The notes beneath the pieces are model-generated. The model had not been told where the DNA came from and searched no databases. It saw only the letters and a program-made list of their open reading frames with translations. The position numbers were made by a program, and so were the translations under genes. Source: Sphingomonadaceae bacterium (GTDB taxonomy: Bacteria > Pseudomonadota > Alphaproteobacteria > Sphingomonadales > Sphingomonadaceae). Taken from it: 45,086 bases of DNA. Numbering within the stretch: the stretch's first letter is position 1; every line of letters begins with the position of its first letter. This document shows positions 1-45,086 of this stretch, one piece after another. The stretch lies in NCBI GenBank assembly GCA_947477055.1, contig CANJSX010000003.1, forward strand, positions 1 through 45,086. Direction: 5' to 3'.

Positions 1-329
1 ATGCCGCGATCGACATCGCCGATGAACAGCACCATCGGCTGCGAATCCTGCATCGCCACATGCACCCCGATCGAGGCATTGGTGGCGCCGGGGCCGCGGG
101 TGACGAAAGCGGCGCCGGGGCGGCCAGTCATCGAACCGTCAGCGCAGGCCATGAAGGCAGCGCCGCCTTCCTGCCGGCACACCACGGTTTCGATTCCCGG
201 GCTGTCATGCAGGGCATCAAGCACCGCGAGGAAGCTTTCTCCGGGCACGGTAAATATGCGGTCGCAACCCTGGGCGAGGAGGCAGTCCACCAGCAGGCGG
301 CCGCCGTTAATCATCGTGTCTTCTGTCAT
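1..329 (-). CDS. Thiamine pyrophosphate-binding protein (acetolactate synthase-like), N-terminal part, runs off the window
   Basis: Minus-strand translation MTEDTMINGGRLLVDCLLAQGCDRIFTVPGESFLAVLDALHDSPGIETVVCRQEGGAAFMACADGSMTGRPGAAFVTRGPGATNASIGVHVAMQDSQPMVLFIGDVDRG matches the TPP enzyme N-terminal domain (GPGATNA...G.H.A..DS.P). Confidence 0.85.
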   Translation of the reverse strand, partial: MTEDTMINGGRLLVDCLLAQGCDRIFTVPGESFLAVLDALHDSPGIETVVCRQEGGAAFMACADGSMTGRPGAAFVTRGPGATNASIGVHVAMQDSQPMVLFIGDVDRG

Positions 330-421
330 TTCCGCAGCTTAGCGGCAGGTGGTTGCACCGGCAACCATCACGGTTGCTGCAACACCCGGACCAATTACCG
401 TCCCGAAACGGGAAGCCCCCC

Positions 422-457
422 ATTCACCACGTTTTTCTGGGTGGTGCGGTGGTGAAT
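422..457. repeat. 9-bp perfect inverted repeat (ATTCACCAC / GTGGTGAAT) in a divergent intergenic region
   Basis: attcaccac-18 nt-gtggtgaat read directly. Confidence 0.6.
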
Positions 458-498
458 CAATTCTTAAGCCCGCCTCAGAACTGAAGAGGAGAGGCTTC

Positions 499-690
499 GT
501 GAGAAGAGCCCTGGTCGTTACCGACGATACTGCCAACCACCCGTTTCTGGCCAGCCTGCCGCCGCACATCCGGCGCGGGATCGCCGCCGTGCCAATGCTG
601 CGCGCCTATGCCCGCAAGTCAGTCTGGCTGCGCCAGTTCCTGCTGACCTATGTTGCCGGGGTGGTGGTCGTAGGGCTGTTCATTTTCTGA
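499..690 (+). CDS. Small hypothetical protein (63 aa) with a C-terminal transmembrane segment
   Basis: GTG start preceded by gaggagag; ends ...FLLTYVAGVVVVGLFIF. Confidence 0.55.
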   Translation: MRRALVVTDDTANHPFLASLPPHIRRGIAAVPMLRAYARKSVWLRQFLLTYVAGVVVVGLFIF

Positions 691-702
691 CCAGCAGGCG
701 CT

Positions 703-2007
703 TCAGCATCTCGCACATTCGGCCCGGTAGAGGCACTTCCCGAGCCAGGCCGCGACAAGGCACATGGCTGCGCTGAGCAGCAGTTGGTCGGTGATCGACA
801 CACCCGCCGCCGAGAGGCCCACGGCCAGCGTTGAACCAACCACCATCGCGCCCGAATTGACGATATTGTTCGCTGCAATCGTACGCGCGGTTTGCGAGCG
901 TTCGACGAAGGTGGTGAGGAAGGCATAGAGCGGCACCACGAACATGCCGCCCGACACCGCGATCCCCAGCAGCGAGACCATCAGCGGGATTGCCATGGGA
1001 TGGACGATGAACTGCGAGACGTTCAGCAAGGCGCCGCCATTGTCGGTCGTCCACTGCCGGCAGACGAGGTAGAACATCACGACGAAACACCCCATGGCGA
1101 TCACCGAGACCGGTGCAAAGCGGGCTGAAACGGTGCCCTTGAGCAGGGCATTGATCGAGATCGAGCCGGCTGCGACGCCCACCGAGAAGATCACCAGGAA
1201 CAGACTCGCAACCTCCTTGCTGGCGGTCAGGACATTCTTGGCCAGCGGCGGGAACTGGATGAACAACACCGCGCCGATGGTCCAGAAGAAGCTGATCGCC
1301 ATGATTGCCAGGAACACCCGGCGATCATGGCTGGTGTTGCGGACCAGCGCGATGGAGCTGCGCACGAAATGGAAATCGAGCGGCATCCCTTGCGCCTCGG
1401 GCGGGGCTGGGGGGACTTGCCGGCCGGTCGCATAGCCGATCAGCGCGGTGACGATCACCCCGACCGCAGCCCATTCCACCGGAATCCAGCCGGCCAGAAT
1501 CGTGCCCGCCAGGATCGCGATATAGGTCCCAGCCTCGACCAGTCCGGTCCCGGCGAGGACCTCGTCCTTGTGCAGGTGCTGCGGCAGGATCGCGTATTTG
1601 ATCGGGCCGAAGAAGGTAGAATGGATCCCCATCCCGAACAGCGCCAGCAGCATCAGCGGGATCGCCAGTGTGGTGACCGCAAAGCCCTTCCACGCCAGCA
1701 CCAGCCCCACCGCACCGACCAGCATGATGCCGATCTCGCAGGCCTTGACGATGCGGATGATCCGCGCCTTGTCGCGCATGTCGGCGAGCTGGCCGGACAA
1801 GGCCGAGAGCAGGAAAAACGGCAGGATGAAGATCCCGGACGCCACCGCGCTGAACTTCGCCTCGGCCGCCTCGGAATTGTACACGCTGTAGACGACGTAC
1901 AGCACCATGGCATTCTTGAAGAGATTATCGTTGAACGCGCCGAGCAACTGGGTGACGAACAACGGCAGGAAGCGCCGACTATGGATCAGGTGGGACTGGG
2001 TCGTCAT
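703..2007 (-). CDS. MFS transporter, LplT-like (lysophospholipid transporter family)
   Basis: MTTQSHLIHSRRFLPLFVTQLLGAFNDNLFKNAMVLYVV...; QxLGAFNDNxxK signature and about 12 TM segments. Confidence 0.85.
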   Translation of the reverse strand: MTTQSHLIHSRRFLPLFVTQLLGAFNDNLFKNAMVLYVVYSVYNSEAAEAKFSAVASGIFILPFFLLSALSGQLADMRDKARIIRIVKACEIGIMLVGAVGLVLAWKGFAVTTLAIPLMLLALFGMGIHSTFFGPIKYAILPQHLHKDEVLAGTGLVEAGTYIAILAGTILAGWIPVEWAAVGVIVTALIGYATGRQVPPAPPEAQGMPLDFHFVRSSIALVRNTSHDRRVFLAIMAISFFWTIGAVLFIQFPPLAKNVLTASKEVASLFLVIFSVGVAAGSISINALLKGTVSARFAPVSVIAMGCFVVMFYLVCRQWTTDNGGALLNVSQFIVHPMAIPLMVSLLGIAVSGGMFVVPLYAFLTTFVERSQTARTIAANNIVNSGAMVVGSTLAVGLSAAGVSITDQLLLSAAMCLVAAWLGKCLYRAECARC

Positions 2008-2121
2008 CCGCGAACTTTGGCAGCCTCTCAATGTGCGCGGAAACTAACGGCGAACCGGCTGCGCACAAGTCCTGTATCCGCTCTTTTTTGCAGGACGGTT
2101 AAACGCTATGCCGATGCTCCG

Positions 2122-2697
2122 ATGCTGAACCTGCCTAACATCCTCACGCTGTCGCGCATTGTCACCGTTCCGGCGCTGCTGGCGCTGATGTGGTGGCCGG
2201 GCTGGGAGACGGGCTATCTGCTGGCCTTCGCCGTCTATTGCCTGATGGGCATCACCGATTATTTCGACGGCTACCTCGCCCGGTCCTATGGCACCGTCTC
2301 GAAGCTCGGCCAGTTCCTCGATCCGATCGCCGACAAGGTTATGGTCGCGGCGGTGATCCTGATGCTGGTCGGCAAGGGCAAGATCGAGGGTGTCCACATG
2401 ATCGCCGCGCTGGTGATCCTGCTGCGCGAGATCATGGTCTCGGGGCTGCGCGAGTTCCTGGCCGGGCTCAAGGTGTCGATCCCGGTATCGCAGCTGGCCA
2501 AGTGGAAGACCGCGCTGCAGATGATCGCGCTTGGCGCGCTGATCCTGCTGGGCGGCGCGCCGGACTTTGCCATTCCTTTTACCGCCGGATACGTCAATCC
2601 GGCTAGCGTCGGCTTCATCACGCTTTGGGCCGCCGCCGCGCTGACGATGCTGACCGGCTGGGATTATCTGCGGGTCGGCCTCAAGCACATGGACTGA
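2122..2697 (+). CDS. pgsA: CDP-diacylglycerol--glycerol-3-phosphate 3-phosphatidyltransferase
   Basis: MLNLPNILTLSRIV...TDYFDGYLARSYGTVSKLGQFLDPIADKV; CDP-alcohol phosphatidyltransferase motif. Confidence 0.95.
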   Translation: MLNLPNILTLSRIVTVPALLALMWWPGWETGYLLAFAVYCLMGITDYFDGYLARSYGTVSKLGQFLDPIADKVMVAAVILMLVGKGKIEGVHMIAALVILLREIMVSGLREFLAGLKVSIPVSQLAKWKTALQMIALGALILLGGAPDFAIPFTAGYVNPASVGFITLWAAAALTMLTGWDYLRVGLKHMD

Positions 2698-2723
2698 GCG
2701 TCGTCCGCGACAAGGAGCACGGC

Positions 2724-3266
2724 ATGGAACCGCTGGCGTTGCATCGGGCCTTCACGCTGATCGAGCCGGGACCGATCGTACTGGTGACGACCAGCGACGG
2801 TGCACGCAACAACATCATGACCATTACCTGGACCATGGTGCTCGGCTTCCAGGCCGAGTTCGCGATCACCACCGGGCCGTGGAATCATTCCTGGAAGGCG
2901 CTGACCGAGTCCCGCGAATGCGTCCTCGCCATTCCCGCCGCCGATATGCTCGACACTGTGGTCGGTATCGGGATGTGTTCGGGCCGGGATACAGACAAGT
3001 TCGCCCAGTTCGGCCTGACCGCGCGCAAGGCGAGCAAGGCCGGCGCGCCGCTGATCGAGGAATGCCTCGCCAATATCGAATGCCGCGTGGTCGACATCGT
3101 GGAGCGGCACAACATCGTCATCCTTCAGGGAATCGCGGCCTGGACCGATGCGTTGCGGCGCTAGCGGCGTCTGCTGCACGCCGTTGGCGACGGCACCTTC
3201 ATTGTTGACGGGGAACATCTCGACCGTCGCGCGATGATGCGCGACAAATTGCCCGACGGGTTTTGA
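2724..3266 (+). pseudogene. Flavin reductase family protein interrupted by an in-frame TAG (3162-3164)
   Basis: MEPLALHRAFTLIEPGPIVLVTTSDGARNNIMTITWTM...VERHNIVILQGIAAWTDALRR*RRLLHAVGDGTFIVDGEHLDRRAMMRDKLPDGF*; the same frame continues after the amber codon with plausible C-terminal coding sequence. Confidence 0.7.
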
Positions 3267-3271
3267 GCGCT

Positions 3272-4168
3272 TCAGCCCGCCCGCAGTTCCTCGGCGAGCA
3301 GCCGGAATTCTTCGGTGCGCGGGCTGTTCTTGCGCCACACCAGCGTGATCTCGCGGTTGGCCTTATCGCTCTTGAGCGGCCGGGCGACCACATCGGTGCC
3401 GTTGAGAATGCCCGCGTCGAGCGCCATCTCGGGCAGCATCGTCAGCCCCAGCCCGTTGTCGACCATCTGCACCAGCGTGTGCAGCGAGGTTCCGATCATC
3501 GTCGCCGAGGCGCGCAGTTCGGGGCGGTTGCAGGCGGCGAGCGCGTGTTCCTTGAGGCAATGGCCATCTTCGAGCAGCAGCAGGCGGGTCTCGTCGATCA
3601 GCTCGGGCGGGATTTCGGCTGGCGGATCGCGCGGATCATCCTTGGGGAAGGCCACGAACAGCGCGTCGAGCTCGATCAAGTCCTTTTCCACCTCGCCGGT
3701 GGGATAAGGCAGGGCCAGCAGCACGCAGTCGGCCCGTCCGTGGTGCAGCGATTCGATCGCCTGCGCGCTGGTTTCCTCGCGCAGGTAAAGTTTCAGCGCC
3801 GGGCGTTCGCGGCGCAGGCGCGGCAGCATGCGCGGGAGCAGGAAGGGAGCGATGGTCGGGATCACGCTCATCCGCACTTCGCCCGAGAGCGGCTGGCCGG
3901 CGCTCTGGACCATGTCCGAAAGCTCTTCCGCCTCGCGCAGGATGCGGTGCGCCTTGGCGACCACGGCATTGCCGAGCGGGGTGAAGCGCAAGGCGCGCTT
4001 GGTGCGTTCGACCAGCGTCACCCCGAGCAGCGTCTCGAGGTCGCGCAGGCCAGCCGAAAGGGTCGATTGCGAAATGAAGCAGGCGTCGGCGGCGCGGCCA
4101 AAATGCCCATGCTCATGCAGCGCGACGAGATATTGCAGCTGCTTGAGCGTGGGGTGGTAGGCGGTCAT
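3272..4168 (-). CDS. oxyR: LysR-family hydrogen peroxide-responsive regulator OxyR
   Basis: N-terminal HTH MTAYHPTLKQLQYLVALHEHGHFGRAADACFISQSTLSAGLRDLE; LLLLEDGHCLKEHALAAC cysteine region typical of OxyR. Confidence 0.9.
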   Translation of the reverse strand: MTAYHPTLKQLQYLVALHEHGHFGRAADACFISQSTLSAGLRDLETLLGVTLVERTKRALRFTPLGNAVVAKAHRILREAEELSDMVQSAGQPLSGEVRMSVIPTIAPFLLPRMLPRLRRERPALKLYLREETSAQAIESLHHGRADCVLLALPYPTGEVEKDLIELDALFVAFPKDDPRDPPAEIPPELIDETRLLLLEDGHCLKEHALAACNRPELRASATMIGTSLHTLVQMVDNGLGLTMLPEMALDAGILNGTDVVARPLKSDKANREITLVWRKNSPRTEEFRLLAEELRAG

Positions 4169-5397
4169 TCGTCGTCCGTGACAGCGGCCGGAGCGCCGTC
4201 CGGCTCGGCTATCTCGGCTGTCTCCACCACATCGTCGACATGGGTCATCTTGAGCTTGCCGTTCACCACCGCGAAGGCGAGCTTGCCTTCGACCAGATCG
4301 AGCGCGTCGTGCCCGAAAGCATCAAAGCGCCAGCTTTCGAGGATCGGCAGGTCCTTGCGCACTCCGGCGGCGAGCAGTTCGAGCTCATCACTGCGGGCGA
4401 GCAGGCGGGATGCGACGTCGATCTCGCGGCTGCGAATCTTGAGCAGCAGCTTGAGCAGGTCGGCGACCAGCGCGCCCTCCTTGCCCAGCGGCGCACCGCG
4501 CGGGGTGCGGGGGGGCAGTTCCTCGTCGCCGAGCGGTTTCGCGCCGTCCAGCGCCGCCATCAGCCGCCGGCCGATCTCGTTGTCGCGCCATCCGGCGGAA
4601 AGTCCGCGAACCTTGGCAAGGTCGGCCTGTTGCTTGGGGGGATGCGCCGCAATGTCGGCCAGCGTCTCGTCGCGGGCGATCCGGCCGCGCGGGATGTTCT
4701 TGTCCTGCGCTTCCACCTCGCGCCAGGCGGCGATCGCCTTGAGCCGACCGAGCATCGCCGGATTGCGCCCGGCGGCCTTGATCCGCTGCCAGGCCAGCGA
4801 AGGATCGTTGCGGTAGTTCTCCGGGTCGGCAAGCTTTTCCATCTCCGCGTCGAGCCATTCGCCGCGCCCGGTCTTCATCAGGCGCTTCAGGATCATGGGG
4901 AAGATCTTGGAGAGATGGGTCACGTCGTTGATGGCATATTCGATCTGGCGCTTGTCGAGCGGGCGGCGCGACCAGTCGGTAAAGCGCGCGCCCTTGTCGA
5001 CCACGAAGCCGAGCCAGCTCTCGACCATGCTGGAATAGCCGATTTGCTCCGACTGGCTGATCGCCATCATTGCGATCTGCGTATCGAAGATCGGGTGCGG
5101 GGTCTGGCCGGTGATATTGAAGATGATCTCGACGTCCTGCCCGCCGGCATGGAAGACCTTGAGCACGTCCTCATTGTCGACCAGCAGGTCGAGCAGGGGC
5201 AACATGTCGAGCCCGTCGGCCTTGGGATCGATTGCCGCCGCCTCTTCGGTATCGGCGACCTGGATCAGGCAGAGCTCCGGCCAATAGGTGCTCTCGCGCA
5301 TAAATTCGGTATCGACCGTGACGAAGTCGGCCTTGGCCAGACGCGCGCAGAGGTCGGCCAGGGCCTCGCTCGTCGTAATCAGCGGGTGTATCTTCAT
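4165..5397 (-). CDS. rnd: Ribonuclease D
   Basis: MKIHPLITTSEALADLCARLAKADFVTVDTEFMRESTYWPELCLIQVA; DEDD exonuclease and HRDC-like region; overlaps oxyR start by 4 nt. Confidence 0.93.
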   Translation of the reverse strand: MKIHPLITTSEALADLCARLAKADFVTVDTEFMRESTYWPELCLIQVADTEEAAAIDPKADGLDMLPLLDLLVDNEDVLKVFHAGGQDVEIIFNITGQTPHPIFDTQIAMMAISQSEQIGYSSMVESWLGFVVDKGARFTDWSRRPLDKRQIEYAINDVTHLSKIFPMILKRLMKTGRGEWLDAEMEKLADPENYRNDPSLAWQRIKAAGRNPAMLGRLKAIAAWREVEAQDKNIPRGRIARDETLADIAAHPPKQQADLAKVRGLSAGWRDNEIGRRLMAALDGAKPLGDEELPPRTPRGAPLGKEGALVADLLKLLLKIRSREIDVASRLLARSDELELLAAGVRKDLPILESWRFDAFGHDALDLVEGKLAFAVVNGKLKMTHVDDVVETAEIAEPDGAPAAVTDDE

Positions 5398-5511
5398 GGT
5401 TCTTTTCTGTAAGTGAGCCCGTTCGGACCCGCGGCTTGACAAATGCACGGCCATCGCCTGTTAGCCGCGACTTCCCCCTGCCTTATTGCGGCACGATTGG
5501 AAAGAGTTTCG

Positions 5512-7293
<1,782 letters not shown>

Positions 7294-7387
7294 GCCAATC
7301 TGCCGCCTTGACCCTTGCCAGCGCGGCGCGGGGACATTAGGGCGACAGACGATATTTCCATCCTCCGTTTCTGAAGGGGCTAATTAG

Positions 7388-7624
7388 ATGAGCGACACTG
7401 CTGAGCGGGTCAAAAAGATCGTTGTCGAGCACCTCGGCGTCGAAGCCGACAAGGTCAACGAAGACGCCAGCTTCATCGATGATCTGGGCGCAGACTCGCT
7501 CGACATCGTCGAGCTGGTGATGGCCTTCGAAGAAGAATTCAGCGTCGAGATCCCCGATGACGCCGCCGAGAAGATCGGTACCGTCGCCGATGCGATCAAA
7601 TATATCAACGACAACAAGGGCTGA
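7388..7624 (+). CDS. acpP: Acyl carrier protein
   Basis: [54 protein letters not shown] phosphopantetheine site. Confidence 0.98.
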
Positions 7625-7647
7625 TCCGGCCCGTTCCCCCCGTCGCT

Positions 7648-7701
7648 CCGAGCCTGCCGAGGAGCTGCCGGGCATCAGGGACTGACTATCGACAGGCTCG
7701 G
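7648..7701. repeat. 13-bp inverted repeat (12/13) in the acpP-fabF intergenic region
   Basis: ccgagcctgccga (7648-7660) vs tcgacaggctcgg (7689-7701). Confidence 0.6.
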
Positions 7702-7742
7702 CCCCTCGTGCGGCTGGGCCTGTTGCGTATTTGGAGAATCGC

Positions 7743-9005
7743 ATGCGTCGTGTCGTCGTAACCGGACTGGGCCTTGTTACTCCGCTGGGTGCGGACGTCG
7801 AAACCACCTGGGCAAATCTGCTCGCCAGCAAATCGGGCGTGGGCCTGATCACCAGATTCGATGCTTCGGATCAGAAGTGCCTGATCGCCTGCGAGGTGAA
7901 GCCGGCCGATCATCCCTATGGCTTCGATCCGAACAAGCGGGTCGATCACAAGATCCAGCGCCAGGTCGATCCCTTCATCATCTACGGCATCGATGCTGCC
8001 GGGCAGGCGATCGAGGATGCCGGGCTGACCGAAATGGACGAGGAAACCCGGTTCCGTGCCGGTTGCTCGATCGGATCGGGCATCGGCGGCCTGCCGGGGA
8101 TCGAAAGCGAATCGCTGGTGCTGGCCGAAAAAGGCCCGAGCCGGGTTTCGCCGCATTTCGTCCATGGCCGCCTGATTAATCTGATCTCGGGGCAGGTCTC
8201 GATCAAATACGGGTTGATGGGCCCGAACCACGCCGTGGTCACTGCCTGTTCGACCGGCGCGCATTCGATCGGCGATGCCGCCCGCATGATCCGTGACGAT
8301 GATGCCGACATCATGCTCGCGGGCGGCGCCGAGGGCACGATCTGCCCGATCGGCATCGCCGGCTTCGCCCAGGCCCGCGCGCTCAATTGCAGCTTCAACG
8401 ATCGCCCCGAAGCGGCCAGCCGCCCCTATGACAAGGGCCGCGACGGCTTCGTCATGGGCGAGGGCGCCGGGGTGGTGGTGCTCGAGGAATATGAGCACGC
8501 CAAGGCCCGCGGCGCGAAGATCTACGCCGAAGTGGTCGGCTATGGCCTCTCGGGCGATGCCTATCACGTCACCGCCCCGCACCCGGAAGGCAAGGGCGCG
8601 GAGCTCGCCATGCGCATGGCGCTGAAGAAGGCCGGGATGGGCCCGGGCGACATCGATTATGTCAACGCCCACGGCACCTCGACCATGGCCGACACGATCG
8701 AACTGGCCGCGGTCAAGCGGGTGCTGGGCGATGACCTGAGCGGCGCCTCGATGAGCAGCACCAAGTCTGCCATCGGCCATCTGCTCGGCGGGGCCGGTGC
8801 GGTCGAGGCGATCTTCTGCATCCTCGCGATCCGCGATCAGATCGTGCCCCCCACGCTCAATCTCGACGATCCCGACGAGGGCACCGAGGGCGTCGATCTG
8901 GTCCCGCATGTTGCGAAAAAGCGCAAGGTCCGGGCCGTGCTCAACAACAGCTTCGGCTTTGGCGGCACCAACGCCAGCGTGATCCTCAAGGCGGTCGAGG
9001 GCTGA
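7743..9005 (+). CDS. fabF: Beta-ketoacyl-ACP synthase II
   Basis: MRRVVVTGLGLVTPLGADVETTWANLL...; TACSTGAHSIGDA active site; NNSFGFGGTNAS. Confidence 0.97.
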   Translation: MRRVVVTGLGLVTPLGADVETTWANLLASKSGVGLITRFDASDQKCLIACEVKPADHPYGFDPNKRVDHKIQRQVDPFIIYGIDAAGQAIEDAGLTEMDEETRFRAGCSIGSGIGGLPGIESESLVLAEKGPSRVSPHFVHGRLINLISGQVSIKYGLMGPNHAVVTACSTGAHSIGDAARMIRDDDADIMLAGGAEGTICPIGIAGFAQARALNCSFNDRPEAASRPYDKGRDGFVMGEGAGVVVLEEYEHAKARGAKIYAEVVGYGLSGDAYHVTAPHPEGKGAELAMRMALKKAGMGPGDIDYVNAHGTSTMADTIELAAVKRVLGDDLSGASMSSTKSAIGHLLGGAGAVEAIFCILAIRDQIVPPTLNLDDPDEGTEGVDLVPHVAKKRKVRAVLNNSFGFGGTNASVILKAVEG

Positions 9006-9967
9006 TGATCCGGCGCGGCGTGCTGGCCGCCGTCCTGGCGGCCGTGCTGCTGCTGGGGTGGTTCGCGGCGGGCTGGTTCATGGCCGGCCCGCTGAGCAAG
9101 GACACTCCGCTCATCGTCGCCGATGGGTCAAGCCTTTCGGCGGTCGCCCGGCAGCTGGAGAGCAAGGGCGCAATCGCCTCCGCCGCCTCCTTCAAAGCGC
9201 GCGCCCGGATCTTCGGCGCGGGCCGCACGATCAAGGCCGGCGAGTTCCTCCTGCCCAAAGCCGCCAGCCCCTCGCGCATCCTCGCCATCGTCACCGGCGA
9301 CGAGGTGATCCGCCGCTTCGTGACCATCCCGGAGGGCATGCCCTCGATCATGGTCTACGAACGCCTGCTAGCCCAGCCCAACCTCACCGGCGCGATCAAG
9401 GTCCCGGCCGAAGGCTCGGTCCTGCCCGATACCTATGAGTTTGAGCGCGGCGAAAGCCGGCAGGCGGTGCTGGACCGGATGCAGGCCGCCATGGTCCGCA
9501 CGCTGGATGCGCTGTGGAAGAAGCACGCCCCGCAGATCGCGGTCTCCTCCCCGCGCGAGGCGCTGATCCTTGCCTCGATCGTCGAGAAGGAAACCGGCAA
9601 GCCCTCCGAACGGCAGATGGTCGCCGGGCTCTATTCCAACCGGCTGCGGCAGGGGATCATGCTCCAGGCCGATCCCACGATCATCTACCCGATCACCAAG
9701 GGCAAACCGCTCGGCCGCCGCATCCGCCAGTCGGAGATCCAGGCGGTCAATGATTACAACACCTATGCCATGATCGGGCTGCCCAAGGCCCCGATCACCA
9801 ACCCCGGCCGCTCGGCGATCGAAGCCGTGCTGCACCCGGCCAACACCGGCGCGCTCTACATGGTTGCCGACGGCACCGGCGGACATGCCTTTGCGGCGAC
9901 GCTGGCCGAGCATAACGCCAATGTGCAGAAGTGGTTCGCGCTGAGAAGGGCGCGGGGGGAGATTTAG
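9005..9967 (+). CDS. mltG: Endolytic transglycosylase MltG (YceG-like)
   Basis: Single N-terminal TM; ...ILASIVEKETGKPSERQMVAGLYSNRLRQGIMLQADPTIIY...YNTYAMIGLPKAPITNPGRSAIEAVLHP. Confidence 0.93.
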   Translation: MIRRGVLAAVLAAVLLLGWFAAGWFMAGPLSKDTPLIVADGSSLSAVARQLESKGAIASAASFKARARIFGAGRTIKAGEFLLPKAASPSRILAIVTGDEVIRRFVTIPEGMPSIMVYERLLAQPNLTGAIKVPAEGSVLPDTYEFERGESRQAVLDRMQAAMVRTLDALWKKHAPQIAVSSPREALILASIVEKETGKPSERQMVAGLYSNRLRQGIMLQADPTIIYPITKGKPLGRRIRQSEIQAVNDYNTYAMIGLPKAPITNPGRSAIEAVLHPANTGALYMVADGTGGHAFAATLAEHNANVQKWFALRRARGEI

Positions 9968-11922
9968 GGTTCGGCGATGTTGAATCCGGTTGAGACCGGA
10001 TCGAGCGCAGAAGCCCAGGCCTCCACCGCAGAGCGGTCTCCTTCGACCTTCAGTCCCGCGCTCTCGAGTTGAGCCAGTGGTAGTTTGAGGAACAACAACC
10101 CCAGAAACAGCCGGCGCGGACCGGTGAGCGTCGCGTCAGGCTTGGCCGCGGGCGCCATGCGAGCGATCATCGCGACGCTGTCGATCTCCACCCCGGCGGT
10201 CTCATTGCGGTCGGTGAGCACGAGGTTCAGGGTAAGGCGACGGTCCCGCAATTTGCGGGGATCGACCCGCGTCGCCGCCGAATCGAGCAGCACTTGCGTC
10301 GGGACCGCGCCGATCAGGTCAGTCCGCATGGTCGAAAGCCCAGGCTGGACGCCGTGGCGCAACTCCTGTGCAGCGACAAGGAACTGGTTGCGCCAGATCC
10401 CGCTCTCGGCCTGATAGCCCTGTTGCTCATAGCTGTCGGCGAGCAGCGCGCGGGCGGCGGCATTGCCTGGCTGCGCGAAGACCAGTGTGTCGAGCAGGTC
10501 GGAGGACCAGCGGTAATCACCTTCGGCCATCGCCTTCTTCGCCAGCCGCAGCACCTTGCCCGCCCCGCCCATCGCCGCGACCATCCGCGTCGCACGCTCG
10601 GTCGGCGGGTGCGGGTTGAGATGCGCGGGCACGGCATCGTACCAACCGAGGTAAAACTGATAGATCGCCTTGGAATTGTGGCTGTAGGTACCGTAATAGC
10701 CGTGATCGGACCACCGCGCAGCTAGTGTCGGTGGCTGCGTCAGCTGCTCTGCGATCTCCGCCATGGTCTCGCCCCGGTTCATCAGCCGCACCGTCTGATC
10801 ATGCAGGTAGCGGTAGTTGTCGCGCTGGCTGGCGAGGAAGCCGGACACCTCCCCGGTCCCGAAGCGCGGCCAGCAGTGGCTTGAAATCAGCGCATCGCTG
10901 CGCGCTCCGTAAAGCTGCAGCGCCTCGTCGAGATAGCCGGCCCAGGCATGGGCATCGCGCACCTTGGCGCCGCGCGGGGTGAGGATGTTGTGCAGGGTGC
11001 AGGTCGACATTTCGGCCGAGAGGAAGGCGCGGGCCGGGACGATGTAGACATTGAGCTCGGACGGCGCTTCGCTCCCCGAGACAATCTGGAATTCCAGCTG
11101 GACTCCGTCGACCGTGCGCGTCTCGCCGGTGCGGGAAATGGTGTCGGTCGGGGCGATCAGCGTGTTCTCGCCCAAGGCCGCGCCCATCCCGATGCCGCTG
11201 CCCATACTCCCCTGCGGTCCGGGTGCGATTCCGGCTCCGAACTGATAGCCCGCCCGCCGCCCCATCGCCGCGCCAGCCATGATGTTTTCTGAAGCAGCCT
11301 CATCCATGAACCGCGCCGGGGCGATGATCGCCACCCTGTGCGCAGTAACATCCGCCTCGTTCACCACCCCGCGCACTCCGCCGAAATGGTCTACGTGGCT
11401 ATGGCTGTAGATCACCGCGCTGACCGGCCGGACGCCCAACGTCTGGTTGACAAGTTCGAGCGCCGCTGCCGCGGTCTCGCGGGCGGTGAGAGGGTCGATC
11501 AGGATCCAGCCGCTCGCGCCGCGGATCACGGTCATGTTCGAGATGTCGAAGCCGCGCACTTGCCACACGCCTTCCGCGACCCGGAACAGGCCATGTCTGC
11601 GCAGCACCGCATCGTGCCGCCAGAGGGAGGGATTGACGGTGGCCGGCGCCGGCCCGCTGACGAAATCATAGGCGGCGAGGTCCCACACCGGTTTGCCCGC
11701 CGAATCCTTGATCACCGGGTCTGCCTTGGTGGCGATGAAGCCGCGCGCGGCGAATTCGGCGTCCTGCCCGTCATCCGCCGGTAGCGTCGCCTGCACCCCG
11801 CGCTGGGCTGCAAGCGTCGCCGACGAGGCAGGTTTTGGCGACATATCGGGCGCGGCGTTGCCAAGCAGGGCCGGAGCCAGCAAGGCCAGTGTCAGGGCAA
11901 ACGGCCGGGGCTTGTCAGTCAT
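9964..11922 (-). CDS. Alkyl/aryl sulfatase of the metallo-beta-lactamase superfamily (SdsA1/YjcS-like)
   Basis: Signal-like N-terminus; VSAVIYSHSHVDHFGGVRGV metal-binding motif; C-terminal SCP2-like domain. Confidence 0.88.
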   Translation of the reverse strand: MTDKPRPFALTLALLAPALLGNAAPDMSPKPASSATLAAQRGVQATLPADDGQDAEFAARGFIATKADPVIKDSAGKPVWDLAAYDFVSGPAPATVNPSLWRHDAVLRRHGLFRVAEGVWQVRGFDISNMTVIRGASGWILIDPLTARETAAAALELVNQTLGVRPVSAVIYSHSHVDHFGGVRGVVNEADVTAHRVAIIAPARFMDEAASENIMAGAAMGRRAGYQFGAGIAPGPQGSMGSGIGMGAALGENTLIAPTDTISRTGETRTVDGVQLEFQIVSGSEAPSELNVYIVPARAFLSAEMSTCTLHNILTPRGAKVRDAHAWAGYLDEALQLYGARSDALISSHCWPRFGTGEVSGFLASQRDNYRYLHDQTVRLMNRGETMAEIAEQLTQPPTLAARWSDHGYYGTYSHNSKAIYQFYLGWYDAVPAHLNPHPPTERATRMVAAMGGAGKVLRLAKKAMAEGDYRWSSDLLDTLVFAQPGNAAARALLADSYEQQGYQAESGIWRNQFLVAAQELRHGVQPGLSTMRTDLIGAVPTQVLLDSAATRVDPRKLRDRRLTLNLVLTDRNETAGVEIDSVAMIARMAPAAKPDATLTGPRRLFLGLLFLKLPLAQLESAGLKVEGDRSAVEAWASALDPVSTGFNIAEP

Positions 11923-12080
11923 CGCAACTCTCCCTGCGTGCTGTTCTGCGTCCGTCGCGCCAGCGAGGCAAGCGCCCAGCGAATTATCGCTCATTCCGAT
12001 CATAGTGACCGCTTTAATGAACTTTATCGATGCTTGATCGTTGTCTATTTCTCCCTCATCAAATCCAGAGGAACCCGATC

Positions 12081-12626
12081 ATGCTGAACCGTACCATCCC
12101 CGACGTGACCCTGAAGACCCGCGTGCGCGACGAGAGTGTTGGCGGGCCGAACCCCTTCCGCTGGCAAGATTTCAAGGTCCGTGAGCACTTTGCCGGCAAG
12201 AAGATCGCGGTGTTTTCGCTGCCCGGCGCCTTCACCCCGACCTGCAGCAACGAGCAGTGCCCGAATTACGAGCGGCTCTATGACGTGTTCAAGGCCGCCG
12301 GGGTCGACGAAGTTTACTGCATCTCGGTCAACGATGCCTTCGTGATGTTCCAGTGGGGCAAGAGCCTCGGCCTCAGCAACGTCAAGCTGCTGCCCGATGG
12401 CTCGGGGCACTTTACGCGCCGCATGGGCATGCTGATCGACAAGGACCACGTCGGCTTCGGCATGCGCTCGTGGCGTTATGCGATGATCGTCGACGACAAT
12501 GCGATCACTCACTGGTTCGAGGAGCCGGGCATCAACGATAGTGGCGCCGATGCCGATCCCTATGGCGAGACTGCGCCCGAAAAGCTGCTTGCCGCGTTGA
12601 CCGGGGAGCTGGTCGAACCGGCCTGA
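12081..12626 (+). CDS. Peroxiredoxin (Prx5-like)
   Basis: KKIAVFSLPGAFTPTCSNEQCPNYERLYDVFKAAGVDEVYCISVNDAFVMFQWGK. Confidence 0.92.
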   Translation: MLNRTIPDVTLKTRVRDESVGGPNPFRWQDFKVREHFAGKKIAVFSLPGAFTPTCSNEQCPNYERLYDVFKAAGVDEVYCISVNDAFVMFQWGKSLGLSNVKLLPDGSGHFTRRMGMLIDKDHVGFGMRSWRYAMIVDDNAITHWFEEPGINDSGADADPYGETAPEKLLAALTGELVEPA

Positions 12627-12710
12627 TCCCTCTCAGGCCGACTGCATGCGGGTGGCGGCGGCGCCCTCCCCCTTTCGCCCCGCCGCCCGCATGCTACACC
12701 GTTTCTTGTA

Positions 12711-13232
12711 ATGCCGTACGAGCCCTTCATCGTCACCGCCGAGCTCCCGCCAGACGTGCTGGCCTGGGCGGATGGCCTCCGTCGCAGTCACTACCCGCCC
12801 GAGCGAAATCACCTCGCCGCGCATGTCACGCTGTTCCATTCGCTGGCGCCGCCATTGCTCGATGAATTGCGCCGCGTCCTGTCGCGCCAGGCCGGGGAAT
12901 ATGCTCCGCCAAGGGCGCGGATTTCCGGCCTGATGTCGCTCGGTGGCGGCACCGCGATCACCATCGAGAGTCCGGCGATGAGTGCGATCCGCGAGGAGAT
13001 CGCCGAGCACTTCCACGGCGCGCTGACCGCGCAGGATGTCCACCCGCCGCGCCTCCATATCACCGTGCAGAACAAGGTGACGCCGGCGGCGGCCAAGGCA
13101 TTGCAGGCCGAGCTCGGCCCGGTGCTCCCGCTGCGCGACTTCGCCTTCCCCGCGCTGGGCCTCCACCTCTATCGCGGACCGCATTGGGAAAGTGCCGGGC
13201 GCTGGCCGTTTCGGGGCAAACAGGGTGGTTGA
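12711..13232 (+). CDS. 2'-5' RNA ligase family protein
   Basis: Paired HxT/HxS-like motifs HVTLFHSL and HITVQNKV. Confidence 0.75.
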   Translation: MPYEPFIVTAELPPDVLAWADGLRRSHYPPERNHLAAHVTLFHSLAPPLLDELRRVLSRQAGEYAPPRARISGLMSLGGGTAITIESPAMSAIREEIAEHFHGALTAQDVHPPRLHITVQNKVTPAAAKALQAELGPVLPLRDFAFPALGLHLYRGPHWESAGRWPFRGKQGG

Positions 13233-13299
13233 CCCCGTGCCCCGCGCACCCTATGTGCGCCGCCTGTCCGGGGCCAAGGGTCCGGGCCATCCCCCCTGG

Positions 13300-13376
13300 G
13301 GCGGAGTAGCTCAGCTGGTTAGAGCAGCGGAATCATAATCCGCGTGTCGGGGGTTCGAGTCCCTCCTCCGCTACCA
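13300..13376 (+). tRNA. tRNA-Met (anticodon CAU), CCA encoded
   Basis: GGCGGAG-TAGCTCAGCTGGTTAGAGC-GCGGA-ATCATAA-TCCGC-...-GGGGGTTCGAGTCCCTC-CTCCGCT-ACCA; 7-nt anticodon loop ATCATAA. Confidence 0.95.
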
Positions 13377-13398
13377 CTTTTAACGCATCGCAGATCGG

Positions 13399-14493
13399 CT
13401 ACCCGCACTGGCCCCGGTGCAGCAGCTTGTGGTCGGCCAGCACCAGCGCCATCATCGCCTCGACCACCGGCACGCCGCGAATCCCGACGCAGGGATCATG
13501 CCGCCCCTTGGTGCGGATTTCCGAGGCTCCGCCTGCGCGGGTGATGGTTTCCACCGGGGTCAGGATCGAGCTGGTCGGCTTGAACGCCACCCGCACCAGC
13601 ACCGGCTGCCCGGTGGCGATGCCCCCGGCGATGCCGCCGGCGTGGTTGGCGAGGAATTCCGGGCCTTCTGCACCCAGAACCGATGACGGCCGCATCGGAT
13701 CGGCATTGCCTTCGCCGGTCAGCCGCGCGGCGGCGAACCCGTCGCCGATCTCCACGCCCTTGACCGCGTTGATCCCCATCATCGCCGCCGCCAGATCGGC
13801 ATCGAGCTTGCCATAAAGCGGCGCGCCCCAGCCGGCGGGAACGCCCGTGGCAATGCATTCGACCACCGCGCCGACCGAGGACCCGGCCAGCCGCGCTTCG
13901 TCGACGATCTTCTCCCAGCGGGCTGCCGCAGCGGCATCGGGGCAGAAGAAGGGATTGTTGCGGATTTCGGCCGGATCGAAGGCTGCCCGGTCAATCGCGT
14001 CGCCGCCGATCTCGGAAACATATCCGAGGATCGACACCTCCGGAATAACCAGCCGCGCCACCGCGCCCGCCGCGACCCGCGCCGCCGTCTCGCGCGCAGA
14101 GCTGCGCCCGCCGCCGCGAAAATCGCGCAGGCCGTATTTGGCGTCATAGGCATAGTCGGCATGGCCGGGGCGATAGGCCTTGGCGACTTCGGAATAGTCC
14201 TTGGAGCGCTGATCGACATTCTCGATCATCAGACTGATCGGCGTGCCGGTCGTCTGGGTAACCCCGTCCTCTCCCGCGAACACGCCCGAGAGGATGCGGA
14301 CCTGGTCCGGTTCCTGCCGCTGGGTGGTGAACTTCGATTGGCCGGGCCGCCGCGCGTCGAGGAAGGGCTGGATCCAGCCTTCGTCGATCGCCAGCCCCGG
14401 CGGGCAGCCATCGACCACGGCGCCCAGCGCCGGCCCGTGGCTCTCGCCCCAGGTGGTGAACCGCAGCAGGCGGCCGAAGCTGTTTATGCTCAT
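13399..14493 (-). CDS. aroC: Chorismate synthase
   Basis: [34 protein letters not shown]...; [17 protein letters not shown]. Confidence 0.97.
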
Positions 14494-14536
14494 GGCCTTG
14501 CGCTTTGTCGCCAAAGGCGGAAAAAGTCCACTCACC

Positions 14537-14839
14537 ATGTTCCTCGTCGTCTTCCGCAACCGCAAACGCGCCGACATAAACGCCGCCGCCTATTCCGCCG
14601 ACGCCACGCGAATGGAAGCGCTGGCCCGCGCCCAGCCGGGCTTCCTCTCGTTCAAGAGCTATGCGGCGGAGGATGGCGAGGTGGTGGCGATTTCGGAATG
14701 GGGGGATGAGGCTTCGGCGCGGGAGTGGGGGCGTCATGCCGAACACGCCGAGGTGCAGGGGCGCGGGCGGGAGGAGTATTACGAGAGCTATACGTTGTTT
14801 ACGTGTGATGCGCCGCGGGTGCGGCGGTTTGGTGGATGA
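14537..14839 (+). CDS. Antibiotic biosynthesis monooxygenase (ABM)-like protein
   Basis: [55 protein letters not shown]. Confidence 0.75.
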
Positions 14840-14903
14840 TCAGCGACCATCGCCACGGTTGCAGCTTCGGTCGGAATCCGCATTCTTCGACACCACAAAT
14901 CCC

Positions 14904-14933
14904 GTCGCCCCGTGCTTGACACGAGGCCCCGCT
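14904..14933 (+). repeat. Left copy of a 30-bp inverted repeat flanking the GIY-YIG gene
   Basis: gtcgccccgtgcttgacacgaggccccgct; 29/30 identical to the reverse complement of 15278-15307. Confidence 0.9.
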
Positions 14934-14967
14934 TTTCTTCTGCGCCGCGCTGACCAATAATACAGCT

Positions 14968-15279
14968 ATGGAAAAGGGCGGCTGGGTCTACATCATGGCG
15001 GACCGCTACCGTGGCGGCATGTATGTCGGCGTGACCTCCGACCTGGTTCGCAGAGCACACCAGCACCGCGAGGGCACCGGTTCACGGCATGTTGCCGAAT
15101 ATGGCATAACGCGACTGGTCTATGCCGAGAGGCACGAGGAAATCGGTTGGGCCATCGCCCGCGAGAAGCTGGTCAAGAAATGGCGGCGTGAGTGGAAATT
15201 CGCATTGATCGAAGCGGACAATCCCGATTGGCGTGATCTCTGGGATGAATGGTTCCCTGCCGATGGGGCGCAAAGGTAG
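14968..15279 (+). CDS. GIY-YIG nuclease family protein
   Basis: MEKGGWVYIMADRYRGGMYVGVTSDLVRRAHQHREG...AIAREKLVKKWRREWKFALIEADNPDWRDLWDEW; WVYIM...MYVGVT is the GIY-YIG core. Confidence 0.92.
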   Translation: MEKGGWVYIMADRYRGGMYVGVTSDLVRRAHQHREGTGSRHVAEYGITRLVYAERHEEIGWAIAREKLVKKWRREWKFALIEADNPDWRDLWDEWFPADGAQR

Positions 15280-15307
15280 CGGGGCCCCGTGTCAAGCACG
15301 GGGCGAC
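15278..15307 (-). repeat. Right copy of the 30-bp inverted repeat; contains the perfect hairpin CCCCGTG-TCAAG-CACGGGG
   Basis: agcggggccccgtgtcaagcacggggcgac; begins inside the GIY-YIG stop codon. Confidence 0.9.
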
Positions 15308-15394
15308 GGCAGCTTTTCAGGTGCCGAGTGTTTTCGCGCGCCTTGCCCCCGGCCACGCTCGCGATATTGAGCCTCAACAGCCAAGGAGCCCAAT

Positions 15395-15742
15395 GTGACG
15401 ATCACCCTCTACGGCATCCCCAACTGCGACACCGTCAAGAAAGCCCGCGTCTGGCTCGACGGGCACGGGCTCCCATACACCTTCCATGACTACAAAAAGT
15501 CCGGCGCCGATGCAGACAAGATCGCCGACTGGATCGCCGCACTCGGCCTTGACAAGGTGCTCAACCGGGCCGGGACGACCTTCCGCAAGCTGCCCGAGGA
15601 GGTGACGCGCGATCTTGACACTGCGCGGGCAATCGCGCTGATGGTTGCCAATCCCTCTTGCATAAGGCGGCCGATTGTCGAACACCCTGCCGGGTTGCTG
15701 GTGGGGTTCAAGCCGGCGGAATGGGAAACTGCGCTGGTTTAG
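15395..15742 (+). CDS. ArsC/Spx-family thioredoxin-fold reductase (YffB-like), GTG start
   Basis: MTITLYGIPNCDTVKKARVWLDGHGLPYTFHDYKK...IRRPIVEHPAGLLVGF. Confidence 0.88.
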   Translation: MTITLYGIPNCDTVKKARVWLDGHGLPYTFHDYKKSGADADKIADWIAALGLDKVLNRAGTTFRKLPEEVTRDLDTARAIALMVANPSCIRRPIVEHPAGLLVGFKPAEWETALV

Positions 15743-15763
15743 CGCCCGGGGTCGGACAGGCGA

Positions 15764-16354
15764 ATGGCACTAGATTCGGAATTGATGCGGATCCTCGAAT
15801 GGGTCGCGGCGGGGCTCGGGATCGTCAACATCATGCTGCTGGTGTGGCGCAGCGTGTGGAACTACGCCTTCGGGATCGCCTCGGTGGCGATCTACATCTT
15901 CGTGTTCTTCGAGAGCCGGCTCTATGCCGAATCCGGACTGCAGGTGTTCTTCGTGCTCGCGCAGATCTGGGGCTGGTACCTGTGGCACAAGGTCGGCGAC
16001 GACGATAGCCGGGTGCCGGTGCGCTGGCTTGACTGGCCCAGCCGTGTGGTCTGGACGGTGGCGACGGCCGCGCTCAGCCTCAATCTCGGCTGGGCGCTCT
16101 ACCGCTTCACCAATGCCGCCATGCCCTATGCCGACAGCGCGATTGCCGGGGCCAGCGTGGCGGCGCAGATCCTGCTCGGCTTCCGTCGGATCGAAAACTG
16201 GATCGTCTGGATCCTGATCGATGTCGCGGCCGTCGGCCTCTACATCAATCGCGGGCTTTACCCGACCGCCGGGCTTTACGGCGGGATGCTGGTGATGAGC
16301 CTGTTCGGCTTGCGCAAATGGATCATGGCGGAGCGGCAGGTCCGCACTGCATGA
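15764..16354 (+). CDS. pnuC: Nicotinamide riboside/mononucleotide transporter PnuC
   Basis: Multi-TM; VWNYAFGIASVAIYIFVFFESRLYAESGLQVFFVLAQIWGWYLW; WIVWILIDVAAVGLYINRGLYPTAGLY. Confidence 0.88.
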   Translation: MALDSELMRILEWVAAGLGIVNIMLLVWRSVWNYAFGIASVAIYIFVFFESRLYAESGLQVFFVLAQIWGWYLWHKVGDDDSRVPVRWLDWPSRVVWTVATAALSLNLGWALYRFTNAAMPYADSAIAGASVAAQILLGFRRIENWIVWILIDVAAVGLYINRGLYPTAGLYGGMLVMSLFGLRKWIMAERQVRTA

Positions 16355-16857
16355 TTCGCCTGTGCTTTCACGGGGCGGAAAGCACCGGAAAATCCGCACT
16401 CGCCGCAAAGCTGGCGGAAGAAATGGGCCTTCCCTGGGTGCCCGAGTTCGGACGGAACTATGCCGAGACGCACGGCACGGCCTTCACTATGGACGACCTG
16501 CAGGCCATCGCTGAAGGGCAGGATGCCGCGATGCGCGCCGCCGCTGCTAGTCGCCCGCCGCTGCTGATCCTCGATACCGACCCGCTGATGACCGCCGCCT
16601 GGGCGGAGATGCTGTTCGGCGAAATTCCCGAGGTGCTGCTGGGCTATGTGAAGGCCGAGCTCTATCTGCTGTCTTCGCCCGAGGTGCCCTGGATCGACGA
16701 TGGCACGCGGTTCTTCGGCACGGCTTCGGCCCGGGCCCGCTTTGCCGCGCAGGCCGAGCTGATGCTGCAACGCGCCGGGGTGCCCTATCAGCTGATCGCA
16801 GGCGGTTGGGCGGAGCGTGAGGCGCAGGTCCGCGCGGTGATTCAGCGGCTGGCCTGA
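16351..16857 (+). CDS. NadR-type nucleoside kinase domain protein (ribosylnicotinamide kinase-like ATPase)
   Basis: CFHGAESTGKSALAAKLAEEMGLPWVPEFGRNYAE Walker A plus the EFxRxYxE motif of NadR kinase domains; ATGA overlap with pnuC. Confidence 0.8.
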   Translation: MIRLCFHGAESTGKSALAAKLAEEMGLPWVPEFGRNYAETHGTAFTMDDLQAIAEGQDAAMRAAAASRPPLLILDTDPLMTAAWAEMLFGEIPEVLLGYVKAELYLLSSPEVPWIDDGTRFFGTASARARFAAQAELMLQRAGVPYQLIAGGWAEREAQVRAVIQRLA

Positions 16858-16858
16858 T

Positions 16859-17240
16859 TCAACGAATGGCCTGAGTCGCCGGGCAGCGCGGGCCATCGAG
16901 AAAGGGATCGCGGACCATGGCCATGGCGATCGTTGCCAGCAGATCCTGATTGGCCGGTCCCTTGACCAGTTTGCGATGGATGATCTGGAAGCGCTGGCAG
17001 GTGCCGGGGTTGGCCTGGCCGGTGCCATAGCGATTGGCGATGGTAGTGATATAGCGCTGGGAATCCTGTCGCCCGGCCGGCTGGCTGCCGCCGAAATGCA
17101 GTTTGAGCCGGTCCTGCGCGGCGGCGAACATCGGGTTGTAGGAGGCCACCATCCGGTCATGCTCATCGCGGAAGTCGATCCCGATCGAGCGGCAGCGCAG
17201 GCTGGTGACCATCAGCAGCGTTTCCAGCTCGTTGATCCGG
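16859..17240 (-). pseudogene. Conserved hypothetical protein, apparently 5'-truncated at a deletion junction
   Basis: Minus frame ...AARINELETLLMVTSLRCRSIGIDFRDEHDRMVASYNPMFAAAQDRLKLHFGG...; its N-terminal side runs into antisense of an oxidoreductase fragment. Confidence 0.5.
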
Positions 17241-17242
17241 GC

Positions 17243-17857
17243 CGCGCCGATGGCTTTGGTGGCGATGCGCTGGAAGACCGGGCGCGCTATCCGCTGGCGA
17301 TCGCGTCGGAAATCCGGGCGCGCTGCGGGCCGGACTTCGTGATCTCGATCCGCTTCTCGCAGTTCAAGGAGGTGGATTACGGCGCGCGCGTCTTCGCTAC
17401 GCCCGACGAGCTGGGGCGCTTCGTGGCGCTGGCCGAAGCGGCCGGAATCAGCATGCTCAATGTCTCGTCGCGGCGCTTCACCAAACCGGAATGGCCGGAT
17501 CAGGAGCCGACGCTCAACATCGCCGGCTGGGCCAAGCGACTCGGCCGCTTGCCGGTGATGACCATCGGCAGCGTCGGCCTTTCCAGCGACATCTTCGCCG
17601 ACCTGTTCGACAAGCAGGACCTCAGCCTGCAGATCGCCGCCGATCTCGCGGAACTCGCGCGGCGCCGGCCAGCGGGGGAGTTCGACATCGCCGGGATCGG
17701 GCGAATGCTGATCGCCAATCCGGATCTGGTCTCAAAGGTTGCCGCCGGTGAGGTGGATCGGCTTGAGCTGTTCAGGAAGGCGGTGCACCTCAAGCACCTG
17801 ATGGGCTCGATGGAGCCCGGGCTGGTCGAGGAAAGCCGCAAGGTCGAAGGGGTCTGA
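17243..17857 (+). pseudogene. NADH:flavin oxidoreductase (old yellow enzyme family), C-terminal fragment only
   Basis: RADGFGGDALEDRARYPLAIASEIRARCGPDFVISIRFSQFKEVDYGARVF...GIGRMLIANPDLVSKVAAGE; the N-terminal half of the TIM barrel is absent. Confidence 0.8.
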
Positions 17858-17860
17858 GCG

Positions 17861-18583
17861 TCAGCCCTTGGTGGCGGTGACGATGTAGTTGAGCCCGGTG
17901 TCCGCCGAGAGGTGCAGGCTCCGGCTCGGCGACCAGGCGATGCCGCGCGGATCGGCCATGGCCAGCCCGGCTTCGGCCAGCAGTTCGCGCAGTTCCTCCG
18001 GGGTGACGAAATCCTCCCAGTGATGCGTGCCGCGCGGGACCATGCCCAGCCGCTCGGCCCCTTCGACCAGCAGGAGCCGGGATTGCGGGGTGCGGTTGGG
18101 GGTGGAGAGCACTAGCAGGCTACCCGGCGCGAGTGCGGCGGCCAGCGCGGCGATGAAGGCGGGCTTGTCGGCGACATGCTCGATCACTTCCATCGCGGTG
18201 ACGAGATCGAACTGGCCCAGCCCCAGCGCGCCGAGTTCGCCGTGGCGGTACTCGATCGAAAGGTCCGAACCCTCGGCATGATCCTCCGCCGCCGCGATGT
18301 TTTCCGCCGCCGCATCCACGCCGGTTACCGTCGCACCGAGCCGGGACAGCGGTTCGCACAGCAGCCCGGCACCGCAACCAACATCCAGCGCGCGCTTGCC
18401 CGCCAGCGGCCGGACACTGCGTGAATCGACGTGCCAGTGCTGGTCCACGCATTCACGGATGAAGCTCAGCCGCACCGGATTGAGCCGGTGGAGCATCGCC
18501 GAGGACCCCTTCGGGTCCCACCAGTCGGCGGCAAGCTTGCCGAAATGCTCGGCCTCTGATGGTCTGATGGTTGCATTCGCCAT
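17861..18583 (-). CDS. ubiG: Bifunctional 2-polyprenyl-6-hydroxyphenol methylase / 3-demethylubiquinol 3-O-methyltransferase
   Basis: MANATIRPSEAEHFGKLAADWWDPKGSSAMLHRLNPVRLSFI...ALDVGCGAGLLCEPLSRLGATVTGVDAAAENI. Confidence 0.95.
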   Translation of the reverse strand: MANATIRPSEAEHFGKLAADWWDPKGSSAMLHRLNPVRLSFIRECVDQHWHVDSRSVRPLAGKRALDVGCGAGLLCEPLSRLGATVTGVDAAAENIAAAEDHAEGSDLSIEYRHGELGALGLGQFDLVTAMEVIEHVADKPAFIAALAAALAPGSLLVLSTPNRTPQSRLLLVEGAERLGMVPRGTHHWEDFVTPEELRELLAEAGLAMADPRGIAWSPSRSLHLSADTGLNYIVTATKG

Positions 18584-18650
18584 GCCACCTCCCTAACAGT
18601 CCGCCCGCCCGGCCTCCAGAGGCCGGAATCTTTTCACGGGAGCATTTCTC

Positions 18651-19919
18651 TTGGCCCGCATCGTGATGAAATTCGGCGGCACCTCGATGGCCGGCACCGA
18701 GCGCATCCGCCGCGTCGCCAATATCGTGCGCCGCCAGCAGGCGGCCGGGCACGAGGTGGCGGTGGTGGTTTCGGCCATGGCGGGCGAGACCGACCGGCTG
18801 GTGACCTTCTGCCGCGAGGCCAATGCGCTCTACGATCCGGCGGAATACGATGTGGTCGTTGCCGCGGGTGAGCAGATCACTGCGGGCCTGCTGGCACTGA
18901 CGCTGCAGGCGATGGGCTGCAAGGCGCGCAGTTGGCTCGGCTGGCAGCTGCCGGTGCGGACCGATGATGCCCATGCCAAGGCGCGGATCGAATCGATCGA
19001 TTCCGCTGCGCTGCTCGCCTCGATGGCGGCGGGCGAGATCGCGGTGATCCCAGGCTTCCAGGGCCTCTCCCCCCAGGGCAGGGTGACGACGCTGGGCCGC
19101 GGTGGCTCCGACACTTCGGCGGTCGCAGTGGCGGCGGCGGTGCGGGCGGATCGCTGCGACATCTACACCGATGTCGACGGGGTCTACACCACCGACCCGC
19201 GGATCGTCGCCAAGGCGCGCAAGCTCGAATATGTGACTTACGAGGAAATGCTCGAGCTGGCTTCGGTCGGCTCGAAGGTGCTGCAGACCCGCTCTGTTTC
19301 GCTCGCCATGAAGGAGGGCGTGCGGGTGCAGGTGCTCTCAAGCTTTATCGACGATGACGCTCCGCCGGCCGACAATTTGCCCGGCACGATGATCGTTTCG
19401 GACGAGGAATTGGCCAGAATTCAAGGGGACCTCGAAATGGAAAGCCAGCTGATCACCGGCATTGCCGCTGACAAGAACGAGGCCAAGGTCACGCTGACCC
19501 GCATCGCCGACCGGCCGGGCGCCGTGGCGACGATCTTCGGGCCGCTCGCCGCAGCCAATATCAACGTCGACATGATTATCCAAAATGTCGCCAAGGATAA
19601 GGGCGAGACCGATGTGACCTTCACGGTCACCCGGGCCGACCTTGCCCGCACCCAGGCGATGCTTGAGGCGCAGCAGGAAGCGATCGGCTATTTCCGGATG
19701 ATCGCCGACAGCAAGGTGGCCAAGGTTTCGGTCGTGGGCGTAGGCATGCGCAGCCACGCCGGCGTTGCCGCCACCATGTTCCGCGCGCTGGCCGATCGGG
19801 GCATCAACATCCAGGCGATCTCGACCAGCGAGATCAAGACCTCGGTGCTGATCGACGAGGACGAGACCGAACTGGCGGTGCGCGTGCTGCACACCGCTTA
19901 CGGGATGGACGCGGAGTAA
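18651..19919 (+). CDS. lysC: Aspartokinase (TTG start)
   Basis: ARIVMKFGGTSMAGTERIRRVANIV...; tandem ACT domains; TTG start at 18651. Confidence 0.95.
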   Translation: MARIVMKFGGTSMAGTERIRRVANIVRRQQAAGHEVAVVVSAMAGETDRLVTFCREANALYDPAEYDVVVAAGEQITAGLLALTLQAMGCKARSWLGWQLPVRTDDAHAKARIESIDSAALLASMAAGEIAVIPGFQGLSPQGRVTTLGRGGSDTSAVAVAAAVRADRCDIYTDVDGVYTTDPRIVAKARKLEYVTYEEMLELASVGSKVLQTRSVSLAMKEGVRVQVLSSFIDDDAPPADNLPGTMIVSDEELARIQGDLEMESQLITGIAADKNEAKVTLTRIADRPGAVATIFGPLAAANINVDMIIQNVAKDKGETDVTFTVTRADLARTQAMLEAQQEAIGYFRMIADSKVAKVSVVGVGMRSHAGVAATMFRALADRGINIQAISTSEIKTSVLIDEDETELAVRVLHTAYGMDAE

Positions 19920-19922
19920 GTC

Positions 19923-20318
19923 CTACTCCGTCGTCCGCCCGTCGAAATGCTCATGCGCGGCCTGCGCCTCGGCGCGGGTTTTGTGGATCGTCCCGTCGAT
20001 GTGCTCGGGTGGCGTGTAGATCGTGTAGAGCCGCAGCGGCTCGGCGCCGGTCGATTTCACGTTATGGCGAGCACCGGACGGCACGATGGCGACATCGTCG
20101 GCCTTGACCTTGGTGCAGACCCCGTCGATCCAGACCTCGCCCTCACCCGCCTCAAAGCGGAAGAACTGGCTGACATCGTCATGCACTTCCTCGCCGATCT
20201 CGTCGCCCGGCTGGATCGCCATCAGCACCAGCTGCATTTCCTTGCTGGTGTAGATCACTTGACGGAAATTGGCATTGCCGAGGGTCAGTTCCTCGATATC
20301 GTCGACAAACCCTTTCAT
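19923..20318 (-). CDS. Cupin domain-containing protein
   Basis: MKGFVDDIEELTLGNANFRQVIYTSKEMQLVLMAIQPGDEIGEEVHDDVSQFFRFEAGEGEVWIDG...IVPSGARHNV. Confidence 0.87.
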   Translation of the reverse strand: MKGFVDDIEELTLGNANFRQVIYTSKEMQLVLMAIQPGDEIGEEVHDDVSQFFRFEAGEGEVWIDGVCTKVKADDVAIVPSGARHNVKSTGAEPLRLYTIYTPPEHIDGTIHKTRAEAQAAHEHFDGRTTE

Positions 20319-20493
20319 CGGGGGCCTCCTTTGGTCGTTGCGTTTCAGCCCTACCATTCGGCAGGCACCGGACGAAGCAGGCAATCATGGTCACAGTGAT
20401 TGAGGATGCCAATCAACCGGACCGGCTTGCCCCTTCGCCACTCACCGCATAAAGCGCGGGCAAAGCCTTTCCATTGATCCCGGACAATCACGC

Positions 20494-21504
20494 ATGGCAG
20501 AATACCCGCTGACCTCTGCACTCATGGCGCGCGGCGCCGAATTCCTCGGCAGCAAATACGCCATCCTGTGCGGGGCGATGAGCTGGGTATCGGAGCGCAA
20601 TCTCGTCGCCGCGATCAGCAATGCCGGCGGCTTCGGGGTGATTGCCTGCGGGGCGATGACCCCCGAACTGCTCGATACCGAGATCACCGGGACCAAGGCG
20701 CTGACGAGCAAGCCCTTCGGCGTCAACCTGATCACCATGCACCCCGATCTGTTCGATCTGATCGGCGTTTGCGAGAAGCACGGCATCAGCCACGTGGTGC
20801 TGGCCGGCGGAATACCGCCCAAGGGCAGCGTCGAGGCGATCAAGGTGTTCGGGGCGAAGGTACTGGTTTTCGCGCCGACTCTGGCGCTGGCGTCGCGGCT
20901 GCTGCGCTCGGGCGCCGATGCGCTGGTGATCGAGGGGATGGAAGCGGGCGGCCACATCGGACCGGTTTCGACCAGCGTGCTGGCCCAGGAATTCCTGCCC
21001 TCGCTGGCCGGGGATTTCATCGTCTTCGTTGCCGGCGGGATCGGGCGCGGCGACATGATCGCGGCCTATCTGGAGATGGGTGCTTCCGGCGTGCAGCTTG
21101 GCACGCGCTTTGCCTGCGCCAGCGAATCGATTGCTCACCCGGCGTTCAAGGCAGCGTTCTTCCGGGCCAATGCCCGCGATGCGATCGCTTCGGTGCAGGT
21201 CGATCCGCGCTTGCCGGTGATCCCGGTGCGGGCGCTCAAGAACAAGGGCACCGAGGAGTTCACCGCCAAGCAGCGCGAAGTTGCCCAGCTGCTCGATGCG
21301 GGCACGGTCGATATGGGCCAGGCGCAGCTGCAGATCGAGCACTTCTGGGCCGGCGCGCTGCGCCGCGCAGTGATCGGCGGCGATGTCGAGAGCGGCTCGC
21401 TGATGGCCGGCCAGTCGGTCGGCATGGTCTCGAAGGAAGAGCCGGTGGCCGAAATCATCGCCCAGCTCATGGCCGAAAGCGAAGCGGCACTGGCGCGGCG
21501 TTAG
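20494..21504 (+). CDS. Nitronate monooxygenase / 2-nitropropane dioxygenase family (FabK-like)
   Basis: AILCGAMSWVSERNLVAAISNAGGFGVIACGAM...VIEGMEAGGHIGP; GGIGRGDMIAAYLEMGASGVQLGTRF. Confidence 0.9.
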   Translation: MAEYPLTSALMARGAEFLGSKYAILCGAMSWVSERNLVAAISNAGGFGVIACGAMTPELLDTEITGTKALTSKPFGVNLITMHPDLFDLIGVCEKHGISHVVLAGGIPPKGSVEAIKVFGAKVLVFAPTLALASRLLRSGADALVIEGMEAGGHIGPVSTSVLAQEFLPSLAGDFIVFVAGGIGRGDMIAAYLEMGASGVQLGTRFACASESIAHPAFKAAFFRANARDAIASVQVDPRLPVIPVRALKNKGTEEFTAKQREVAQLLDAGTVDMGQAQLQIEHFWAGALRRAVIGGDVESGSLMAGQSVGMVSKEEPVAEIIAQLMAESEAALARR

Positions 21505-22145
21505 GCGGTCGCTTCCACGACGACTGCTGCGCCTTCGCACTTGGCGTTGGTTTCCTTTGCTCCTCCGCCCAGCATCGCTGCAGCGACGAAGCCCCCAGCG
21601 ACCAGCAGTGCGAAGCCCGCCGTGGCGAGGCCGAGGTAGCGGTCGATGAAGGCCTTGATCGGCGCTCCGAACATGCGGAACGCCACGCCCACGATCATGA
21701 AGCTGATGGCGCGGCTGACGATGCTGGCGGCGACGAAGGTCAGCAGCGGCATCGAGATGAAGCCGGCGGTGATCGTCAGCAGCTTGAAGGGGATCGGGGT
21801 CGCGCCCTTGATCATGATGATCTCGGCCCCGTACTCGCGCAGGTAGCAGGCGGCGCGCGGGAAACTCTCGGTCAGCCCGAGCAGCACCAGCAGCTGCGCG
21901 CCAATCGTGTCGTAGAGGAAGTGGCCGATCGCATAGCCGAGCAACCCGCCGACTACCGAGGCCAGCGTCGCCACTGCGGCAAAGCGCATGGCCTTCTGCG
22001 GTTCGGCCAGGCACATCAGCCCGAGCACCGGATGCGGCGGGATCGGGAAGAAGCTCGCCTCGACAAAGGCGAACAGCGCCAGCCACCAGGTGGCGTGCGG
22101 GTGCGAGGCCTTGGCCATGGTCCAGTCGTAGAGGCGGCGTAGCAA
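21501..22145 (-). CDS. YqaA/DedA-like membrane protein (TTG start at 22145 probable)
   Basis: LLRRLYDWTMAKASHPHATWWLALFAFVEASFFPIPPHPVLGLMCLAEPQKAMRFAAVATLASVVGGLLGYAIG. Confidence 0.8.
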   Translation of the reverse strand: MLRRLYDWTMAKASHPHATWWLALFAFVEASFFPIPPHPVLGLMCLAEPQKAMRFAAVATLASVVGGLLGYAIGHFLYDTIGAQLLVLLGLTESFPRAACYLREYGAEIIMIKGATPIPFKLLTITAGFISMPLLTFVAASIVSRAISFMIVGVAFRMFGAPIKAFIDRYLGLATAGFALLVAGGFVAAAMLGGGAKETNAKCEGAAVVVEATA

Positions 22146-22180
22146 GGGCAGGGATCCGTCGGTTGTTGGCGTTCGCCTGC

Positions 22181-22286
22181 CTAGAGTGATTTCGAGTGAA
22201 ATGGAACATTTCGCGGCTCGGAAATCACGACAAACCAATAGCCTAGAGTGCCGGATTTGATTCAATCAGATCCGAACGCACTCTAG
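22181..22286. repeat. Compound palindromic element: two imperfect hairpins bounded by CTAGAGTG ... CACTCTAG
   Basis: Hairpin 1: 22186-22228 GTGATTTC-GAG-T-GAAATG-GAA-CATTTC-GCGG-CTC-G-GAAATCAC. Hairpin 2: 22243-22286 CTAGAGTGC-CGGATTTGATT-CAATCAGATCCG-AAC-GCACTCTAG. Confidence 0.8.
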
Positions 22287-22344
22287 TCAGGAGGCAAGGT
22301 GGCGACAAGCCTGTGATGAATATAACCGTATGGGCTATTTTAAC

Positions 22345-22373
22345 TTGACATCGACGGGCTGTTTGGGTACATA
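22345..22373 (+). promoter_or_regulatory. Sigma-70-like promoter upstream of terS
   Basis: TTGACA (22345-22350) - 17 nt - TACATA (22368-22373). Confidence 0.55.
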
Positions 22374-22442
22374 CAAGGAACATTGCGATGCACCGAGTCG
22401 CTCCGGCGGTTCGCCCGCTCCCCCAAAACATGGAAACCTTGC

Positions 22443-22931
22443 ATGGCCACTAGGACACGCCGGCCCCGCGAGCTGCCGCCCGCGGAAGGCGAGCAATTGA
22501 GCCGCCACTGGCGAGCCGTCTTTCTCGGCGCGCTTGCCGATACGTCGAATATTGCCGCAGCAGCGCGGCTGGCCGGAGTTACTCCCAGCCATGCCTACAA
22601 GGTGCGCCGGCTGGAACCGGACTTTGCCCGGCAGTGGCTGGCCGCGCTGTGCGAAGGCTACGACAATCTCGAGCTGGAACTGCTCCAGCGTCTGCGTAGC
22701 GGATCGCTCAAGGACGACGACGGGCGCAAGTTCGACAACGCTGTCGCCTTTCGGCTGTTGCTGGCCCACCGCGAAAGCGCCGCCCGCCAGCGCGCCATAG
22801 CCGGGAACGAGGACGTCGTCCGGATCCGCGAATCTATCACCACCAAACTCGAGACAATGCGCCGCCGCGCGCTGGAGGCCGGAGAAGATGCCGGAGCTTA
22901 TCCCGACGATGAAGACAAGGAAATCCGCTAG
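22443..22931 (+). CDS. Terminase small subunit-like protein (GTA g1/TerS-like)
   Basis: ALADTSNIAAAARLAGVTPSHAYKVRRLEPDFARQWLAALCEGYDNLELELLQRLRSG...; HTH-type TerS, directly upstream of and overlapping a terL remnant. Confidence 0.75.
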   Translation: MATRTRRPRELPPAEGEQLSRHWRAVFLGALADTSNIAAAARLAGVTPSHAYKVRRLEPDFARQWLAALCEGYDNLELELLQRLRSGSLKDDDGRKFDNAVAFRLLLAHRESAARQRAIAGNEDVVRIRESITTKLETMRRRALEAGEDAGAYPDDEDKEIR

Positions 22932-23370
22932 GCTTTCCAAGGATCATGACCCGCTGGTGCGTTATCTCGCCTCACTGCCCCATGACCAGCGGATGGCCTG
23001 CGTCGCCGGGCTGAATGAGGGAGAGCAGCGCGAGCTCAAGGTCCATTGGCGTGTCTGGGCGCGCGATGGACAGCTCCCGCCGGCGGGTGAGTGGCTAGCC
23101 TGGCTGATCATGGCCGGGCGCGGCTAAGGCAAGACCCGCGCCGGAACCGAATGGGTGCGGTCGATAGTCGAACGCACACCGGACGCCCGTCTGGCCCTGG
23201 TCGCCGCTACGCTGGGCGAGGCACGATCGGTGATGGTCGAGGGCGAAAGCGGGCTGATGGCGGTTTGCCCACCCGGTATGGTGCCAGAGTTCGAGCCGTC
23301 GCTCCGACGGTTGAAATGGCCCAACGGTGCTCAGGCCATGCTCTATTCGGCACAGGAGCCGGATAGTCTG
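22888..23370 (+). pseudogene. Terminase large subunit (GTA/phage), N-terminal remnant with an in-frame TAA in Walker A and loss of everything after about 160 codons
   Basis: ...QLPPAGEWLAWLIMAGRG*GKTRAGTEWVRSIVERTPDARLALVAATLGEARSVMVEGESGLMAVCPPGMVPEFEPSLRRLKWPNGAQAMLYSAQEPDSL then unrelated sequence; TAA at 23125-23127. Confidence 0.88.
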
Positions 23371-23410
23371 ACGACGAACACGGATCTTCCAACACGCCTG
23401 TTGCATTCTA

Positions 23411-23550
23411 GGAGACCAGCCAGTCGCAACACACGGTGAGCCTGCCGGTGCAGTCCTCATTGATTGCCGCGATGCCGGGCGGAGCCTTCAGGGTTCGCCA
23501 GCGCGGCAGCCACGCCTTGTCCGAGCCACTGCTGCTGGCCAGACTGTAAA
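23411..23550 (+). pseudogene. Possible C-terminal remnant of the last GTA tail/host-specificity gene
   Basis: Open frame ...ETSQSQHTVSLPVQSSLIAAMPGGAFRVRQRGSHALSEPLLLARL* directly before the DUF2793 gene, with no start; the identity is inferred from position. Confidence 0.4.
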
Positions 23551-23576
23551 TTCTTCCAAACTTCCGGAGTGTGCAA

Positions 23577-24043
23577 ATGAGTGATCCGATCGTTTTCGAC
23601 ACCGCGAGCCCGAGATTTGGCCTGCCAATGCTTTTCGTCGGTCAGACACAGAAAGAGGCGTTCGTCAACGAAGCACATGCTCTCGCCGATGCCCTGATCC
23701 ATTGCGCCATCGAAGGTCAGGCCAACACTCCGCCTGCTACGCCCATTGACGGAACGGCATGGCTTGTCGGCTTGTCGGCTCGTCGCCAACCGGCGATTGG
23801 ACCGGGAAGGCAGGAAAGCTGGCATTTCGACAAGGTGGGAATTGGCTGTTTGCTACCCCGTGCGACGGGATGCGGGTTTTGAATCGCTCGACCGGCCATG
23901 ACAATCGCTACCTGGGTAGCTGGCAGGTGCCGGTCCGTCCGGCGCCGCCCAGCGGTGGAACCACAGTCGATGCCGAAGCTCGTTCGGCAATTGTTAATCT
24001 GATCAGTGCTTTGACCGTCGCGGGTGCACTCCCCGTTAGCTGA
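23577..24043 (+). pseudogene. DUF2793-family protein, frameshifted by an 8-bp tandem duplication
   Basis: Frame 1 [65 protein letters not shown], then frame 2 [39 protein letters not shown]...GGTTVDAEARSAIVNLISALTVAGALPVS*; cttgtcgg present twice at 23763-23778. Confidence 0.85.
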
Positions 24044-24240
24044 CGTCGCGTCTCACGATGGGTGGGTGGGATCAACCCGTCGCTAGCAAGTCTCGGTTCG
24101 ATGGATTTAGAGTTGCAAGGTCGTGGAATTGCGGCATTCCTGCAACAGTCGCGAATTTGCTGACTTGCACCGGGAACTCTTACGCGATAGATCGCTTTAG
24201 CACTCGGTGGCTTCAATTTCGCCAATAAGGGGAATATATA

Positions 24241-25329
24241 ATGCGGAAATTCGTCATAGGGATGGCGCTGGCCTCGTCGGCCCTCGCTTCGCCAGCATTG
24301 GCGCGCGACGATTCATGGTATGTCGAAGGTGACGCGGGCGTTGTGCTCGTCCAAAACGTCTTCAACATCACTGGCGTCGCCAACAACGGTTCGCTGGACA
24401 CCAAGCCCGGCTACGACTTCGGCGGCATCGTCGGTTATGACTTCGGCGGGTTCCGCCTTGAAGCCGAAGCCAGCTATCGTCGCGCGGAAGAGAAGAACTA
24501 TACCGTCGGCGCAACCACGTACAGCGACGCCCAGGTCGGCGGCGGTGCCGAGGCGCTGAGCTTCATGGGTAACGTCCTGTTCGATTTCGGTCCCGATGAT
24601 GGCCTTCAGGGCTTTGTCGGTGGCGGCGTCGGCGTTGGCCGTGTGAAGAACTCGGTTATCATCGGTCAGCTCGCTACCGACATCACTGACTCCGACACCG
24701 GTCTCGCCTGGCAAGGCCTGGCTGGCATTCGCATGCCGATCAGCGATAGCTGGGACATCGGTCTGAAGTATCGCTACTACAACCAGAGCCACAACGATCT
24801 GGTGGCTGCGAATGGCCGGAGCGTGCGCACGCGCTTCCGTTCGCACTCGCTGCTGGCGACCTTGGCGTATAATTTTGGCGCTCCGGCTGCTCCGCCCCCG
24901 CCCCCGCCCCCGCCCCCGCCGCCTCCGCCGCCTCCCCCGCCGCCTCCGCCTCCGCCTCCTCCTCCGCCGGTGGCAGTGTGCAACAAGGGTCCGTACATCG
25001 TGTTCTTCGACTGGGATAAGTCGAACATCACGCCGGAAGCGGCTTCGATCCTCGATAGCGCCGTTTCGGCCTATGCGGATTGCAGCAGCGTTCCGATCAT
25101 GCTGGCCGGCTATGCCGACCGCTCGGGCACGCCGAAGTACAATCAGGGCCTCTCGGAGCGTCGCAACGCTTCGACGACCGAGTACCTGACCTCGCATGGT
25201 ATCGCTGCTTCGGCGATCACCGGCCAGGGCTTTGGTGAGAACAACCCGCGCGTTCCGACCGCCGATGGCGTGCGTGAACTTCAGAACCGCCGGGTGGAAA
25301 TCACCTACGGTCCGGGTTCGGGCAACTAA
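24241..25329 (+). CDS. OmpA-family protein: outer membrane beta-barrel, poly-proline linker, peptidoglycan-binding OmpA C-terminal domain
   Basis: Signal peptide MRKFVIGMALASSALASPALA; YIVFFDWDKSNITPEAASILDSA...GYADRSGTPKYNQGLSERRNASTTEYL; ...NRRVEITYGPGSGN. Confidence 0.93.
   Translation: MRKFVIGMALASSALASPALARDDSWYVEGDAGVVLVQNVFNITGVANNGSLDTKPGYDFGGIVGYDFGGFRLEAEASYRRAEEKNYTVGATTYSDAQVGGGAEALSFMGNVLFDFGPDDGLQGFVGGGVGVGRVKNSVIIGQLATDITDSDTGLAWQGLAGIRMPISDSWDIGLKYRYYNQSHNDLVAANGRSVRTRFRSHSLLATLAYNFGAPAAPPPPPPPPPPPPPPPPPPPPPPPPPPVAVCNKGPYIVFFDWDKSNITPEAASILDSAVSAYADCSSVPIMLAGYADRSGTPKYNQGLSERRNASTTEYLTSHGIAASAITGQGFGENNPRVPTADGVRELQNRRVEITYGPGSGN
24892..24969 (+). repeat. Low-complexity CCN tract encoding 26 consecutive prolines
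   Basis: Codons ccg/ccc/cct counted directly from 24892 to 24969. Confidence 0.9.
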
Positions 25330-25354
25330 GCCTCGCGATCAGCGAAACAAGAGA

Positions 25355-25383
25355 GGGGCCGGAGAAATCCGGCCCCTTTTCTG
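25355..25383 (+). terminator. Rho-independent terminator of the ompA-like gene
   Basis: GGGGCCGG-AGAAAT-CCGGCCCC-TTTTCTG. Confidence 0.85.
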
Positions 25384-25431
25384 TTGGTCTTCAGAATTTA
25401 CGCGGGTGAGGCAAAGCCTGGGCGCTCAAGA

Positions 25432-26127
25432 TCAGGCTGCATAGCTGGTCGGGTCGACCAGTCCCGCCTCGGCGAAGCCCGCGCGGCGTAGCCGGCAGCT
25501 GTCGCATTGGCCGCAGGCGCGCCCGTCTGGCTCTGGATCGTAGCACGACCAGCTCATCCCGGCATCGAGACCAAGCCGGTCAGCCTCGCGGGCAATATCT
25601 GCCTTGCCGAGGAATTGCAGTGGGGCATGAATCGCAAATCGATCGCCTTCCGCCCCTGCCTTGGTCGCGAGATCGGCCAGTTCGGCAAATCCGGCGATGA
25701 ACTCGGGGCGGCAGTCGGGATAGCCCGAATAGTCCAGCGCATTCACCCCGATGAAGATATCCCGCGCACCCAATGCTTCGGCCCATGCGAGGGTTAGCGA
25801 CAGGAACACGAGGTTGCGGGCCGGTACATAGGTGACCGGGATATCGGTACCGACGCCGTCCTTGGGCACAGCGATATCGTCGGTGAGCGCGGATCCGCCG
25901 AACTGACGCAAATCCAGCGGCAAGATTACATGGCGAACCGCCCCGAGCTCCTCCGCGATGACGGCGGCGGCGGCAAGTTCGCACCGATGCCGCTGGTTGT
26001 AATCGATCGTCAAGGCGTGGACCCGGTAACCCGCTTCCCGGGCAAGACCTGCCACGACCATTGAATCCAGACCGCCGGAAAGCAGCACGACCGCAATGCG
26101 GCCCTCACCCGATGTTAGCTTTGCCAT
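25432..26127 (-). CDS. queC: 7-cyano-7-deazaguanine synthase
   Basis: VVLLSGGLDSMVVAGLAREAGYRVHALTIDYNQRH...; SWSCYDPEPDGRACGQCDSCRLR. Confidence 0.96.
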   Translation of the reverse strand: MAKLTSGEGRIAVVLLSGGLDSMVVAGLAREAGYRVHALTIDYNQRHRCELAAAAVIAEELGAVRHVILPLDLRQFGGSALTDDIAVPKDGVGTDIPVTYVPARNLVFLSLTLAWAEALGARDIFIGVNALDYSGYPDCRPEFIAGFAELADLATKAGAEGDRFAIHAPLQFLGKADIAREADRLGLDAGMSWSCYDPEPDGRACGQCDSCRLRRAGFAEAGLVDPTSYAA

Positions 26128-26149
26128 GCCCGAGGGGTAGCGGTGCAGA

Positions 26150-26563
26150 CTAGGCCGGGCAATCCCCGACGCGCCTACCTTCGGCGACGAAATTGAAGGG
26201 CAGGCCGTCGGCAATGCCTTGGGTTTCGATCTGCACGAGGCGGCTGGTTTCGCGGCGGATGTGTGTGCGCCCGTAGCCTTTGCCGCGGCAGGTATACTGC
26301 ACGGTCACGTCATCGGTCGTGTCATCGACGATAAAACGCTCACAGCTGTTCTGAGGATGGCGCAGCTGGATCAGACGCCGCGAGTCGCCAAGGCAGACAG
26401 CTTGCACAGTGCCGGCGGCATCGCGCATTCGCAATTCCCAGCGTCCGCGCTCCAATCGGTCGAGCATGGACAGCGGCGCGCGCTGCCCGGAAGCGGGCAG
26501 GGCAAATGCCAAGCCTCCCGCCACCACGGCGATCGCCAGCCGCAACCTTCTGCTAACCGCCAT
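26150..26563 (-). CDS. Secreted hypothetical protein (DUF3617-like)
   Basis: Signal-peptide-like N-terminus; ...RGRWELRMRDAAGTVQAVCLGDSRRLIQLRHPQNSCERFIVDDTTDDVTVQYTCRGKGYGRTHIRRE. Confidence 0.65.
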   Translation of the reverse strand: MAVSRRLRLAIAVVAGGLAFALPASGQRAPLSMLDRLERGRWELRMRDAAGTVQAVCLGDSRRLIQLRHPQNSCERFIVDDTTDDVTVQYTCRGKGYGRTHIRRETSRLVQIETQGIADGLPFNFVAEGRRVGDCPA

Positions 26564-26678
26564 GTAAACTCCGGCTCCGTTTTCTGATTTGCTCCTAGCC
26601 CGAATCTTTGGGCCGTTCCGATTGTATCATTTTACCAATCGACGGCCAACCGTGCGCCATGAGCGATGAACGGATGGT

Positions 26679-27587
26679 TCACAGTGCGATCCTGAAGAGC
26701 TTCGAACAGAATGCACAATCGACGACGATCAATCCCTCATCGTCGCGCATCTCGGCCCGTTCCGCTTCGCCGAAGCGCGACAGGATACTGACGTAGTGCG
26801 CTTCGGTGCAGCGGCAACCGCGCGCCAGCGGGATGAGCGGCTCGACGCGGATTTCGCCCTCATCGTGGAATAGACGCCAGATCAGCGCTTCAAGCGAAAG
26901 GTTCGTATCGACGAGTTCGTCATGCCGGGTGCTGCCGGCCATAGTTGCAACATGTTCCCATTCGGGGTGATCCATCCGCACGTGGATCCGGTCCCTGCCC
27001 TCCTCGCCTTCGGGCAAGTGCTGCATCAGCAGACCACCGGCGACGCAATGTCCTCCCGATGAGCGGACCCCGACCCGGATCAGCGTGGGGACTTGTTCAG
27101 ACTGCGCAAAGTAGTGCTCACAGGCCTCCGCCAGTGAATTCCCCTCGAGCGGGACGATCCCTTGATAGCGTTGTCCACTGGTCGCAAGATCGAAAGTGAT
27201 CGCGAGAAAGCCCTGCCCGAACAGGGCATAGAGCGATGGATTGGCCCCCAGCATCGCGAGCTTGTCCGCATCATGACGGACATAACCGCGCAGTTCTCCG
27301 CGGCGATAATCACACACCAGCATGTCGACCACGCCGGCCTGGGTCTGCGCCTGCATGGTCAGCTGGCCGTCTTCGTCCTTCAGCAGCGATCCCATTAGCG
27401 CTGCGAGAACCAGGGCTTCGGCCAGCAGATTGCGGATCGCGGGCGGATAATCATGCGCGCCCAGCACCTGATCGAGCACCGGGCCGAGCCGCACGACCCG
27501 GCCGCGAGCCCCACGGCCGGGTATGGTAAAGGCAAGCACCCGGTCGAAGCCGGTTTCATCGTCCGGAATGCGCGCAGCCGGACTCAC
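26679..27587 (-). CDS. hslO: Hsp33-family redox-regulated chaperone
   Basis: ...[15 protein letters not shown]...; C-terminal [43 protein letters not shown] zinc-binding cysteines. Confidence 0.93.
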
Positions 27588-28510
27588 AGCTGTCCGAAGG
27601 CCCAGCGCAATACGGCCTTCTGGGCGTGAATGCGGTTTTCCGCCTCATCCCAGACTACCGACTGCGGGCCGTCGATTACCCCGTCGGTCACTTCCTCGCA
27701 GCGATGGGCGGGAAGGCAGTGCAGGAACAGCGCGTCCCTCGCTGCGAGCGCCATAAGAGCTTCGTTGACCTGATAGGGAGTCATCGCCGCGACGCGCGCT
27801 TCCACGCCAGTCTGGCCCATCGAGATCCAGGTGTCGGTCACCACCACATCGGCGCCATTCACCGCTGCGGCGGGGTCGCGATGCAGACTGATCACCGCCC
27901 CGCCCTGGCGCGCGCGCGCGATGAAGCCGGTGTCGCTGTCATAGCCTTCAGGCACACCGACGCGGACATTGAACTTCAACAGCCCGGCCGCCTCGACGAT
28001 CGAATTGAGCACATTGTTGCCATCACCCAGCCAGGCGACCTCCAGCCCCGGCAGTGCCTTGCCGTGTTCGAGCACGGTCTGCAGGTCGGCCATGATCTGG
28101 CAGGGGTGAGACAGGTCGGTCAGGCCGTTGATCACCGGCACGCTGGCATAGGCAGCGAGTTCCTCGATCTTGGCGTGATCGTCGGTACGGATCATGATCG
28201 CATCGGCCATGCGGCTTAGCACGCGGGCGGTATCGGCAATCGTTTCTCCCCGGCCGAGTTGGGTGGTTCCAGCATCGAGCACGATGGCGCTGCCGCCGAG
28301 TTGACGCATCGCCATGTCGAACGAGACGCGGGTGCGGGTGGAGCTCTTCTCGAACACCATCGCCAGCACGTGCCCGGCGAGCGGGGCATCGGCGTCAGCC
28401 TGGCCCTTGGGCAGCCCGCCACGCGCAGTCTTGCGTGCCATCGCATCGTTGAGCATCGCCGCGACGGCATCGCCGCCGGCGTCTGTCAGGTTCAGGAAAT
28501 GCCGAGGCAT
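27584..28510 (-). CDS. argF: Ornithine carbamoyltransferase
   Basis: [45 protein letters not shown]. Confidence 0.96.
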
Positions 28511-29700
28511 CAGCTATCCTCCCCGGGCGAGAAGCTGGCGGCACCGGCCGAAAGCCGCTCCATGAACTCGTCGATATGGCCTTCGTCGATCACCAGCGGC
28601 GGCACCAGCCGCAGCGTGTTGTCGCCGGCCGAAACGGTGAGCAGCTGGTGATGGTCGCGCAAATGTGTGACGAAAGAGCGGCTCTCCATCTTCATGCGGA
28701 CGCCAAGCATCAGCCCGCGTCCGCGCGCCAGTTCGAACAGCACGGGGTAATTGCCGATGAACTGCTCGAGCCGCGAGCGCAGCTTGTCGCTCATGCTGCG
28801 GACATGGGTGAGGAACTCCTCGTTCGCCACCACATCGAGCACGGCCTCACCGGCGGCCATGGCCAGCGGGTTTCCGCCATAGGTAGAGCCGTGCGCGCCG
28901 AACACCATCCCGCGCGCCGCCTTCTCAGTAGCGAGGCAGGCGCCCAGGGGGAAGCCGCCGCCGATGCCCTTGGCGGTGGCGAGGATATCGGGCTCGATGC
29001 CGTATTGTTCATAGGCATAGAAGGTGCCGGAGCGCGCGACGCCGCATTGTACCTCGTCGAGTGCGAGCATCAAATCATGCTCGTCGCACAGTGCGCGCAG
29101 GCCCTGCATGAAGCTGTCCGACGCCGGGCGGATCCCGCCTTCGCCCTGCACGGGTTCGACCAGGAAGCCCGCCGTATTCGGGCCCATCGCCGCCTTCGCG
29201 CCTTCAAGATCGTCAAAATCGACATATTTGAAGCCGGGCAGCAGCGGCATGAAGCCTTTGTGCATCTTCTCCTGATTCGAGGCGCTGATCGTCGCCATGG
29301 TCCGCCCGTGGAAGGCGTTCTTGAAGGTGATCAGCTCGAACTTGTGATCGTTGCCAACGTGCTGGTGATAGGCTCGCGCGGTCTTGATCGCGCATTCCAC
29401 TGCTTCGGCACCCGAATTGGTGAAGAACACCGTATCGGCGAAGGTCAGGTCGACCAGTCGCTGCGCCAGCTTTTCACCCTGAGGGCTTCCATAGAGGTTG
29501 GAGACATGCATCAGCGTCGCCGCCTGGCGCTGGATCGCGCCGATCAGGCCCTCGTGCGAATGGCCGAGGATGTTGACCGCGATGCCGGCGGCAAAGTCGA
29601 GATATCGGCGGCCGTCCTCCCCGATGAGGTGGCAGTGATCGCCGCGCACGGGCCGAAAGCCGCACCGGGGATAGACTGGCATCAACGGGGTAATGGACAT
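28510..29700 (-). CDS. argD: Acetylornithine aminotransferase
   Basis: [90 protein letters not shown]. Confidence 0.93.
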
Positions 29701-29759
29701 GGGATTCTTCCTTTGCATTCCATGCTGGTTGGTAAGTGAGCGCGAAACTCAAACGACAA

Positions 29760-29783
29760 ATGGCGGCCCTGAAAGGCCGCCAT
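29760..29783 (-). terminator. Hairpin with trailing T-rich sequence, probable terminator of the cold-shock gene
   Basis: Minus strand ATGGCGGCC-TTTCAG-GGCCGCCAT-TTGTCGTTTG; a second hairpin GTCCCGGG...CCCGGGAC lies at 29808-29831. Confidence 0.55.
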
Positions 29784-29845
29784 TGCCACGTATCTAAGCT
29801 GTCGCTGGTCCCGGGTCAAATGGCCCGGGACGGATGCGTATCGGG

Positions 29846-30628
29846 TTAACCCTGACGCGGCGACAGGTTAACCGCCGAGTACTTGCCTCGTCGATCAACT
29901 TCGATGTCGAATTCGAGCGTATCGCCCTCGTTCAGGGTGCTGAGACCCGAACGCTCGACCGCGCTGATGTGGACGAAAGCATCCGGCTGGCCATCATCAC
30001 GGGTGATGAAGCCGAAGCCCTTCATGGAATTGAAGAACTTGACCGCGCCGGTCGCGCGCTCGCCGGTCAGCTCACGCTGCGGTGCTTCGCGCTTGGCCAC
30101 GGGGATGACATCGCCGACGACCGTGAGGTCGCTTGCAGAGACCTTGCCGCCGCGATCAACCAGGTTGAACTCGAGCGTCTGCCCTTCGGCGAGACCTTCA
30201 AGGCCCGCACGCTCAACGGCGCTGATGTGGACGAATATGTCCTCGCCGCCTTCATCGCGCTGGATGAAGCCGAAGCCCTTTTGCGTGTTGAAAAACTTGA
30301 CGGTGCCCTTGCCCGTGCCGATGACCTGAGCGGGCATGCCGCGATCACCGCCGCCGCCGCCAGCACCAGCACCGCCGCCGAAGCGACTTCCGCCACCGCC
30401 GCCGCCGCTGAAGCCGCCGCCACCGCCGAAGCGACTTCCGCCGCCACCGCCACCGCCACCGCTGAAGCCGCCGCCACCGCCGCCGAAGCCGCCGCGACTT
30501 CCGCCACCGCCGCTACCGCCACCGAAGCGGTCACCACCGCTGCTGGCCGCGAAGGGATCGAACGTCTCTTCGCCAAATCCATCGCGCTTGTCCCGGCCCT
30601 TGCCGCGACGTCCTCTGTCAAAACCCAT
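29846..30628 (-). CDS. Double cold-shock-domain protein with an N-terminal Gly-rich ([12 protein letters not shown]) low-complexity domain
   Basis: [21 protein letters not shown]...; [35 protein letters not shown] and [35 protein letters not shown]. Confidence 0.9.
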
Positions 30629-30876
30629 AAACTCGAACGTGCCTTCGTTTCGCCCCACTTCTTGGCGCCCGGCGACGCGGACGAATCGCACCAGGCAACA
30701 GGGCAAACGACTGAACTGTCGCCACGGCGCTCGCCTCTGCACCCTCCGGCATAGCCCAATTTCCGGGACATAGCGAACAGAATCAGACTCCTGCGATTCC
30801 ATTCCAGGCTGTGTGACATTTCTGCAAGGCTCGTTCCCGGCTTGAGAAATGACGCAATGCTTGGCACAAGCAGCGC

Positions 30877-31665
30877 ATGGACATTCTTTCACTGCTCACC
30901 GACCCCGCAGCCTGGATCGCGCTGCTGACCCTGATCACGCTCGAGATTGTGCTGGGGGTCGATAATCTCGTCTTCATCGCCATCCTCTCGAACAAGCTGC
31001 CGGCGCACCAGCAGCAGAAGGCCAGGCGGATCGGGCTGGCACTCGCGCTGATCATGCGGATCGGGCTGCTCACGCTGATCGGCTGGATCGTGACCCTGCA
31101 ACAGCCGCTGTTTGACCTTGGAATTGCCGGCGCTCCCGGCGCGCATGGCGAAGCGACCTTCGAGACCGCATTTTCCGGCCGGGATCTGATCCTGATTGCG
31201 GGCGGCCTGTTCCTTTTGTGGAAGGCGACGAAGGAGATCCATCACAATATGGATCCGGAGGGCGTCAGCGGCGAGCTGCTCGACCATGACAAGGGTATCG
31301 CCCAGATCGCCTTCTCTTCGGCCATCGCCCAGATCATTGCGCTCGATCTCGTCTTCTCGATCGATTCGATCCTCACTGCCGTAGGCATGACCGACGAGGT
31401 TCCGATCATGATCGCGGCCGTGGTGATCACCGTCGCGCTGATGATGGTCGCTGCCGACCCGCTATCGCGCTTCATCGAGAAGAACCCGACGCTGGTGATG
31501 CTGGCGCTGGCCTTCCTGGTGATGATCGGCGCGGTTTTGCTGGCCGATGGCTTCGGGGTGCATGTGCCCAAGGCCTATATTTACGCGGCCATGGCGTTTT
31601 CCGGCGGGGTCGAATCGCTCAATATCATTGCCCGGAACCGCCGTGCGCGGCGAGCCAAGGGTTGA
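30877..31665 (+). CDS. TerC-family integral membrane protein
   Basis: [42 protein letters not shown]...; [18 protein letters not shown]. Confidence 0.94.
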
Positions 31666-31677
31666 AAGGGACCAGCC

Positions 31678-32109
31678 ATGTTTCGCAGGATCAACGACAC
31701 GCTGTTCGTCAGCCCCCAGATCGGGCTCGACGAGATTGCCGCAGCCAGCGCGCAGGGGATTACGCTGGTGATCAACAACCGCCCGGAAGGCGAGTCCGAT
31801 GATCAGACCCCGGGCGATGCGATCGAAGCTGCGGCGCGGGCGGCGGGGATGGATTACGTCGCGATCCCGGTGACTCATTCCGGCTTCAGCGAATGGCAGG
31901 TGAAGGCCATGGCCGACGCGCTGGGTGCCGCCAAAGGCCCGGTGCTCGCCTATTGCCGCTCGGGCACGCGCTCGACGCTGCTGTGGTCGCTGGCCGAGGC
32001 AAGTGGTGGCACCGATCCCGAGGCGATTGCGGCTGCTGCCGCCGGGGCCGGCTATGATATCACCCCGGTCCGCGCGATGGTCGATATGATGGCGGCTGGC
32101 GGAAGCTGA
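31678..32109 (+). CDS. TIGR01244-type sulfur transferase / dual-specificity phosphatase-like protein
   Basis: MFRRINDTLFVSPQIGLDEIAAASAQGITLVINNRPEGESDDQT...; VLAYCRSGTRS catalytic Cys loop. Confidence 0.85.
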   Translation: MFRRINDTLFVSPQIGLDEIAAASAQGITLVINNRPEGESDDQTPGDAIEAAARAAGMDYVAIPVTHSGFSEWQVKAMADALGAAKGPVLAYCRSGTRSTLLWSLAEASGGTDPEAIAAAAAGAGYDITPVRAMVDMMAAGGS

Positions 32110-32112
32110 GCC

Positions 32113-32523
32113 TTGGCCCAATGGCAGTCCCTGGCGTTGCAGCTCGGCGGCTCGCTGGTTGCAGTGCTGTTCCTCGCCGGGATGTCACGCTGGCTGCAAC
32201 TGGGCGGCGATCTGCGCATCCGCACTGAAGGCGATGCGCGGCGGCTGGCGGATGAGGCGATTTGCGGTTTCGATCCGGTCGATCTTGCGTTGGACCGTGC
32301 AGGCATCGGCGCCTTGCTGCGCGATGGGGCGGGGCGCGTCTTGCTGATCCGTCGCCACGGCGGCCGTTTCGCCGCGCGCTTGCTCGACAGTCACGCGGGA
32401 GTGCGGCTGGACCGCAATTTCCTGACGGTTGAAACCAGCGATCCGCATTTCGGGGCGGTAACGCTCGATCTGGGGCCGCGCGCGCCGCAATGGGCTGGCA
32501 GTTTCCGCAGGCTGGCGGTGTAA
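32113..32523 (+). CDS. Hypothetical protein (TTG start)
   Basis: MAQWQSLALQLGGSLVAVLFLAGMSRWLQLGG...; compact, same-strand neighbours. Confidence 0.6.
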   Translation: MAQWQSLALQLGGSLVAVLFLAGMSRWLQLGGDLRIRTEGDARRLADEAICGFDPVDLALDRAGIGALLRDGAGRVLLIRRHGGRFAARLLDSHAGVRLDRNFLTVETSDPHFGAVTLDLGPRAPQWAGSFRRLAV

Positions 32524-32527
32524 GGCG

Positions 32528-33418
32528 ATGAAGACCTTCGAGCCGGTGACTTACGCCATCCCGCTGTTCGTCCTGCTGGTGTTGGTCGAGATGCTCTGGG
32601 CCAGACGCAAGGCGCCCGAAGCCTATGAACCGCGCGATACGCTGACCTCGCTGCTACTTGGTCTGGGCAGTACAGCTGCCGGCGCGGCTGTCGCCGGCTC
32701 GGTGGCAGTGGCGGCGGTCTGGCTCTACGACCATCGCGTGATGACTATCGGATACCCATGGTGGGCGTGGGTCGCCTGCTTCGTGCTCGACGATTTCAAC
32801 TATTACTGGGCGCATCGCACCGGGCATCGGGTGCGGTGGTTCTGGGCGAGCCACGTCAATCACCATTCGAGCCAGCACTACAACCTCTCGACTGCGCTGC
32901 GGCAGAGCTGGACCGGCTTCATCGCGCTGTCCTCCATCTTTCGCATCTGGCCTGCCTTTATCGGCTTCGATCCGGCGATGATCGCGGCAGTGGGAGGCCT
33001 CAACCTGATCTACCAGTTCTGGATCCACACCGAGGCGATCCGGCGGCTGCCGCGCTGGTTCGAGGCGGTGATGAACACGCCCAGCCACCACCGGGTCCAC
33101 CATGGGGTCAACCCCGTCTATCTCGACCGCAATTACGCCGGGGTATTCATCGTCTGGGACCGGCTGTTCGGCACCTTCACCCCCGAGCGCGACGAGATCC
33201 CGGTGGCTTATGGCATCGTCCGCCAGCTCGGCAGCTTCAGCCTGCTGTGGTCGGTGTTTCACGAATGGATCGCCATCGGGCGGGACCTGTGGAGCGCGCC
33301 CTGGCGGCACAAGTTCTCCTATCTGTGGCGCACTCCCGGCTGGAGCCATGACGGCAGCCGCGAGACCAGCGACGCGATCCGTGCGCGCTGGCTGGAGCGG
33401 GGCGAGGGGGCTGGCTGA
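32528..33418 (+). CDS. Sterol desaturase / fatty acid hydroxylase family protein
   Basis: Histidine clusters HRTGH, HVNHHSSQHYN, HRVHHG. Confidence 0.92.
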   Translation: MKTFEPVTYAIPLFVLLVLVEMLWARRKAPEAYEPRDTLTSLLLGLGSTAAGAAVAGSVAVAAVWLYDHRVMTIGYPWWAWVACFVLDDFNYYWAHRTGHRVRWFWASHVNHHSSQHYNLSTALRQSWTGFIALSSIFRIWPAFIGFDPAMIAAVGGLNLIYQFWIHTEAIRRLPRWFEAVMNTPSHHRVHHGVNPVYLDRNYAGVFIVWDRLFGTFTPERDEIPVAYGIVRQLGSFSLLWSVFHEWIAIGRDLWSAPWRHKFSYLWRTPGWSHDGSRETSDAIRARWLERGEGAG

Positions 33419-33454
33419 ACAAGGCATCTGAATTAGGGCCAAGGCCGCAGTTGC

Positions 33455-33608
33455 GATCCTCCCTGTTTTTGCGTCAGCACAAACGGGGAGGGGGACCACC
33501 GCCGGAGGCGGTGGTGGAGGGGTATCAACGCTAGCGCCGAAACCCCTCCGTCTAGCCCTTCGGGCCATCCACCTCCCCATTTGCGCTGACGCGAAAATAG
33601 GGAGGATC
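33455..33608. repeat. 154-bp palindromic MITE/REPIN-like element
   Basis: Termini GATCCTCCCTGTTTTTGCGTCAGC vs reverse complement GATCCTCCCTATTTTCGCGTCAGC (22/24); internal perfect hairpin ACCACCGCC-GGA-GGCGGTGGT. Confidence 0.8.
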
Positions 33609-33645
33609 TTGAACAGGTCGCTTTTCGCCCGCCATCCCCCAACAA

Positions 33646-33683
33646 ACAAAAAAGGGGCCCGAGCGGCTGGCTCGGGCCCTTTG
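33646..33683 (-). terminator. Rho-independent terminator of glnK-amt
   Basis: Minus strand AAGGGCCCGAGC-CAGCC-GCTCGGGCCC-CTTTTTTGTTTG. Confidence 0.88.
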
Positions 33684-33783
33684 TAAGGTGGCGTTCGCAG
33701 GAGGAACGTGGGTTGGCGGACCGGGGGAGGAGGAGAGGAGGAGGATCCCCGGCCCGCCAAGCTTGTTATGGTGAGCGCGCGGC

Positions 33784-35211
33784 TCAGTAGTTGTAAGCGC
33801 GCTCGCCGTGTTCGCTGAGGTCGAGGCCTTCGCGCTCGGCATCCTCGGTGGGACGCAGGCCGAAGAGCTTGTCGACGATGTAGAAGAGGATGGCGGAACC
33901 GATACCCGACCAGAGCAGGGTCAGGGCAACAGCCTTGCACTGCGTCCAGACCTGGCCAGCCATGTCGTATTCGCCGGGCACTGCCGGGAACACGGTATAG
34001 TCGATCCAGCCCTGACCGCCGAGCGACGGCGCCGCGACAATACCGGTAGCGATGGCGCCGATGATGCCGCCGATGCAGTGGACCCCGAAGACGTCCAGTG
34101 TATCGTCATACTTCAGCTTGTTCTTCACCGTGCTGACGAAGAAGTAGCAGACCGGCGAGACGAACAGTCCAAGTGCGATCGAGGTGACCGGAGCCGCGAA
34201 GCCCGAGGCCGGAGTGATCGCCACCAGACCGGCGACGGCACCCGTGGCCGCACCTAGCATCGAAGGCTTGCCGTGCTGCAGCTGTTCCACGACGATCCAG
34301 CTCAGTGCTGCAGCAGCAGTCGCCACGAAGGTGTTGATGAAGGCCACTGCGGTTACGCCATTGGCTTCGAGGTTGGAGCCGGCGTTGAAGCCGAACCAGC
34401 CCACCCACAGCAGCGAGGCGCCGATCATGGTCATGGTCAGCGAGTGCGGCGGGGTAGCTTCCTTGCCGAAGCCGACGCGCTTGCCGATCATGATGCAGCC
34501 CACCAGGCCAGCGATACCGGCGTTGATGTGAACCACGGTGCCACCGGCGAAGTCGAGCGCGCCCTTGCCCCACAGATAGCCGTAGTCGGTCGGTGCATCG
34601 GGCAGGAAGTCAGGACCGGCCCAGTACCACACCATGTGTGCGATCGGGAAATAGACTGCGGTCAGCCACAGCACCATGAACAGCATCAGCGGCCAGAACT
34701 TCACGCGTTCGGCGAAGGCACCGACGATCAGCGCCGGCGTGATGCAGGCGAAGGTCATCTGGAAGATGACGAAGACATATTCGGGCAGATAGACGTTGTT
34801 CGAGAAGGTTGCCGCGTAAGTCCCGGCGTTGACACCCTTGAGGAACAGCTTGTCGAAGCCGCCGACGAATTCCGGGGCCATGCTGTTGGCCGTGGTGAAG
34901 GCCATGGTATAGCCCCAGCCGACCCAGACCAGCGCCGCGATCGAAACGATCATGAACACCTGCATCAGCACGCTGAGCATGTTCTTGGTGCGCACCAGGC
35001 CGCCGTAGAACAGCGCCAGTGCCGGTACACTCATCATCAGCACCAGGACCGAGGACATGAGCATCCAGCTCGTATCGCCCTTGTTCACCATGGTGGCCAT
35101 CTGCTCGACCGTCGGCGCCTTGATCGGGCCGGCGTCTTGAGCGAAAGCAGCGGTGGCAGTGAGGAGCGAAGCTCCCATCGCGCCAGCGCCGCAGATCATC
35201 TTGCGGATCAT
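33784..35211 (-). CDS. amt: Ammonium transporter
   Basis: MIRKMICGAGAMGASLLTATAAFAQ...VPALALFYGGLVRTKNMLSVLMQ...DFAGGTVVHINAGIAGLVG...HCIGGIIGAIATGI. Confidence 0.96.
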   Translation of the reverse strand: MIRKMICGAGAMGASLLTATAAFAQDAGPIKAPTVEQMATMVNKGDTSWMLMSSVLVLMMSVPALALFYGGLVRTKNMLSVLMQVFMIVSIAALVWVGWGYTMAFTTANSMAPEFVGGFDKLFLKGVNAGTYAATFSNNVYLPEYVFVIFQMTFACITPALIVGAFAERVKFWPLMLFMVLWLTAVYFPIAHMVWYWAGPDFLPDAPTDYGYLWGKGALDFAGGTVVHINAGIAGLVGCIMIGKRVGFGKEATPPHSLTMTMIGASLLWVGWFGFNAGSNLEANGVTAVAFINTFVATAAAALSWIVVEQLQHGKPSMLGAATGAVAGLVAITPASGFAAPVTSIALGLFVSPVCYFFVSTVKNKLKYDDTLDVFGVHCIGGIIGAIATGIVAAPSLGGQGWIDYTVFPAVPGEYDMAGQVWTQCKAVALTLLWSGIGSAILFYIVDKLFGLRPTEDAEREGLDLSEHGERAYNY

Positions 35212-35240
35212 GTTGGTTTCCCTCCTGTTGGCGGTCGCGA

Positions 35241-35591
<351 letters not shown>

Positions 35592-35629
35592 CTAGCCACA
35601 CCGGACCCATCGCCGGCTCGACCTACTTC

Positions 35630-35644
35630 GCAAGAGACGTGCCA
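35630..35644 (-). promoter_or_regulatory. Sigma-54 (RpoN) -24/-12 promoter upstream of glnK-amt
   Basis: Minus strand TGGCACG-TCTC-TTGC; GG-N10-GC spacing; -12 element about 50 nt upstream of the glnK ATG. Confidence 0.82.
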
Positions 35645-35731
35645 GAATCCGAAATGAAGGGGTTTACAGTCTGTTAGGATTTCAGGGGCGGCGAAGATCG
35701 GCCCATATGCGACCGATTCATGGGCAGTTGC

Positions 35732-36469
35732 CTAAATTATGGGCAGAGTCAGTCGAGCCAGAACCGGCAAATGATCCGATGCTCTAGCGGCGAGCGCGCT
35801 GTGATGGACGCCGGTATGTTCGACCGTCCACTCATGCGTCGCCGCGATCCGGTCGAGTCCCGCCAAGGGTCGGCGCGAGGGAAAGCTGCGCCCCGGGGCG
35901 AGCACTTGCCAGCCATCGGTGAAGGCGCGCAGCGAGCCACCAATGCGGGCCCATTCGTTGAAGTCACCCATGGCGACGGTGGGGCAAGGACCGTCGCACG
36001 CGGCCAGATGCCGCAGGATCGCCTCGATCTGGTGCCGGCGCCGGAGCCCCGACAGGTCGAGATGCATGCCGACGACCCGCAGCCGCTGGCCGGCCAGCAA
36101 CAGGTCGGCCCGGATCGCGCCGCGCGGCTCCAGCGTCGGCAGCGGGACCGGCGCAGCGTCGATGATCTCGATGCCTCGGCGCACCAGCAGCACGTTGCCG
36201 TGCCAGCCAAGGCTGCTGCGGTGCGATGTCAGCGGTACGGGGCGATAGGGCGTATGCTCGTCGATCGCGGCGCGCGGCAACACGCTGGCGCGTGTCCCAA
36301 AGCGCCGGTCGGTCTCCTGCAACGCCACCACATCCGCGTCGATTTCGCGCAGCACCGCGAGGATCCGGTCGGGATCGCGCCGCCGGTCCAGTCCCACCGC
36401 CTTGTGGATATTGTAGCTGGCAAAGGTCAGCCGCACGGGTTGGCCATCACTCCCCGGCCGAAGCGGCAT
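35732..36469 (-). CDS. Endonuclease/exonuclease/phosphatase family protein
   Basis: LTFASYNIHKAVGLDRRRDPDRILAVLREIDADVVALQE...; VAMGDFNEW; ASDHLPVLARL. Confidence 0.9.
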   Translation of the reverse strand: MPLRPGSDGQPVRLTFASYNIHKAVGLDRRRDPDRILAVLREIDADVVALQETDRRFGTRASVLPRAAIDEHTPYRPVPLTSHRSSLGWHGNVLLVRRGIEIIDAAPVPLPTLEPRGAIRADLLLAGQRLRVVGMHLDLSGLRRRHQIEAILRHLAACDGPCPTVAMGDFNEWARIGGSLRAFTDGWQVLAPGRSFPSRRPLAGLDRIAATHEWTVEHTGVHHSALAARASDHLPVLARLTLPII

Positions 36470-37034
36470 CGCCGACGATGCAGCGATCGGTCGGGCGCGT
36501 CGGCAGCCCGTCGATGCTCTGGGTCCGCGCGCTGTATTTGGCCGCCCATTCCTCTGGGACCTGCTGGGCGTGATATTTGACCAGTGTGGCCCTTTCCTGC
36601 TCCAGCCGCATTACCGGCACGGCCCAGCCGCAGCTGGTCTGGACGCTCTCGACGGTCATGTCGAAGATCTGGCGCGTGCCGGGAAGCAGGGTGAAATGCG
36701 CGGCAAGCCCATCCCACTCGCGATCGGCAGGGAGCACCGGGCGGGCATGGCCGTAGAGCCGCAGGATCAGCGGCGGCTGGTCGAAATTGCACATCATCAC
36801 GGTGATTCGGCCTTGATCGGTCTGGGCAGCGAGCAGATGGGCATTGGTCTCATTTCCCGAGCCACCAAGGTCGAGCCAGGCAACCCGCGTGGGTGAGAGC
36901 ACGCGGAAAGCGTCGTAGCCCTTGGGCGAGAGATTGATGCGCCCTTCCGCCGCCGCGGTGGCGACAAAGCACACGCTCTGGCGCGAGATCAGCGCAATGT
37001 GATCCTCGCGCAGATGGTCGGTGAATTCGGACAT
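36447..37034 (-). CDS. Pyridoxamine 5'-phosphate oxidase family protein
   Basis: CFVATAAAEGRINLSPKGYDAFRVLSPTRVAWLDLGGSGNETNAHL. Confidence 0.85.
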   Translation of the reverse strand: MSEFTDHLREDHIALISRQSVCFVATAAAEGRINLSPKGYDAFRVLSPTRVAWLDLGGSGNETNAHLLAAQTDQGRITVMMCNFDQPPLILRLYGHARPVLPADREWDGLAAHFTLLPGTRQIFDMTVESVQTSCGWAVPVMRLEQERATLVKYHAQQVPEEWAAKYSARTQSIDGLPTRPTDRCIVGDAASAGE

Positions 37035-37108
37035 GGCGGCAGGCTAGCCGAGCGCTGCGAACTTGGATAGACCCTGCCCCGGACGCCAGGTCCGCACGGG
37101 GAGAATTC

Positions 37109-38359
37109 ATGGCAGAGGCACCAACGGGCAAGTCCGAAACCTCGCCAAACGTCGTGCTCGCCATGCTGCTGCTGGTCTACACCTTCAACTTCCTTGACCG
37201 GCAGATCCTCGCCATCGTCGCCCAGCCGGTGAAGGCCGAGCTGGGGATCAGCGATACGGCGATGGGCCTGCTCGGCGGGCTGGCCTTCGCCCTGCTCTAT
37301 GCGACGATGGCCATTCCGATCGGCCTGATTGCGGACCGCAAGGGACGGGCCAAGGTGATCACCATCAGCCTCGCCGCCTGGAGCTTTTTCACCGCGCTGT
37401 GCGGTCTGGCCAGCGGGTTCTGGCAGCTGGCGCTGTGCCGGCTGGGGGTGGGGATCGGCGAGGCCGGCGGCGTCGCGCCGTCCTACGCCATCGTCGCCGA
37501 ACGCTTTCCGCCCGAACAGCGCGCGCGGGCGCTGTCGGTCTATTCGCTGGGGGCGCCGCTGGGCGTTGGCGCGGGCGCGCTGTTCGGGGCGATGATCGCC
37601 TCGGCGGTGAACTGGCGCGCGGCCTTCATCGTGCTGGGACTGGCCGGATTGCTGGCGGCCTACCCCTTCGCGCGGCTGGTGCGAGACCGGCCGATTCCGC
37701 AGCTGACCGAACACCCGCCGGTCGGTGCCGTGTTCAAACGGCTCGCGGGCCAGCCGGCCTTCTGGTTCCTCTCGTTCGGAGCAAGCATGGGCTCGCTCTG
37801 CGCCTATGGCCTGGCCTTCTGGGTGCCGACGCTGCTCCAGCGCAGTTACGGGCTGAGCCTGATCGGTGCCGGGCAGTTTGTCGGCGCGCTGCAGGTTCTG
37901 GCCGGGGTCGCCGGGATGCTCGCCGGCGGGGTGCTGGCCGATCGCATCGGCAAGGGTGATCGCGCCGGCTATGCCAGGGTGCCTGCGATTGCCTATCTTC
38001 TTTGCTTCCCCAGCCTGCTGCTCGCCTTCATGATGCGCGATGCGACGATGCTGTTCGTGCTGCTGCTGCTGCCCTCGGGGCTGATCTATGTCTGGCTCGG
38101 CCCGGTCACCACCGCGATCCAGCACCTTGTTCCGGCGCAGGAGCGCGCGACGGCCTCGGCCTGCTTCCTGCTGGTCAACAACGGCCTCGGGCTTGGTCTC
38201 GGCTCGCTGGTGATCGGCAAGGCCAGCGATTTGCTCGCGCCGACTTATGGCGCGGATTCACTGCGCTATGGCTGCATGATCGCGACCGGAACCTACCTGC
38301 TCGCCGGAGCTTCGATGCTGCTGGCGGCCCCGCGCCTGCGCAAGGCGTGGATCGCCTGA
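37109..38359 (+). CDS. MFS transporter (spinster-like)
   Basis: LLLVYTFNFLDRQILAIVAQPVKAELGISDTAMGLLGGLAFALLYATMAIPIGLIADRKGR. Confidence 0.9.
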   Translation: MAEAPTGKSETSPNVVLAMLLLVYTFNFLDRQILAIVAQPVKAELGISDTAMGLLGGLAFALLYATMAIPIGLIADRKGRAKVITISLAAWSFFTALCGLASGFWQLALCRLGVGIGEAGGVAPSYAIVAERFPPEQRARALSVYSLGAPLGVGAGALFGAMIASAVNWRAAFIVLGLAGLLAAYPFARLVRDRPIPQLTEHPPVGAVFKRLAGQPAFWFLSFGASMGSLCAYGLAFWVPTLLQRSYGLSLIGAGQFVGALQVLAGVAGMLAGGVLADRIGKGDRAGYARVPAIAYLLCFPSLLLAFMMRDATMLFVLLLLPSGLIYVWLGPVTTAIQHLVPAQERATASACFLLVNNGLGLGLGSLVIGKASDLLAPTYGADSLRYGCMIATGTYLLAGASMLLAAPRLRKAWIA

Positions 38360-39910
38360 TCAGCGCTCCTTGGTCGCGCTGAAGGCCAGTTCGGGGTTCC
38401 GCTCCTGCTGGTAGCCGACGTCCCAGGCCGAGCGCGCCATGAACACCGGATCGCCGTCACGGTCCTTGGCGAGGTTCGACTTGTTGATGTCGGCAAAGCC
38501 GCGCAGCGCCGTCTCGCTGCCCTTGAGCCAGCGTGCAGTGTCGAAGGGTGAGGCCTCCAGCCCCGCCTCGACCTTGTATTCCGCCTCGAGCCGGCTGATC
38601 AGCACTTCGAGCTGCAACTGGCCGACCACGCCGACGATCCACTGCCCACCGATCTCGGGATAGAACACCTGGATCACGCCCTCTTCGGAGAGGTCATCCA
38701 GCGCCTTCCGCAACTGCTTGGTCTTGGTCGGATCCTTCAGTGCGACGCGGCGCAGGATTTCCGGGGCGAAGTTGGGCAAGCCGGTGAAGCGGACCTTGTT
38801 GGTCTCCGAGAGCGTATCGCCCACCCGCAGCGTGCCGTGGTTGGGAATGCCGATGATGTCACCCGGCTCGGCGCTGTCGGCGATCTCGCGGTCCTGCGCG
38901 AAAAACAGGATCGGTGAGTGGATCGCGATCGGCTTGCCCGATCCCGATGGCGTCAGCTTCATCCCGCGCTTGAAGGTGCCCGAGACCAGCCGCATGAAGG
39001 CGATCCGGTCGCGGTGTTGCGGGTCCATATTGGCCTGGACCTTGAAGATGAAGCCGGTCACTTCCTTGTCCCCGGGCGAAATCTCGCCCTGGTCGCTCGG
39101 CTGCGGGCGCGGCGGCGGGGCATAATTGGCGATCGCGTCGATCAGCTCGGCCACGCCAAAATTCTTGAGCGCCGATCCGAAATAGACCGGGGTCAGGTCG
39201 CCGTGGCGGTAAGCGGCAATGTCGAACTGGGGATAGCCGCCGCGTGCCAGTTCCACCTCGTCGGCGATATCGGCGGGCAGCTCGGCGGCCTCGCGCAGCC
39301 CGAGAAATTCGCGGCTGTCGCCTTCGGGCCGGCTGATCTGGCCCGTGGCGAAATCGAGCACGCCCCGGAACAGCCCGCCCATCCCCACCGGCCAGCTCAT
39401 CGGGCAGACGTCGAGCGCCAGCGCATCAGCGACCTCATCCATCAGATCGAAGGGCGAGCGGCCTTCGCGGTCGACCTTGTTGATGAAGGTGATGATCGGG
39501 ACCGAACGCAACCGGCAGACCTCGAACAGCTTGCGGGTCTGCGGCTCGATGCCCTTGGCCGCATCGATCACCATGATCGCGGAGTCGACCGCTGTCAGCG
39601 TGCGGTAGGTATCCTCGGAAAAGTCCTCGTGGCCCGGCGTATCGAGCAGGTTGAAGGTGATCACGCTGCCGTCGGCGCCGGTCCGCTCGAAGGTCATCAC
39701 ACTGGAGGTGACCGAGATGCCGCGCTGCTGCTCGATCTTCATCCAGTCCGACCGCGCCCGCCGCGCCTGCCCGCGCGCCTTGACCTCACCGGCCAGATGG
39801 ATCGCACCACCGTGCAGCAGCAGCTTCTCGGTCAGCGTCGTCTTGCCTGCATCGGGGTGCGAGATGATGGCAAAGGTGCGGCGGTTGGACGCCATGCTGA
39901 TTTTGTTCAC
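38360..39910 (-). CDS. prfC: Peptide chain release factor 3 (GTG at 39910 overlapping the pheT stop, or ATG at 39895)
   Basis: RRTFAIISHPDAGKTTLTEKLLLHGGAIHLAGEVKARGQARRARSDWMKIEQQRGISVTSSVM...DTPGHEDFSEDTYRTL. Confidence 0.95.
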   Translation of the reverse strand: MNKISMASNRRTFAIISHPDAGKTTLTEKLLLHGGAIHLAGEVKARGQARRARSDWMKIEQQRGISVTSSVMTFERTGADGSVITFNLLDTPGHEDFSEDTYRTLTAVDSAIMVIDAAKGIEPQTRKLFEVCRLRSVPIITFINKVDREGRSPFDLMDEVADALALDVCPMSWPVGMGGLFRGVLDFATGQISRPEGDSREFLGLREAAELPADIADEVELARGGYPQFDIAAYRHGDLTPVYFGSALKNFGVAELIDAIANYAPPPRPQPSDQGEISPGDKEVTGFIFKVQANMDPQHRDRIAFMRLVSGTFKRGMKLTPSGSGKPIAIHSPILFFAQDREIADSAEPGDIIGIPNHGTLRVGDTLSETNKVRFTGLPNFAPEILRRVALKDPTKTKQLRKALDDLSEEGVIQVFYPEIGGQWIVGVVGQLQLEVLISRLEAEYKVEAGLEASPFDTARWLKGSETALRGFADINKSNLAKDRDGDPVFMARSAWDVGYQQERNPELAFSATKER

Positions 39911-42300
39911 CCGCGCAACACCGCGCCAAGCTTCGCTGCGGCGGCGGTAATCCGCTCGGCGATGGCCTTGAGCTCAGCCTCGTCGTAGCTCTTCTCGCCC
40001 GGCTGGAGCGTCACTTCCACCGCCAGTGACTTTTGCCCATCGGGCACGCCCTGTCCGCGGAAGTCGTCGAACAGGCGGACGGAGACGATGTTCGCCTTGT
40101 CGGCTCCGCGCACCGCACGGGCGAGATCGCCCGCCGGGGTTGCCACCGGCACCAGGAAGGCAAAATCGCGCGTCACGGCCTGTAGCGGCGGCGGAGCGTA
40201 GCTCACGCGGGCGAAACCAGCCGCGCGCTTCTTCGCCGGGATGGCATCGAGGAACAGCTCGACCGCCGCGACTGGCACATCGATATCGAAGGCCTTGAGC
40301 GTGGAGGGATGGAGCATGCCGAAGCGCGCCAGCACGGTTTTCGGCCCGAGCCGCAGCGTGGCCGACTGCCCGGGGTGGAACTGGCTACCCGCCTCAGCCA
40401 TCACCATCAGATTGTCGACCGGCGCGCCAGCCTCGGCCAGCAGTGCGAGGGCCTCGGCCTTGGCGTCGAAGGCATCGAACTCCGCCGTCTTGCCATTGGA
40501 CCAGCCGCGCGAGGTCTTTTCGCCTGCCAGCACAACGCCCAGCGAGAGCCGTTCGTCAGAGCGTCCCGCTTCACCACGCAGGTAGCGGCGGCCGATTTCA
40601 AACAGCCTGAGGCCGGACGCACCGCGATCGAGATTGCGGCGCGTAGCCGCCAGCAACCCCGGCAACAACGAGGGGCGCATCGCCATCATGTCCTCGCTGA
40701 TCGGATTTTCCAGCAGCCACAGCCCTCCATTACCGTCGGCGAAGTGATCGGCCTCGCCCTCGGGCAGGAACGACCAGGTGATCGCCTCGTTGAGCCCGCG
40801 CGCGGCAGCAGCGCGGCGCAGGCGGCGCTCGAGGCGCTGTACCGGCGTCGCGGTCGGTTTGGCGACGCCATCTGCGCGGGGTAGCGGAGTGCTAGCCACT
40901 GCATCGAGCCCGTGAATCCGCACCACTTCCTCGACGATGTCGGGCCAGCTGTCGATGTCGGGCCGCCAACCGGGGACGGTGACGGTCCAGTCTGCGCCGA
41001 CTGTGAAGCCGAGTGCGGCAAGGATGCGCTTCTGCTCGACTTCGGGAATGTCCTCGCCGCCCAGCTGTGCGGCCCGCGCCGGATCGTAGGCCACGGTCTT
41101 CAGCGCTGCCGGCGGCGTTCCCGCCCGCACCGCTTCGCTCGCTTCGCCGCCGCAGGTCTCGATGATCAGCGTGGTGAGGATCTCCAGCCCGGCATCGAGG
41201 AAACCGGGATCGACCCCGCGTTCGAAGCGACTGCGCGCGTCCGAGGTCAGGTTCAGCTTGCGGCCGGTTTCGGCGATGCGCAGCGGATCGAAATAGGCGA
41301 TCTCGAGCAGCACATCGGTGGTTGCTTCCGAACAGCCAGAATGCTCGCCGCCCATGATTCCGGCGATGTCGTGCACCCCGGCCTCGTCGGCGATCACGGT
41401 CATCCCGGCGTCGAGGGCGTATTCCTTGCCGTTGAGCGCGACGCAGGTTTCGCCCTCCCGCGCACGCCGGGCGGTAACCCCGCGGCTCAGCTGCGCGAGA
41501 TCATAGGCATGGGCCGGGCGGCCATAGGCGAGCATCACGAAGTTGGTCAGGTCGACCAGCGCCGAAATCGGGCGCTGGCCCGCGCTTTTGAGCCGGTCCT
41601 GGATCCATTGGGGGCTGGAGCCGTTCTTCACGCCGCGAACGATGCGGCCGTAGAAGGCCGGGCAGCCCTCGGGATCGTCAGTGCGGATCTCGCGCGGGCA
41701 GGGGAAGGACCCCGGCACTGCCTGCGCGGCAATCGGCTTGAGTTTGCCCAGCCCCGCCGCCGCCAGATCGCGGGCGATACCGTGGACGCCCATGCAGTCC
41801 GGCCGGTTGGGCGTGATCGCAATGTCGAACACCGGGTCGGCGCCGCGATACTCGGCAAAGGGCATGCCGACCGGCGCATCGGCTGGCAGCTCGATGATGC
41901 CTTCGTGATCGTCGCTCAGTTCGAGCTCGCGGCTGGAGCACATCATGCCGTTGGATTCGACGCCCCGGATCGCCGATTTGCGCAGTTCCATGCCGTTTGA
42001 CGGAACCAGTGCGCCGGGCAGCCCGAGCACGCCGACGAGGCCGGCGCGCGCATTCGGGGCGCCGCAGACGACCTGCAGCGGGTTGCCATCCCCGGTATCG
42101 ACGGTCAGCACCTGCAGCTTGTCGGCCTGCGGATGCTTCTCGGCGGTGAGCACGCGCGCGATGCGGAAGCCGGCGAGCTTGGCCGCAGGATCCTCGACGC
42201 TTTCGACCTCGAGGCCGATGGCGTTGAGCGTGGCCGCGACCTGATCGGCGGTGGCTTCGGTTTCAAGGTGATCCTTGAGCCAGGTGAGCGAGAACTTCAT
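39907..42300 (-). CDS. pheT: Phenylalanyl-tRNA synthetase beta subunit
   Basis: MKFSLTWLKDHLETEATADQVAATLNAIGLEVESVEDPA...; tRNA-binding, B3/B4, B5 and FDX-ACB regions recognisable. Confidence 0.96.
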   Translation of the reverse strand: MKFSLTWLKDHLETEATADQVAATLNAIGLEVESVEDPAAKLAGFRIARVLTAEKHPQADKLQVLTVDTGDGNPLQVVCGAPNARAGLVGVLGLPGALVPSNGMELRKSAIRGVESNGMMCSSRELELSDDHEGIIELPADAPVGMPFAEYRGADPVFDIAITPNRPDCMGVHGIARDLAAAGLGKLKPIAAQAVPGSFPCPREIRTDDPEGCPAFYGRIVRGVKNGSSPQWIQDRLKSAGQRPISALVDLTNFVMLAYGRPAHAYDLAQLSRGVTARRAREGETCVALNGKEYALDAGMTVIADEAGVHDIAGIMGGEHSGCSEATTDVLLEIAYFDPLRIAETGRKLNLTSDARSRFERGVDPGFLDAGLEILTTLIIETCGGEASEAVRAGTPPAALKTVAYDPARAAQLGGEDIPEVEQKRILAALGFTVGADWTVTVPGWRPDIDSWPDIVEEVVRIHGLDAVASTPLPRADGVAKPTATPVQRLERRLRRAAAARGLNEAITWSFLPEGEADHFADGNGGLWLLENPISEDMMAMRPSLLPGLLAATRRNLDRGASGLRLFEIGRRYLRGEAGRSDERLSLGVVLAGEKTSRGWSNGKTAEFDAFDAKAEALALLAEAGAPVDNLMVMAEAGSQFHPGQSATLRLGPKTVLARFGMLHPSTLKAFDIDVPVAAVELFLDAIPAKKRAAGFARVSYAPPPLQAVTRDFAFLVPVATPAGDLARAVRGADKANIVSVRLFDDFRGQGVPDGQKSLAVEVTLQPGEKSYDEAELKAIAERITAAAAKLGAVLRG

Positions 42301-42311
42301 GTGCCGCCCCC

Positions 42312-43409
42312 TTACGCTGGCGTGCCCACGCCGCCCGAAAGGGTCGGCATGTCGAGCATCGAGAAACCATAGTGCCTGAGCCAGCGCACATCGCCATCGA
42401 AGAAGGCGCGCAGGTCGTTCATCCCGTATTTGAGCATGGCCAGCCGGTCGATCCCGGCGCCGAAGGCAAAGCCCTGCCACTCGTCCGGATCGAGTCCGCC
42501 CGCCGCGATGACATGGCGATTGATCATCCCGCTGCCGAGCAGCTCCATCCAGGCGTGGCCCGGATCGTCGCCGCTGCCGCCGATCACGCGGCGGCCCCCT
42601 TCGAAGCTGTAGCCGGTGTCGACTTCCACCGAAGGCTCGGTGAAGGGGAAGTAGGAGGGACGCAGCCGCAGCACGATGTCGTCGCGCTCGAAGAAGGCCT
42701 TGAGGAAGGTCTCCAGCGTCCATTTGAGGTGGCCGAGGTGGATGCCCTTGTCGATCACCAGCCCCTCGACCTGGTGGAACATCGGGGTGTGGGTCGCGTC
42801 GCTGTCGGAACGGTAGACCCGGCCTGGAGCGATGATCCGCAGCGGGGCGCCTTCACTTAGCATGGTGCGGATCTGTACCGGCGACGTGTGCGTCCTCAGC
42901 AGCGTTCGGGTGCCGCTCGGTGCGTCCGAGGGGAAGTAGAAGGTATCGTGCATCGCCCGCGCCGGGTGGCTCTCGGGCATGTTGAGCGCAGTGAAATTGT
43001 GCCAGTCGTCCTCGATCTCGGGGCCGGAGGCGACCGCGAAGCCCATGTCGGCGAAGATCTCCGCCAGCTCGTCCATCACCTGCGAAACGGGGTGGATCGA
43101 ACCCTTCGGCGCTTCCGGGGCGGGCAGGGTGAGGTCGATGGTTTCGGCGGAAAGCCGCGCTTCCAGCGCCGCTCCTTCCAGCGCTGCCTTGCGTTCGGCC
43201 AACGCATTGGTGACCGTCTCGCGCAGCCCGTGGATCTTCGGCCCTTCGACCTGCCGCGCTTCCGGCGACATCCCGCCCAGCGTCTTCAGCAGGCCGGAGA
43301 TCGAACCCTGCTTGCCCAGAAACGACACCCGCAGTCCCTCGATCGTGTCGAGATCCTGCGCCGCCGCGATCCGCGCGAGGGCCTCCGTTCCGGTTGCTGC
43401 GATGTCCAC
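42312..43409 (-). CDS. pheS: Phenylalanyl-tRNA synthetase alpha subunit (probable GTG start)
   Basis: ...[13 protein letters not shown]...[29 protein letters not shown]...[17 protein letters not shown]. Confidence 0.95.
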
Positions 43410-43476
43410 TTTGCCTAAGTCCGTCAGGGTTTGAAGTGCCGAGCCATTAGGGGCGATTGCCCCGTCGCGCAACGCT

Positions 43477-44436
43477 TCAGGCCCCGACGCCCTCCGGCCC
43501 ATCGAGCGTCTGCACCGCCGATCCGGCAAAGCGCGCCCGCGCCTGGACCATGGCGCCGAGGATCGGATGCTCCATCGCAGCATATTCGCGCGGGGTCATT
43601 CCCATGAAGCGCTTGAAGTCACGCACGAACTGGGCCTGATCGTGATAATGCCCGTCGATCGCACCGATCCATTTTAGCGAGGGATCGAGCATATATTGCG
43701 AGAGGCTGCGCATGAAGCGCTGGCGGCGCAGCAGCAGCTTGGGCGGGAACCCGAAAACCCGCTTTGCCAGTCGCTCGATGGTGCGCTGGCTGATCCCGGT
43801 GAGCGCGACCAGCTCGGCCACGCTGTCGATCTCCGGATTGACCATCGCGGCATGGATCGCGACGATCCGGTCCTCATCGGCGATCGGCGCGGAGCCGATT
43901 TGCATGAAAAAGCTGCTGAGCTGCGCATGCTCCGCCGCCGGGTTGGCAGCGCTACCGAACAGGGTACTGGCCAGCGCATGGAACCGCGAAAACGCGGGCG
44001 ACTGCATCCCGTCGATCACGGCATCGGCAAAACCCGCTGCCGGCTGGCCCACACACCGTGCCCAGCCAAGCGGCAGCAGTCCCACGCCCCACATCCGGGT
44101 ATGACCGACGGTGAACGGCACGGCGCGAGAACTGGGGCCGGTGACGATCAACCGGGGGCTCGAGACGATCGAACTGTCCGGCAGCTGACCTTCTGGATCA
44201 CCGCTCGAAAAGAACCGCAGGTTGGCCCATTCCGGGTGCAGCTGATCGGAAACGCGCGCTCCTTCCGGTGCGTTGAATTCAACCAGATAGAACGTGGTGA
44301 TGCAGCGGCGCAGCGCCTCCGGAGGCGCATAGAAGCGCACACTGACACTGCAATCTGGCGACACCGAAGGAAACCTCGTTCCGACTTCTCGATCGGGAGA
44401 GCTAGCAAACTCCCGCGAATCTACAATGCCTGTCAT
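43477..44436 (-). CDS. AraC-family transcriptional regulator
   Basis: C-terminal [46 protein letters not shown]...[18 protein letters not shown]. Confidence 0.9.
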
Positions 44437-44450
44437 GTTTCCGAAACGGA

Positions 44451-44485
44451 ACGGGGCGCGAAAGGCAGAACCTTCCGCGCCCCGT
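44451..44485 (-). terminator. Long hairpin between rplT and the araC-like gene, terminator-like
   Basis: ACGGGGCGCGAAAGG-CAGAA-CCTTCCGCGCCCCGT, 15-bp stem with one mismatch; T-tract weak. Confidence 0.5.
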
Positions 44486-44510
44486 TTGTTGGTCCGCAGT
44501 CGCGTTCGGC

Positions 44511-44870
44511 TTACGCCGGCAGCGCAGCCTTCGCCTGAGCGATGATGGCGGTGAAGATACCGCCTTCGTTCATCGCCAGATCGGCCATTGCCTTGCGGTC
44601 GAGTTCGATCCCGGCCAGCTTGGTGCCGTGGATGAACTGCGAATAGGTCAGCCCTTCGGCGCGGACCGCAGCGTTGATGCGCTGGATCCACAGACCGCGG
44701 AACGACCGCTTCTTAACCTTGCGATCGCGATAGGCATATTGCCCGGCCTTTTCGACGGCCTGGCGAGCAACGCGAATCGTGTTCTTGCGGCGGCCGCGGA
44801 AACCCTTGGCCTGTTCCAGAATATTCTTGTGCTTGGCGCGGGTGGTAACACCCCTTTTGACACGTGCCAT
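44511..44870 (-). CDS. rplT: 50S ribosomal protein L20
   Basis: [70 protein letters not shown]. Confidence 0.98.
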
Positions 44871-44883
44871 ACTTCAGTACTCC

Positions 44884-45086
44884 TCAGTTCAGCCCGTAAG
44901 GCGCCCACTTCTTGATCGTCTTCGCATCAGCGTCGGAGATCACGGAAGTGCCGCGGGTCTGGCGGATGTACTTGGCATTGTGGCTCATGAGGCGGTGGCG
45001 CTTGCCAACCACGCCATGCTTCACCTTGCCGGTGGCGGTGAGCTTGAAGCGCTTCTTCACGCCGCTCTTCGTCTTGAGCTTGGGCA
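44884..45086 (-). CDS. rpmI: 50S ribosomal protein L35 (start codon A lies one base beyond the window)
   Basis: [66 protein letters not shown]. Confidence 0.96.

Follow-up and report, generated by a model that had tools for sequence, protein, structure and literature searches.

The question raised by the window, a stretch of 45,086 nucleotides from a Sphingomonadaceae bacterium, is whether one small nuclease gene and the palindromic repeats on either side of it constitute a mobile element. A repeat search of the window recovered an inverted pair of 32 nt, 97% complementary, at 14902-14933 and 15278-15309, with 344 nt between the arms; a 20-mer of the repeat occurs at only two places in the window, which are the two arms (0.03 expected). 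The whole REP-GIY-YIG-REP unit lies on the plus strand at 14903-15308 and measures 406 bp from CGTC to GACG, its ends being the same as those of congeneric units. The left terminal REP (14902-14933, plus strand) carries the CGTC tag outermost, at 14903-14906, and forms a hairpin with one mismatch. The right terminal REP (15278-15309, minus strand) forms a perfect hairpin, CCCCGTG-CTTGA-CACGGGG, with the tag GACG outermost at 15305-15308. In both arms the CGTC motif is unpaired at one end of the hairpin, and the tail of the arms is CCCGCT. In single-stranded form the right arm has a folding energy of -12.1 kcal/mol (z -3.5), a value matched by 0 of 200 shuffles; that of the left arm, with its mismatch, is -5.9 kcal/mol (z -1.6).

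The nuclease gene occupies 14968-15279 (plus strand) and encodes 103 amino acids; its stop codon, TAG at 15277-15279, is overlapped by the right arm, which starts at 15278. A preliminary description of the locus had proposed a 30-bp inverted repeat around a small GIY-YIG ORF, arms that are stem-loops (the right perfect, the left with one mismatch) and a right repeat starting inside the stop codon. All of this was borne out, with coordinates right to within 2 bases. To the left of the insertion site lies abm, encoding an ABM monooxygenase (14537-14839, plus strand; Pfam PF03992), and to the right an arsC-like gene (15395-15742, plus strand; Pfam PF03960). In relatives, abm adjoins arsC.

The encoded protein matches the Pfam GIY-YIG family (PF01541) with 42 bits and an E-value of 1.2e-10. 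The domain spans residues 5-77 of 103 and is the sole Pfam match; no other domain was found. The catalytic Tyr/Tyr/Arg/Glu positions are conserved, the alignments of GIY-YIG proteins (A1 and A3) contain invariant Y, Y, R, H, E and K columns, and structure prediction returned a confident GIY-YIG model (pLDDT 95). The nearest solved relatives by sequence are the UPF0213 proteins BH0048 (1zg2) and EF2693 (1ywl), a distant match at E 2.6e-9, and the nearest by fold are again UPF0213 proteins (1zg2 and 1ywl). None of the NCBIfam profiles reached its cut-off with the window protein, the similarity to UPF0213 being this distant match. Neither an HUH motif nor the catalytic tyrosine of a Y1 transposase was found in the protein. 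Readings of the gene as part of a defence system or as a phage gene were set aside, since PADLOC gave no match and the PHROGs matches were weak and of unknown function.

The source genome contains five GIY-YIG matches, namely UvrC, one fragment and three small genes, each of the three being bracketed by a different CGTC-tagged palindrome pair. These small genes lie at aroC/abm-arsC (the window), between ruvB and ruvA (L002) and near a tyrosyl-tRNA synthetase-like gene (L001), and contigs C2 and C167 carry gene-less head-to-head pairs of a related REP. The position of the GIY-YIG/REP unit between ruvB and ruvA is kept across genera (L002 on G000:C16, L041, L043, L069, L070, L083 and L089). At L001 (G000:C46:5857 onward) and its relatives (L018-L049), a nuclease of the GAGCYTGTCGA clade often continues in frame into the downstream protein; these fusions have REP sequence in the linker and ORFs of 305-480 amino acids.

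The association extends far beyond this genome. With a bracketing repeat scored as present at an ungapped score of at least 14, such a repeat was found at 77 of 93 small GIY-YIG genes of the window's family, compared with 5 of 484 control positions of the same geometry at the same loci. A second set of 157 genes was drawn from named genomes and more widely from Pseudomonadota, and 117 of them were bracketed, compared with 4 of 877 control positions; the set includes genes from Nitrospira, Bacteroidetes, Ignavibacteriae, Chloroflexota, Patescibacteria, Pseudomonas and Caulobacter, and the search of the wider collection used a single protein as query. Pooled, 194 of 250 genes were bracketed, or 191 of 247 (77%) after removal of duplicates, so that about 23% of small GIY-YIG genes have no bracketing pair; the shifted control positions gave 9 of 1361. 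The tag is outermost in most bracketing arms, with GTCA or GTCG as the outer tag in 117 of 194 and the variant GTTC/GTTT in 24. Bracketing is not a general property of GIY-YIG genes, as inverted repeats were looked for around E. coli yhbQ and UvrC and none was found.

REPs are frequent in the genomes studied and often lie downstream of genes. It might therefore be supposed that GIY-YIG genes merely happen to stand in REP-rich intergenic space and that their hairpins are bidirectional terminators. This explanation is extremely improbable: among small control genes flanked on either side by 60 bp or more of intergenic DNA, only 5 of 220 were bracketed, which together with the shifted positions rules out chance; TTTT follows only 9 of 194 right arms; and REP class tracks nuclease clade.

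A copy in Neisseria gonorrhoeae is bracketed by GTCATTCCCGCG..CGGGAATC repeats, which we take to be dRS3-like. The preliminary description had mentioned ACTTGAT-type repeats adjoining GIY-YIG genes in related genomes, and these do exist (for example, L054, L128 and L135). Its proposal of a GIY-YIG-linked repeat family in Sphingomonadales was right as to the linkage and too narrow as to the taxon, since the family spans many phyla. Two plasmid-labelled records, NZ_CP119140.1 and NZ_AP026896.1 (2.2 and 4.9 Mb), look like whole chromosomes (Neisseria and Aeromonas). Tandem units or fragments with REPs between them were observed at L290 (S. meliloti pSymB), L214, L222 and L123. At a Pseudomonas locus (L182) the left REP and the GIY-YIG gene are separated, in one species, by an inserted segment of about 140 bp that eight relatives lack and that is possibly another small mobile element. 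This locus seemingly lacks a repeat because the later insertion pushed the left REP beyond the test window.

The repeats correspond to a described family. The CGTC REPs, one of two large superfamilies of bacterial palindromic repeats, have a CGTC tag, a stem of 8-9 bp, a loop of 4-5 and a short unpaired tail, mostly CCA; they are predominantly head-to-head dimers and occur mainly in Alphaproteobacteria, yet in several phyla (Di Nocera et al., 2013; PMC3733652). The arms of the window unit are the same repeats, as judged by tag, short stem, loop length and head-to-head dimers. Folding gave 8-bp stems and loops of 4-5 in the right window arm and three other REPs, and REPs of the classes studied here are mainly head-to-head dimers (REPINs). 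Within the GAACTTG class, represented by 71 distinct REPs, covariation is seen at two pairs of the stem (Watson-Crick fraction 0.94, compared with 0.54 and 0.47 expected). The tag and the CCA tail take no part in pairing and are conserved, the tag being kept in most of the 71. That pairing is retained rather than the letters themselves points to recognition of a folded strand.

When REP class, defined by loop and inner stem, was placed on the nuclease tree, 12 changes were required; shuffled labels required a mean of 48 and a minimum of 40, and labels shuffled only within two deep clades required 25 or more. Two REP classes were also counted in the same 101 genomes, grouped by nuclease type. 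The medians of REP1/REP2 were 6/0 in genomes with type 1 only, 3/73 in those with type 2 only and 0/0 in those with neither; in the contrast between single-nuclease groups, type 1 was weak alone (p 0.08) and type 2 strong (p 0.0005). Two or more REPs of a given type are carried by 20 of 77 genomes that lack the cognate nuclease, and these are read as leftovers after gene loss. The co-evolution of nuclease and REP could also reflect binding without cutting. The repeat is thus neither confined to the window nor independent of GIY-YIG genes, two points on which the initial proposal could have failed.

Evidence of movement comes from copies within genomes. A relative is present in 69 of 100 genomes of the genus, in which the window-type nuclease is multicopy. 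Congeneric window-type units measure 417-421 bp from tag to tag, the exceptions being the window's own 406 bp and a few diverged or damaged copies. In genomes with two or three such units, the copies lie at unrelated loci and are 98% (G394), 94-95% (G437), 89-90% (G030) or 85% (G456) identical; the range within genomes, 85-98%, compares with an average identity of 0.83 between genomes. In three of nine within-genome pairs the similarity breaks off no more than 1-2 bases from the tags. In the other six it runs past the tag on one or both sides, by up to 33-36 bp, so that the element may at times extend beyond the tags, or a repeated sequence may be favoured for insertion. Many window-type copies, as in the flanks of L373, L347, L349, L357, L378 and L379, have a second motif, about TGGTGGGAAGCGGAC, at a distance of 15-35 bp beyond one or both REPs; this motif is perhaps a favoured target or else an outlying portion of the element. 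At L374 (G437:C11:795600-798900) the core unit seems to be inverted with respect to the shared outer flanks, as a flip at the inverted REPs would produce.

Gene-less derivatives are found in the same genomes. Solo head-to-head pairs are spaced 95-256 bp apart, and gene-carrying pairs 387-391. Four of six solo REPINs inspected (L396, L410, L397 and L420) hold both the 5' and the 3' end of the gene with the middle deleted; in the two short ones, L395 and L422, a gene remnant was looked for and none was clear. L380 is a 285-bp derivative with intact ends, and on S. meliloti pSymB a REPIN with a truncated gene adjoins an intact unit.

Sites lacking the element were also recovered. In most congeneric relatives compared, abm and arsC stand about 14 bp apart with neither unit nor repeat; the gene standing there without its repeats, a pattern that would have spoken against the proposed unit, was not the one found, as both are absent together. 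Two congeners differ at three sites, where one has REPINs and the other does not, with diverged intergenic flanks; at L337 the empty site has no REPIN. Because the relatives are too diverged at these places, neither a duplicated target site nor an exact empty site could be recovered.

These observations bear on a homing mechanism, in which the nuclease would cut a REP or REPIN elsewhere and double-strand-break repair would copy the gene by gene conversion into pre-existing REPINs only, in the manner of the free-standing phage homing endonucleases that have a GIY-YIG domain. In favour of this, the GIY-YIG fold is typical of homing enzymes, some copies have 16-36 bp in common outside the REPs, and the apparent inversion at L374 is what recombination at REPs would be expected to produce. 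Against this, empty sites in relatives hold no REPIN at all (abm-arsC and L337), which favours transposition into new sites over homing into existing REPINs; fixed-length deletion derivatives are themselves dispersed; and several pairs of copies have nothing in common beyond the tags. Homing is therefore considered unlikely.

Other, ancient units are syntenic across genera and vertically inherited at fixed places, such as ruvB-ruvA. Such long retention, together with the annotation of the related E. coli protein YhbQ as a nuclease of the DNA damage response, would suit a domesticated host enzyme that processes REP cruciforms or hairpins for genome maintenance, with the nearby REPs as its binding sites and the REPs being moved by some other enzyme. 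This reading is very unlikely: near-identical multicopy units within a genome, and derivatives that retain both ends of the gene, are hallmarks of a mobile element, and the CGTC REPs have been linked to no other enzyme (PMC3733652). The minimal mobile unit originally suggested is upheld by the multicopy 417-421 bp units and their deletion derivatives, yet many units are vertically inherited as well.

Comparison of sequences has demonstrated tag-defined ends, multiple copies at different loci, co-evolution of nuclease and REP, and gene-less dimers formed by internal deletion. On this comparative basis it is highly probable that the unit is an autonomous mobile element of minimal size, about 420 bp, which encodes no protein other than a GIY-YIG nuclease predicted to cut its ends, and whose MITE-like offspring are the REPINs. 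The nuclease would recognize its cognate REP as a folded hairpin plus CGTC tag, as suggested by the covarying stem bases and the unpaired, conserved tag. It would then nick or cut at the ends of the element, acting in cis on the full unit and in trans on REPINs. Known GIY-YIG enzymes hydrolyse DNA and form no covalent intermediate, for which reason excision or copying, followed by insertion, would be finished by host replication and repair. Internal deletion of the full unit gives rise to gene-less head-to-head dimers, and in some lineages one unit is kept for long at a fixed place while its REPINs disperse, as with RAYT genes. The RAYT-like logic on a GIY-YIG fold that had been put forward for this locus gains support from the bracketing, the co-evolution and the deletion derivatives.

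The element probably explains the origin of the CGTC REPs. We also think it likely that it represents a novel class of transposable element, about 420 bp long, with a GIY-YIG nuclease as sole protein that would act on hairpin ends by none of the known transposase chemistries, distributed across phyla and the source of CGTC REPs including the dRS3-like repeats of Neisseria. Mobile elements are usually classified by their enzyme, and on that basis the present one, once proven biochemically, would count as a new class. If so, GIY-YIG nucleases would be added to the known drivers of DNA transposition, here within an element shorter than the smallest insertion sequences, which measure roughly 0.7 kb. 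The CGTC REPs gain a candidate dedicated enzyme, and head-to-head REP dimers would be explained as deletion derivatives; both claims are testable. Many genes whose sole annotation is 'GIY-YIG nuclease family protein' also receive a candidate function, and small nucleases with matched candidate hairpin targets become available for study. The full texts in PMC, a collection that excludes preprints and most subscription papers, yielded no paper joining GIY-YIG with REP, RAYT, REPIN or CGTC, and a 2006 paper on GIY-YIG phylogenomics has no mention of COG2827, UPF0213, YhbQ or inverted repeats.

Among known systems, the UPF0213 proteins (BH0048, EF2693 and E. coli YhbQ) are the nearest relatives with solved structures, but yhbQ is unbracketed and mobility is not known for UPF0213. 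The GIY-YIG homing endonucleases (I-TevI and the free-standing Seg types) belong to the same superfamily and likewise drive their own spread. They differ from the present element, which has no extra DNA-binding domain, occupies dispersed rather than allelic sites, and has palindromic ends and deletion derivatives. MITEs and small insertion sequences also combine an autonomous copy with internally deleted copies that have the same inverted ends; here, however, there is no DDE, HUH, serine or tyrosine transposase, the length is about 420 bp and no target duplication was seen. The CGTC REPs were described without an associated transposase gene and are said to "apparently lack a dedicated transposase" (Di Nocera et al., 2013; PMC3733652), whereas in the present case they form the termini of a GIY-YIG element. 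The closest parallel is with the RAYT or TnpA-REP systems (REPtrons). RAYTs are HUH (Y1) enzymes with GTAG-tagged REPs, in contrast to the GIY-YIG protein and CGTC tag found here. Both systems have one endonuclease gene bracketed by inverted, cognate and dispersed REPs, head-to-head dimers scattered through the genome, co-evolution of nuclease and REP, and frequent vertical retention of the gene.
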